From the NCBI GenBank assembly GCA_027382625.1, contig JAJKFJ010021523.1, forward strand, positions 62,001-126,000: DNA of 64,000 nt, given 5' to 3'. This document shows, one piece after another, positions 1-64,000 of this stretch. The notes beneath the pieces are model-generated. The model made no database searches and was not told the origin of the DNA. It saw only the letters and a program-made list of their open reading frames with translations. Both the position numbers and the translations under genes were made by a program. Source of the DNA: Tetmemena sp. SeJ-2015. Lineage: Eukaryota; Ciliophora; Spirotrichea; Sporadotrichida; Oxytrichidae. The first letter of the stretch is position 1; each line of letters starts with the position of its first letter.

Positions 1-1080
1 AATCAGATTTCAAATGAATCATTTGAAGCCTTTATAACTTTAAAATAAAATAAGATGCCAAAAATAAAGATATAAATTGATTTTAACCCATAAATAAATA
101 GATCAATGAAATGAATAGATTATTTAAATTCAATTTCTGCTGTAATAAATTATATTATTCAGTTTCGTGACTATAGTAGTTGGCGCCAAGTACTATAGCT
201 CTTTTTGTCAGTGTAGTCTTTTATTAGGATTCATTATAATAGAAAGTATTTATTTTAAAAATGTAATGATATTTCTGAATATAAGAATATTATTTTAATG
301 ATTGAAATTAAATTTATATTTTCAATAGCAATATTGACTTATCTGTTTCCCATTTTTATTATAATTTGATATATCATATTTAAATTTTTCTTTTTAAAAA
401 ATCAGGGGATTAAATAAAGTAAAATACTGAGTACTGGCATATAAAAAAAATTTTAAAATAAAAGAAAAAAAAGTTTCAGGTTTTAATGAATATATGTGCT
501 TTTAATTTAAATTAAGGACAGAATTTAATTCTCATATCGATTCGAATGATTAGAATGGACCACTAAGAGTTATTGTGCATAAGAATTAAATAAAATCAAA
601 ATTCAATAAAAAAAAGAGCATCAGCTTTTATCTTATTTAATGGGATTAGCATTAAGATGGCTTGTCAATTATTTTTTATTGAATTAGGTTAAAATTTAAA
701 TGATAAATACAATAAAATGAAAAAATTACTACTGGATAAATAAAAAGTAGATTTACTTTTTAAAAAATAATTTTTCATTTAAGAGAATAAATCTGAGAAA
801 TTTTGAAAAGTTTGTTGTTTTTTCTCTAAATGAAATATGGAATATATATAATAGAGATTAATTTTTAGCAATAGGATTTTAAGTTCTTTTTAGGAGAAAT
901 TAAATCTTTTAATTCATAATATATCTATTTAATAAAAATATTTTTGTTAATATCTTTCTAAATTCAGATATGAATTTAGAATCAATCATTTTTAATTGAT
1001 GAAATTCAATGAATTATTTTGTTTGATAATATTAATAATTTGTTTCATAATTTAGAATATTTAGAGGATATTTTGCTTAA
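1..1080. other. AT-rich intergenic / germline-limited spacer
   Basis: No reading frame of useful length is seen here, even with TAA/TAG read as Gln. The stretch is strongly AT-rich, with many poly-A and poly-T runs, and differs in composition from the coding block that begins at 1081. It holds no recognisable transposase, telomeric repeat or RNA gene. It is probably DNA discarded from the macronucleus, plus the 3' flank of the Kelch/BTB gene. Confidence 0.5.
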
Positions 1081-4000
1081 TCAGTCTGCATTGTTTGTGG
1101 GCTCTTGATTGAGCTAATTATTATTTATTTCTATTTACAACTTTGATTACTATATTTCTTAGTTAAGCAAAGTTTGAAGCTCTTTTTTGATTTCCTCTCT
1201 TAGAAGGAGCTTTAAATTGGAAGCATCGCTGCTCATAATTGATGCCTCATTCATCGCTATGTAGTTTACGCAATACTTTAGTAATTAGTTTGCTTAGTGA
1301 TCATAAGCGATTTAAAAGAGTTCAAAGACATTGTGCTCACTCACGAAATTCTTCAGCCTGATCTCTAGTAATTCAATCAGTCTTGGTTCTGAAAAATAGT
1401 TCGCGTGTTTTATTAGCTCCACCAGAAAATCCTTATCAAGCTTTTTAGGAATGCAAGAGTCTGAATAGAAGTATTATATGATGCACTCAAAGACTTCTTT
1501 AGGAACTAACTGAATTCTTATTCTATTTTAGGTTGCCTCAGAGAATGCATTAGACTTTGAAAGCATCGCTCTGAAGTATGCACTTCTGTGTATAACTACT
1601 GGAATGTATACCCTCAGAATAGAATTACTAAGCACAATATCCGAGGTTGAAAACTCTTTGAAGAGAAGGCACTAGTTGATAGCAGCAGTTTCGTATGATT
1701 TCTGTCTTTCTTCATTGTTTTATGGCGACTCCTTTGAAATAAACTACTTCTTCAAAACTTAATTTTAATTTAAGAAAAACTAATAATTTATCTTCGAAAT
1801 AGATGAAATCCAATTTCAGAGTTTATTCGAGCTCCTCAAGTAAAAAACTACATTCAATAAACTCTTGCTTATTCTTTATCTGTTACTCGCTGATTTCCTA
1901 GATTTGGTTCTGCTAAAAAGTGCTTCTTTGATGATCAGTTATGATTTTTTTGTGTATAAGCTTCTCTGTTAGCACTATGGCTCTTTAAAGCTGATAGTGG
2001 GTCTGATCCGAATACTATAAAATTAAACAAGCTATAGTGGGTCTACTTTAAGTTGAGTGCGAGGCATATTCCTGCTACCTACTTAACTTCCTTGAGAGTC
2101 ATAGTCTTGGCAAACTAACGACAATACAAGTATTCGAGGAAAGCGATAAAGCTGGCTCTGCAGTTTATCTTGTCCAGTACGATCAAACTTCCTTTGATTA
2201 ACAATTTAGTATTTAATAAGCATATTTTAATCAAACATTACCTTTGTTAGCCTTGTTTACTAGAGTTATGAATGGAGAAATCGATTCTTCCAATAAATCC
2301 CTCATCTTTTTATTCGATAGATTAGAAAGTTGTGAATCATTTTCTCTTTAAAATAGCCTCAAAAGTATGAGGTCAATGTGACCATAAACTATTACATAGT
2401 CTCCAGAATCTGCATCGTTTAAATATTAATTTATATTTAATTTAAATTCCATATAATCGAGTTTTAAAAGAAAAAAGTTTAGAGTGAAGGCGATGTCAGC
2501 AGTATCTTTGCAGTTTACTAGAGACCTATAATCTTCTACTAAGCTTGATTTTGTTACTACAAAATTTTTCATTAAGTAGCCATGCAAATCGAAGATGAAC
2601 AAATCACCATAATAGACTTCTTCATTGAAACCACCAAATAGTACGAGGGACCCTCCTATGAGAAGAGTGGAATGCATCATTCTCTGTGAAAGTACTGGAT
2701 TTTGAGACTCAATTTCTCTCCAAATGTGAGTATCAAAATTAAACTCATGGATATCGCAAGTATCCCTCTCGCTTCTTCCTCTAACTATATAGAGTTTGCC
2801 TTAGTAAGCAGTAGCTGTATGGCCCCATCTTGTCCTGGGAACCTTACTCTATTATTGTTTTACAGCTCTACATTCAATCCTTATTTCAAGATTGGAAGGA
2901 TCTTTGATGAAGTTGTCCAATGCAAAAATGTGCATCTCATTTAAGTATAGTTACTTGCTATGATAGCCTCCAAATGTCACGACCTCTGTTTCACTGATCG
3001 CAGTGAGAGTGTGGAATCTCTTTGGAGTAAAATGGTCCAAGAAGTTTATTTCTGGCTAGTGCCAGGTCTCATAATCCAAGTCAAAGGCCCACAAGTCTGC
3101 AAGGTCTGTAAGACCTTCTCCTCCCACTACTATTATATAAGCAGTAAGAGAATGTAGATATAAATTCTAATTAAGTTTGTTAAATATTTAACAAAAATAG
3201 AGGCTTATTTATAAAATCCATGAACTAAAATATGACTCTATAAATTTAAAAGATCTCCCCAAAGAAGTTTATGAAGTTTACAGAAAGCATAAAGTTAAGT
3301 TAAAAATAAGCAACCCTATTCCTTATCTTATATATTAGATATGACCTTGATCCATTTGTCGCCTCACTTGGTTTAACTCTACAAAATTATTAGTTAAAAA
3401 TAATCATAAATGGATGATATCATATACTTCCCAAGTCTACAAGAAGCGTGATAGGTCCTAGCTTGTGGAAGAACAGAGTTTTCATCATATTTGATTTTCT
3501 CAACTTTAATAGTCTTTGAAGCTCCAGAATTTATTTCCGATGCTGCAGGCTCCTTGATCTTCAGCTTCAACGTATCATTTAATAGTTTATTGTTGGCTTG
3601 CTATCCTCCAAAAACATAAATACTACAAAGAGGTTAGCGTTCTATTTTTGCAAGGCAAATTATTTTTGTATTATGACATATAGAGAAATTAAAGAGTAAC
3701 CCTAAAAATCATAAGTATTAGAAAAAGAATATATTTAGTAAGCACCTCTCTATTAATGTCAAGCTAATGCTTTCACAAAAAACTCTAACTATAATGATCC
3801 TAGCGCTTTTTCAAAATTATGCTGGGCCTGCATTGAGTAATTAGTAAAAAACAAAAATTAATTTAGTCCTCCCGTAAAACTTTCGGTATCACAGGAAGAG
3901 GTGCAATCCTCAAGCAATATGAAGCAGTCAATTGGAAATGTCTAGTATCATTTGCTATATCTACGAAAAATATGTAGTAAAAACATATCATTACTTCTTT

Positions 4001-5019
4001 TTTGCCATGGCTAATGATCATTTTTTGCTCTTCATATCTAGGGAAGTGAAATTATCTGGCATCCCTCTAATAAATTCTCTCAACCTTACTTTCATTTGGA
4101 TAATCATATATAATAGTATTTTGAGAGATTCTATATAGCTAAAGGAATAGAAGCAAGCAGCTAAGACTAGTCCAATTTGACTATGACGCAACCTTTTTAT
4201 TTTCATTTCTTATAAATTATTATAGTCTCAAAAAGAGTTTTGTTAAACTTACCTATTTGTCTTTTCATAGTAGATGCTTGTATGATTTGATCTAGAAATT
4301 AAACTCTTGTGCTCTCCTTCCAGAGGAATCTCTTGAAATATCATTTGTGCAAAATCGAATTCCCACATATCCATTAAATAGTTCTCTCCTATTTGAAAAT
4401 AATTAACTATTATCCTTTCAGTAGGAAGAAATTAGTTTCCCATTTTTTAATATATATGTCTCTTTAGCTCTTACAGCAAAAGATAGATATATTTGTTTTC
4501 TCTCTTACCATCATAACCTCCTGTGATGAAGAGACGGCTGTGCGCCTCAACGCAAGACTGACCTCTTCTGGCTGATGGCTAAAGTTACGCTAAGTTTTAG
4601 TGTTCTTTAATGGTTGAATCACTCATGCCGAAATCAGCATCTCTGTTTTTCAACATTCTGACAAGCTCGTCTAAACTTTACCACATTTATTCAAATTCTA
4701 AATTAATGATTAATTACCAATTCTGGTTGTATGTAAATTCCTCCTCCTCCCCAATATGTTCTTATTGCTTTCTCTTTATTACAAAAGAGTATTAAAGCAA
4801 AATTGATAATATTATAAAGAGGCAAATTAAGTTCTGTTTAATTATTATTTTAATTAATGTGAAGCCCTTGCTTTCCATAAAGTCTGAAGTTTCTGTTTGC
4901 AAAATTGGGATAGTCGAGGACTATCTCTAAGCTTGTCATTACTCTGACAGGTTCAAAGTTTATTGTTTTCTGGCTTGAAATCTATTAATCACAACTCAAT
5001 CAACTTCATCATTCCTCAT
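1081..5019 (-). CDS. Kelch-repeat / BTB domain protein
   Basis: Likely a substrate adaptor of the Kelch-BTB type: Kelch propeller repeats bind targets and the BTB domain dimerises or binds cullin-3. That role is known for the family and only inferred here. The N-terminal two thirds show Kelch blades with typical glycine pairs (LFITGGYDGK, VVTFGGYHSK, LVLFGGFNEE) followed by W-containing strands. The C-terminal third reads as BTB (DIAFTLNDADSGDYVIVYGH) followed by a helical BACK-like region. The start is the ATG at 5017-5019 in the order MRNDEVDQQ, which needs an 11-nt IES removed just after it. The stop is the TGA at 1081-1083, after an Asn/Gln-rich tail. At least three IESs interrupt it. It is divergent from the pseudokinase gene, with about 165 bp between starts. 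Confidence 0.8.
2191..2246 (-). other. IES in Kelch/BTB gene, pointer CCTTTG
   Basis: Direct repeats CCTTTG at 2191-2196 and 2241-2246. Removing 50 nt joins NKANKG to SLIVLDK in one frame; unremoved, the frame hits TGA. Confidence 0.75.
2417..2481 (-). other. Frame-neutral IES inside BTB domain, pointer GTTTA
   Basis: Repeats GTTTA at 2417-2421 and 2477-2481. The 60-nt insert has no TGA, so the ORF stays open through it, but it adds 20 hydrophobic/AT-coded residues in the middle of the first BTB strand. Removal gives a normal BTB start (DIAFTLNDADSGDYVIVYGH). Confidence 0.7.
4988..5002 (-). other. 11-nt IES just after the start codon, pointer ATCA
   Basis: Repeats ATCA at 4988-4991 and 4999-5002. 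Removing 11 nt links ATG 5017-5019 (MRNDEVD) to the open frame QQISSQKTINFEPVRV; without removal the first frame ends at TGA. Confidence 0.65.
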
Positions 5020-5183
5020 GTGAAGTCAGTGAGAATAGAAGTAAGCTAGTAGATGTTAAGTATCGTTCTGAGAGATATTTTTAAGCAACTCTAAATAAAA
5101 AAGGACAAGTTATAGATTGCTCTCCTAATATCATTTCTTTATTAATTATCAATGAGTCTAATTTAAATTAAATCAATATTTTA

Positions 5184-8100
5184 ATGGGAAATCAACAGTT
5201 AATAGCTTCTTTGACGGCTCAAAATCCATCTGAAGTTGACATCACCAATAAAAATGTCAAGTTCATAGATGGCATGTTTGAAGCTTTCTCAATTTATTAA
5301 AGATATATCCACATCGTCAATTTTAATTTACTAGCGACATAACTTTCAACTATACAGGGTCAAGAATGTAAAGAATCCCCAGCAGATTCTCAATATCAGA
5401 ATAATCCATAGTCTCAATGACGCTTAATCCATCAAGTTAGTCGAACGAATGCAGCAGAAGCTGCTACACATCAGACATCCTAATTTGGTTGCTTATCACG
5501 CTGTCGCTGTAGAGGAGGAAAAGCCCAACATCAAGTTTAATTATTGCAATGCATTTCTATTTCTCATAGTTTTTAGTCGTTGAAGAAAGCTTCAATAAGT
5601 CAGAGTCTATGACTCTCAGAAATCTACTTGATAGAATTTTATAAGTCAAATGAATCCAACTTACTTATAAGTTTGTAAATTTCAAACAACAATCTATTGA
5701 TGCAATTTTTCCAGGAGAAGACTTATCTCTGGAAGATAATTATCCAGTCTCTCAAAGCAATCAAGTTCATCAATTCACAAGGAGCAACTCACTTTCATCT
5801 ATGTTCATAATTATTTTAAATAACTCATGCAGATATAAATCCGAACAACATAATGATTAAGTTTAAAGAGTTACCGCTTTAAAATCCAAACGAACTTCAA
5901 AGTCCTGTAGATTTCACTTAGGCTTTTGAGTTGAAGCTATTGGACTTCCTGCATATCAAGGAACTAGGAGAGATAGCGATGCAAGATAGGAAAGTACCTT
6001 TGAGAAAGATTTTCGTTCCCTATGATCCACCAGAAAAGACCAAAATAGGATAACACCAAGATCAGTCATGGGATGTCTGGGCTCTTGGAGTGGTAGTCAT
6101 GGAAGCACAAATCATAGTCAATCAATAGGAATAAGATGGCATGGCTGCAGTGGTATTCAAGGAAGGAATCTCTAGGTTAAATCTAAGAGAGCTAAAATGT
6201 TTAATTAAATTATAAATGAAGCTCTCTTATGAGGCAAGAGTCTAAATTATAGAGGAGCAAGTCAAAGATCCAGCAATCAAGAATTTTCTTCTACAAGCTC
6301 TGTAAGATTAAGAGGATAGACCTTCGGCATCGGAGATGCTAGAAAATTATTTTCTCCTAATTAAAATGAGTGTATAAAGCTTTTTGGATATCTACTTGGA
6401 GATTAAAGTATAGATCTAGGACTAATATCTAAAACAGAGACTTTCATATCAGGTCTAACTAGCTGTCTAACTTTACAAAATAAGAACCAGGCTGTTGTGG
6501 CTTTCCTTGCTCTCATGAACATATTTTAAAGTCAATCTCAGAAAGTAATTACAATCATTGAAAATGAGTAAGCTCAGATTCCTTTGCTAGAACTTCTAGT
6601 AATCTGTTTGAAAGAACAGGGGGAGCAAGAATTTTCAGGACTGTATAGCTCTGCTCTCGAAATACTTGCTCAGTGTTTAACTAAGAATTAGAGGTAGCCA
6701 GAGTTGAGATCTCAATTCATTCTAGGAGGAGCTGTCATGCTAATTATGCTAGCGAGCTAGAGCTAGACGATTGAGTAAGCTTTATTTCTCAGTAAACCTA
6801 AATTTAGCATTTAATCTTTGATGAAGTTGATTTCCGCTCTTAGTATCAATGGACAAAGTCAAACCTTAGCTCAAATTTGTGAAAGCAGGTAAAATATATT
6901 TAATTTGACTTTTTAGTGGATTAATAAATCAAATTTTGAGTGTGCTAGAGAGTGGATTCTTACCACAGCAAGCATCCTCTTCGTCTTTTCAAATGAGGTA
7001 GAAGATAAACAGACTTTTAGGAGAGCAGTTTATATCCTCAACATCTCAATTTTACGGTATTGAGAACTTCCAAAGAGCTATCAGTATGATGCAAACAGGA
7101 GATCTTATGAATACTGCAAACGCTTTGTAAATGTTTTAAATATATTTTCATGAATAATTCTCTTTGCCTTTGAACTAAAGATACCTTGAGAATTATTATA
7201 ATTGCTTTTTATAAATGCACTTTATACATTTTGAGAAAGAAATACTTGTAACTATAAAGTAAATGCTTATAATTTTAGTGCCTGGATATGATGAAGAAAT
7301 TCTTAAAGGATTTGATGATGAGCAAACACTCGCAAGGACAGCTGATTATAAAGAGTTTAAAATAACTAGTGCGATTCATGGCTTATAAGCAAGGACTTAT
7401 AGTTGCTTAAGCTTTTTCTATTTGCTTTTCAGATACTCGTCTCTTTGGAGGTAATGAATTCGTTGCATATGATATGGGATTGATATGTAATACTTGCTCA
7501 TCAAAATCAGCATCTGCAAACTAATCATAAATTATACTTTTTAAAAACAGGATTTTGGTTTGTCTTGTATGTGCACACCTTTGCCACAAAGGTCATATAT
7601 TGATTATTATAGATTATATACTTATAAATTATAATTCCCGGAGGATATGAATAGATGAATTGCGAATGTAAGATGTCACCTCATTCGAACTGTTAGGCCA
7701 CACAACCTCTAAAGCTTTAAAATTGCTGCTACCTGAGTTCAGACTTTTAAATGCCACAAGAGGAGTACTTATTCAACAGTGACCATCTCTCTAAATTATA
7801 GATTTGATTGATTTAGAAAAGTTAATGCTTATTATAGTTTACTTCTAAGATAAATGGAGTGACTTGCTATATGAATGAGGACTTGGAAACTAAAACTCTA
7901 GTAGCCATAGATCCATTGTGTGAAGTGCAACCTTTCACATCGAATAGTGTGAGCGAGAGTCCCTCTCTCTAACTTGAGATATAGAGGGACATCTTAAACT
8001 TTGCAAATGGTTAGAACACGTCTAGATAACTTAGGCCGAGAGGCGATGCAAACAGTGAAGGTGTTAACTCAGAAGAGGATGAGGATTATGTAAATAGTGA

Positions 8101-9757
8101 TGATGAGATAGAAGAGAGAAAGTCTCTCAGCCTCTCAAACAATCGCGGACAATATTAAACTTTATTTTGGATGACTAGATTCATCTTAATTTTTATCAAT
8201 AAAGGAACCTATATCTATAAAAGCAAGATACTGGAAGTCTCATTAGCAGAGCCTGAAAATTAAGACTACTTTTGAATCACCAAGCAAAACACTAGGCATG
8301 ACCAATATTGATAGCGAATAGATAGATGACATAGACGAGGAAGAGTAGAAATATCAACACACTATAGCATACTTTGAAGTTCGAATTAACATGGGAGGAC
8401 TCTATGATCAAATATGTATTACCAAGAGTTTGTTTTAAAATAGCGATAGGTGTAACTAATAACGCCCTCTATCCATAGAATGAATTCGCTGGCTATAAAC
8501 CAAACAGTCTGGCTCTGCATGCTGACGACGGCAAATGTTATGTGAATGGTAAACCAATTGGCTATGCGACTAGATTTGGAAGTAATGATGTAGTAGGGTG
8601 TGGAGTTACAAAGAGCGGGGACATTTATTTTACTCTGAATGGAATGATTCTCCCTCTCATCAATATTGAAATGCAAGGCTACATCTACCCCATCATCTCC
8701 ATTAGAGGAAGGTCATTTGTAGATTTTACTCTTTCCCTTTATTTGAAAGTATACCTCAGTCAGTGTAGAGATGGGACCTGATTTTCTCTTCAAGCATCAT
8801 TCAATAGCCTAACTAACACCAAAAGCCCTAAAGGATCCACAACTCGATCCCCATTTATTGAATCATTTACTTGCTGACTTAGAATTCAGCTAGCTCTTCT
8901 TATAATTCTACAACCATTTCAAGCAAACTACAATTTAATTTATCCACTCAAGAGATATCTATTTATTATTGGAGAAATAAAACTAAACTTGAAGAAACTT
9001 CTAATGAAGGAAAAGCCACTGCTAAATATTCGCTTAAAGAGGATAGATTCTTTCTGGATTTGTTGAACAAATAAATTATGAAGCAAAGTGGAGGACGGTT
9101 TATGGGAGATCTTAAACACTTAAACAGAAAAACCATGTTCGATAATACTAACTTTAACTATCTGAATGATATCCCTTTAATATAAATTGAATTTAATATT
9201 TTTGAAAAAGATAAAATAGGAATAGTCAGAGAGACTCCTCTTCTCAAAATAACACAACTCAGCTTAGATTTGAAGATTCCTCTTCATCTATCAATGTCTA
9301 TAACTTAAGGAACGCAGGAAATAGAGCTGATTAAAAATAAAATTCATCATATAATAAAATATATCTAATGATTAACTAAGCAGTAACGCTATCTTTCAGT
9401 AATAAAGATTAGGTAACTCCATGGTTAAGAGCGCATCTTATTATGGAGTTAAATCTGATACGAAGAATTATTTATTAGGTGAAGGAGCGGCTAATTCCTC
9501 ATTCGCTAAACAAGACTAAAAATCTGGCTTGAATGATCAAAGTAACAACAGATTCAAACATTCTTTAATATTTTAAGTGATAATGCTTTCATAATTCTTT
9601 AAACTCGTCCCAAATTAATAACGAATAGAAGCAAAAGATCAGCATAGGATAGAGCATTGAATTTATATTTATTGAACAAAACTAAGGTAAAAATGCTAGT
9701 AGGGTGCCTTGCACTAGAGTGGGAATGTCGAATTGCTTCTCTTATCAGAAGAAATGA
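5184..9757 (+). CDS. Pseudokinase - UBR-like zinc finger - SPRY fusion protein
   Basis: One long gene of roughly 1250 residues after IES and intron removal. Order: a degenerate protein kinase domain (about 5184-6350), an alpha-helical repeat-like region (6360-7400), a Cys/His zinc finger resembling the UBR box (CNTCSSKS, CLVCAHLCHKGH, NCECKMSPHSNC; about 7490-7700), an acidic linker, a SPRY/B30.2 domain (about 8340-8780; YFEVRINMGG, YVNGKPIGYA, SGDIYFTLNG) and a Ser/Asn-rich tail. The kinase keeps the catalytic-loop Asp but reads FHADINPNNIM instead of HRDxKxxN, has DFL for DFG, and shows no glycine-rich loop, so it is probably inactive. The C-lobe helix DVWALGVVVMEA is intact. Introns at 6889-6916 and 7402-7432 and ten IESs are visible. 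The C-terminal end, at TGA 9755-9757, is less certain. Confidence 0.8.
5316..5363 (+). other. IES, pointer GTCAA
   Basis: Repeats at 5316-5320 and 5359-5363. Removing 43 nt joins YQRYIHI to VKNVKNPQQILN. Confidence 0.75.
5534..5572 (+). other. IES, pointer AGTTT
   Basis: Repeats at 5534-5538 and 5568-5572. Removing 34 nt joins EEKPNIKF to LVVEESFNKS, restoring the kinase strand before the hinge. Confidence 0.8.
5625..5666 (+). other. IES, pointer TACTT
   Basis: Repeats at 5625-5629 and 5662-5666. Removing 37 nt joins TLRNLL to ISLQISNNNLLMQFF and leads into the kinase helix WKIIIQSLKAIKFINS. Confidence 0.75.
5795..5828 (+). other. IES at the catalytic loop, pointer TCAT
   Basis: Repeats at 5795-5798 and 5825-5828. 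Removing 30 nt gives GATHFHADINPNNIMIKF, the catalytic-loop equivalent. Confidence 0.8.
6345..6363 (+). other. 14-nt IES, pointer AATTA
   Basis: Repeats at 6345-6349 and 6359-6363. Removing 14 nt shifts the frame from ASEMLEN to QNECIKLFGYLLGD, which then stays open to the next intron. Confidence 0.75.
7606..7633 (+). other. IES within UBR-like finger, pointer ATTATA
   Basis: Repeats at 7606-7611 and 7628-7633. Removing 22 nt joins CHKGHILII to IPGGYEQMNCECK. A third ATTATA at 7613 would give a 15-nt insert that does not fix the frame. Confidence 0.65.
7795..7837 (+). other. IES, pointer ATTATAG
   Basis: Repeats at 7795-7801 and 7831-7837. Removing 36 nt, which contain an in-frame TGA, joins SDHLSKLQ to FTSKINGVTCYMN. 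Confidence 0.75.
8161..8196 (+). other. IES, pointer TTTAT
   Basis: Repeats at 8161-8165 and 8192-8196. Removing 31 nt joins NNRGQYQTL to SIKEPISIKARYWKS at the SPRY entry. Confidence 0.75.
8410..8442 (+). other. IES in SPRY domain, pointer AAATA
   Basis: Repeats at 8410-8414 and 8438-8442. Removing 28 nt joins MGGLYDQI to AIGVTNNALYPQ. Confidence 0.8.
8727..8754 (+). other. IES in SPRY domain, pointer TAC
   Basis: Repeats at 8727-8729 and 8752-8754. Removing 25 nt joins RSFVDFT to SVSVEMGPDF, the usual last SPRY strand. Confidence 0.7.
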
Positions 9758-9859
9758 AGAACAGAGTGTTACTCTTTATCATTAAGAAAATTGTTAGTTT
9801 GTAAACAGTAGTATTTAATCTTTATAAGTAAAATTGTTTTTTTCTTCTATTCTACCTAT

Positions 9860-11777
9860 TTAGGTATGATATGTTTTGAAAAGCCAATTCTTAAATAATA
9901 TCATTTTTGGGTTCTTCTCTTTGATCTGCAATGTAATAGATATCAACTACGTCATGCACGAGGATCTTATAATTAACATCTTAAAAGCCATCTTTAAATA
10001 TTTATTTGGCAATAAGCATGGGAATTGCTGAAATAGATATATCAATAGCAATAATGAACATGAGTTGGTCCCAGCCATGACGCTTAACCTGATCTCCTAT
10101 TATGATCTAACCTATTGCGCTGCCTAAGTTCCCACTTCCATCTATGATACCTGCTACTGTGGACTATGAATGCTTGTTGCTTTTCAAAGAACTTATTAAA
10201 AATATAAAAAATTCAAAATAAAATTAATGAGAACTTTGCTAGCCGATATCTGCAGCACAAGAAGCAGAAATGAAATTAAGCTAAAGGAAAATTGATTTCA
10301 TATGATGTTATTGAGACCAGAGACGATGAAGCCAAACACAAACATAATGAGAGAGAACTGAAGGATTGTAATCTCTTTCATTCGCAGATCCAAGAAATAG
10401 GCTAATGCAGCTGCGCAAATTATGGAAACAAAAGCAACAGGAGATTATAAAAGATATCTATACAATTTATTAAGTAGATCTTTTGCGATAGAACTTATCT
10501 GAGATATAACCGAGAGTGAAACTTCCAATGATAGCTCCAGTGTCAAAGAAGGAAGACAAGTTTGCGATTTGATAAGTGTGAAAGTTCAAGTACTCTTTGA
10601 GCATAAGCGGTAGCCACAAAAGCATGGAATTAACAGCAAGCTTAATGCAGAAGAGAGTAGAAGCATAAATGAAAACTCTTGGGATTAGCCAGGCTTACCA
10701 AAATGTTACTCTTTCATGGGGTGAAGCAAATAAAAATACTTTACAAGAAGTATATTTAAATTAGAAGCTTCTCTTAGCGTGCCTCCATCAGATTGATATT
10801 GGTGATACTTTTAAGTTAAACTAGAGTCGCTGCTTTGCTTATTGAATCTCTCATTACTTGACTTCTTTATTGATTTATCACTTTCTAATTCTTTGCTGTT
10901 TCTTCTTTGCTAGCTAAGATCTTTCATCTCTATGAATTTTTGTTTTTGTACTTTAAGATCCTCTTAGTAGGGAATGGGCTATCCATGAGTGGCTTCTTGA
11001 AATCTCTCCGATTTTTTTAATCTTCCCTATTTTTGAGCCCTTTAAAATTTTTTAAATGGATCAATGACGTATAGCCAGAGAATTTATTAAAAAGTTAAAT
11101 AGTCTATTCTAAATTATATTAATAAATAGATATGGAGCTTCCAATATCATGGCACGTATTTGAAAATAAATATACCATTAATTAAATACCAGTCCCTAAA
11201 TGTGAAGATTTGAAGGAACTGCTAGCTGAGCTAAAAATCTTGACACTTTTAAAAGTATAGAATTAGTATGTTCCAAAGAGTTATGAGCCTTGTTCACCAA
11301 TAATCCTAAAAGAAAAGCTAAATCCAGCCCTAAATGAGCGAAGAAGAACAATGCAGTCGGAATGGATGTTCATAATCCCATAACCCGAAAATACCCATAC
11401 TCAAAAGTACATAAGGAACAGGCATTTAAATATCCAGCTCCAAAAACTAAGTAAAAACGTCAGAATCTTATTTATGTCCATAGAGCAACGCGAGTACTAA
11501 CATAGCGAAAAAAAAACTAAACCTAGCCCAAAAGCGCTGTAAGTAGCTTTCTTAAGTCGTAAATGTCTCCAATCACTCCTCCTGCAAAAGTAGAGATCGA
11601 GTAGATAAACAAGTAGGTCGTATCAAATGTAGCGAGGGTCTCTTCATCGAAAAGTCCTCCTTCAAGTTGTATCTCCGCTAAGAGCGCTTTCTTACTCATT
11701 GACCAGAACTCTCGATAGATATGGACCAGGATTTGAGCTATGTAAATCCACTTATTTATTCTGTCATTTTGAAACAT
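9860..11777 (-). CDS. MFS transporter, SLC37/glycerol-3-phosphate-like
   Basis: Multi-pass major facilitator, most like the SLC37 sugar-phosphate/glycerol-3-phosphate group; the substrate is inferred from family resemblance only. The N-terminal part (11777-11523) shows a first helix with a YREFWSMSK segment and then a glycine-rich TM pair (STFAGGVIGDIYDLRK). The second half is clearest at 10480-10720: a helix with NSMLLWLPLMLKEYL, then DTGAIIGSFTLGYISDKFYR, the loop motif before the eighth helix. The hydrophilic C-tail ends near 9860, but no convincing TGA was found. The middle (11050-11520) is broken by IESs or introns that were not resolved. The start MFQND is provisional: the acidic segment upstream could be joined to it by an IES. 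It converges on the pseudokinase gene. Confidence 0.65.
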
Positions 11778-14700
11778 CTTATTTTTTATAGATGTAAGAG
11801 ATCACGAATACTATAATCTATTCTTTCTAAAGAATCTATTTTCTTAAGTCCAAATTATCTTCTGCTAGAACTTCATCTGGATCTTATTCGATGTTGGGTT
11901 CAGACTCGATTCTGTCTTTAAAATCTTGATGAGCTTGCATTATACTATTATTCTACTTCTCATATTCTTACTTAACTTCTAAATGGATGCGAGGAATTTT
12001 AAACTCTTAATTCTGTGGTGAATTTCATGCATCATGGTCCCTTTATATTTCAATCTGCAGGCCAAAATCATTTTCCTCTTGAAATTCATTATAAAAAATT
12101 TATTATGATGATAAAAATAAATCAGTTTTAAATTCATGGATCCCTTTGCCGAAATTTGACATTAAATTTGATTTCAAAACTAAAGGTAAGATTAATTTAT
12201 CTATACTCTTTAAATTTTCGAAATTCACGTCTGTTAAAGTTATCTCTCATTTCTTTGAGACATCTCTTTTATGAAGTTATAAGTATTGCTAAATTAACTA
12301 ATAAATCATGCTAGCTTATGCTTGAATATAAAGTTTAAGATTCTCTCTAATTCTATTACATGGACCTAGTTGGATTTATGTTAGTGGGGGCCTTAATGCT
12401 TTTCTTTGTCAACTCTTTCGACTGAAGACTCTTACTGATGCTATCTCGAATTCTATTCTCCTTCATTCCTAAAACATTTTTAAACCTCTATTTAATACTT
12501 ACAGCTCAGTGTGAAGAATTTTATTCTTGTCGAAAAATGAAACCAGCTCCTCATTTTAAGCCTTTTTACCACTTATGGAAGTGAGTTTTTATATTAAATC
12601 TTAAAACTTGTTGAAGGTTGCATGTATCCCAGCTATCTTGTGAATGTCGAAAGCATCTTGAGTAGACTTAACTATTCCACAATTTTCAAGTATCTTCGAT
12701 CGATTTAATATCAAAAGATAGATAGAAACTTTATCATCTAATTTTAATTTAAGAAAGTAAGGATGTCTTGTTTGACTTGCTTGTACTTCATGATTACAAT
12801 CTCGTACGCCTTTTCACTCTTAATTCTGAAATCCCTGAACTCCATCCTAGATTTGTTCATTGGCAGAATAACCAGCTTATACTAAGCAATCAAGTAGTCC
12901 CTCATATCTTCTATAAATCTTTGCATCTCACTTCCTTCTTGATTCTCCTCCTAAATGCCTAACTTGTCAAACAGGAAAGGTGTAGTTTAAACCATTGGAA
13001 GCTTAAGCGCAGTTAAAGGCTTTTGCAATGAGCTTGAGAAATGAGATTCGAAGAAAGTGAGATAGAATTCTACTAATGCATCACATCTTGTTGATTCGTT
13101 ATCAAAGCACAGATTGGCCATGTGCTGAGTGCCTCTGCTACTTGTAAGTATCGAAAGCAGTCCTATGAGAAAATGATGAAATAATAATTAAGGCTTACTA
13201 AGTGTTAAGATGGATGTTGAGATCGTAAATTAGAGAGAGGTCATCATTAGAGTAATTTTCACCACTTGGATCAAAGCCAATTAATCTGGCATAGAAATTG
13301 CATTTCACAACTTTAGCTTAATTTTTCCAAATGGTCATAAGAGTTTCCTTAACTTTCTTTTCTGCGAGACTCTGAATGCCAAACTTGTTCACACATTGAT
13401 CGAAGATAAACTCCCGTATGTGCTAACCTTTTGCCTATAGGTGGTCAAAACCTATTTCTGCCTTCTCAGTCAAGAAACCGTTCATAGTTCTTATCAAGAG
13501 CTTTACTGAAGTTGAATGAACTCCTTTAAAGAAAGTAGCAGTGTCTTTCTTAGATATAGAAATTAGAAACTTCTCAAAAATTACAGACATTGGATGTACA
13601 GTAGGTTATTTTTAAGCTCCAGTTTCAAAATTCAAAGGAAGATTTCAAAAAAACATACTCATAGTGTTTATATTAAAAGAGGGAAGAACATCTTCTGAGC
13701 CTTTCTCGTAAGTGAAGCTGTTTTATCTAGAAAGCGTTAAATTTCTAAGCTGTCTCTTGCTACCAATAGACTTAGATTGTTTGCACTGCTAGAATTGTTC
13801 AACTTCTTAGATTTGATTTGAGTGTTGATTTTCTTAAGGAAATTCTAATTTAGTTGACTCTCAGTCTATTTCTATAGTGTAGACTAACTCTCCATATACT
13901 TTGCCTTGATTTTAGATAAGTTCGCCTAACTCTACTTTTGAAGTTCCTGCATCTTCATTTTATTGAGACTTTCTAGTCCCTCAGTCTTCTCAGTCTGAAT
14001 TCCTCTCTCTACTGTAATCTTATGTGGGACTACTTCTGTGGCTTCATCTATTTTGTTCCCCTTCTTAACTTTAGTATCAGCCATTCTCGAGACCATGCGA
14101 CTGATGTCCTTATCTCTTTGTAGATAGTCAATCCATTCCTTAAGTTTTTCACCCCTTTCAAGAACTTTCTAAGTGTTCTCATCAGCTTCACCATCTGAAA
14201 TTATTCAACACTAAACCACCTTAAGAAGCACATTTGGATAAATTAAATATGCTTGAGAACGAAATCTCCATATTCATCCTTTGGCAGGAACTCCAAACTT
14301 CTTTGGAACTTGTCAGTGACCTTAAAGAGAATCTTAGGCAGTTCGACACTTGCAAGTTGATTGTCGTTCAATAGTAGCTCTTTGAGCAGATCCTCTTCAT
14401 ATTTTGTCTCTATCATAGAATCCTCAGTTGCGAAAGGAACGGAATAGGCTTTGGAATCCTGCAAGTCTTGTTGTTAATCTAAGCCTCTTCTGTCAAAAGA
14501 CCTATAGCCAACTGCTTGCTCCTCTCTAATGTTCACTCTATGCTGGTTAAAATTAAGTAAAGGGTATTCTATCAATATAAGATAGAATGGTTCTTCTCTC
14601 GAAAAGATAAGGATCCCTCAGCGTTGAGGTTTGGCTAATCCTAGTCAGTTTCAAACTCTTCAGTTATGGTCTGAGCATTATTAAATCCTAGAGCACCTTC

Positions 14701-14841
14701 TTGAATTTGAGGGTTCAGTCTTTTCTCCTTCTCTGACTCTTCCACCATTAAAGCAAATAGCTTTTAGATCTCAGGCTTATCAAGGAGGGAATTGAGTAAG
14801 GGGCTCTTCGACTGTCTCAGTTAAGCCTCAAACTAGGACAT
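11764..14841 (-). CDS. Unidentified ciliate protein with coiled coil
   Basis: Not recognised. The first usable ATG is at 14839-14841 (MSQFEAQLRQSKSPLL). The order is an acidic, Gln-rich N-terminus, a helical stretch (TKYEEDLLKELLLNDNQL), a charged coiled coil with the motif VERGIQTEK (about 14000), and a longer helical region at 13640-12560 (SVIFEKFLISISKKDTATFF; CNFYARLIGFDPSGENY) that looks globular. Several IESs or introns break it into about ten ORFs. The last acidic segment (ESEPNIEQDPDEVLAEDN) runs open to TGA 11764-11766, inside the start region of the MFS gene, and may belong to that gene. It lies head-to-tail with the coiled-coil gene upstream. Confidence 0.45.
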
Positions 14842-14963
14842 CAATTGAGCTATGTCACTCCGATTTGATTAGTTGCCTTGAGACAAAATAATTTATTAAA
14901 AAGCAAAAATAAGTATAGAAATTAATCTTAAATACTTCTTATTTCGTAGGATTTTAATTTTAG

Positions 14964-17900
14964 TCAAATATATTTTTATTTGTGAGATAAGCCAGAAGAG
15001 TAGAAATATTGATCGTCCATTTCATCTATTGTAAATTTTTAGAAATAGAAACTATATTGAATCTATAAAAGATTCTATTGCAGGTTTTAGCTTCGATACA
15101 TTTAAATAGCCTATCACTTAACAAAATAGGGTTTATTATAGCATTGCTAGAGTTAATAAGGGGTTGATTCTTAAACTTTTCACCCTCACTTTATAGGAAA
15201 TTCATGATATCTTCCATCTTAATTGGCTCTCCTTTCAATTGCCTATCTTCTTGGAACTTCTTCAGCATGTCTAGCATAGCTTCTTGACCTGAACTAGATT
15301 ACTAAGCTGCATTAGCTTAAAATTTTTGAGAGGCTTGAGCCATTGATGCTTGATACCCTTTAGAAATTGCTGAACTGATATCTTGCTTCATCACTTATTG
15401 CTTTGTCATAATCTTCTTGGCAGTTGATGCTTAAATGCTTGCACCTCCTTGCTTTCCCCTTAGAAAATCAAAATATAATATTCCATATAACAAATTATAT
15501 TAGGAAGCTAAAGAGTTTGCTCAGCTTAAATCAATAAATTTTGTTAATTTAAAATATGACTCAGCTTCTACGGAGGAGGTCCTTCGATGTTTCGGATTCA
15601 CCAGCTGCCCTTTTATAATTTCTGTACTAGGAACTTAAGCTGCTCCTGTTTTGGGTTAGTTGATGCTTTGCTTCGCATCAGAAAAGTCCTTTAAGGTGTT
15701 ACCCATCATATTCTCTTAATATTTATTAAAAAATAGAATCTGAAATTATTCTTGTTAGTGCCGCCATTTTTGCCTGTCTTCAGTCCATCAGGAACTTTTT
15801 TAATTGATTAGACTCGATTTGAACGACTTTTAGTGTTTATATCAAAAGGTATCTATAGCTTCAACTTCAATGTCTCTTTCACTCTACCATTTTTAATGAA
15901 ATAATAATCCACTATAAAGAATATGAACTCTGTCCAGCGTTATCAGTCAGCTCGAGTCTTAATTTCTCCACAAAGTCATTACTTATATCATCAAGCACAG
16001 ATTGATGCTCTTGCATTCTTTTAAATTCTTAGATTGCTCTCTCCTCAGCTATTTCTTTTGCTTTCTCCTCAATCAGGGAATCTAATAGACTCATTTCAGA
16101 CTGCAGTGCTTAATCTTAGATTTTCGGCTTTGGAATCGGGTCAGTTTGAATTTGCAAGTGCTGAGTATAAACTATGGGTGGAGTGATTTAGCAAGAGACT
16201 TCCTTAGAGAGTTCGCTCGTCTTCACCTGAATCCCCTCATCCTCGAAAAACTTCTCCTTAGTCTAGATCTCTTAATCTCTCACTGAGGTCATGTTATCTT
16301 TATCCTCTTTTCCAAACCTAGTCTTTAGTCTCATTCTAGGTCTTTAAGGGGAGGCCTTGTTTTTTGTACTATCAGCACCAGATTCTCTATTCTTTGAAGA
16401 CATGTCTCCTTTCTCAGTGGGAACTTTTAAGCTAGTTTGAGTCTCTCTGAGTGTTTGCTGTTTTTAAAAGCTGAGTTTCTCCATCTCTATCTCATAAATT
16501 CCCTTACAAAAAATGAGCAAACAATTTCAGCATTCCCTTCTTGTTCCTATTCTTTTTGTAATCTTGGTTCTTCTACATAAGATCTTTGGTCATACTATCC
16601 TGTCTCCCTAACTTATTCTAGAACAACTCCTCTCTTTGGTTCATGAGTTCATCCTCCTCTCCACTTGATAGCTCAGATTCTGAATCTGTGTTCTTGTGTC
16701 GTGCAGGCCCCTTCTATGCACTTTCATGCTTCAACTTTATCATCGTGTCAAGTGTCTCCTCAATTATTTGCAAAAATAATTGCTCTAAAATGCATAATTT
16801 GCTTTTGCTCATCATGAGCCTTGCGCATTTCGTTTCTTTCTTGATTAAATTTCTTTTCCATTAGTCTGTGCTCGTAAGCATACTTACTCTCCAGTAGTTC
16901 CTTTGACTCCCAGAGCTGCTAATACTTTATTTCGAGATCATCCATGTCTTTTTACAATCTCTCTGCAGTCGCAACTGCCTTGGTTGCTTTTTCTTCCTAA
17001 TGCTTCAATTGTCTTTTCTTGGCTTTTAATTAGGCCACTAGAGAGTTGATGCGCATGTCTTTGGAGTTATCATTGTCCAGCCACCTCAGCTGATTGGACA
17101 GGAAAAATTGCAAAATCTCAAGCAGAAGATGGCCCTTCTAAGAGCAGCTTAGGAACTCCATCTGAATGAAGTCTCCCATCGCAAATGCCACCACTAAGAG
17201 CTACTCAAAATATTATCAAGACCATGAAACTATAATTATTTATAATCTATCAAAATTGTCTTGTTGATATTTGCTAATCATATAATTGAACCACTCCTCA
17301 AGCACCACATACTGATCTCTTTAATTCATAATTGCATTCTTCTTGAATTAGGTAGCTTCTTCTGTCAATTTCTTCTTTTTCTTAGACTTTTCATTAGGCT
17401 GATCCAGAAAATACAAAACTTAATTTGATTATAGCATTTATAATTTTTAAGTTCCAGAAAGCTTTGAAAGTCTAGACTTTTATCAATGAAGGTCTCTTTG
17501 GCTAATATACTATTGTCTTGGTTTCTATTAGTATTATCTCCCTCTGGGATGCCAGTAACCTAAGTCTCATTGTTAGCCACTTAACCCTCACTTTGAGAAG
17601 CGTTGGGATCACTCACTTTTATCTCATCTCCATATTAAGCCTGAGTTAAATCTGTATTTTATCCAACAGCAGTGTCTTTTACTGCTTTGGAAGATTAATG
17701 CTAATAAGAAATATTCTATAGTCTTATTAAAATATTAAGGTGTGTCGCTAACGAGATGTGTCTCTGCCTCTTTCTTTGCTTTTAATTTGAGTCTCAACTT
17801 TTCCTGGTTAACTTCCGAGTAAGTAGCAAGTCTCTTCTCTAGGATTTTATGGATCTGCTTGAATGGTCTTTGCTTTTGACACCTCTCAATAAACACCTTA

Positions 17901-19283
17901 ATTTATAACAAATTTGCATTCATTAAAATACGCTCTACTATAATTTGGTCTGTGGAAGTTGGGAATTCAAAGTCTCTGAAGAAGTTGTAGTATTTTATAT
18001 TCTGTAGCAGCTTCATAGATTGCATTTCCTAGGAGAAACCCTAGTCTTTAGAAAGCACTGAGGACAGTTACGACTGCAATTAATACTTGGGTGCTCCAAG
18101 AGGAAGTGGCTGCATTACCTTCAGTGAAGGATTCAAGCTGTTCAAGGCTTTGCTTCAATATATCTAATAAACAGAATACTTAAAAGCTAGGATGTGAATT
18201 GATGATAGAGTCCAAACTTAATCGCATTGAATTCTTTTTCTTAGAAACTTTGTCCTCTCTAAAATACTAAGTGAAGACAATATATATTAATTCTCTTGTT
18301 GAATTTAGTGTATAATCTACCTTCTATGTGTCTATGGAATTCATCACATGATTCATAGATCTCTTTCTCTCTGTGAAAAATCCCCGATCTTCAATTGGCA
18401 GGTTATTCTCAACAACTGATTCCTCATTTCCAATCATTGAAAGCAATAGAAAAGATAAAGTTTATAAATGTAAGCTAATTCTTGATAGTGGAGACATGCT
18501 GGTGCTGCTTGGCATATTCCTATTTAAAAAAGTTGTCCAGATCTTTAAGTTTGGTTGCAGAGCTATTTTTAAGTTCTTCTTTCCACTCTTTCAATTGCTA
18601 TTTGACTAGACTCTTGCCCTCAAGAGCCCTCTAAGATAAGAAATGATTGAATAAATAATATTCTCAATTAGATTTGACTTTAGCTAGCTACCTCTGATCA
18701 TCTTTGAGGAGCTCCTTACTGAAAGATCTCCAATCAGAGGCATTAAGAATAGATTGCATATTAGCGATACTTCTACCAACGTTTTAATGCATGTTTACCA
18801 TTTTAGTCTTCCCAAAATAATAATCTATTGAATTTAAATTAAGCCAAATGCAGTAGTTAAGTCAACATTCTTGGAGCTATCCTTCAAAACTGTCATATTA
18901 GAAGTGTTGTTGCCAAAATTGGCCATCTTATTTTTGCCTTTTGCAGTCAAATTCATTGAGTTTAGAGCATTTAGTATATTAGAAGAAGTGTTGAGAGCTT
19001 GTAAATTGGAGCTACTTACGCTCTGATGCAAAGCCCCAGCCCTTACTGGCTCATTTGACGAATTTAGAAACGACTTATCCAAAAACTACTCACAAGAACA
19101 ACTAATTTATAAAAAATGGTTCTACTGTTGGATCTGAGGAAAAGATGTCTATGAAGTCAACTAGTGGTTGGCGCTATTTTTATTAGGAAGTGAGTTGTAT
19201 TCGAAAGTTTCTTTCTCTAGAAAATTACCCTGACTTAACTCATTCAGGAATTAAGAATTAATTCCTGCTGGTGTACTAGCCAT
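14964..19283 (-). CDS. Unidentified large coiled-coil protein
   Basis: Not recognised. The start ATG is at 19281-19283 (MASTPAGINSQFLNELSQG), followed by a Ser/Asn-rich N-terminus (to about 18830) and helical blocks. A basic/charged region (KKKKLTEEATQFKKNA, about 17350) precedes EEWFNYMISKYQQ. A classic coiled coil at 17060-16850 includes VAQLKAKKRQLKHQEEKATK, then acidic linkers with repeated Ile-Gln-Thr-like tags (EIQTKEKF, LQIQTDPIP), and a Gln/Ala-rich tail. The end reads IDEMDDQYFYSSGLSHK and stops at TGA 14964-14966. The composition would fit a cytoskeletal or ciliary scaffold, but that is only a guess. Several frame changes remain unassigned to specific IESs. Confidence 0.5.
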
Positions 19284-19743
19284 TTTACTATAAATATAGT
19301 TAAAATTTGATTTTAATTGAGGATAGCAAAATATTATATGTTCAAATTTTTTACTAAACAAATTAATTACCAGGATAAAGAACCATTGCAATAATTATTT
19401 ATAAGCTAAACTCTAAAAAGTGCTCTCCATATCTTAAATTTTTAATTCCTTTTGAAGAGTGAAAGGGCATATACAGCTCTTCAACTTTATTTTTTAACAG
19501 ACTCTAAATTTTCAAGATAACTGTGTTGATATATTCTCATACTAAATTAATTGGATTTTATATTAAATTTGAATAATATATCTGAGTGATTTTATAACTT
19601 CTAGAGGGTATTTCTACACCAATCTTTTTTCTAAATCATTCCTCAAGATTTTGAGAAAAGTTAAATAAATAAATCAGTAAGTTTCATTTGTGGATCTCAA
19701 TCATTTTGGGTTAATAAATTAAGAGCATTCTCTGCTAGTCAAT

Positions 19744-22700
19744 TCAATAATCATCATCGCTCTCACTGAGGTCATCTACTTTTATATTGACTTCCTTCCT
19801 CTTAACCTCAACCATGGCGAGCACATCGTCAAGCACTAGGTCTATGCGCTAAAGCAGGGGCAGCTTCTCTGCTTCAGATCCCTTGAACTTCAATTCTGCC
19901 ACTCTGCAGATCAGCTCCAAAAACTCCACAAACTTCAGCTGCTTATAGTGGACAGACGAATCTTGCATCTCATTTACACAAGTCATTTTGCACATGCCAT
20001 AGCAGAACAGAGCATCTTTGTCAATCAATCCGAGTGCACTGTCTTTCATTAAACTCATCGCGTCTTGCATAGTCATATAAACTATAAGGAGTAATATGAA
20101 GAAAGATATTTAATTTCTGAGAGAATACTTCTTCCTAGGTTCAAAATAAGCCTAGTAGACCTTCTTCAGGCCTTCTAAATTTGCCTCCAGAGTGTCGTTA
20201 ACAGCCATGGTCCAAATCTGCTTATCTCTGAATTCTTGCCAAGGATGTACACTTGCATTAGGTAAGATGCACTCTTCAAGCAGTCTCTTAAAAGCCTCAG
20301 AGTGAGTTTAGACTAGCCCTGGTTCTTTATATTTTGCGTTGGATAGCCTCGCTAGGATTTCAAAGAACTCATACCTGCAAAGCGATTTAAATTAAGTTGA
20401 TATAGGATGATAGAATACTCTTTAATGTTTAATGAGTTTGATTTGTCTGGGTTATCACTTGACTACTCTAGCTCCACATTAGTTGCGATGAAGAGCCTGT
20501 CGATAGTGGCTAGTACAACATTTTTATCTAGAACTTTGCAATTTTCACAAAACGTAGTGAAGTCAATCCAAGATATGTTAGGAAACGAGGATCTCGAAGC
20601 CAGTGTGATGAATATATCCTTTAAATGCCTGAAGTTGCTTTAAATTAGTTCCCAACACTTCTCTATTTCAGAAGATTAAAAAAGCAATTAGAATTTAAAT
20701 TTCTACCGGGTCTTTGACAAAGCGAGGGACCTTCCAGTATTTGGCATCATGCTCTTGGCATCTGGCCAAACTATTCTCTGTGTCTTCCTTCCAATCTTTA
20801 AACACACTTGTGTCTTTCTTGAAAACTCTCTCTACTCGTTTTATCTTTGATTCCTTCACGACTAGATAAAATATGAATATAGAAAAAATAACTCTTACAA
20901 ATAGGAATCTCTTCCTCTCTAAAGTTTGCAATGAATTTATGAAAGAAGGTTTCTCTGTCAATATTCTCAACCATGTAGCTGTGCTTTCCAGCCTTCATGA
21001 AAAGAGGGAATACATAGAGCTACTGCATCATCCTTTCATCAAAATTCTCAAAACAAGAGGCATTAATTAATAATTAAAATATTCCTTCTCTATTAAAAGC
21101 ATTATGGATGTAAGGTTTGCGGTAAAGTAGATTCTTAGAGATTATTTCCTTGAAGCTCTTTCTGTAGTAGGGTCTTGATTATTCATCAACAAAATCCTCA
21201 TACTACTACCTTTGCTAGGGATTTAATTGCTCTAAGTTTCTTAACTCCTTTGGCAAAAGCTTCCTATCTCTCATCCATCTGAAAAAGTCAGGAGGGTTTT
21301 AATCAATAGCCACGCAGAAATCTTCTACTTTCATAAAGGGCATTCGCTTCCAGTTTGTGAATGAGCCATAAATGTAAGGAACTTTAGGTTGAATTTCTAA
21401 GCTAGGATCCTTTAAGATAACATCAGCCTCGTAATCTTTGAAGCTCTTTTTTGTCTGCTTAAAGTCAGAGGCTAAAACAGTTATATAAAATTTAGGCTTT
21501 ATCGTTATTTCCATATCCTTTGACAGTTCCAGTTAATTCATCTTCTTCCTCCTCATCTTCGTGAAGCATTTTATCATCTTCATCTTCAGTGCCACCATCG
21601 ACACTACTTCTCTTGGCCTTTCTCTTTCTATTGAAGCTTCGTATTTGCTCTTCGATTTTGTCTTTGACAATCATGTCTACCTCCACAGATCCATCATATC
21701 CAGTCTGCACAGTCCAAAATATCAATGAGTAAATCCACTTGTCACACACCCAACAGTGATGATGCTAGGGATCTGTGAGCATCTACCACTAGCCAGAGCA
21801 AGGGATTTCTTTCTTATGTCCAAGTTACCTCTAGAAAACTAACTTCTTATTCTCAGATTAAGCCATCGAGGTTGCATCTTGCTCTATTGAAGTGCTCAGT
21901 TGCTTCTTTTGATGGAAGACGTTCTTTAGTTAAACTCCTTCTTCAATGAACTTTTAACGAGGACTCTAAGGGATATTTACAACTAGAAAAAATACTTACA
22001 TTCTTATCTAAAGACTACTTTACAAGTAGATCGAAATGAGCAAGCTGTCTAAGTTTTTCATTGGGCTTGCACCTTACTCGTCTGTGCAGGTAATCTTTCA
22101 AGCTATCTGTCACTCCAGGATTACCACTCATGTGAATTGAAACCATACTCTTTGACCTTCTTAGAGCTGTGCCTAAACTCCAAAGAATTGACTCGCTCAT
22201 CCCTGTGAAGGACATGTCGAAGTGAAGCAGGTTTTTATTGTACTTTATGAAACTACTGAAGCTAGATATGATCTTCTAAACTTGGTCTGATGTAGCTTTA
22301 GACAAAGTAGTGGTTTTTGCCTTTAATTGTAATGACATTGTAGTCTTATATGAGAATAGTGATATAAAGCTATTCTAAAGTCATGAGCAATTTATTAGCC
22401 TCTGATTGTGTCTTTCCCATCAGACTTATAAGAAGAACAAAGATTATTAATGATTACATTTTAAACTTGTCTGTAGAGATTTTACTAATGAGTCCTGCTA
22501 GTGGTAAGAGGCTCCTGACTTTTCAAGAATATTATTCCAGGAAATATTCAAGTAGCTCAATTGCCTATTATCTGCTATGAACTCTATTAAGTCTGAGAGA
22601 GCATGAGGTTTTAGTCCATTCCAACTTATGTCCAACTCTATCAATCGGGACCCTCTCAGGAAGTCAACTAGCAACTTCATTGTAGAATCATTCAATCCTG

Positions 22701-23621
22701 CTCTGACCAAGGCTAACCGCTTCAGGTAGCATTTATCATTACACTACTTCAGCAAAGTTTCAATCACAGACGGATAAGATAGCATAATTGAATTAGTATT
22801 GATCTTTAAGGATGAAGTTTGCAGTTGATTATTCTCAGTTCATCTAGATTGTTAGGTACCATTTTCATCAACAAAGGTTTCAAAAGCTACACTGATTTTA
22901 ATCCGAACTCGTTTGTCTTATAAACCAATCCCTTTAAATCTTATAAATGCCCAAGGCCCTCAGTATCTCTGCAAACTCTTCGTCTTTGAGATTATTATTT
23001 TCAAGATGAAGTCTGCCCAATAAATTTTCAAAGTAAGTAAAAGCAATCTGAAGAGCTTTCGAATGGCCTGGAGAAAGATGGTAACCAGTAAGGTTTAATT
23101 ATCTGCGTTTTATCTTTTAAAGGATGGGAAGTGAGAGAACTAGTTCCTTCTAGCACTAAATGAAGAAGTTCATGCTCGAATCTTTTTCGTACTCCTCAAC
23201 TAAAGAAAGTTTCAATGATTGATTAGGTGTCTTACTTATTCTTGGAGATATGAAGTTTTTGCAAAGTTTGTTGAAGCTGTTCTTGCCTTGAATCTCCCTT
23301 GCTATTCTGGCAAAAGTCTCATTCCTTTGATCTAAAAACTTTTTAAAACCAGTAAACTTGCTTACTAGTGTATTCTTCGAAATTTGAGAGGTTGAAACTC
23401 TGTTTGCTTTCCAAGCCAGTCTCTTTCTCGTTTCTTATGTTGACTTCAAGTAACTCAGAAATGATTTGATTCAGCTCAGCGTCCTCAATCCCTGAATTGT
23501 ATTGCATCTCTCGAAGGTCTAGCAAATTCCTTGAAAAAGCGTTATAAAAGACTAAGTAGAGTAAAATAACTTAAGTTTTCATCTTCATCTTGATGATTGA
23601 AGTAGCTTCCTTGATTTCCAT
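19744..23621 (-). CDS. Leucine-rich-repeat protein
   Basis: Start ATG at 23619-23621 (MEIKEATSIIKMKMKTQV) opens about 300 nt without TGA. Leucine-rich repeats of the ribonuclease-inhibitor type follow: GRLHLENNNLKDEEFAEIL (about 22990), LIELDISWNGLKPHALSDL and LSYLNISWNN (22680-22520), and SKSMVSIHMSGNPGVTDSL (22150). Downstream comes a long Cys- and Trp-containing region with an acidic patch (EDEDDKMLHEDEEEE), then YIYGSFTNWKRMPFM, which resembles the carbohydrate-binding-like beta fold seen in AMPK-beta-type modules. The tail is a helical C-terminal domain (FVEFLELICRVAELKF) ending in acidic DDLSESDDDY with TGA 19744-19746. Such architecture is common in ciliate cilia-related proteins, but the function here is unknown. 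Confidence 0.6.
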
Positions 23622-23735
23622 TCGCCCAGTTATACTTAGTGCTCAATATATTAAAAGGATGTTGAATTTGTTTTTATGAAGCTGGAGGTATTTTAAGTTT
23701 ATTGAAACATTTTGTTGTAGTAGTCAGTACCGTTG

Positions 23736-26700
23736 TCAAAATAAGAATTAAATACTTTGCTTGTCAGCTGCACTGGCTTAATCGTTAGGTCCCTTGATAG
23801 GTCTGATCGAAAACTAATCCTTGGATTAAGTATTGCTGTAGTTTTATATTTGGTAGTTGTTATTAAAATTATAGAAGTGCGACTAGGTATTTGTAAAGTT
23901 AGACTCTGAGGGAGTTTACAAATCCACGCTTCCAGAGCCCAGTTTACTATGTCCTAAGTAAGACTGGTCCTTGTCTCCTCTTGCGAGGATGTGATCTAAC
24001 TTGTTGGAAGTTTTAATATTTGATAGATCTAAATGATGAGAGCTTTTGCCAGGCACTCTTTGCATAAATGCAAGTTTAGCCTTTCCTTGCTTTGTGGGAG
24101 ACTTTAAAATGTAAGCAGTTTAGGATGCTGGATCCTGCTCTAAATTAAATTCAGTTTACTATCCTAAAATAAATTAGAGTCCGAGTTTTTGCTTCGATAA
24201 GCAGCCACTCTCATTTTACTTGGGGAAGGTTTTAAAATAAAATGAAGGTTGATTCTTTCCATGACGATCTATTATATCCTTCATCTTCTATTCTTTAACC
24301 TTCAGTGAGATTTCGGCTGAAGCCAAACTCTCTCCAATAGTAGAGAGATGATTATCTATGTGCTATCGTTTATAAATGAAGCAATTATTTTATGCTGGTC
24401 TACTCTCGACATCTTCATTTCTAAATCTTCTTGATAGGCCATGAGGCTTGAATTTCCTTTACGCTCAGTAGAGTGATTATGACTATCTATAGAGTCTAGT
24501 GGTCAAGACGCTCTGAGCGATGATGATTATGGGGAGGGAAGTGCTACTTTTTAGTGGTGATTAGAAAATTTGACTTCAAGTTTTTGACCATCTTGCCGCT
24601 CTCTTTCTTCTGTAAATCCCTCTCTGCTACTTCCTTTCTTCCTCTGAGAAAGTGCTAGTTATCTATTATCTCATCTACATTCTCTAAGAAATCCTTATCG
24701 TCTCCTTCTTCTATTAACTAACTCCCTCTCTTATCTTGCAAGGTTGAAGTATTATCATGCTGACTTCATGTCAACCAATTATTAAAAATTATAAAGTGTA
24801 GCTTAAAAAGATTGGATCAACATATTTCTTCTGAAAATGCTTGATCTTTGAATTTGATCTGTCCTAAAATTTAAATTAAGATCATCATAAAAGGTATATA
24901 GATATGTAATTAAATTTCTTTTTAAACTATGAAGCCCCGCCTTATGCTCTTATTGTTCTGCCACTTTGACTCCCAGCTTCCTCATTAATCAGAAGCACAT
25001 TTAATTATAAAGAAAACTTACATATCAACCTAATAAATTCATTAAACTTATCCTTATCGTGTCTGAGTTCCATATTCTTCAAGGTTACCTTATCTAGAGG
25101 TACCTTAACCTAGGGCATATAGTTCAGATTATTTGCTAAGGAAACTAAAGTAGAGCCAATATCTAGTGAAACGTTAGAGCTACCAGCAGCTAGGCTCTGC
25201 TAACTCAAACCTGGAGCAAATCCACTTTGCTTGTTGAGGGTAGCTGCAAGTGAGAAGTCGTGCTGCGAGTTGAATTTTCTGTGCCCTAATTAGTAAATGA
25301 GCAATCGCATATTATCTCTTACTTTTGGAGGTCTTAGCCTTATCTTGTAGTTTATTTCGAATGATTCGTTCCAGCTCTTCTTACTTCGATGCTACAAATT
25401 CATTGGTAAAATTTATCATGAGCTTACAATCGAAAAACTCATGTTTCAAAATACTAGGAAAGCCTCCTCTAGAACTAGCAATCACATTCAATCTACATTA
25501 ATATCCATTATCAATAATCTTTAGTTCTTAGTAATTGTTGATGAGGTTTCTCTGTTTGTCTATAGTTTTCTTCTCCTGAGTCCTATTGAACTTATCTATA
25601 TCTTTGGCTATTTGCATTCTGACAGTGCTTAAAATTAAATGTGCTGCCATGGATGCTACCACTATTTTAGTTGATTCTTTCCTCTGGATCAAGCTGGTGG
25701 CTTTAATTGTGAGGGAATCTAGGACTTATCACACTGGGACTGACTACTTGACTAAGACTGTAATCCTTAGTGTGTGAGTATTGTTGTTATTATATCTTAC
25801 TGGTTTGTTATCCCTAGAGTCTAAGTGGTCCAACGGGAGGGATCGGCTTCTGCTTTATAAAGTTCTAGAAGTTAATCTTCTGATTCTGGTCAATCGTGTT
25901 TCTGAAATCCTCTCTTTAGGTAGTGAAAAAATGAAAAGGAACTTATCATAAGTAGAACTGATTTGAGTGTTCTGCTTTTGATTTACCATAAGAGCTTACT
26001 GGTACAAATCAAGCTGAAAACCTAAAGGAGCTTGAATAATAGTGGAGGGTTGAGTAGCACCTGGAAGAGCAGTTGTGAACTTATTCAAATTTAAATAAGA
26101 AAATGGAATGGACTTTAGAATTGCATCTTGGGAGAAGTCAGATTCATTTTCTAGGCCCATTCTAAGTGTAACGTTTCTAGTTTCTATTGAACTTAAAAAT
26201 ATATAAAAATGATATAGAAAAATGAAGGGAGTTCAACATGGTCTGAGGGTTCACCTCTCTCCTAAGCTTTAAGTTTATCCCCTTCATCTTAGGTGTCTGC
26301 ATCTCTATACTGAGAAGTGTCTCTGCTTTATAATATAATTTGCTTTTGATGGCTGATTCATCGGTGTTGAACTAATTATTGTTGCGTTATTTTTCTTGAA
26401 TCTGGAGTTGCTGTTGCAGTCTGTGGATTGAGTTGTCTAAATTTAATGTTGGCTAATTCCTATCGCAAATATAAATTCGCATATACATATTACATATTGG
26501 ATTTGTATCGTTGTCTAGATTTTCAAAGCCAGTCTGGAAGTTTGAGAGGAATTTATCTATGGACTTGTCAACTCTCAAGCCACTCAAGTCATGGTTATAC
26601 TAGCTCCATCATAAATAAATCAGCAAATATAGCTCTGATTGATAGTGGAGTTGTTCTTTTGCTCTGAGCCCTTGGTGGTGAGAGTTTTCTGTTATACCTC

Positions 26701-26885
26701 GAACAGCTGCCTTCTATTTTTGAATTTACTCATCACATCCAAAATAATAACAACTCTACGCACTTAATTTTAACATTATGGATTTCTTGACTGGCTGTTG
26801 CTGTCTACCCGGCCTTCTAGTTTTTGATAAACTGCGAAGCTCTGTTATTAGAATCTTTCTCTGATTCTTCTTTTTATGTCTGCAT
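23736..26885 (-). CDS. Unidentified Ser/Asn-rich protein
   Basis: Not recognised. The ATG at 26883-26885 (MQTQKEESEKDSNNRASQF) starts a low-complexity N-terminus. A more ordered block lies at 25600-25270 (NGYQCRLNVIASSRGGFPSI, HEFFDCKLMINFTNEFVASK, EELERIIRNKLQDKAKTSK) and another at 25250-25060 (SLAATLNKQSGFAPGLSQQS; LKNMELRHDKDKFNEF). The C-terminal third is basic and Ser-rich (QRVPGKSSHHLDLSNIKTSN) and ends at TGA 23736-23738. Many frame shifts indicate introns or IESs that were not individually solved. It is divergent from the + strand gene starting at 27216. Confidence 0.4.
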
Positions 26886-27215
26886 TTCCTAAATATAAAT
26901 CTTATATTACTATCCTCAAATTTATTGGATCTTTGTTTTTTCTGAATTTTGTGCTTTGATAGATGTGACCTATTTTAAACTTGTCTATAATTAGTTATGT
27001 GTAAAAATTATAGCTATTATTTTTAGTATTTTTTTATTTTCTAAAAAGCCTGATATAGAAATATAATGAGAGAATGGATAGTTAGAGATAATAAAAATCG
27101 GATAAAGTAAAAAAGTAGGCAATTATTTTATTATAGCTGCTGCTACCTTTTATTCTTCATTTACTAATTCGCAAAACTATTCAAACAAATATAATGGAAT
27201 ATTTTTATTATTGTA
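26886..27215. promoter_or_regulatory. Divergent intergenic spacer
   Basis: About 330 bp of AT-rich DNA lies between two outward-reading starts (26885 on -, 27216 on +). It must hold both 5' regions and, in a nanochromosome genome, the two telomere-addition sites. No specific motif was recognised. Confidence 0.4.
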
Positions 27216-30200
27216 ATGATGGCATCTGAGGTCAAACTTCAAAAACAAATACAAAGCAACGCCAAGGAGTAAGTTATCACAATAATCTTTAGTTTAAGTA
27301 CCAGAGTAGAAAGTCTTAAATAATTTGGTTATAGCGTTAAGACCAACAAGACACAGTCCAACTTCTACTCTATCTATTTAGTTAGATTTAATAAATGCAA
27401 TTATTTTATCGATAACAGGAGGGCAGTGAACTGAGGGAGTGATCTGGGTCGAGGGCTAAGAAGGCGGAGACTCTGGTGGTACTCTGGAGCCCGGACTCGA
27501 GCCGATAGATATAAATAACTTGAGCGACGAACAACTGAGGGAGATTGCCCGCAGAGCAGGCTTCGAAGTGGACGAATTTGAATCCTTCGATCAAGTTCAG
27601 GGTGACGAAGATTTCGAAGAGGATGAAGACTTGGACGACTCTCAAGAAGACCAAGACAAAATTCAAACCAACAATTAGTAAAACCAGAGGAGTAATATTG
27701 TAGTTTAAGTTTTTGTGGAATGAACTGGTAGACTCAGATGTGGACGATATCGACTTTCAAAATTTCAAAGGACTCCACTTTAGTGATGACCCCAACAAGA
27801 AATTATTAAATACATATTCGTTTGTATGTGTGAGGAAATACTCTTGCCCGGAGACGGGAGCTCACTTTGAGTACGGTGATATCTGCGCACGGATGCTCCA
27901 ACTCAAGAAGCTTCGTAAGAAGATTGACTTTATCATAATTTTGCTAATGACAAGGAACTGGGACTGATACAGTCAGAATCCGAGTCTTACACTCAGAGCA
28001 GAAGGAATCTAGATAGTGCCAAAAATAAATCACAAGACAGAACAGCAAACGCCAACGGCACTACAAAGTCTAAGTTTGTAACCCAGCCTAAGTTGGACGT
28101 TTCCATTTAGAGAGAATTCGCTCATAATAATTTTATAAACCTATCTTTTCTACACTACTTCATTTTGATAATGCTTAAGGGTAGAATTAAAAAAGCAATG
28201 TTCTTGCCATGAAGATAAATAGTTATAACAATAATAATTACAGTGGCTTTGATCCCAAAAATAAGATTCTACTTCACAATAAATACTCTTATCTCTATAT
28301 AATGTTTACGATTAAGATCCTACCTGCCGCTTTTCAACATAACCAAATAACTAATTAAAAAAGCAATTATAAGTCTCAAGTTCTCAATTAGGCTCCCCAA
28401 TAAAGAAAAATAAATGGCTAGCCAAATTAATTCAACACATAAAAGTATGACATTCAAGCTCTAATTGAGCAGCCAAATATCGAGCAACTTGAGTATGAGT
28501 AGTTCATAAAGAATGATGATACATTTTCCCGAGATCAGATTAAAAAACTAGCAGATAACTTTATCCAAAGAGGTAATCAAGATACAAATAATTCAATGAT
28601 TTACATTTCACATTTGTTTAGATGGGAGCGCAAATCGCAACAATTTCAAGCCTTTTTAGTTCTGAGTAATTTAAGTATTTTAAGCTGTTGAATATATCTG
28701 CAATCTAAAATGCTCCAAACAGAGCGCAGTAAAGAATGCAGCAGTCATAGAACATGAAGAACTTTCTGGCTAAAGACTTTTAAGGGACAGAGCCCTCTCA
28801 GTAGTATAACCAAGGTTTTCATTTGAATGCAGACACAGCCGCCAAAATTCAACAGCAGCTCTACCAAAGTAACCACTACTACGGCAGGAATATAGACGAC
28901 AAACACTCCACTTCAAATATTAGAACTCACCAGTTCAAAATAAACGATAGTCTTTATTAGAGTATTGTTTTATTTTAAGTTTGCAACTAATCAATAGATT
29001 CAACAAAGAAGAGCTAACTTGATCAATCCCCTGTCCAATAACGTAGACAAGAGTCCCCTCTAAAGTTTCAATCAGCAGCTCTAAAGATATCCAAGAGTCG
29101 ATAAGCAGACAAGGCAGAGTTTGGATGCCAACCTATAGGCTAAACTATTCCAATAAAGAATGCAAGAGTAATTTGCTTTGTAAGAAATAAGGAGCAAGTC
29201 CTTAGAGAAGGTGCTACTTAAAGCACAACAGCACTCTAACAGATCTAACGGACTCCCTCATGATCAGAAGATTTCAAGGAATTTAGGGCATTAAGGACTC
29301 ACTTTAAATTATTTCACATTTTATTATCTTCTTTAAGTAATGGAGTTGCAAAGCACCGCAAGCACTACTCAATAGCAGTGAAGGCTGTGCCTTTAAGTGG
29401 AGCCCCACTTTAAGTAGACAGTATCAGTAGTATGGAAGATCAGACATCTTTGCAAGAGATATCACAGCAGAGATTTAGTACTTAGAAGAATCATGATCTG
29501 CAGAGATTGGATAATTAAGTGCCGATTATCGAATCATTGGAGTCTCGAGAGGCAATTACAAGCTAATCTAGAGAAAGGAGATTAGAGAAGGGGAAGAACA
29601 ATGAAGCTCCTTCAAATTTCCAGGGACTTATATCCACCAAGAGAATAAGGCAGTCCTCTTTTGAGCCAGTAATTCAAAATTCAAACTCCAGATTTGATCA
29701 TAAAGCCAGAAATGCAAATACAAGATTTTAATTTTATTGAATTTCTTTAATGCTGCTAGAGAGTTGATGATTCAAGATAATCTTACTTTACAGGTAATAT
29801 CTGATGATCCTCCAAAATCTTAGATGCAATTTAACTCTGGACTATATTGCTTTATTTTAGTATTCATCATGGACTAAACTCAAATCTTCAACGAAGAAGC
29901 AACGAGAGAAACAAGATTTGTCACATTATAGATAATTTAAGGAACTAATTTTTTAAAGATTTTGAAGGAAAAGAATTCCCCTTCATAATTTACAAATAAG
30001 CAGTCACCATTTATACAGAGCAGTAAGTATCAGCATCAAGCTAGATAGCAGTAGGAGCAAGTTCTCACTCAATAAAGCTAGTCCCTCGATAAGGACAAGA
30101 ATTTCACAAAGAGCTATGGACAGGTTTACAATTTAGTTGCTGCTCAAACCAATAACCCCATTTCTAGAAATCAAGTCTAGCATTCCTAATCAAATTATTC

Positions 30201-30425
30201 TTCAAATGAGAAATATTATAGCTGTAGAGTATTTCTTAAAAGATGGGAGGAAGAGGAGGCTTGAATGCTAAGGCCGCTGAACTACTTGCCAGTTTTTAGT
30301 AGAATTAAAGTTTGCTGAACACCATTTAGTTAAACTCTTATAATAATAAGCAAAGACAATAGCAAACTCTGGTTACTAACCAAGGAGCGGGGTAAAAATT
30401 CCATTTACTCAAGGATAATAAATGA
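27216..30425 (+). CDS. Unidentified acidic and Q/N/S-rich protein
   Basis: Start ATG ATG at 27216 (MMASEVKLQKQIQSNAKE). An acidic segment (EQLREIARRAGFEVDEFESF, then EDFEEDEDLDDSQEDQD) is followed by a compact conserved-looking block at 27700-27960: LWNELVDSDVDDIDFQNFKG, YSCPETGAHFEYGDICARML and a basic KLRKKIDKEL. Two IESs with clear pointers restore this block. From about 28400 the protein is Gln/Asn/Ser-rich with short helical pieces (QPNIEQLEYEQFIKNDD; LQAKLFQQRMQEQFALQEIR). It ends in AKAAELLASFQQNQ and LLKDNK with TGA 30423-30425. The family is not known to me. The 5' part (27240-27440) contains an intron or IES whose limits are unsure. Confidence 0.5.
27425..27442 (+). other. Possible 13-nt IES, pointer AGTGA
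   Basis: Repeats AGTGA at 27425-27429 and 27438-27442. Removal takes out an in-frame TGA before the acidic segment, but the upstream frame is not well established. Confidence 0.4.
27676..27704 (+). other. IES, pointer TAGT
   Basis: Repeats at 27676-27679 and 27701-27704. Removing 25 nt joins KIQTNNQ to FKFLWNELVDSD. Confidence 0.7.
27925..27951 (+). other. IES, pointer TGAC
   Basis: Repeats at 27925-27928 and 27948-27951. Removing 23 nt joins KKLRKKID to KELGLIQSESES. Confidence 0.75.
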
Positions 30426-30715
30426 TCTTTGGCTCCCCACTTATAACATCAGAAATCAAATCATGACTATCAAAAGATTATACATTTAAAATAGAGTTTG
30501 CTTCTTTGAGTTACAATTATATTCAACACACACACATTTTCTCTTTATAATTTGAATTGAAAAGCTTAACTTATGTTATTTGAATTTATAAACTACATCT
30601 CTTTTATTTTCGCCCATTTTTCATCAACAATTTAAATTCTGCATTCTAAGAGAATATATAAAATAAATCACTCTGCATCCCTTTTTATCTTGGTATTCAG
30701 TTTTGGCATATAATT

Positions 30716-33409
30716 TCAAATAGTGGCGATATTGATCTCTGCGAACCTGGCATTTTCCATTTGCTTGAGTTTGACTGCTGCCTTAGTGTTTGCAAGGTAC
30801 TTGAGTGCCTCTTTAGTTTGATCCTCGCCGCCTCCTTCAATATGATCCACAGTCTCTTTAATAAGATCTAGGAGGTTGTTTACATCCTCTGCAGTGATGA
30901 ACTCAGCCTCTATGCTGTAGAAATAGAGATACTTATTCAGGATTATTGCGAACAGATACAAGTTCTTGGCTTGGTTTTGGCAGATATCTGCGATTTTGAT
31001 GGCTCTCTTGAGACAATCCATCACCTTGTTGCCCTGCTTTTTGAAAGCAGAGAAGTAAAGTGAGGAAGCGAAAGTGATTGCCTCGCACTGAGAAGGCTTT
31101 TTAAGAAGCTTTGAGCAATAGGAGACTGTGTTGGTTACCAGAGTATCGTAGTTCTCTTGACCGAAGCAAGTCAATCCGAATGTTAAAAGTATAAGCATAA
31201 TAAAGGTTGTGGAAACGATGAGGTTGATAGCAGCAAATTTGGCTTCGCTGTCACTGAGCTCTTCCTCATAAATCAGAAGTGAGTTAGTGCAGAAATCGTA
31301 AGCTTCTTCTTCAAGCTCGTGGAAGTTGGGTATTCTATTTATGGCTTCAGCTGCTTGCAGATAAAGTCATAATAATGACTGACAAATTGAAGCATAATTT
31401 AAGTCTAAGAGCAAGATCTGGGTACTGAGATTTAATAAGGCCAATTAGCTCTCCAATACACCTGTAGATCTTAGTCTAGTCAATCTTAGGCAGCTTCATA
31501 GGTAGCTCATCTTCCTCTCCTTTCACTTCCTCTTATAATTCAATTATAAACTAAGGATGAGTATGTCTTCTTGTTGACTTTCTTAGCCTACAGGCCTGAG
31601 AGCAAGTTCATGAGAAAGGCGGAACAAGCTAAACACAGTAGCAGGCACTGAATACTTCATACGCTTGATGCCACCCTTTACGAACACTCTCTTGAATTTC
31701 ATTAAGATTTCAAGGTGCAAGTCTAAGTTGGCTCTCTAGCCTCCATTGACTAAATGAACAAGTTTAGCAACAGCTTCCTGTCCTTCTTCAAACTCATATG
31801 GATCTTCTTCTCCAGAGTCCTTATCATCCTAAAGTAGGGGCATGATGAAGTCTAGTAGTTGATCAACAGTCTTTGGACTTGAAAGCGGGTTCTGAAAAAT
31901 TTAATATAAGCTCATTAACATTTATTCTTATCATTGATGACTGCTTTGACGATCCTGAGAGCGACAGTTCTTCTGTTTCCAAACTTCATGTACTTCATGA
32001 GTGTTGGGTAATGATTCATGTTGAGAACTGCAATTGAAAGACTCTCTAAAGGAATGGAAAGGAGTTTCACCAACAGCTTCATAGAGTTATTGTCTTGGTT
32101 GTGAATGGGAGTGGCAGTCAAGATACTCACACAAGACTCTAGGATTTCATTCACGTACTTGATGTTCTTAGGAAATGTCTTAATAGAGAAGTTCATGAAA
32201 GCAACCTCAAGTTCAAGCAAGCGAGCAACTTCAATTGTTCTACCTTGCTCCTGGATGATCTTATCAGTGTACTTTTTGAAGAGCTTGAAGATATCAAGAT
32301 CCTTGTTGATTGTAATCACATCACTGTCTGCGTTTGCTGCGAATTTGGAAAGCTTTTCCATCAAGTTGATGAAGATGGATTTAATATCCACGTTTGGGTT
32401 GAGGTTAGAGGTGGTATCAAGAAGTGGCTCTAAGGACTGCAAGTGATACTCATCGGGGAACTGCTGAATAATGCAGTCCATCAAGTACTGCTGAGCCATA
32501 GTGTCCTTACAAATCACCACGATTTCCAAGATCTTTGGCAAGACCACAGTCTTATAGATATCGTAAGTCAATCCATCCAAGCTTCCTAGTCTGATAATAT
32601 TCTCTCCAACTGTGACTCTCAACTCATTTCTTTCAACTTCACGCTGCTCCTTGTCTCTGTTAGAGCTGAGGTGTTGCAGTCTCACCCAGAGTCTATTCAT
32701 CTCTGACATGTTCTGTAAAATGAAGTCGATGGCGTCATTGACATCTCCACCCTCTCCTTCATAAGGTGATCCTTTGTCTGGTAGCTTATCCTTCATCATT
32801 TTAAGCAAGTAGTAGCGCAAGAATAGTCCACGAACTGGCTGCTGCACACCCTTCACCATATCGAGCAAGTCTCTGAGAATAAGTTTGACTGGAGCCTCCT
32901 TCACCTTGATGTAGGCAGAACCCACAGTGATCATGAGATAGAGACGGGGGATAATGTTTCCTGCATGCTGAACTGATTCATAGAGGTCGGCCATCTTACG
33001 TCCTTTCTTTGACTCCTCGATGAAATGATTTTCCAAGTAGCCAAGCTCATCGAATAAACCAATCCTCAAAATAAAATATAAAGATACTTGAGACTTGTAT
33101 TTACCATCATGACTAAAGATATCAGTGAGTGGTGGGATAGAAAAACTAGCAGAGTGAATTTTAATTTGCTCTTTGGGCGCAAAACTTAACTTACAGAGGT
33201 TGAAGTAGTGTCTTGGAGAGAGCAGAGAAGTCTTCAGCTCACACAGCATAGCAGAGGAGTGCTTGAGTGCCTCTCTTAGACTATTAAAGAAATAGTGTTT
33301 AATATTGTAATTGAATATTATGGTCAAGGGCTTTCTTCATATAGAAGGCTTGTTGTCTAACTACAGTAGAGTGCTCGTCCAAGAATTTTTCCTAGTCTTC
33401 TTCCATCAT
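30716..33409 (-). CDS. VPS35: Retromer subunit VPS35
   Basis: Core subunit of the retromer cargo-recognition complex on endosomes. The start ATG pair at 33404-33409 gives MMEEDQEKFLDEHSTVVRQQ, matching the family N-terminus DEQEKLLDEA. Hallmarks along the alpha-solenoid: LKTSLLSPRHYFNL, ELGYLENHF, GRKMADLYESVQHAGNIIPR with PRLYLM (the VPS26-binding region), GVQQPVRGLFLRYYLL, NRLWVRLQH, QQYLMDCIIQQFPDEYHLQ, and near the C-terminus YLQAAEAINRI, EEELSDSEAKFAAINL, SKLLKKPSQCEA, LNKYLYFY. The stop is TGA 30716-30718. Three IESs are placed; an extra segment at about 33060-33190 (after RHYFNL, before LFDELGYLE) looks like unresolved intron/IES sequence. The family is highly conserved, which makes this gene the best evidence that these inserts are removed. 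Confidence 0.96.
31364..31405 (-). other. IES in VPS35, pointer AAGTC
   Basis: Repeats AAGTC at 31364-31368 and 31401-31405. The 37-nt insert carries an in-frame TGA and lacks GT-AG ends. Removal turns LALRL...LYLQAAEA into the conserved LALRLYLQAAEAINRI. Confidence 0.9.
31890..31928 (-). other. IES in VPS35, pointer TTCT
   Basis: Repeats at 31890-31893 and 31925-31928. Removing 35 nt joins VKAVINDK to NPLSSPKTVDQ. An alternative GT-AG intron within it leaves the wrong frame. Confidence 0.85.
33282..33319 (-). other. IES in VPS35, pointer TATT
   Basis: Repeats at 33282-33285 and 33316-33319. Removing 34 nt joins YMKKALDHN to SLREALKHSSAML, matching the family's [22 protein letters not shown]. 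Confidence 0.85.
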
Positions 33410-33561
33410 AAATTTAATAGCTTTATTGTATTATAAAAAATACACTCGCATATATCAAAATCTTTCCTCTCAGACTCTAAGGAACAAAGTTAAAAGTCAA
33501 TGTTGCCATTCGAAAGTCAAAGGTTTTAATTTATTATAGAAGTTAGAAATAAATTTAAAAT

Positions 33562-34751
33562 ATGAAAACAAGGGTGTTTAAAATCATCACCATTGGCTTA
33601 GTACTGCTTTTATCAGCACCTTCTCTGCTTAACGCAAAGGGAAAGACCTACGAGGACTTGGAGAAGATAAAGAGGGAGAGCTAGTAGCTTCACTTCTCAG
33701 ATGAAGATGGTGGTTATACCGTGCATCAGCAAACTCCAGCGCATAGTGCTGACTCCTCCAAAGTTAAACCTACTACTGATCATCAACCAACAACTAATTC
33801 AAAATTGATAAAGTAAATATTCAAAATAGTGTTTATGCATTTTCATTATGGCAATAAAAAGAGAATGTAGCTTCAGTACCATCTCAATACTCCACCCACG
33901 AAGTGCTGAACACAAAGCAAGCTCCTAAACCCCAAAATACAGAGTCTTCGCAGCAGTATCATCCACCCAAGACTGAAAATGTAGACGATCCTAATGAATT
34001 AGGGCATTAGAAGTTTCATGTGCACGGAGGTATGAAGGAGAGACAGCAGGAGAAAGAATACGCAAAGCAAGTCGTTTCTGACTTTGAGAGAAAGAAGAAT
34101 TCAAAGCAGGCATGTCAAGGTTATTTATTTTAAAATCTCAAAACAATGATAACTCAAGAGTCAATATGAAGGGAGTCAGTTTTTCCAAGTAGAGTGAATA
34201 GAAGGACTAGTTTTACTTCTTCTTAACTACAGTTATCCTCACTCTCACTGCTCTGTTGATAATTGGAGCTTGCGGATTTTCCGTTTACTTCTTCTTCTAT
34301 TCTAAATTAAAAGCTTTTGATAAATTTAGAAAATCCTTCAATAGAAAAGTTGATTGTATTTCTCTCTTCAAGATTTATAGATTAATTAATTTAAGCAATA
34401 ACTGACACAAGGAAAGAGAAGTGGGTTCGTGCACTTCGAAGAACAAGAGCGCATAGATCTAGAGAAACAGAAACCTCAAAACCTGTCTAAGATAATTGAA
34501 GATCCTGATGGAGAGGCAAATACCTCAGTCAACAAGGGCTACGGCAGCAACACCAATAAAAATGCAGTTGCAACCACAGACAACACATCAAGTAATAGAT
34601 CAAGCGTGGTGCAGCGAGCCTAAAACTAGCAGCAAAAATTCGATTAAGAGTTCAGTAAGTTTACTTATTTGAGGCTTCATTTTCTTTAGGTGATATGGCA
34701 AAGGCACGCTTCGATAACTAGTCCAGGAAGACAACTAAAGACTTTGCTTGA
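33562..34751 (+). CDS. Type I membrane protein with signal peptide
   Basis: Not recognised by family. ATG 33562 begins a clear signal peptide (MKTRVFKIITIGLVLLLSAP, cleavage likely after LLNA). A His/Ser/Thr-rich luminal or extracellular part follows, then a charged stretch (HGGMKERQQEKEYAKQ), one strong membrane helix at about 34215-34305 (LTTVILTLTALLIIGACGFS), and a basic then polar cytoplasmic tail. A 35-nt intron (34655-34689) separates the last exon (SDMAKARFDNQSRKTTKDFA, TGA 34749-34751). One IES is placed at 34101-34157, and another intron/IES is likely near 33810-33870. It is the only + strand gene between VPS35 and the first channel gene, and runs tail-to-tail with the latter. Confidence 0.65.
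34101..34157 (+). other. IES, pointer TCAA
   Basis: Repeats at 34101-34104 and 34154-34157. Removing 53 nt joins FERKKNS to RVNMKGVSFSKQSEQ and so connects to the membrane helix. Confidence 0.7.
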
Positions 34752-34963
34752 GATTCCTAACTTTTTTATTTGTGCTATAGATTTTAAAAGCATTCACTCA
34801 TGACCTGGACTAATTTAATAATGATAAACTTCAATCGTTCATAGATTATTAAGATATATTAAATACTGTTGAATTATTGAATGAATAGAATTTAACAGTT
34901 GGGGGTATTGATATAATGCTTGCTAATGTTTCAATATAAGTTAGGTTTATTCATGCCTGATCA

Positions 34964-36619
34964 TTTGAGTATAACTCCCATCATCGAACACATCATAACG
35001 GTCAAGGCAATAGTGGAAAGAATTGCTATGATCTAATCTAGCTTTCTAAGCTTCTTGCGGTGATTTATCTTGAGGCAGAATAAGTCCTCGTAGTTCCACT
35101 TTTTGGATTTAATTGGAGCTATCTCAATCTTGGCTCCAAAGCTGCCTTAGCTACTCGTTTTTACTACTAGTTCACTCCTGACGATATCAGCAGGGCAGTT
35201 ATCCTCCAGCGAGAAACTTTCCTTGTCAATACTGTTCATTCTTCCTTCCATGGCTGACGTAGGTCCATCCCAAGGGAGATGCAAGGGCCTCTCTCTTTTC
35301 ATGGAGTGGAAATCTTATCCACCCTTGGTGTCTAAGATATCTCTCTGATTTGAGTCAAATCGTAGTAATCCGTCCCTCTCTTCTTTATTCCTCTCCTTTG
35401 CTTCTTTCCTTGCCTTCCTCTTCTTGTACTTAATTCTCTCAAGCTGCCTCTCTTTCTTATCTATTAGAAGCACTATGAATATCAGGAATATAGTCGCGCA
35501 ACTTATAGACAAGAAGAAGTAGCCGATGAAGGGGATCTCAAAAATAATTTGTGAGATATATATAAAGCATCTAGGTTGACATCGGCACTATTTGAGACAC
35601 CATCACGAGGAACATAATTTCAGTAAGCAGAATACGAAAAAATAAATCAACATTTTCTAATGATAAATAGTAGCGAGATAGTTGGCTCGTTCTCCTGCTC
35701 CCTTGGGCAAGAAATAGTAGAACGTGCTTGCAAGTCCAACTAAAGTTAAAAGAATACTAAGAAACAAGGAACGATAACACTGACAACTAGTGTATTACCC
35801 TTGCGCCTTATGTTGATTTGATAGTTGACGTGTTAGTAACTGCCCGTACTGAAGTCGTAGTTAATGATCCTGTAACTGCTGCCCACAATTCCCCACTCTA
35901 TGTTTTCTACTTTAAACGTGTCGTATATGTATAGAGGGTTATTTCTGAAGCTATTAAAAAGTAAAATTCGATTAAAAAGTAAGCTGATTAGAACCCTATT
36001 ATTTGGGTAAATCCAACTGCCAAAAGTCATGTTAATTATTTGTTCATCGTAGGGGTAGTCACTCACATCAAAAGTCACAAGAACTTTCAAATCCCCGAAT
36101 CGTGAAAAGTAAACTGTGCCGTCGCTGTTTACTCTTAAATCTGTGTATTGCTAGTTACTCAAATAACCCTCTCCCATGTCTTATTACAAGTAGGTGTCTG
36201 GAGTCCAAATTATATTTTGCACTTGAGGGTCTGACTTGAACCAAGTCTGATTTATTCCACCATATATAATATGTATGCTTAAATTTAAGATTCTTATGCA
36301 TATTTCGAAGCGTTCCAGGATAATCTCATATCGGTCCACCATTAACGAACAGAGGCCTTTAGTCTTACGAAACTTTCAGCCATTTACAATATAATGAATG
36401 ATTAAGTTCAGCAGTGTTGACTTCAGCTAAACCCATAATTTCGACCCTGAACTGTATCTACGTTTGAGTGCCGTTGTCCCTTGGCCAAGGAAGAGCTGCT
36501 GGATTATAGTCTTTCAGTAAATCGTCTAATAACTACTAGTCATAGTAAGCCGTCTAAATACTTGCGACAAGCAAGAGAAGTTCACACAGAACTAATTATG
36601 CCAAGATCTTTGCACGCAT
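34964..36619 (-). CDS. Pentameric ligand-gated ion channel, paralog 1
   Basis: Member of the Cys-loop/pentameric ligand-gated channel superfamily, acting as a transmitter- or ligand-gated pore in the plasma membrane; the ligand is unknown. ATG 36617-36619 starts a signal peptide (MRAKILAQLVLCELLLLVAS) before YYDQQLLDDLLKDYNP. The loop region reads VTFDVSDYPYDEQIINMTFGSW: the central Pro and the FGSW motif are present, but the two loop cysteines are replaced by Val and Ile. M1 contains LTLVGLASTFYYFLP. M2, after IES removal, is ERANYLATILLTEIMFLVMV then SQIVPMST, close to animal channels. M3 is FIGYFFLSISCATIFLIFIV, followed by a basic/acidic intracellular loop and M4 (AILSTIALTVMMCSMMGVIL). 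Stop TGA 34964-34966. Four IESs are placed. Confidence 0.9.
35535..35572 (-). other. IES between M2 and M3 of channel 1, pointer ATCT
   Basis: Repeats at 35535-35538 and 35569-35572. Removing 34 nt joins VPMST to QIPFIGYFFL. Paralog 2 reads straight through here (FPISTLIPFIGYFF), so this IES is unique to paralog 1. Confidence 0.85.
35631..35669 (-). other. IES inside M2 pore helix of channel 1, pointer AATA
   Basis: Repeats at 35631-35634 and 35666-35669. Removing 35 nt gives ANYLATILLTEIMF. Confidence 0.88.
35747..35760 (-). other. 11-nt IES in M1 of channel 1, pointer TAA
   Basis: Repeats TAA at 35747-35749 and 35758-35760. Removing 11 nt turns IVPCFL into IVPCFLTLVGLASTF and corrects the frame. 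Confidence 0.8.
35948..35985 (-). other. 33-nt frame-neutral IES in channel 1, pointer AAGCT
   Basis: Repeats AAGCT at 35948-35952 and 35981-35985. The insert keeps the frame open but adds 11 residues. Removal gives NNRVLISFRNNPLYIYD, aligned with NNRVLLNFRNNPLYIYD of paralog 2. Confidence 0.8.
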
Positions 36620-36727
36620 TAATAATTTTATATAAATATTTCCTTAAATTAAAGTCAATAAATTCACTTTTATTAGACACGCTTTATGTGAAATAGATTT
36701 TAAGATAGATTGTATATATCTTTAAAA

Positions 36728-38145
36728 ATGAATTCAGAAAACAGTAGTGACGATAGCCCTCAAAGGAATAAGAGAGAGGTTGATAGTCAAAATCTAAGTA
36801 GAGATAAGAATGAGAGGAAATCTGGAATTAAAAAGAAGAGCAAGAAGCAAAAGAAGAATGAAGTATATGATGGGGATAATGACCTAGATAGCTAAACTGC
36901 ATCTAGTCTCAGAAGTAGACTCATAAACGATTCTGATAGTAATTACCCAGTCAGAGAGTCTTTCTAAGGAGAGGTCAAGAAGAAACGCAAGAAGGATAAA
37001 AAGTCGAAGAAGAGTAGAGTAGATAAAGAAGAAGAGCTGAGTGACGAAGGATCCTACTTCCCTGATAACGCTTCAGACTCTGGCACTTCTGATTTTCTCA
37101 ACATACACTGGGTCAAGTGCTTCAGAGACATCTACTAGAGCTAAGTTAGTAAAGAGAAAAGGCTTGAATAGATTTTGCATTCATCTCAAACTCCTAATGC
37201 AGAAGAACTTTTGGCTCTTCAAAAGAAACCTGAAGATGACTGCATCAATGATTTGCACACATATCTTCTTCATATTGCTCTTGATGTTCTTCTAATGGTC
37301 TAGTGATCGTTTCTTAGCTAAAGAGGAAGTCAATCCTCCAATGGAACTTCTGCAGCCTCTTTAACGCTGTACTGGAGATGCTTCTTGCACTACTATTAAA
37401 TATGTTGTGTATTAAATTGAATAAGGAATAATATTCTTATTTTGTGATATAGGGTATTCAATCATAGGCGACCCAAACAAAGAAGAGGATTACGATTACA
37501 TAAATGAGATAATGGAGCACGTAGCAACAGACAACGTGCTAATTTTCAAGAAAGACATCAAAGCTTCTCACAATCGGAGAGCCGAAAGACTTTTACAAGT
37601 ATCTTGAAAATAACCCTAACATGACTTGGTACAGTGTAGTTTGGTGCACAACTGAATGGAAAGTTTCCGAGAATTATTCTATACCTTGCAAGTTCTCCTC
37701 AAGTCAAATGAATAGAGGGAACCAGAGTTAGCAGCTTATGTTTTATTCCCTCTTCTATAACTTTTCCATTTCTGATACTGTCTTCATGAAGTCAATTAAC
37801 GAGCTCTCTCCAGTCGACCCAAAGCTATTGCAAATTAAGAACTCTATAGATAATGGAATTATGAAATACCTCACTGAGAGAAATGGTTTGGATGCTTAAA
37901 ATTCTCCAAGGATTAAGCTATCTCACAGTAGCTATCCCAAAGGAGCAGATAGATTTGTCAAAAATAGTAATGTTGTCGCACAGATGGGTGCTTACTTTTT
38001 CATATTCAGTCCTTTGCTCTGCTTTTGTATTTTCCTAAATGAAATAATCAGAGAAAAAGAGCTAAAGCTGAGACAGGTAATCTTAAATCATTGATGAAAT
38101 TTTAGGGCCTTTAAGTTGTAGGAGTCGGCCACTCTGTATTTTGGA
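36728..38145 (+). CDS. ABCA half-transporter, N-terminal germline segment
   Basis: First part of an ABC-A family half transporter (one membrane domain plus one nucleotide-binding domain), probably a lipid mover. ATG 36728 starts a Ser/Lys-rich cytosolic N-terminus (SGIKKKSKKQKKNE; KKKRKKDKKSKKSR). The first membrane helix is FCIHLKLLMQKNFWLFKRNL then ICTHIFFILLLMFF. A large loop with Cys residues follows, and then the second helix (MGAYFFIFSPLLCFCIFLNE) and the family signature EIIREKELKLRQ|GLQVVGVGHSVFW. A 29-nt intron lies at 38077-38105 exactly at the bar. The coding piece ends at the pointer 38132-38145; what follows makes no sense in frame. A one-base frame change near 37563 is unexplained. 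The rest of the gene is on the opposite strand at 40193-38181. Confidence 0.9.
37070..37126 (+). other. IES in ABCA gene, pointer GCTTCAGA
   Basis: Repeats at 37070-37077 and 37119-37126. Removing 49 nt joins FPDNASE to TSTRAKLVKRKGLNRF, entering the membrane-domain frame. Confidence 0.8.
38132..38145 (+). other. 14-bp pointer, outgoing end of inverted junction
   Basis: CTCTGTATTTTGGA on the + strand. The same 14 bases occur on the - strand at 40193-40180. They are the last bases of the N-terminal ABCA segment. Confidence 0.92.
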
Positions 38146-38180
38146 ATTGAAATATAGATTGTTAAAGTTGAATAAAATTT

Positions 38181-40193
38181 TCAATTCTATTGTTTTCTGC
38201 CTGTTAGTTTCATAAATACCTCCTCAAGAGTGGTATGAGATATTCCTACATCTTGAACTAGCAGCTTTAGTTCATTTACATAGACATTCTCTCCATATAT
38301 ACCATATCCGTTATGCTCATAATTCTCTTCTGGCAGAGTTTGAATGAGCTAGAATATCATGGACATCTCACTCAGGCAGTTAACGGGAACAGTGAAGATT
38401 AGAGCCTCCACTCTAGTCTAGAAGTCTGTTAGATGGAGCAATTGTGTTCATAAGTTCTGTAACTCTCCTCTCGCTTCCTTCTCTGCAAACTATTGAAATC
38501 CTATAGCCATCCCCAAAAGCGTTTTTGAGATAAAGGGAAGTTCCCACACATTTTAGTTTGCCCTCATTGATTAGGGCGATCCTGTCTGAGAGCACATCTG
38601 CCTCCTCCATTGCGTGTGTTGTTAAAATGATAACCTTATTCCTCTTCAGTTTCTGAATGAGCTGCCAAACATCTTTCCTAGACATAGGATCCATTCCAGT
38701 AGTTGGTTCATCCATGAAGATAACTCTCGGATCTCCAATTGCAGCTATAGCAACTGATAACCTTCTCTTCATAAACATGAAGTTAGATCAAAACTTAAAA
38801 AGTTCTATTTAGATCTTTTACCTCCTGAGAAAGAAGATACTCTGGCATTGGAGACATCATTCAGTCCAACGTCTTCTAGTAATTCCTAGGAAGTCTTATC
38901 TATATCTTCTTTGGGTATGCCTTTTATTTGAGAGAACATTCTCATGTGCTCATTAAAACTTACAACCTTATATATAATTAGCAGTAAGTTCACCCCATAA
39001 GATATCGAATTGAGGCACCACTCCAATCAGTTACCTAATCTCATCTTGGTTGGTGGATATATCTAATCCGCAAATAAATGCTTGACCCTTAGTAGGCGCA
39101 AGTACTCCAGTCATAATGTTGAATAATGTAGACTTTCCAGCTCCATTATGCCCTAGCAAGCATAGGAGTTCTCTGTCAGGTACTTCCAAGTAAATTCCTC
39201 TCACTGCTTTAACTTACTTGGAGGACCTTTTGAAGTACGTTTTCTTGTCAAAATACTTTTTAATTCCAACTATTCTGAGTCCTTCACATGTCACTCCCCC
39301 TCTAATGAAATAAGTTTAAATGTTATTAAGAACTTTCTTCTTTTCCTTTTTGACAGAATCCCTCTTGAATTGCGTTGTCTAACCTAAGTCTTCTTTAGTG
39401 AGCTTTCTTTTCTTCTTCCTTACGCCTTACTATTAATCGGTTTCTGGAATGGAATTGGAGGAGAAGAGAGATAGCCAGTACTTTTTGGTGAAGAGGAAAT
39501 AATAGGGATGGGCAACTCCTCTGTTGGAAGCCATTACGTGGTCGAAATACCACGCCAAAAGACCGTAGATGCAGCAGTTTAAAATGAGTACTAGATACAT
39601 GGATCTTGCACTGGGCATAGTATAGCCCATTCCATCTCCAAACTCCCCATGCACTTCCTCTCCAAACATCTCCCAAGTGTATTGCTTCCCAGCTAGCCAC
39701 ACTAAGTAAGAAGGTTCCAAGTGGTAGGAGGCTACCTTAGAAATTTAATGTTAAAGTATATATAAACATAAAATTGCACCAAAGCAGATGGAATAAGGAA
39801 AAGCAGGCAGGAGGTAGAAATAATTATTTAAAACAATCTCTCGTTGAAAAAAATTATGATTAAGATTGTAAAAATTTTTGCTTAACCACAAATAATTAAA
39901 CGAGTACTATGAAGTAGATATTATGATGTAATAAATATTTTACAGAATAGGCTTGCTGCTAGGTGGAGATAAGTGTAGATAGGAAGAAGGCCATCATATT
40001 CAAAGCAACAGAGAAGGTAAAGAAAAGTAAAAACAGCATGCTAGAAAAGATTAGGAAATCATTCGTTGCTTACAAGAAGGGAGTATTTAGAAATAGATCC
40101 AACTAGCAGATTAAGCCAAGGATACATAGTAGTAAAGAGTTTACAGCTGAGAAGATAGTTGCAATCGCAAACCAACTTATCCAAAATACAGAG
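38181..40193 (-). CDS. ABCA half-transporter, C-terminal germline segment (inverted)
   Basis: Continues the + strand piece in reversed orientation. Read from 40193: [20 protein letters not shown], then [20 protein letters not shown] and TLISTQQQAYS, a 37-nt intron (39907-39943), [17 protein letters not shown], the membrane helix [19 protein letters not shown], a basic linker, and the nucleotide-binding domain. That domain has Walker [10 protein letters not shown], a Q-loop in [16 protein letters not shown], signature [15 protein letters not shown] (after removing an IES), Walker [14 protein letters not shown], switch His in [12 protein letters not shown], and the ABCA-type C-terminal domain ending [12 protein letters not shown]. 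Stop TGA 38181-38183. Together the two pieces give one complete half-transporter of roughly 800-850 residues. Only about 35 bp lie between this stop and the pointer of the first piece. Confidence 0.93.
38772..38820 (-). other. IES inside the ABC signature motif, pointer TA
   Basis: TA at 38772-38773 and 38819-38820. Removing 47 nt joins SSFSGG to [13 protein letters not shown]. It is the shortest placed pointer (2 bp). Confidence 0.8.
38952..38980 (-). other. IES in ABCA NBD, pointer ATTA
   Basis: Repeats at 38952-38955 and 38977-38980. Removing 25 nt joins ILWGELTAN to [11 protein letters not shown], as expected after the Q-loop. Confidence 0.85.
39741..39775 (-). other. IES in ABCA membrane domain, pointer AAATT
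   Basis: Repeats at 39741-39745 and 39771-39775. Removing 30 nt joins SICFGAI to [12 protein letters not shown]. Confidence 0.75.
39818..39898 (-). other. 72-nt IES, 9-bp pointer AAATAATTA
   Basis: Repeats at 39818-39826 and 39890-39898. Together with removal of the adjacent intron 39907-39943 it gives [20 protein letters not shown]. Its length is a multiple of three. Confidence 0.78.
40180..40193 (-). other. 14-bp pointer, incoming end of inverted junction
   Basis: Reads TCCAAAATACAGAG on +, the reverse complement of 38132-38145. Joining the two copies gives [15 protein letters not shown], the expected ABCA helix. Confidence 0.92.
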
Positions 40194-40300
40194 GGTAATA
40201 GATTATCTTGGGCAAATCATTTGGTCAAAATGCAAAGAAAGTTTAATAAGTATTAGAAATTCATAAAATTGTCTTGTACTATTAATTTTAAAAATAGAAA

Positions 40301-40926
40301 ATGAATATCTCTAACACAACTCTTGGCCATCAAGGTCTGGCATATCTTTCTATGCTTATGATTGTCCTCGAGTATGAAGTCATCTCGTAAGTAAAGCCAT
40401 GAATCAATTAGCGAACTCATAAAGCAATGGTCTTAATTATTGCATAGAATGTCTCAAGTGTTCAAGAGAGCTAAAGTGTTTAGCAAAGAATTCATGGCTA
40501 AGTTTGACGATATTCATGAGAGAGAAGTTGGAGGCAAAGCTCCTGCTAATGGCTACCCAGACACTGGAAGCGGAAGATACTCTAATGAGCTTTCCTATGG
40601 CGACTGGTTCTCTTTCAATAACTCTTAATTATTATATTTAACTTCCAAAGAGTCCAATACAACTTCCTAGAGCAAATCACTCCCATGCTTGATGATTAAA
40701 TTTGCTTTGTTTTTATAAGCTAGTCTGGATATTCATCAGCAGCTTCTACCAGCCACTAGCTGCTGCAATCCTAGGCTTCGGATATTTCTTCGGAAGAATT
40801 TTCTACTCAATCGGCTACTGTAAATCTCCCAAGCACAGACTAGTGGGAGCCCTCATTTGCGACGTTGCATACCTTGGCGGTTTCATTTTATCAATTGTGA
40901 CCATTGGCAAATGGCAGCAATATTGA
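40301..40926 (+). CDS. MAPEG family protein (microsomal glutathione S-transferase-like)
   Basis: Small integral membrane enzyme of the MAPEG family, expected to act in glutathione-dependent detoxification or eicosanoid-type chemistry; the specific substrate is unknown. ATG 40301 gives MNISNTTLGHQGLAYLSMLM as first helix. A 61-nt intron (40387-40447) follows codon EVIS. The family core FQRVQYNFLEQITPML (compare RAQxNxxExxP) appears only after IES removal, followed by helices WIFISSFYQPLAAAILGFGY and FFGRIFYSIGYCK (R-x3-Y-x2-GY), then a last helix ending KWQQY with TGA 40924-40926. About 170 residues after editing, near the usual family size. It starts 108 bp from the ABCA inverted segment, divergently. 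Confidence 0.88.
40619..40643 (+). other. IES in MAPEG gene, pointer TAACT
   Basis: Repeats at 40619-40623 and 40639-40643. Removing 20 nt joins DWFSFNN to FQRVQYNFLEQ. Confidence 0.85.
40687..40721 (+). other. IES in MAPEG gene, pointer GCT
   Basis: Repeats GCT at 40687-40689 and 40719-40721. Removing 32 nt joins EQITPML to VWIFISSFYQ. Confidence 0.8.
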
Positions 40927-41141
40927 TTCAACACAAGTATCTTAACTCCTCACCGGTTATTTGTATCAAGACTTTATCCTTTTTGATATTTTCCGAGCTT
41001 CATAAAATCTATATTTAGCATGAAAAATAAGAGACAAAAGCTACAATTAAGAGGAAGATAGATTTGATTAGACATTTATACACACTTAGTTTGAAGTTTA
41101 CTGAAAGTAAATAGATATAGTTTAGAATTACAAGAAGGAGG

Positions 41142-43181
41142 TCACTTTAAAATGATTATGAGCATGGTTAACATCATTATATTCATCAAAGCTGATGCAA
41201 CAAAAGCTATCTGCACATCAAGCTTCCTCAGCTTTTTCAAGGTATCGATATGGAGGCAAAACAAATCTTAGAAGTCCCATCTCTTCTTTGTGAAGATAGA
41301 TGAATTCTCCTTTAGAGTTTGATCTTAAAGAGTTTGGACTTCTTTGAGCTTTTAATCTGAATAGTTTCCTTCTTCCTTTACTAGTTGCTACTAATTCTCA
41401 TGGTAAAAGAAATAAAAAATAATTCAATTTCATATTTTACAGATGGTTGAATTCTTCTACAACCATGCTAATATTCTCATTTATTGCTCCAATGTTATTT
41501 CTTAAGTTAGCTTGTGAATGAGTGATCGAACCTGCGAAAGACTGATGAATAGAAGTCATATTGGATCCATTTGCACTCAAAAGACTGCCAGATTTCCTCT
41601 AAACCTTGTTTTGTTTACTCTCTGTTAAGGATTCTTAACTCTAGTATAAGGGTCTGTTGCTGTAATATTCCTTAGGTTTGTTTAGGTATTGATTCTGCTT
41701 AAACTTAGAGGGCTCTCCAACTCTCTGGACAGTTATTGATGCATTAGGTTTAAATAAGTAAGTATAAGTTGTAAGTTAGGATTATGAGCTTGTATTGAGG
41801 AGACACCTAAGATTCATCTTTTTATTGTTTCTATTCTTCTATTCTTATGAACTGTTGATCCTTTGCTTATTGTTATTGTAATTGGTGTTGTTCCCTGGCC
41901 ATCTCCTTCTGCTGTTTGACTGCTTTCCTCTTTTTGTACTTGATTCTTTCGAGTTGCGCTCTTTCTTGTCGATGAGCATCACTATGAAGATCATAAAGAT
42001 TGTGGCGCAACTTGTTGCCAAGAAAAAGTAACCGATGAATGGAATTAACGTGGAAATGGGGAAGATCTGAGATATCATTACTAGAAACATTATCTCAGTC
42101 AGCAAAATCTAATACTAAGATATAAACAACAATAAATCATAGCGAGGTAGTTAGCTCGCTCACCCTAACCCTTAGGCAAGAAATAGTAGAAAGTGCTAGA
42201 AAGACCAACAATATAACCTAAATTGTTTAAATTTAATAAAGCAAGGAATGATGACACTGATCACAAAAGTGTTGCCCCTTCGCTTGATATAGATCTGATA
42301 ATTAAGGTGTTGAAAATCGCCAGTACTGAATTGATAGTTGATGATCTGGTATGAGCTGCCACTTATACTCCACTCTATATTCTCCACCTTGAAGGTATCG
42401 TAGATGTACAAAGGATTGTTCCTGAAATTAATAATATCTTTAATTCAAAAGGACTCTGTTGTTAGGATAGACCCAACTCCCGAAGGTCAAGTTGATGGTC
42501 TGCACATCGTATGGGTACTCTCCCATATCGAACGTTACTAGTACCTTCAGATCTCCGAATCTCGTGAAGTAGACTGTCCGTCGCTATTTACTCGGATATC
42601 AGTAAATTTTTAGTTGCTGAGGTATCCCTCCCCAATGTCTTGTTGAAGGTATGTATCTGGGGTCCAGATGATATTTTGAACTTAGGGATCTGATTTGAAC
42701 CAGGTCTAGTTTATTCCTCCGTACTTAAACATAAAGCATCAAATGACAAAAAGGTTTTAAGTATAAATGGTTTAGAAGGATCCCAAGAAAGTCTCATATC
42801 TGACCACCATTGTCTTATCGAAATTTATGGAGGCCATAATTTTATGCTCTCTATTAAAAACTAAGGTTTTACAAACAATAATTTTGATTTCGAAGAAAAA
42901 AATATTTAGATTATATTCCCCTTTGAAGCTTTTAATCTCACATAACTCTACTCTTGATTTACCTCTGCTATACTCATGATCTCTATTCTGAAGTCTATCT
43001 TAGTTTGTACTCCTCCGTCCTTTGGATATGGCAGAGCGGCTGTGTTGTAACCTTAAAGCAGGTCGTTGATTAGTTGTTGGTCGTAATAGGTGCCACAAGA
43101 AACTAATGATCAGCTAAGAAGGATCACAGCACAAACCAGTATAAGTTTAACAATTCTTGACGATTTCAGATCCGCTGCCAT
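41142..43181 (-). CDS. Pentameric ligand-gated ion channel, paralog 2
   Basis: Close paralog of the gene at 34964-36619. ATG 43179-43181 begins MAADLKSSRIVKLILVCAVI, but the frame meets a TGA at 43110-43112 in the signal-peptide region before CGTYYDQQLINDLLQ. The ligand-binding region has VTFDMGEYPYDVQTINLTF then GSWVYPNNRVLLNFRNNP; again the loop cysteines are Val and Ile. After IES removal M1 is IIPCFIVGLSSTFYYFLPKG, M2 is ERANYLAMILLTEIMFLVMI, and M3 is FIGYFFLATSCATIFMIFIV. M4 is IAFVASALMNIMMLTMLIII with TGA 41142-41144. The intracellular loop differs strongly from paralog 1. Three IESs are placed, all at positions shared with paralog 1. Confidence 0.88.
42105..42138 (-). other. IES inside M2 of channel 2, pointer AAATC
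   Basis: Repeats at 42105-42109 and 42134-42138. Removing 29 nt gives NYLAMILLTEIMF, the same place as 35631-35669 in paralog 1. Confidence 0.85.
42210..42238 (-). other. IES in M1 of channel 2, pointer AATA
   Basis: Repeats at 42210-42213 and 42235-42238. Removing 25 nt gives VIIPCFIVGLSSTFYYF, matching the site at 35747-35760. Confidence 0.8.
42426..42445 (-). other. 16-nt IES in channel 2, pointer AATT
   Basis: Repeats at 42426-42429 and 42442-42445. Removing 16 nt gives NNRVLLNFRNNPLYIYD, matching 35948-35985 in paralog 1. Confidence 0.82.
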
Positions 43182-43325
43182 TTAAATTCAAATAAACTCT
43201 TCTACAGAGAAAATTTCACGATTTATAAATAATTACTTTCTTTCGAATTTCTTCTGAAAAATTGATTTTCTCATAATGTATATTTATACAAATCAGATCT
43301 TTAAAATATCTTGGAATTAAATTAA

Positions 43326-45498
43326 TCATTCTATTTCATCTTCTATTTCGTCTTCTTAAATTTTTGCCTTGACTATATTTTTGTCACTAGATTGTTTTCG
43401 GCAAGCTCTCATGTGTTGGCTGGCTTTAAACTATTTGAGGTTTCTGAACTGCATTCTCTTTAATTTGAGTTTTAAGAATGAGTTGTTCTTATTTTATGTC
43501 TTACTTCTATTCTTCCTTTTCATCTTCCTCATCATAGTAGTCATACTCCTCTTCCACATCAGGGTGAGTCGATTACTTGGGTTAAACAATCTGCGCGAGC
43601 TCTGCTTATTTGATTTGCGCCTCTTTTTCAGTCTTGACTATAATCTACTCTAGTTTTTAAGATTTGGTAAGAGTCAATTGCATTTTCTTTTTCTCAGGGG
43701 CTGACTCTGATTCCTAAGATATAGAAGAAGCATTTGCAGCCTAAATTAAATTATAAATCGCAGAATCAGAGTGTTCCTAATTAACACTCTTGACAGAGGT
43801 ATGCTAGCATTTTGAACTTGCTCCGGTTGTTTGACAATTTCATATTATATTTCTGAGAGCTCCAGCTTAAAAGGAGAGTCCTTGCTAAAGTGTAGTTTTA
43901 TCAGAACCTCTTGATCACTCTATTCCTTTTTCCTAAAGACAATAATAACAAATGAAATTAAAATACATGAACTCAAAAGAAATGACCAATTTGTCATCCT
44001 TTCTCACTTAAATCTATTTTGTGAAAGTCAACTCGTACTTCTCTATTCCCAAATCGTATGTTCTAAACAAAATATTAGATAACAAGAAATAAATTACTTT
44101 TATCCTTGTGAGATCGATATTCTTAGCAGCTCACTCCTTCTCAAGTTTTGTAACCCAACTTCAAGATTCCAAAAGCCACTTCTTATTAATTTTTATCCTG
44201 CGTGATAGTTAACTCATTCTTTCTTATCTTCCTGTCGAATGAAAGCATGATCTCTTGATTGCTAAAGTCTGGCATACTCTGCGGATTAAAGAAGATAAGC
44301 AGGTCTGAGTCTTAACCTTCAATATGCTCGCTAAATAAGTATGAAGTCTCATGAATGAACTTACAAGACATCTCTAAAGTCGTAAGTGTAGGCACAGTTT
44401 GAGGGGTCGCTGATGAATTTATAAACACTGGGATCGTACTCAGTTTGAATAAGCTCTAAATCTTTTTGTTCCTCTTCTCGTTCTATAAATACCCCTTACT
44501 CCATATTTCTCCATTCTTCCTTGGGTCCTCCTTGATAAAGGGATTGTTCACTATCACCAATTTATGCTCCACATTTGAATCAGTCTTCAAGTATACAAAA
44601 GCTATTATCGAATAAATTCGCCCTCCTTCAAGGCCTAGAGTCAAAGGGTTTTGCTTCTTTTTAGAAATTGGCATCCTGAAATAGATATGCCTCATTACAC
44701 TGGGCTGGAAGTAGTTATCATATAAGTCTTTGTAAGAATTCTAAAAGAGGTCTGCTCTGTCTGTCAACTTGTAGATTTCAAGGTTAAAGTAGTTCAAGAG
44801 CTGGAAAATTTAAGAAATTAAATTTATCACATCAAATTTAGTAAGGTGTCTTGAGATTAGCTATTTTATCGTATCCTCCTAGGAATATAGCTAGAGCCTT
44901 TTCAATTACAGGGATTGAAGGTTCACTTTTACAAGTTGAATAGCCTTTCTGGAGATCTGAATGAGCCTGTTGTTTAAATGTAAGGGCAGAGTCCTATCGC
45001 AGATCACATAGTCATCTCTTATCCTAACTATGATTAATCCCGCTTCTTCTCTATTCAAATCATCACCGTGATCTTCTTCCTCTTACACTATCAGTTGCTT
45101 GATATGATCTGACTTATCCAGTTAATCTGCTCTCATTTGTATCAAACAATCTAGCAGCATTCTATTCGAGTGTAAACTACTCACTACTAGTTCCTGCTCT
45201 CTCATACTTTCCTAAAGATTATTTTGAAGAAACCACTCAACTTTAGTCATCTGGGACTTAGCTATACTAGTCCCTTATGTATATCAGTGTAAGGATTCCT
45301 AGTCAGGTAATCCTTGAGGACTTTTAAACCTATCTTAGCTTGCTCCAAAGTATCGAACACATAGCTGATTACTTCCTTCACTTTAATTTGAATACCACAC
45401 GCTGCGAGGAACACCTTCAATATTCCAAACTGAACAGTGGTGCTTTCACTATTAAGTTTGAATTCTCTTGATAGCAGAACTATTTCCTTAGGTTTCAT
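43326..45498 (-). CDS. Unidentified membrane protein with acidic C-tail
   Basis: Not recognised. ATG 45496-45498 (MKPKEIVLLSREFKLNSEST) starts an alpha/beta-looking N-terminal region (KVFLAACGIQIKVKEVISYV; IGLKVLKDYLTRNP). Then come an acidic helix (KQLIVQEEEDHGDDLNREEA), a middle domain with HKLVIVNNPFIKEDPRKNGE and IWSKGYL, a beta-rich part (YSIIAFVYLKTDSNVEHKL), and one membrane helix near 43950 (WSFLLSSCILISFVIIVF) followed by KK. The cytosolic tail is very acidic and Tyr-containing (VEEEYDYYDEEDEKEE) and ends EDEIEDEIE, TGA 43326-43328. A large soluble domain, one helix and an acidic tail would suit an endomembrane protein; this is inference only. Several introns/IESs break the ORF. Confidence 0.5.
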
Positions 45499-45539
45499 TT
45501 TAATTTAAAATGAAAATTATTTATGACTAGAAAACTCTA

Positions 45540-46400
45540 TACTTAACTTTATTTGATATAATAATTCTAAATAATTTAGGTTTGAAGACGATCTGAATTG
45601 CTTGGACCATTACTTGCAAGAATTATTGCATTGAGGTCTTCTCTTCGAATTGGATCTCCTAGTTGAATCCTATTTTCTACACTTGTTGTTTGACTCTCTC
45701 AATGATTGTCTGTATTGAGATCATGTCTATAAACAAAGGATTAACTTAGAAATTAAATCTTTACCATCGTAGAGCATGTCACTGATTTGTTTGTACCTGA
45801 GTTCGAGCATCTTGCTGAGCATTTAGAAATCTATTGCACTCCTCTCATTCAATCTCTTAATCATTTTTTGGAATCTGTATACGTTGCATTCATAAGTTCT
45901 GTTTACCACCTCAATTGAGAGAACTGTCAAAACTAGTTTCTCAGATTCCTTGAGGTATATTTTGCTAGTTTGCTTATCAAATTACTCTCATCCTCTTCTG
46001 TCCATAAGTCTGCTCTACTCATTTCATTGTAAATAAACTCCACTAGGCATACTCTCTTAGTCAAAAGGCGAGCTCTGATCACTGAGGATTGTTTAAATAG
46101 AGTCTTTAGGTTTAGACAAGCTTGCTAGATGATGTCTAACTTATTTAAGTCCTGATAATTCTCCAAGAACAGTTTCAAAACATCCACACTGTTTAATTTT
46201 TGAGATCTTCTATCTGAGTGCTCCTCTAATTCCTTCTAGCGAGATTCATTAGAGAGCTTTGAGTCTTCCAACTCTTGAGTCTTAAGTTTAAATAAATAAG
46301 TTTCAACATCATCTGCATTTTACTCTTCAAAGCCAGTGCGATCTTATCTTTCTGCTTCTGGATCTTTAAAATATAAGTATAATTTAAATTATCTTGAGTT
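45540..46400 (-). CDS. Coiled-coil segment, possibly 3' part of the EF-hand gene
   Basis: An open stretch rich in charged helix: ADDVETYLFKLKTQELEDSK, then RQKELEEHSDRRSQKLNSVD, LNKLDIIQQACLNLKTLFKQ and MLSKMLELRYKQISDMLYD. A 38-nt intron (45727-45764) leads to MISIQTIIERVKQQVQKIGF. No separate start codon was found. Upstream lies the end of the EF-hand gene with a 10-bp direct repeat in between, so this may be its continuation or an independent gene whose start is hidden by an IES. No TGA in this frame is seen before the neighbour gene at 45498, so the 3' end is uncertain. Confidence 0.4.
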
Positions 46401-46477
46401 ATAAATCAATTTAAAAACATATAAGCATTAAAATTATAAGGTGAAAGTCTATATTATTTATTATAAGTATCTTGAGT
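46390..46477 (-). other. Possible IES, 10-bp pointer TATCTTGAGT
   Basis: Repeats at 46390-46399 and 46468-46477, 78 bp apart, with AT-rich DNA between. The reading frame on the far side is not cleanly restored by this removal alone. Confidence 0.45.
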
Positions 46478-49400
46478 GATAGTTTATCGCTCTCATCACT
46501 AAGTCCTTACTCTTAAGCTGAGAGTTAAGCCAATTAACCTTTAAGGCAATCTACAAAAGCCTTGAAGTCTATTTCATTTTCAGTAGTGATTTTAATCTTC
46601 TCAAACAAAATGTAAACCATATCAATTTTAATAGAGAGAAAGTGAATTCACTTTTTATTTAGGCTTCATACTTGCTTATCTTAAAAATCTGAGCAACAGC
46701 ATGAATGAACTAAGTAAAGGAGAGATTCTGATTAAGTTTCTATAGATTGATTCCATGGATAGCCAGGAAAGATTCCACAGTCTCTCTGGTTGAGTAGATA
46801 ATGACACCCAGCTTTTTCATGATAAGTTCATAAGTAATCTCTTTGCCAAATACTTCGTTTAGGAATTTAAAGAGTTCATTTATTTCGATTCTCTTGTCGT
46901 TGTTCACATCCACCAGAGTCACAAACAAGTCTAACTTCTTGTCGTCTACGTAGGGGTAGAGCTTTCTCAAGTGATTTTTCAAAGCTAGGTTCGGGAGTAC
47001 TCCACCTTACTGCTGATTAAACTAGAGCTCGTCCATTATTCTGTACAAGGGATAGTTTGGTCGCTGCTTTTGAAGCAAATAAAAATCTTAAATTTAAAGC
47101 TCATCAATGACTTCCTTAGTGATTTATTCATTCGAGCGCACCATGAACTTTTGTGTTTGAGGGATTGAAGAATAAATTATTATAAGTCCTGAACACATCT
47201 ATCTGGCAGAATAAGTACGCCATAACTGAATCAATGGTTCTGTTCTGAATCTTCTCAGCCAGAAATTCAAACAGGTCAAGAAGCAAATCGGGCTTTTAAG
47301 AGTGAGGGAAATGAGTGCTTATGATGGAGCAGAATTATTTAGAAGCATCTGGTGACACCTTTCTAAGTTCCTCTAAGTTAAAATTAATACTTACATTTAT
47401 TTTAAATTGTACTTGATGATCTCATTTGTTGGGATGCGTTTGTTAGTGGTTTCTAGCTTGAAGGCGAAGTATTTTATGTATATAGTTACGTTAATCTTTA
47501 AAAAATATTTTAAAATCTTTTTCTGATTAGAGTAGAGCTTCAGGAAGTTTTACAATTCGTCAATCTCTATAGTCTGATTAGAATCAGAGTCCATTTAATT
47601 GAGCAGGAACTGTATTTCAAAGTCTTGAATAATTGGCCTTTAAGATTTCTGGTCAGTTACTCTCGAGTACTGTCGCATGAAGTGTTTGACCAGATGAGCT
47701 TTCAGAACCATGCCTTAAAAATGAAATTTAGCTTGCTGATTGAATTAGATTCCTCTAGATATAACTTCAAAGAACTCAATTTCTTTGGCTTCCTCTAATC
47801 TCTTAGTGATAGTTCTCATTTCCATTTTGAGTGTGTTTTATTCATAGATGTTCAGAAAATCGCAAAACTCGATGGCCTTGAGTTTCTTTTCTACTTGTCT
47901 GGTGGTTGAAATGTTTAGATTCTGCACTCCCATCAAATCATGCATGTAAAGAAATAGCAAATTGCAATCCTCCTTGGAAAGGAACTTGTTGTCCAAGCTA
48001 AATATCTGGCTGAAATTCATCAAAGTTATTTAATAAGTGAATTGAAGAAAAAAATATTTCCTGCTTGTCAATGGGGTAGCCATATCATAATCTTGCAAAA
48101 AGTTCATTCTCTCGAAATTTAATTTTCATTAGCAATACTTGGCCATAAGATTTTTCATGGAAACAGGTGTGCTTGATTATCCTTAAGCCATCAAGATAAT
48201 CTTTCTAAGCAGTCTCTACTTCTGATCTTCTTCAGTCATTTAAACTCCTGACTTGAAACTGTTATTAAGAATTTCACTTTGATCACCTGCTACTTGCTCC
48301 TTGATGCCTCTTTTTGTAAGATATTTGATTTATACCCTAGTGAAGTTTGATATTGCTAAGTATCCTGAGGGAAGAATTAGGTGTAATAGTTTTGTAAGAA
48401 AATGAAGAGATGCTTGTTGAAGATCTTCTCTACACCAAATTTAAACTTCTAACTCACTAACCCATAAATATGCTCATTTACCTAAGCATTGAATTAGAAT
48501 AACCTCTTAAACTCATCATCCATATTCTTTAGGACGAGACTTTCTCAGGATCACCAAGTTTATCTTCACTTGAGTTCTTGGCAAAGTACTCCTGTACATT
48601 TCCAGAGATTGAGGAAATTGGTTTATAATGATTGAAAGGATCTTGAATTCCAGGTTACACACGTAGGGCTTATTTTTAGTGAAGATAAACTAGTTGTACA
48701 AGGAGAGAAGAATCTTCACATTTACATGAGCTCTGAATTCAGTATCTATAAGAGAGTACAGATTTATAAGCTGCTATAGTTGAACTCCCTCTTTCTTCAG
48801 AATAAGTGACAGATCTCTCAGTCTGATGAAATGCTTTTGGGATATCTCACAATTGTAGAGAGCGTTCTTCAGACTTGTTATTTTCTCTATATCTTCAAAA
48901 GCGACAGTAAGCTCGTCATTTAGAGTTGTAGATTTAAAATTGCTCTCAGGATTTCTCTCATCAAGTACCTATTTCTAGCCAATTATTTTGAGTAAGTTTG
49001 GCTTAGTAGGCAGCAGATCAAGCCTCTTGGCTTTCTACTCTGCTGATATCTCTGCCTTATTAACATCAGCAAGCGGATTGTATTAAAGTTAAACGCCTTA
49101 GTTACTCTCCAGTCTGGCATTTTTAATTAGACTATAAAACTCCTACTCTTAAAGCTGCCGTCTCCATTCACATCGAGCTCTTGGATTATCTCCCTCAGAA
49201 CTACATCATCAAACATCAGTGTTTCATAATTTGACAACTGAGACTTCAGTGAGAGAAGAACCTCTTTCAGCTCCATGAGATCGATTCTTTTGTTTCTATT
49301 TATGTCTGCCTATTAGAATAGGAGAGCAGGACTCATCCTCAACTGAAGCATCGCATCATCAAGTATCTTAATATAATTTTGCTTCAAACTTGGATTAGTA

Positions 49401-51585
49401 GACTTTAGACTTTCATTTCTTGTTTATTCTTGCTATATAATGCTGAACACATCAAGAAATTACTCCTTGCTGTACTTTTCGTTATTGCATATATATCCAT
49501 GTAGATTTAAATGTAATTTACATTAAAAGCGTAGATTTTTAGAATTCTAAATATTGCAATAAAAACAAACTCAAGGAGATCTAGATCAAACTCTGGGAAT
49601 AGTTTTAAGATAGACTGAGAAATTTACTGTCTAGTTATAAGTTCGCTTTATTGATTGGTCTAAGACATTTTGTATAGGTTTACAGGAGTAAGATTTTTAG
49701 AGCCAAACTTTTCAAGAATCAGAGCTAGTATTTTGGACTTCTTCCTGGCTATATTTAAATTTTCATAGCCCTCGATTTGGGAGTGAATGTTAACCAAGGA
49801 AATTTTATCAGTCTTGTAAAGTATAAAGATTACATATTAAATTAGGAAATATGAAAAATGAAGTTTAGTAAAATGAGTCAAGAACATTACGGAGATCATC
49901 TTAATCAACATCAACTTGCCCCTATGTTATTAGGAAGCTGTGATAGATTTCTATGATAGATTCTAGAGGCAATAAGCACACCTCCCCTAACACTTAGTTG
50001 AATTGCAAAAATAAATATTTTGCTCGTAGGATATATACTTGGAATTTCCAAATATTTTTTGGATGAATTCTTTAGGGGTAAGCTTCTTATTTTTTATGAT
50101 TTCGCCTAAAACTGATTAACCCTTAAAATAAAGAGTTCTTTAGAGCGTTCTCTGGTATAATCTATTAAGAAGTATTTCTAAGTCTATGATGTCATATTTA
50201 AGACCCTTATTAGGTACCCACTATAAGATTTTTCTGAGGTGGTCTAATTCAATAGAAGGGAAGCAATTAGAAAGTTGCTTGATCAGGTTCCCTAACTTAA
50301 TCATTCCATCCTTATCCTCAGAAGATAGCTTCAAATGATTGATCAAGTGCTTAAAGTATATTCCTTCATTGCACATTTTTTGCACTATGGCTTTGACTTC
50401 CTCTATTTTGTCATTTTGCTAGGTTCTGAACTATTGGCTCTAACCTTTTCTCTTTCCTTCTCTTTGTTTAGTTTCTCTTAGTTATATTAAGGCATGTTTC
50501 TTTGTGAGACCTTATCCAACTTTGAAAATTAGAAGAGGAATTCAGCCTTACTTATAGTGCCATCGCCATCCATATCCATATGGTTTAAGAATATCTGTAC
50601 TTCCTTATCTAAGATAGTCTTTTCAACCAGTCCCTCCCCATAGCCATTGCTAGTTTGATTTATAATTTTGCTCACGAATCTTTAAACTTCACTCAAAGTG
50701 ATTTGCTCGTTAGCATCTATATCTATGGCGTTGAAAAGTTCAACTGGAGATATATCCCTCTCTTTCAGAGTCTCTAGCACTTTTATGATTGAGTATTGAT
50801 CCAAAGACAGGTTCTTATTTTCCTAAGGCTCTATCTCATAATTAAAAGCCCTCATAGTCTTTTGAAGTTCCTCTAGAGTTATCTCACCGGAAAAGTCTTC
50901 ATCCAGTAAAATAAAATTTATAATATGTAAGGCCACAAATCTTGATGCTTGGGAAGTTGTGAAAAGAATTTGCTTCTCAATAAGACTCTGTCTAAAGTAT
51001 TCATTCTCAAGCTTGCCTAATCTCTTCCTGTCTAATCCTCTGAATAACTCTTCTGGAGTAATTTATCTTTTCTTTAGGTCATCACAAAATCACTGACTAG
51101 CTACTTATTCATGAGTGTTTTATCATTTCGAAACTTCCCTACTTCTAATTTTGAGTAAAATTTGAATCTCGAAATCTCAGAAATTTGGTTCTTTGACTTG
51201 AACTATTTTACCCTTACTTAGAGTTTGAGTATTATTTTCTTAGTCTTTATCTTACAAGTGCACCTCGAAACAAACCTTATATTTTTATGATCGCTTGGTT
51301 TAACTGAATAAGCATATCGTATGAGTCAGTATTGAAGTTTTCCATTTTCTTGGACCTCTAATTGCGAACTTAATTTCCTCCAATCTTTTACCTAGGTTAA
51401 CTGGACCCAGCCGTTCCTATATTATCACTTCTTTGATTATAACCGAATGAAGATGTGGTGAGTCGATTGGACTAATTCTATTTAGTGGATGGTCTTGTAG
51501 CCTCACTTTCATTGAATTAATTGGTAGTGTTCTGATTTATATCCCTTTTAAATCCATTTTGTGAAGTGGTTTTATTTCCCTTCAT
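46440..51585 (-). CDS. Large multi-EF-hand protein
   Basis: ATG 51583-51585 (MKGNKTTSQNGFKRDINQNT) opens an Asn/Ser/Thr-rich N-terminus, followed by a long array of EF-hands with canonical 12-residue calcium loops: DEDFSGEITLEE (about 50890), DIDANEQITLSE (50720), DMDGDGTISKAE (50560), DINRNKRIDLME (49290), DVNGDGSF at about 49170 (interrupted), DSDSNQTIEIDE (47590) and DVNNDKRIEINE (46900). Helical spacers of 150-400 residues separate them. Likely a calcium-binding scaffold of about 1600 residues; partners unknown. EF-hand-rich giants are common in ciliates. Many internal frame changes mark IESs and introns, one perhaps only 5 nt long at about 49139-49151. The C-terminal end near 46440 is provisional. 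Confidence 0.65.
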
Positions 51586-51610
51586 TTTTACTATTTAAAT
51601 TTAGAATTTA

Positions 51611-52130
51611 AATGTCAGATTTTATCTATCTAAAAACTTCATATTTGATGTTTTTAATTTCTTCACTAGCTTGAACTTTATGATTTTTGGGCCTTTGCTT
51701 GTTAAGGATAGTTTTTACTTTTCAATGGACCCCTAGAAAGGAATATTTGGGTGGCTGGTTGAGGACAATTTTCATTACACAGTACTAGTTGTGGGGTTGC
51801 TGAATGGAGTGGGCACTCTTACTTTGTAATACCTAGTGTTTACTCAATTCTCGCCTGTCATAGCTGGCTCAATGATGCTTTTAGAACCACTCTTTAGAAT
51901 AAATATATTTAAATTAGTCAGATCTATGGCATTATTCTTGGACTTGATCAGTACCCAGGACTCCTCACTTACATCGGAGGCCTCATCATTTAAAAGCAAA
52001 ATATTTAAATACAATTTGCGTTGGACTTTATACTTTGCTTAGCCATCCGAACAATCCTCATCATACCACACATAATTTAGAAGAAGATAATAATGAATAG
52101 GTGGCATCAGAGAGAGTAGTAGTAGTCTAC
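51611..52130 (+). CDS. EamA/DMT transporter, C-terminal part only
   Basis: Membrane protein of the drug/metabolite transporter type. Read with IESs removed: TSLNFMIFGPLLVKDSFYFS, then GIFGWLVEDNF, helix TVLVVGLLNGVGTLTLQYLV, helix FSPVIAGSMMLLEPLFSQIY, GIILGLDQYPG, helix LLTYIGGLIICVGLYTLLSH and a His/Asn/Glu-rich tail. This order (G-x-GTL, Q, P-x3-L-EP, G-x4-G) is the last four helices of the family; the first about 180 residues (six helices) are absent. Upstream is the start of the EF-hand gene on the other strand and downstream the stop of the AAA gene, so there is no room for the missing half here. No TGA stop was found before the tail runs into non-coding DNA. Either isolated segments of a scrambled gene or a fragment. 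Confidence 0.75.
51894..51917 (+). other. IES in EamA segment, pointer TTAG
   Basis: Repeats at 51894-51897 and 51914-51917. Removing 20 nt joins MMLLEPLF to SQIYGIILGLDQ. Confidence 0.8.
51988..52017 (+). other. IES in EamA segment, pointer ATTT
   Basis: Repeats at 51988-51991 and 52014-52017. Removing 26 nt joins TYIGGLII to CVGLYTLLSHPNN. Confidence 0.75.
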
Positions 52131-52248
52131 ACATATTTATGTATAGTAGTAGAGCTGATCCAATAATAATTTAAACTGTTTAAAATAATCAAAATTAGTC
52201 ACATTAATAAGACTTTACTAATATTACTGTTCTTCATTCACATCATCA

Positions 52249-53878
52249 TCAATTATTGCCTCCGTTGTTCTTGTGCCACACAACGTATTCTTAAATCGTT
52301 TGTTGGCTCACAGAAGGTTTAATACAAATATATATTCATTAGGAAGGTTGGACAGTCTGGAAAGCTTTCTCAAAATCCAATAATAAATAACAGTTATAAT
52401 AAAATTGTAATCCATCTTTGAAACTTTTCTTATTTAATTAGCATGTTGAAGCTGCATTAGTTTACAAGGATCCATCTACCTGATAGGTTCCATAACTGCA
52501 TCCTTTACAAAAGCAGTAAGATCTGCTGAAGGAATAGCCATGAGTGTTCCTTGCTATACTCTCCAAATCTTTCTCAGAAATATTGTGGTCAACTTACACG
52601 AGTAACTTATTTAATTAAAAGCACTTGCTAAAAGATAAACAAAATTATTGTAACTTCTTAATCAATCCGAGTCTCGCAAGTTTGTCAGGGAGGCCTATAT
52701 AGATTCTCTTTGTGAGTCTTCTTAAAGCTGCCTCATCAAGATCAAAGGGTCTGTTTGTAGCGGCAATCACAAGTATTCTAGTTTCTGAGGATCCGACTCC
52801 ATCAAGTTAGATCAGGAACTCAGTTTTTAATCTTCTAGAGGCTTCTTATTCATCACTAGACCTCTTCGTCAGGATAGAATCAACTTCATCTATGAAGATG
52901 ATACTGGGAGACTGAATTGCAGCAAGCGCAAATAAGGTCCTCATAAGTTTCTCACTCTCACCCATCCATTTGGAAACTAAGGTACTCGCGCTAATGCTAA
53001 AGAAGGTGCTTTTGCATTCAGTAGCAACAGCCTTAGCTATCATAGTCTTTCCATTTCCAGGAGGCCCATAAAGCAAGATACCTTTAGTAGGTGCTCTCAA
53101 GCCTGTGAATAAGTCTGGTCTCAACTGAGGATAGATGATATTCTCAACCATAGCCTTCTTAATAGTTTTTAGGCCCTCTATATCATCGAACTTTACGCCA
53201 GGACCGTTATCTATAATAGTCTCTAGAATAGATTTAACCATCGCCTGATCTAGCTTTGCTATCATCTATCTTCTAAGTTCTGGCGGCATGCTCCCATTTT
53301 GCATAACTCTCAGTGACTCTTAGGCCACTGGATTATGGCTATGAGGCTCAGGCTTCAAAATCAAATCTGTAGTTGGCTTGGGTTTAACTTGAGGTTTGTA
53401 AGAATATTACTCGCCAAGATCAGAAAGTGATGAGTGTTTGATCAAGCTGTTAGCATTATTGCTTTTGATAGCAGCTGCAGCTGCTCCAGTTTAAACAGTG
53501 TTCCTTCTCTGTGCACCCTCAACTTGAACTTTGCACTATTCAGCCTTCTTGAGTATCATGCTGAGCTAAGATTTCAAGGCAGTTTGAAAATTTATATCGT
53601 CATCAGTATGTTTAATGAGTTTCATGATTTGCTCTGCTGATTCCACGTAAATCTCTTTGGCCTTGGGATAGTTACCCTGCAAGAAAAATTGTTGAGCCTA
53701 CTTCAACTTTTCATCTATCTTGTCTACTTAGTCTTAGATCCGTTTGCCTTTTTCTTCGGCTGTCTCATACTTAGAGGAACTAGGAAATATACCTCCTATT
53801 CATTTTATTTTGATTGCCATAAAGGAAGTTTAGCATGTCTTTTGCTCTTTTTGGAAATTTTCCCTTTTTTACCCCCAT
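52249..53878 (-). CDS. MIT-AAA ATPase, spastin/fidgetin-like
   Basis: Meiotic-clade AAA ATPase, closest in motifs to spastin, expected to sever microtubules or act on ESCRT-III. The N-terminal MIT-like helical hairpin is at about 53730-53540 ([40 protein letters not shown]). After a basic/Pro linker the AAA core begins [20 protein letters not shown] and [14 protein letters not shown], with Walker A GPPGNGKT, pore loop SKWMGESEK, Walker [32 protein letters not shown], sensor region [15 protein letters not shown], then [19 protein letters not shown] and the family C-terminus [20 protein letters not shown]. Stop TGA 52249-52251. The start at 53876-53878 ([16 protein letters not shown]) is likely but needs an IES before the MIT frame. 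Two IESs are placed in the C-terminal part. Confidence 0.9.
52313..52349 (-). other. IES in AAA ATPase, pointer GAAGGTT
   Basis: Repeats at 52313-52319 and 52343-52349. Removing 30 nt joins [11 protein letters not shown] to VSQQTIQEYVVW, the conserved end of spastin/katanin proteins. Confidence 0.88.
52528..52534 (-). other. Possible 4-nt IES, pointer GAA
   Basis: GAA at 52528-52530 and 52532-52534 with one base between. Removing 4 nt changes GYSFSRSYC into the conserved [14 protein letters not shown]. It could also be a base-call error. Confidence 0.55.
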
Positions 53879-53989
53879 TTCAATTTATAAATTTTGTAAA
53901 TTTCAAGATCCAATCTATCCTTTCTATTCTAATCTCTAAACTCAAGAAATTTCTAGACTGACAATAATTATATGATAGATTTAAAATAA

Positions 53990-56900
53990 CTTAATCAAAT
54001 CAATATATATTTCAATCCTGGAATTCATCGTTATCGCAAAATAGATAGAAGATCAATAATTATTTACTATTGATTTAATTTAGCAATAATAGTTGACAAA
54101 AGCCACTTGCCTCTAAATTTACTGAATTGTGAGGTAGATTGATTGGTAATTGGCGGGAGAAGCGAGCTGCTTTTATTTTTGAAATGATTGGATGTCTTAA
54201 CCTTTCCCCAAGGGTGACTTAATTTGGCTGACCCTTTCAAGTTGTATTGTTTTATTGGACTCCTGATTATTCTCAGTTAAACTTTGGTTTGAATTGTTGA
54301 GCATCTTGAAAGTAGTTTAGTGATCAAACTGAGAATTAAGTTGGTTCGATTTATAATTTTTAAAAAAATTATGATTTCATGGTCTGCTTTTAGCTAATGT
54401 TGGCGGGGATTGAAGACTTGGACGAGAAATAAAATAAAGAAAGAGGGCATAGGAGGCTTTTTCGAAGAGGATTGATTTTATTGCTGCAGATTTGTTTGAG
54501 AACTTAATTCAATTTAATTTAACGTGAGAAATTAAAAATATAAATGATAAAGTTAAAACACTTAAGAAAGCATGAACCAAGGTTATAGTCTTATTTATAT
54601 AAGAGTAAAATGTAAACAATAAAAAGAACTTATTAAGTATTTGTGATGTGATAATTATAAAAAATAAACTTGAGATGCTAACATGAATAGGTCTGTTATT
54701 AATTTACTTGATGTTGGATGAATTGGAGACGATCGGAGTCTCAAAGTTATTGGAGGACTTTATAGTCCTGGGGCTCTTTCCCGTAATAAATTGATGATGA
54801 GGTTGGTAAATCTAAAGACTGCTCTGAGCCTTGAAGTGATGAGAGCTAAACATTTATTATGAAAATTGAGAGTTCTGTTACGTCTGCGTCATTGGCGATT
54901 GGATGATATGCTTCACTGTTTGTGGATGCACTTTCTAAATTATCTTCGCATCCTCCAAGGATTAAAGTTTATTGAGTTCTTTTTAAGAGGGCTTGAATGA
55001 ACCCAGATTCTCTACTTTGTATTCGAACACCACATCGTTTCTACTTAAGAAAAATTAATGATAGAATCTTTGAAGTTGTTTGCTTGGTGTGTCTTAGACT
55101 TTAGTTCATTTCGATTCTTGGACTAGCGGATTACTGCAGCTTCTTTTGCTAGCTTTAGTTCATTGGAGTCTATGCCTTAGACTCTAGCCTATAATCTGAA
55201 ACAGAGTTATCTGCACCTGAAACAGACTCAGATTCATCCAAATTTGTAGGAAGTACATCATTCAAATATAAATCATCTTAATTATATTTGTATTTATTTA
55301 TTAGGAACTAATCTCATTTTATTTTCTCAGTCTGATTATAATGAAATGAATTATTTTTATCTATCTTTAAAATAAATAAAGATTATTATAATTAATCACT
55401 CGCAAATACTTGCGAAGAGTGTTTTTTGGAGTGATTCTTCATCTCAAATTCTGGAGAAACAATGTTCTTTATTGTTTCATTACTTAAATGTAAAATAACT
55501 TTGGCGAGTAAAGTCAAACTAAACGTTTGACTGTTTTTAAGTGTTTGTGTCTTAATTTTCAGTATTTTCTTGGATCTATTGAAGATTTCTTTAATCAATG
55601 GCTCTCTGCTTCTCATCAAGTCTGATAAGTACCTTTTCAGCCTGCTTCATGAGTTTATGAATCTTGATCTCCTTATTTTCTCTCTCCTTCGCCTTATCCA
55701 GTAGCAGTTAATTAATTAGAGGATTTTCGAGTTGCTTGATCTTATCAATAAGTCTTGCAACCTCTGGCTTATCATTTTACTTTTTCTTAGTGATCTCCAT
55801 GAGAATATTTTTCTCCTTACTTTGAAATTTTTTGTCAATGATGCTTGAATCATCGTTGAAATTGAACTTGCGATACATCTCTTCCTTGGACTTATAGTAC
55901 TTTTGAACTGGAGCCGCTGAATTTTGGTTCTTGACTAGGAACCTTGAGATCTTCATATCGTCTTTCCCCTTTGTGGGAGTCTGAGCTCTCTTTCGAGTAT
56001 TTATCATCTCATCAAGAATCAAGGCTAGCTTATTTACCTTATTAGTGTCTAATCTCTTCAGCTTTTCAAGCTCTAATTTAATCCTCTCCTGTTCTCGAGG
56101 GTCCTAGTAAAGCCACTCAATCTTCTTGTGAGAATGCTTATTTAAAACATTCTTTACAGCTTTACTCTCTAAAATCGCCTAGTCAAGCTAATTGCCCTAC
56201 ATATCCTGAGAAAGAAGAGATCGCTTGAGGAAACTAGGTAGTTTATTACCCAAAAGAGTCTTCTTAGATTAGAGAGTCTTAACATCTAGCTCCAGGTTTA
56301 GAAGCGTCGACTGATCATTCTAATTCTAAGAGTGTTGAATCGGTGAGCCAAAGAGCAGATACTCTTCTTTCAACTCAGTTACTCTGGAAAAATTTTATAT
56401 CTTGGGGACTTTACTACTCTAATTTTAAGATGTGGTTTAATTATAACTACTGGAGTTTTTATGCTCACTTTATATGTAAGCTGTTGGGGTTCTGCTGTTT
56501 GTATGCCTACTTTGCTTAAACTTTGAATGCTGATACTTTTTTTGTTGATAGCTTGGGCTATGCATTGAAGAGTCTTCCTCTAAAATTGGTAGTGAGATAC
56601 TGGCAAGATATTAAGCTTTACTCTGCTACTACTGTAGTTTAGGACTGCTTTCACTTGACCTTAAAAGCTTGTAATAAGAATTAAATTAATTATAGAATGA
56701 GCTTAGTGTATTGAAGTGGCTGGTTTTTCTTGTCTTTTATAAAATAATAAAAACGTTAAGAATGTCTTGCCTCTTGGCGTTTTCTTATCCTTTGAGAAAC
56801 TTTGGAAGAGCGCTTTTTGCTTCATTTTATTCAATAGATCTAGGATTATAGCCAACTACTTTGTTGCCCTAAGATTAGGCATAATATGTCTCTGAATCCT

Positions 56901-56996
56901 CGGAGTAATGTGACTTTTCAAGTCCGAGAAATTGGAAGCTCTGGTTTGAGTTTTCCTTAATATATTACACTTCACTAGTGTTAACCTATTAGGCAT
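53990..56996 (-). CDS. Unidentified coiled-coil, basic protein
   Basis: Not recognised. A possible start is ATG 56994-56996 (MPNRLTLVKCNILRK), but the frame is also open upstream, so this may be the 3' half of the neighbour at 57000-60468. Content: Ser/Gln/His-rich N-part (DSSMHSPSYQQKKYQHSKFK), a charged helical core (WLYQDPREQERIKLELEKLK; TRKRAQTPTKGKDDMKISRF; EITKKKQNDKPEVARLIDKI; KAKERENKEIKIHKLMKQAE), then a Ser/Thr-rich acidic tail (DDLYLNDVLPTNLDESESVS) and a final basic segment ending between 54055 and 53990. The RKRAQTPTKG and KSKEEMYRKF segments suggest a cytoskeletal or chromatin-linked scaffold, but nothing decisive is seen. An AT-rich interruption at 55270-55400 is probably an IES or intron. 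Confidence 0.4.
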
Positions 56997-56999
56997 TTT

Positions 57000-59900
57000 A
57001 TCTGTTTGTAAACTAAAAAAATCAAACTATTGATTCTGCGTTGCGATATTTTGTTCTTGTTCTTAATGAATTTAGATAAACTCTTTCATAGAAGGGAGAC
57101 CAAGTTCTTGCATAGCCTCGTCTAAGCCTGCGAAGAGAGAGGCATTTTAGTTCCCCATGAGTATTCTTTGATAGGCGTTGTTTTCAAGTAGCTAATTAGA
57201 AATATACCTGAGCTTCTTGGAGACTTCCATCTGCCTAAAGATTGATAACTGCATATTAGTGTGCATATTTGGCTGTAAGGATCTGTAATACATCTCTATC
57301 ATTTCATAGATGTTTTGCTAGTGAATTAGGTCGTTATCAATATCGAACACTCTCTGTATCATGTTTTGATTTAAACAAAGAAACCGAATTAATATTCACG
57401 ACCCTCTCATAGTCACAGTTGTTCATCATCACTTCATCGAAACGATTTATGCTAATCTCATCTTCATCTGCAAGGCCCTTTGATACCGGGTCAGTATATG
57501 GCTTAGGAAGAGACAAAGGGGGCTCTACTATAAATAGATTCATGCTACTATCTTGTCTCTTTTGGTTAATTAAATCAGATCTGTCTATGCTTTTAAAATT
57601 TAAATTAAATATAAATGTTGTTCCCCATATGATTTACTTTAGTGGAAAACAATTTATTCTTATCAAACCCTAATCCACTTGAACTAGAGTCTTATCTGTT
57701 AAACTATCTTTTATCTTGAACTTGAAGTTTGTTTTTCAATTTTTCTTGATATGAGTCTCTACCATCCTCATCTAACTACTTTATCCCAAAAGTAGTGGGC
57801 TAATTTGGATGCTGATAAAGCTTTGGCTTTGGTGGAAGTGAAGAATTTTATAAACGTTATTGCACACTTGTTAGACTAGGCTAACTTTGGTGATTCTTAG
57901 TTGACAATCTTTCTAATTATTCAGAAGATTATTCTGGATCTGGGAAAAAATTATTTCTTTGTTGGCTAATTTAGCTCTCTTTATAATTATGACCTTGATT
58001 ATTCCAAGGTCTTTTCTGTGCAGCTTATAAATAAGGCCTTTGCTAAGTTTTGAGTGGACTCTAGTTTTGCTTTTGCATTGGCGAGAAGAAATGGTTATAT
58101 ATTGAGGGATCTGTCAGTATACTAACTTACTTGTTAAGTTGGTTCTTGACACTCTCTTGTTTCTTTAAAATTTCTTCCTTTATAGAAATTTTAGAATCCA
58201 CTTTTTAGAATAGCTATGGAGTCTTGGTTTATATATCATCATTAAGAGAGACCTAGTCCATGTTTTCAATCTGAGATTATATCTTCTCCTCTTTCTCTTG
58301 CTGTTTTCTTAAGACCTTTTACTGCTTCTCTATCTCTAATTTCATCTAAGTTACCTTCTTTTCTTCTATTTTCTAGTCCAAGATCATCTTCCTCTCAGCC
58401 AATTTTTTAAATAAGAAGTAGTTTAAATATAACTAATTTTTGTATTTCATCCTGGTAATCTTCTACCATTTTTTGATGATCTAACTTCATTTTATGCATC
58501 TATATCTGAATGTCTTTATCTAGGTCATTGAATTCAGCAAATTTATTCAGCACTTTGTAGCCCACATCATTCTTAAATAAAAGTTATTTAAATAGTGTGC
58601 AGTCATTCTTTGACTTGAAGTTTTCATCATTTTAAGGCTTCCGAGAAGACACTAATTGAGTAAAAATTTAAATATAAAGTTTAGTCTTCAAATTAAGAAA
58701 CTGAAGGCATTTGTAACTTGCTTCTATCTTTTAAGTTACTAGCTAGATTTACTTGGCTTTCGAATTTGGGTTACTCTTGTCCCGTGTTTCTATATGAGGC
58801 TTGATATAAGTTTAAATTTTGTTCTGGTTGCAAAGGATTAGCTATAGGTAAATTAGTCACTTGAGGAAGCTAATAACTTAGTTGTTTCTGTTCTATCTAG
58901 ATATTTTCGGCTTAATTACTCTTGCGTAAATCTAGGGAGGAATGGCTAAAAGGATTGAATATCTTTTCTTAAGTCTCTTCCATATGTTATTGAAATGGAT
59001 TGCTCTCGTTACTTTGGCTTAAAAGTGGGTTTATATGGCCTTCATTGTGATGAAGGAGAATAAGCTATTTTTAGGGAGTAGCTTATATCTTCATAGGAGA
59101 CTGCTATTTTATGAATTACTACTTCTGATCTTCCATTTTCTTGTTGTAAAATTAGTTATTCATGTCTTCTATGAGCTTCTAATTACGAGCATTATTTTAT
59201 ACTATGGTGGGCCTGTCCTCCAACCAGTTTTTAGTTTACTTCTCAGGAGATAGATTTTGAGACTCCTGAAGAATATCAAATATTAACAAAATATTCTACA
59301 ACGCCTGCATCTTAACTTGCTCTTAGGCCTGCTACTGATCGAATGGATCATCGTCGTTTAATTTAAAGTACAACTTTTGAAGCTTCTCTCGATACTGCTT
59401 CTCTTTTATTTAGTACTGAAGCACCTTCCTGTACCACTGCTTCTTAATGGGATCGTTGTTATCAATATACTTACTTGCTAATTCTTATAAAGACAAATGT
59501 AGAGGTTAAAATCATTCCGCGTTATTGAGCACATTGTTGTAAATTCTGTAGATAGTTTCAAAATCAGATTACTCAGCGTAGTCTAGGATATTCGATAGTT
59601 CCCTTTCCAATAATTCTAGACGCTTCAACTTAAATAAAGTCAAATTGTTATAGATAAAACTCCATTTTATTTTTCTCATCTGTACTTAGTTAAAACTTAT
59701 TAACCTGCAAAGCTGACAGAATTGTTGGCGATCCTGTTTATGCTTGCATTCATTTTCGGATCGAGAGAATTGATTTTCTACTAATTCTCAAGGTATTGTA
59801 GCACGTTTTCTGGTATTTTAGAAGTATTAGTAACAACTCTTCTTTCTTCCTATCCTCCTCCGAACCCTTAGATAGAGGTAATAAAACAATTATTTAATTC

Positions 59901-60468
59901 CTCCTGCATTTTATTATGACTTGAGCAGTCGTTAACTACTGTTACCAGCTGCTGCTACTGCAGATTCATGACTGCTTCTTAAAATGCTGCCGTTGAGAGC
60001 TGTGTTCATCTGAAATGACCTCCCGCTCATCATATTATTCATACTTCCTATATTTTACTGCTAAGTTGCTTTGATAGCTGAGCTTTGATTATAAGTCGCG
60101 AAGGGATTCTGATTGAAGTACTAAGCTTGATCTACTTGTGTAAAATTAGGCTGAGTCTAAAAATTTATCTGCGGACCACTATTCATTTGCTTTTAGAGCT
60201 GCATTTAGTGTGAAGGTAATTATAGAAACTACTAAGTGCTTCCAAAGCTCTAAGTTAATGGATTATAAGTTAGCTAAGGAGTAAACATCTAAGGAGAAAA
60301 GCCTGGTGATAGGAAGGGCGAAGCTTATTGCTAGAAAGCATTTTGATTGTAGTTCAGCATTCCTCTTTGTTGAGCAAGCTTTAGGCCATAACTTAATTGC
60401 TCATTAAACTTTAATCTGATTAAAACATTCATTTTCCAGATACCACCAAACCCAATCAATTTTATCAT
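57000..60468 (-). CDS. Unidentified Q-rich, coiled-coil protein
   Basis: Not recognised. The ATG at 60466-60468 (MIKLIGFGGIWKMNVLIRLK) opens a Gln-rich region (LKLAQQRGMLNYNQNAFQQQ; SFGSTQQFLQLPSHQMQLQK). An inner Met (MNVLIRLKFNEQ) is an alternative start. Next are helical pieces (ASINRIANNSVSFAG; SSDFETIYRIYNNVLNNAE; SKYIDNNDPIKKQWYRKVLQ), a strong coiled coil at about 58400-58130 (LDQKIEEKKVTQMKLEIEKQ, QKVLRKQQEKEEKIQSQIEN, KEEILKKQESVKNQLNKQ) and a more compact C-part: DEISINRFDEVMMNN, VFDIDNDLI, MYYRSLQPNMHTNMQLSIFR, GLDEAMQELGLPSMKEFIQI. No TGA separates this from the next frame at 56996. Confidence 0.45.
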
Positions 60469-60646
60469 GGTATCTCTCTCTCTTTTGAAATTTGAACATT
60501 ATATGATGATTAAATAGATAAAATAAAACTCTCTCTTTGCAGATCAGTTGTACGTTCTCTCCTGATGCATCATCTTTATATTGATTGATAAGAATTAATT
60601 ATGACTCAAGTTAACAAGAAGAAATATTATAATTAAACTAACTAAA
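60469..60646. promoter_or_regulatory. Divergent intergenic spacer
   Basis: About 178 bp of AT-rich DNA lies between the - strand Q-rich gene and the + strand NEK kinase, serving both 5' ends. No defined motif was recognised. Confidence 0.35.
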
Positions 60647-63600
60647 ATGTAACATGCTCTTCTAGGAGGAGCTGCAGCTGATTCAAGCGCTTCTTCCGCT
60701 CTTCAGCTTTTCTAAATCAACAAGGCCTTTTAAGAAGTAGACGTCAAGAATTCAGAATATGGTAACCAAATGCTAGACTTTCGAATAATCGGAGAGCTAG
60801 GAAGGGGATCATACGGAACGGTTTATAAAGTCTAATCGCTTAAAAATAACTCAACAGTAGTTTTGAAGAAAATTTCTTTGAAACACATGAAACCAAAATA
60901 GCAATAAGCCGCCTTAAAGGAAGTCCAAATACTCAAATTCCTCGATCATACTCACATAATTAGGTAAGAAAAAGCTTAATGGTTAAAATTCTTGTAGGTA
61001 CTTCACCTCTTTTATGGAAGACGAAAGCATTCATATCGTCATGGAGTATGCTGAGAAGGGAGATCTCTACAAGGTAACCCCTAGATCTAATTTATCTATT
61101 TCATCACATTTTTCATTTTCTTATTTCAATTTCTGAAATATTTTTAGTTGCTCAAAGATCAAAGAGCGAGAAAGAAGTATTTTTCAGAGAAGGATATCTG
61201 GGATTTTTCCTATTAGATATGCATGGCAGTAGATTACTTGCACTCAAAGAATATCATCCACAGAGATATCAAGTGCTTGAACATTTTCTTGACAGAGGAT
61301 AAAAGCATCAAACTAGGTGACTTAGGAGTTTCAAAAATAGTGAGTAACGCCGCAGCTCTGCAAGACACGCGAGTTGGCACTCCTTTATATCTATCCCCTG
61401 AGCTAGTTAAATAGTAGCCCTACGATTTCAAAGTGGACATTTGGGCGATAGGTTGTGCCATTTATCATTTAGCTTGCCTTGAGCCTCCGTTCCAAGGAGA
61501 CAACTTAATTACTCTCGGCAACAACATAGTAAATAAGAAGCACAAGCCTCTTCCTCAAATATATTCATCTAAGCTATCAAGCTTCATAGATAAGTTTCTC
61601 TCCAAGAAACCTTCTGAAAGGCCCTCAGCCAGGGATGCAGTTACTCTAATTCCTACCTTCGTTAAAAATTTTAGCATCCTTTATCATTCTTTAAATGCCT
61701 ATCAAGATACTCTTTCGAGGAAGAATTTGCTAACATCTCTCAAGGCCCAAGAGACTCAATTTTCACAATAGGAGTCAACGAGTGCCAATACCATGCAAGA
61801 ACGAATAAAGTCCACCTCTCCAACTAAGGATTTCAAATTTATAGCTAAGAAGTAAATAGATGAGTAGCCTTTCATTGCTGCAAAGAGGCCATCAGTGGAG
61901 TTACAGAGGATCCGAATAGAGAACAACATTTCACTCATGTAAATTCACAAGGGAATATCCTAAACTGATGAGTCAGCGAAGGACACTGGCAAGCAATTTT
62001 CAGTCGGCTCTAACATCAATCAAGTTGAGGGAGCAATCAATTTATCAAACTAGTAGAACTTGAACAACAACAACAACAAAATCAACTTTTACAATCCTAA
62101 CTAAGTCGAGAGACATCAGAAGTAAACCTCAGAATAGCTACAAATCAAATTTTAAGGACTTGAAGAGTAGTAGAGCAGGTAGGATTCTAAAAAGTTTAAC
62201 CCTACTTCGTTGAATCAAAATGGAGCCAATATAATTTCCAAATCCTAGAGTTAGGAGAGAATTCAAACGTAGAAATTACAGACTCAGAGTCAACTAATCT
62301 AGCAAAAGAATTCTCAGGTCAATTTCATAAACAATGAGTGGTTTTCCAAGCAGAATAATAAAATTCCAACTGGAGTTACACTTGATAAAGTTGAAAGTAG
62401 AGACATGAGGATTCCTCTAAAGCCTAATATATCTCAAAAAGGATCTTAGAGCAAACTGATTAATCTAAGTGCCACAAAATCTTAAGGAGTTCAATTCAAG
62501 ATTGATAATCAAATAGTATCTAGTGATGGCGACGACTTATAGAACTCCTCTCCAAATAAAAGAGAAAATTAAAATGATGATAAGATAATTAAAGGGGAAA
62601 GTGAAATTGCAGAGAGCAAAGACTATACAAGATAACAAAGGATCTTGAGTTAGCTAGGAAAAGAAATGCCGTATATGGCTCGACCACAAACTGCTTCAGC
62701 CTCTTAAAATAATAATTTCTTTAGGAGGTCCTAAAACTAATAGACCTCTTAATCAAACATTGCAACAAACAAGCCAGGAATAAGTATGCTGAGGAGTGGG
62801 ATTGAAAAGAATTCTTAATAAAATATTCTTGAGCAGATGTAGAACAATGGTTTTATATTTTTTAATTAAGTTAATGCTGGTTATAGACCATTTTCAGCAG
62901 TGGTTCCCAATATCTAGGGCATAAACTTTAATTTATTTAAACTTAAGGAAAAAGAACGTCATCTTTGAGGAAGATTTTCAAAAAGAAGAACAGTCCGAGC
63001 TTGGAATCATTATTGCTTGCTCAAATTTCTTTTTAAGAAGTAATTAAAAATTTGTCTTAAGAAAATAAGCAATTAAATAAAAAAATTTTGGTTGAAAATT
63101 TATAAGTGTAAGATCATCTTTATGTCTTTACCTCATTTGCTTTTTTTAAATCAAATTTATTCGCATTATAATGATGAAGACGCAAATGATAACGATTATC
63201 TTGAACTAAATTAGAATGCGATATTCGGAACCCAAAGTAAACGACAAACAATTTTCAATAATATCAATACACTTAGCAAGCCTTTGTCATTAAATAATTT
63301 TGACTTTATAATTGTCTGCAAAGAACAATAGGCCTCAAACTGGGCAATCCAGAGGTCTCTCTGCCGCAGTTCAGAATGCCTTCCACAATCCTAATTCAAG
63401 ATCTTCCATAGACCAGAGCTCAAACCCTCATCGCAATTTCGAGAGACTCTCTCTAGAAAATGTGAACGTGTTCAATCAAGATAAGAGATAAGGATTTTAG
63501 TCTATTGACCTGTAGGAGAATATAGCAGCCTATCACAACAAAATTGAACCTTATTCAAAGGAGTCGAAAGGACCACTTGAGCTCAAGTGAAAGTATTAAG

Positions 63601-64000
63601 AATCAACTTAACAGTAAATCGCAGTTGGACTATGATAATCAAGCAAGTAAATTTTTCCAGAACGCTAATCTTAAAAGGCCTCCCCCTAGTGCTCATTAGT
63701 CTCGAATTCATGTGCCGGTCATACATCACGCTCAAAGCACCTCTGCATAGTAAATTCATGCTTCTAATATAAACGCTGCAGCTCAATATAATTCTCAGGT
63801 CTCAATCAGTTCTCATCAGTCTCAAATTATAAACAACCATGAACTGAAGGATCTAATTAAGAATTATTAGCCAAGTAGCGCCCAGTCATTAATTCAATAG
63901 CACAAGAATGTGGAGAATGCAGATTCTAAGCGCCTTATGTTTAAGAGCATTGAGGGCAAAATATCCTCTGGAGGTGATATAAATAAGAACTTAGCACTTC
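60647..64000 (+). CDS. NIMA-related (NEK) Ser/Thr kinase with long tail, runs off window
   Basis: Protein kinase of the NEK family, which in ciliates regulates cilia and the cytoskeleton (family knowledge). ATG 60647 (MQHALLGGAAADSSASS). Kinase domain: glycine loop GELGRGSYGTVYK, Lys in VVLKKISL, hinge IVMEYAEKGDLYK, catalytic loop HRDIKCLNIFLT (NIFLT is typical of NEKs), GDLGVSK in place of DFG, GTPLYLSPE, VDIWAIGCAIYHL, and subdomain XI RPSARDAV. All catalytic residues are present. Introns are at 60964-60997 and 61074-61147. From about 61760 the tail is Gln/Asn/Ser-rich. It then includes a coiled coil (about 63000-63110: LESLLLAQISFQEVIKNLSQ, ENKQLNKKILVENLQ) and a Pro/Ser/His-rich part to the window end. 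No IES is needed up to about 62900; three are placed in the last kilobase. Confidence 0.88.
63115..63166 (+). other. IES in NEK tail, pointer CAT
   Basis: CAT at 63115-63117 and 63164-63166. Removing 49 nt joins VENLQVQD to HYNDEDANDNDYLEL. Confidence 0.65.
63293..63330 (+). other. IES in NEK tail, pointer AATA
   Basis: Repeats at 63293-63296 and 63327-63330. Removing 34 nt joins SKPLSLN to RPQTGQSRGLSAAVQ. Confidence 0.7.
63555..63586 (+). other. IES in NEK tail, pointer TCAA, holding a palindrome
   Basis: Repeats at 63555-63558 and 63583-63586. Removing 28 nt joins NKIEPYS to SESIKNQLNSKSQL. A perfect 16-bp palindrome (63574-63589) spans its right end. Confidence 0.65.

Follow-up and report, generated by a model that had tools for sequence, protein, structure and literature searches.

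A transporter gene in two parts on opposite strands

The window, by which we mean the whole stretch of 64,000 nucleotides that was analysed, contains a gene that appears to encode a half-size ABCA transporter and whose two parts lie on opposite strands (Table 1). The first part, whose starting ATG was read by eye (36728, +), matches the homologue P0012 in pieces from 37064 onward (tblastn, 66-92% identity), while the coding region of the inverted half stops at a TGA (38183-38181, -), and the gene's somatic 3' end is expected close to the spacer between the parts. P0012, the closest homologue in protein searches that yielded nothing matching closely, and whose bare EukProt number we take to denote Oxytricha trifallax, carries ABC2_membrane_3 and ABC_tran in one protein (Pfam). 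Within the window, ABC_tran was recognised on a piece of the second part (52.3 bits, cut-off 25), and the first part alone scored 22.2 bits for ABC2_membrane_3, which is under the cut-off of 31.6.

Table 1. Parts, pointers and interruptions of the ABCA gene, in window coordinates.
Feature	Positions	Strand	Evidence or remark
First part, from ATG as far as the junction; covers N-terminal region, first helix in the membrane, a large loop and the beginning of the next membrane segment	36728..38145	+	tblastn with P0012
Deletion-type IES, TAT repeats at 37394-37396 and 37448-37450	37394..37450	+	excision gives CTTIGYSIIGD, matching P0012
GT-AG intron, 29 bp (or IES)	38077..38105	+	LRQ and GLQVVG on either side
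Pointer copy 1, CTCTGTATTTTGGA	38132..38145	+	closes first part
AT-rich spacer between the parts, 35 bp	38146..38180	.	38146-38183 has 15.8% GC
Second, inverted part: remaining membrane domain, ATP-binding domain, C-terminus	38181..40193	-	tblastn with P0012 and P0007
Deletion-type IES, TA repeats	38772..38820	-	excision gives FSGGMKRR, matching P0012
Deletion-type IES, TAAT repeats	38952..38980	-	excision gives LTANEHM, matching P0012
Deletion-type IES, AATTT repeats at 39775-39771 and 39745-39741	39741..39775	-	excision gives ungapped alignment, AISKVA against AIQKIA
AT-rich stretch, 21.6% GC	39830..39945	-	~30-48 homologue residues unrecognisable
GT-AG intron, 33 bp	40041..40073	-	residues extra relative to homologues
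Pointer copy 2	40180..40193	-	opens second part

Four interruptions were assigned to deletion-type IESs with pointers of 2-5 bp, calls that rest on comparison with P0012 rather than on the species' own somatic DNA, and by eye no choice of GT-AG borders recovers the homologue's residues at these four places; the intron reading was retained for the 29-bp and 33-bp interruptions. Such IESs would fit a germline locus. The AT-rich stretch at 39830-39945 is possibly an IES plus a missing segment: neither the window nor two 10-kb stretches outside it offered anything convincing for the ~30-48 absent residues, and a genome-wide look for the same residues returned no candidate, an empty answer that proves little. 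The frame is broken by about one base at four places (37094, 37562, near 39870 and near 38405), and TAA and TAG, which the host may read as glutamine, occur inside open frames in this gene and in other genes. A receptor gene adjoining the ABCA gene has, by eye, a similar one-base frame break.

The 14-bp pointer and the protein across the junction

The first-pass annotation had placed a 14-mer at 38132-38145 and its reverse complement at 40180-40193, and had claimed that joining the parts at one copy yields a continuous protein. Both copies of CTCTGTATTTTGGA are found exactly there, in opposite orientation; the match is exactly 14 bp long, with the adjoining base mismatched at either side, and in the whole 146-Mb assembly the sequence is present only as these two copies, while its reversed pattern, taken as a control, occurs five times (3 forward, 2 reverse). 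The claim of continuity was likewise borne out. Read through one pointer copy, the protein passes in frame from the + strand (GLQVVGVGHSVFW to 38144) to the - strand (40192 onward), and the 26 residues across the join are unbroken in two homologues, P0012 and P0003, both of which are colinear whereas the parts in the window lie on opposite strands. Once the four IESs and two introns are excised, the pointer-joined protein aligns with P0012 residues 301-566 in a single frame that crosses the junction (69% identical) and, in a second alignment, with residues 567-986 (67% identical). No somatic version of the gene is present in the assembly, which holds only the two copies of the 14-mer and no second copy of the gene.

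An inverted 14-bp repeat alone is not rare in the window, because ten position pairs of inverted exact 14-mers (words with all four bases) lie there at most 5 kb apart. In Markov shuffles of the sequence at the junction (120 x 120 bp), a shared word of at least 14 bp arose in 2 of 2000 pairs, a figure that counts word length only and does not yet require an in-frame position at the protein join. What is unlikely is the position of the pointer at the junction, not the length of the repeat.

Within this one gene (n = 5 junctions), the 14 bp at the inverted junction compare with 2, 3, 4 and 5 bp at the IESs, as expected from the earlier proposals that the scrambled pointer is the longer one and that simple IESs here have pointers of 2-10 bp. 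This agrees with the available portions of two published accounts, in which scrambled pointers exceed simple ones in length (PMC9797194, PMC2394655).

Relatives and other genes in the same assembly

Eight further ABCA loci have an inverted layout like that of the window gene, each with an inverted repeat of 8-14 bp at the protein join: three on C3441, with pointers of 11 bp (C3441b), 10 bp (C3441c) and 8 bp (L063), and one each on C4815 (10 bp), C3550 (14 bp), and C1942, C4237 and C287 (13 bp each). Together with the window gene, these nine loci represent at least six distinct genes, one half-size and the others full-size, and the count is a lower bound because only 46 of 257 candidates were scored. 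The layout classification covers neither C4026, C2694, C2651, C367 and C3683 nor the two other C3550 matches; eight contigs were also left out of the ABCA counts (C3167, C1352, C948, C3727, C3421, C1762, C3464 and C3096) and look bacterial, with low identity and matches free of TAA or TAG. Colinear ABCA loci in the same assembly (C2083, C3413 and C3080) served as controls.

For some of these pointers, length alone is no proof, since shuffles gave a shared word as long as the pointer in 173 of 2000 pairs for C4815, in 219 of 2000 for C3441c and in 44 of 2000 for C3441b. In a wider scan, the C4815 pointer is level with a different 10-mer, and at C3441c three 11-mers exceed the pointer, none of which fits the protein. 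At L063 the exact repeat of only 8 bp was spotted by eye and is not the longest shared word. In the near-identical copies C1942, C4237 and C287, sequences diverge and conservation shifts at the pointer edge.

Beyond the ABCA family, one gene for a family-B DNA polymerase is likewise split: on two contigs its pieces are divided between the strands. Among 65 actin matches, several of them incomplete, no gene has pieces on both strands, and scrambling is therefore not universal in this genome.

A probable scrambled germline gene and a possible recurrent inversion site

We consider it very probable that the locus is a scrambled germline (micronuclear) half-size ABCA gene of a hypotrich-like spirotrich ciliate. 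The most likely reading is a genuine scrambled gene that would depend on programmed inversion, because colinear homologues, IESs in the same gene, inverted sister genes, colinear controls and the split polymerase gene all favour it, and the earlier proposal that function requires inversion, not only deletion, is supported by the opposite strands of the two parts as against colinear P0012 and P0003. In published models, RNA copied from the previous somatic genome acts as the guide for such joining. On the directly established anatomy, pointer, IESs, sister genes of the same layout and in-frame continuity with colinear homologues, we infer a flip and its guiding: with each part bearing one pointer copy on the edge due for joining, the four deletion-type IESs would be excised while the somatic nucleus develops, the second part would turn round with respect to the first, and the parts would fuse at the pointer, of which one copy would remain; RNA copies from the old somatic genome would guide the flip and join.

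A real but useless inversion, in which recombination at the repeat broke the gene and left a decaying pseudogene that is never repaired in the soma, seems very unlikely to us. Recombination between inverted repeats would leave an identical footprint, and the four one-base frame breaks and the unrecognisable segment speak for decay, as do five of the assembly's actin matches, which stay open over ~1.1 kb in one frame without a TGA. Yet the gene retains 65% identity to P0012 across 86% of the query, GHNGAGKST and SFSGG, which we take to be ATP-binding-domain motifs, are undamaged, the neighbouring receptor gene has its own break of this kind (by eye), and the many sister genes with the same layout would require many useless inversions.

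Still less probable is an artefact, in which the germline gene is colinear and a 2-kb segment was inverted at the 14-bp repeat by the assembler or by chimeric amplification. The locus does lie on a single contig, and its small frame breaks suggest that the sequence may be imperfect, but 14 bp is a short repeat for an assembler to join at, the same assembly contains colinear relatives, and the layout recurs with other pointers at eight other loci, which include three contigs 89-99% identical over their aligned parts and two loci 95% identical. That the parts are two independent genes on opposite strands, each coding for half a transporter, is hardly credible despite open frames in both, and we reject it because homologues hold both halves fused in one protein and the second half starts inside a membrane segment, at the very repeat that the first part meets in mid-segment; the halves are complementary in the sister loci examined as well.

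Taken singly, the window gene is an ordinary instance of a known process. In Oxytricha trifallax actin I, segment 2 is inverted. The available text of PMC2394655 gives that gene's 2-3 pointer as 14 bp and, for Stylonychia lemnae actin I, describes inverted segments 1 and 2 joined to segment 3 at a 19-bp pointer, alongside deletion-type IESs with shorter pointers; both actin genes have several scrambled junctions there, whereas the ABCA gene has a single large inversion of its whole second half. Programmed inversion at pointers occurs in Oxytricha, Tetmemena and Euplotes woodruffi, where scrambled genes have more paralogues (PMC9797194, available portions); the main text of that paper lacks the term 'ABC transporter', and its accessible parts contain no account that we found of a recurring inversion site in one gene family. 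In Strombidium cf. sulcatum, Halteria, Euplotes vannus and Oxytricha, 21-69% of the scrambled chromosomes, depending on the species, are explained by inversion alone (PMC10901763, in part), data that are genome-wide statistics rather than a single family as here. Germline tandem ABCB transporter genes of Uroleptopsis citrina and Oxytricha have pointer-bounded IESs, but scrambling was not found in them in the available part of PMC10547551, in contrast to the inverted ABCA genes. In the portions of the literature available to us we found no description of an ABCA inversion, although the Oxytricha germline database may well annotate one.

Scrambled genes of this kind are well known, and what appears to be new is the recurrence within ~25 residues in one family, which bears on how ciliate genes became scrambled. 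In the inverted ABCA genes, the pointer at which the C-terminal part changes orientation follows one and the same YW/FW motif of a membrane domain at a distance of no more than ~25 residues. We give about even chances that one inversion site is shared across the germline ABCA family or has recurred within it, in which case the family may record how a simple IES turned step by step into an inverted junction, whether the site was inherited while its pointer migrated or is a hotspot. One genome's ABCA family holds inverted members with neighbouring pointer sites, near-identical copies and colinear members together, and it is therefore testable in what order a simple IES, an inversion and a pointer shift arose. 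The pointer sequences differ among the inverted genes and their positions fall into three clusters (~0, +12 and +21 to +23 residues), and the colinear relative C2083 has an apparent ordinary IES near the same site.

The inverted junction and its colinear homologues

The first-pass annotation had proposed that the ABCA transporter gene of the window is scrambled, its two inverted segments sharing a 14-bp pointer (a short repeat at both segment edges to be joined), and both copies of CTCTGTATTTTGGA were indeed found on opposite strands at the coordinates claimed (see table), with no third copy in the whole assembly (146.2 Mb, 5213 contigs; the window is C2601, 62001-126000). Extended in register, the copies match over exactly 14 bp. 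Inverted 14-mers are not rare per se in this AT-rich DNA: the window holds 10 position pairs of them no more than 5 kb apart. What matters is the position of CTCTGTATTTTGGA. With TAA and TAG taken as glutamine, the plus strand reads LRQ, a 29-bp GT-AG intron and GLQVVGVGHSVFW, ending at 38144, and the minus-strand reading picks up at 40192.

A query with the joined membrane part returned 11 proteins, eight on contigs of 1.2-3.4 kb and three from Coffea, and the junction is uninterrupted in the colinear homologue P0003 (REKELRLRQGLQVVGVGHSVYWASWTL). For the full joined protein, the best of 120 listed matches (of 1731) was a second colinear homologue, P0012 (eukprot:403368176, which we take to be an Oxytricha trifallax GenBank identifier), with 1005 residues, 65% identity, 86% of the query covered, and REKELKLRQGLQVVGVGHSVYWLSWF at the junction. 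When the window gene was joined in silico, with four IESs (germline segments deleted between repeats) and two introns out and one pointer copy kept, it aligned with P0012 residues 301-566 in one frame across the junction (69% identical) and, in a separate alignment, with residues 567-986 (67% identical).

Excising each of the four IESs with one repeat kept left the local alignment to P0012 ungapped. GT-AG introns were tried as an explanation of these four repeat-bounded interruptions, and no removal matched the homologue (by eye). GC content was 36-40% in the tested coding stretches, 16% at 38146-38183 and 22% at 40194-40310. At 39830-39945 (21.6% GC), in mid membrane domain, 30-48 homologue residues have no recognisable counterpart, and one more displaced segment may be hidden there. 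Overall, homologues colinear across the junction, pointer-bounded IESs and inverted sister loci support, at the level of sequence, the proposed reading of a scrambled gene with an inverted segment.

Interruptions, pointers and neighbouring genes, with the number of shuffles reaching the pointer length
Feature	Location	Repeat or remark	Length	Shuffles
IES, window gene	37394-37450	TAT		
IES, window gene	39775-39741	AATTT		
IES, window gene	38980-38952	TAAT		
IES, window gene	38820-38772	TA		
Frame break, window gene	37094	T run	one base	
Frame break, window gene	37562	A run	one base	
Frame break, window gene	near 39870		one base	
Frame break, window gene	near 38405		one base	
Pointer, window gene	38132-38145 (+), 40180-40193 (-)	CTCTGTATTTTGGA	14 bp	2/2000
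Pointer	C3441 middle gene (L060)	AATTATTCCTT	11 bp	44/2000
Pointer	C1942 (L058)	ACGCTTTTGACAT	13 bp	3/2000
Pointer	C4237 and C287	ACGCTTTTGACAT, same as C1942	13 bp	
Pointer	C4815 (L059)	TATTCCTTGT	10 bp	173/2000
Pointer	C3441 third gene (L064)	TATTCCTTGT	10 bp	219/2000
Pointer	C3550 (L047)	CCTTATTTATGCAT	14 bp	0/2000
Pointer	C3441 first gene (L063)	ATTCCTTG, within 13-of-14 match, by eye	8 bp exact	
Receptor-like gene	35538-36731 (-)	Neur_chan_LBD match, one-base frame break		
Receptor-like gene	41398-42159 (-)			
Small gene	40306-40926 (+)	MAPEG match (PF01124, 30 bits)		

Inverted sister loci

Searching the assembly with P0012 gave at least 50 matches (46 of 257 candidates scored), and on several contigs the ATP-binding domains lay on opposite strands with a few kb between them. 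Some of these contigs were aligned to 130 collected proteins, with a Stentor coeruleus protein of 1726 residues (P0126) as ruler, revealing a recurring layout in which one strand carries the first two thirds, ending where the second membrane domain begins, and the other strand the remainder, its C-terminal end facing the junction, where an inverted-orientation repeat coincides with an in-frame protein join. Eight sister loci (L058, L059, L060, L061, L062, L063 with L065, L064 and L047, on C1942, C4815, C3441, C4237, C287 and C3550) carry inverted pointers of 8-14 bp, making nine inverted ABCA loci with the window and at least six distinct genes; the layout counts leave out at least five contigs and two C3550 matches. 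Over aligned parts, identity is 77-82% among the three C3441 genes and 89-99% among C1942, C4237 and C287. C4815 and the third C3441 gene share 95% identity. Three ABCA loci (C2083, C3080, C3413) are colinear across the same site; near it C2083 carries a ~380-bp insertion that may represent an ordinary IES bounded by an AG repeat, and a one-base frame break lies nearby (both by eye).

The pointer is the longest shared word of the scanned stretches in L060, L058 and L047, is tied with another 10-mer in L059, and is outranked in length by three 11-mers in a wider scan of L064. Longest shared words (120 x 120 bp) were compared with 2000 Markov shuffles per pair for six junctions: the window, the middle and third genes of C3441, C1942, C4815 and C3550. 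Words of 10 bp were frequent in the shuffles, so that pointers of this size are not significant by length alone and draw their support from position. The wrong-strand comparison gave a longest word of 7-8 in all six junctions. In the inverted half, C1942, C4237 and C287 are identical save one base over the pointer plus the 65 bases that follow it, and beyond the other pointer side C4237 diverges heavily. In the first half, C287 shows 2 differences over the 78 bases leading up to the pointer and 4 over the 10 that come next. Judged from these alignments, such a change of conservation at the pointer is the pattern expected of a segment boundary.

With the YW/FW tryptophan taken as zero point (translations, by eye), the pointers lie ~12 residues further on in the three C3441 genes and C4815 and ~21-23 residues further on in C1942, its copies and C3550; that of the window spans the motif itself. 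As the window gene is half-size and the other inverted ABCA genes are full-size, a common origin of the inversions is not obvious, and we regard an inversion hotspot and a common origin of the junctions as equally likely.

Relation to published scrambling and possible decay

The process as described in the literature comprises IES deletion, segment inversion or translocation and pointer joining, pointers being longer where a junction is scrambled (PMC9797194, PMC2394655), and the window gene fits it in its testable features. Published figures put scrambled genes or chromosomes at 13.6% for Tetmemena, 7.3% for E. woodruffi and, for O. trifallax, 29% of chromosomes; inversion by itself explains 21-69% of scrambled chromosomes (PMC9797194, PMC10901763). 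The single window gene is a case of a known process, and it is the family-wide recurrence of the ABCA inversion that raises interest; ABCB genes of two hypotrichs, by contrast, are reported as unscrambled (PMC10547551).

Alternatively, the window gene may be decaying, as its approximately four one-base frame breaks would suggest. A similar break in the neighbouring receptor gene speaks against this, but five actin matches from the same assembly are unbroken over about 1.1 kb, and decay is therefore still a candidate reading, though an unlikely one.

Other genes and the assembly

A family-B DNA polymerase search of the assembly gave 24 matches. One gene (C4161:12239-16589) is split between the strands, profile positions 3-171 matching one and 155-239 the other, and C1943:138675-142951 shows this arrangement in mirror image; genes on C1785, C2982, C3228, C4405, C3127 and C3894 are single-strand and in order, and fragments on C5004, C3955, C2499 and C3698 are uninformative. 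The strand-split gene is possibly that of the alpha polymerase, a known scrambled hypotrich gene to judge from a reference title in PMC10901763. No strand switch occurred among 65 actin matches in the assembly.

ABC transporter matches on C3464, C948, C1352 and other contigs have long open frames without TAA or TAG; the contigs concerned seem to be bacterial contaminants in the ciliate assembly. The telomere-type repeat C4A4 had 21 matches, 18 of them on C2828 (reversing the pattern for a control yields a phase-shifted version of this repeat); as the matches are confined to three contigs (C204, C2542 and C2828:3860-4156), the assembly seems to contain few somatic chromosome ends.

The locus is flanked by two receptor-like genes of Cys-loop ion channel type. 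The one with the Neur_chan_LBD match contains, near 35669-35631, a short insertion with TATT repeats at its ends (by eye); the other has no Pfam match, and its assignment comes from inspecting its membrane part by eye. The small gene with the MAPEG match seems to be broken by short insertions.
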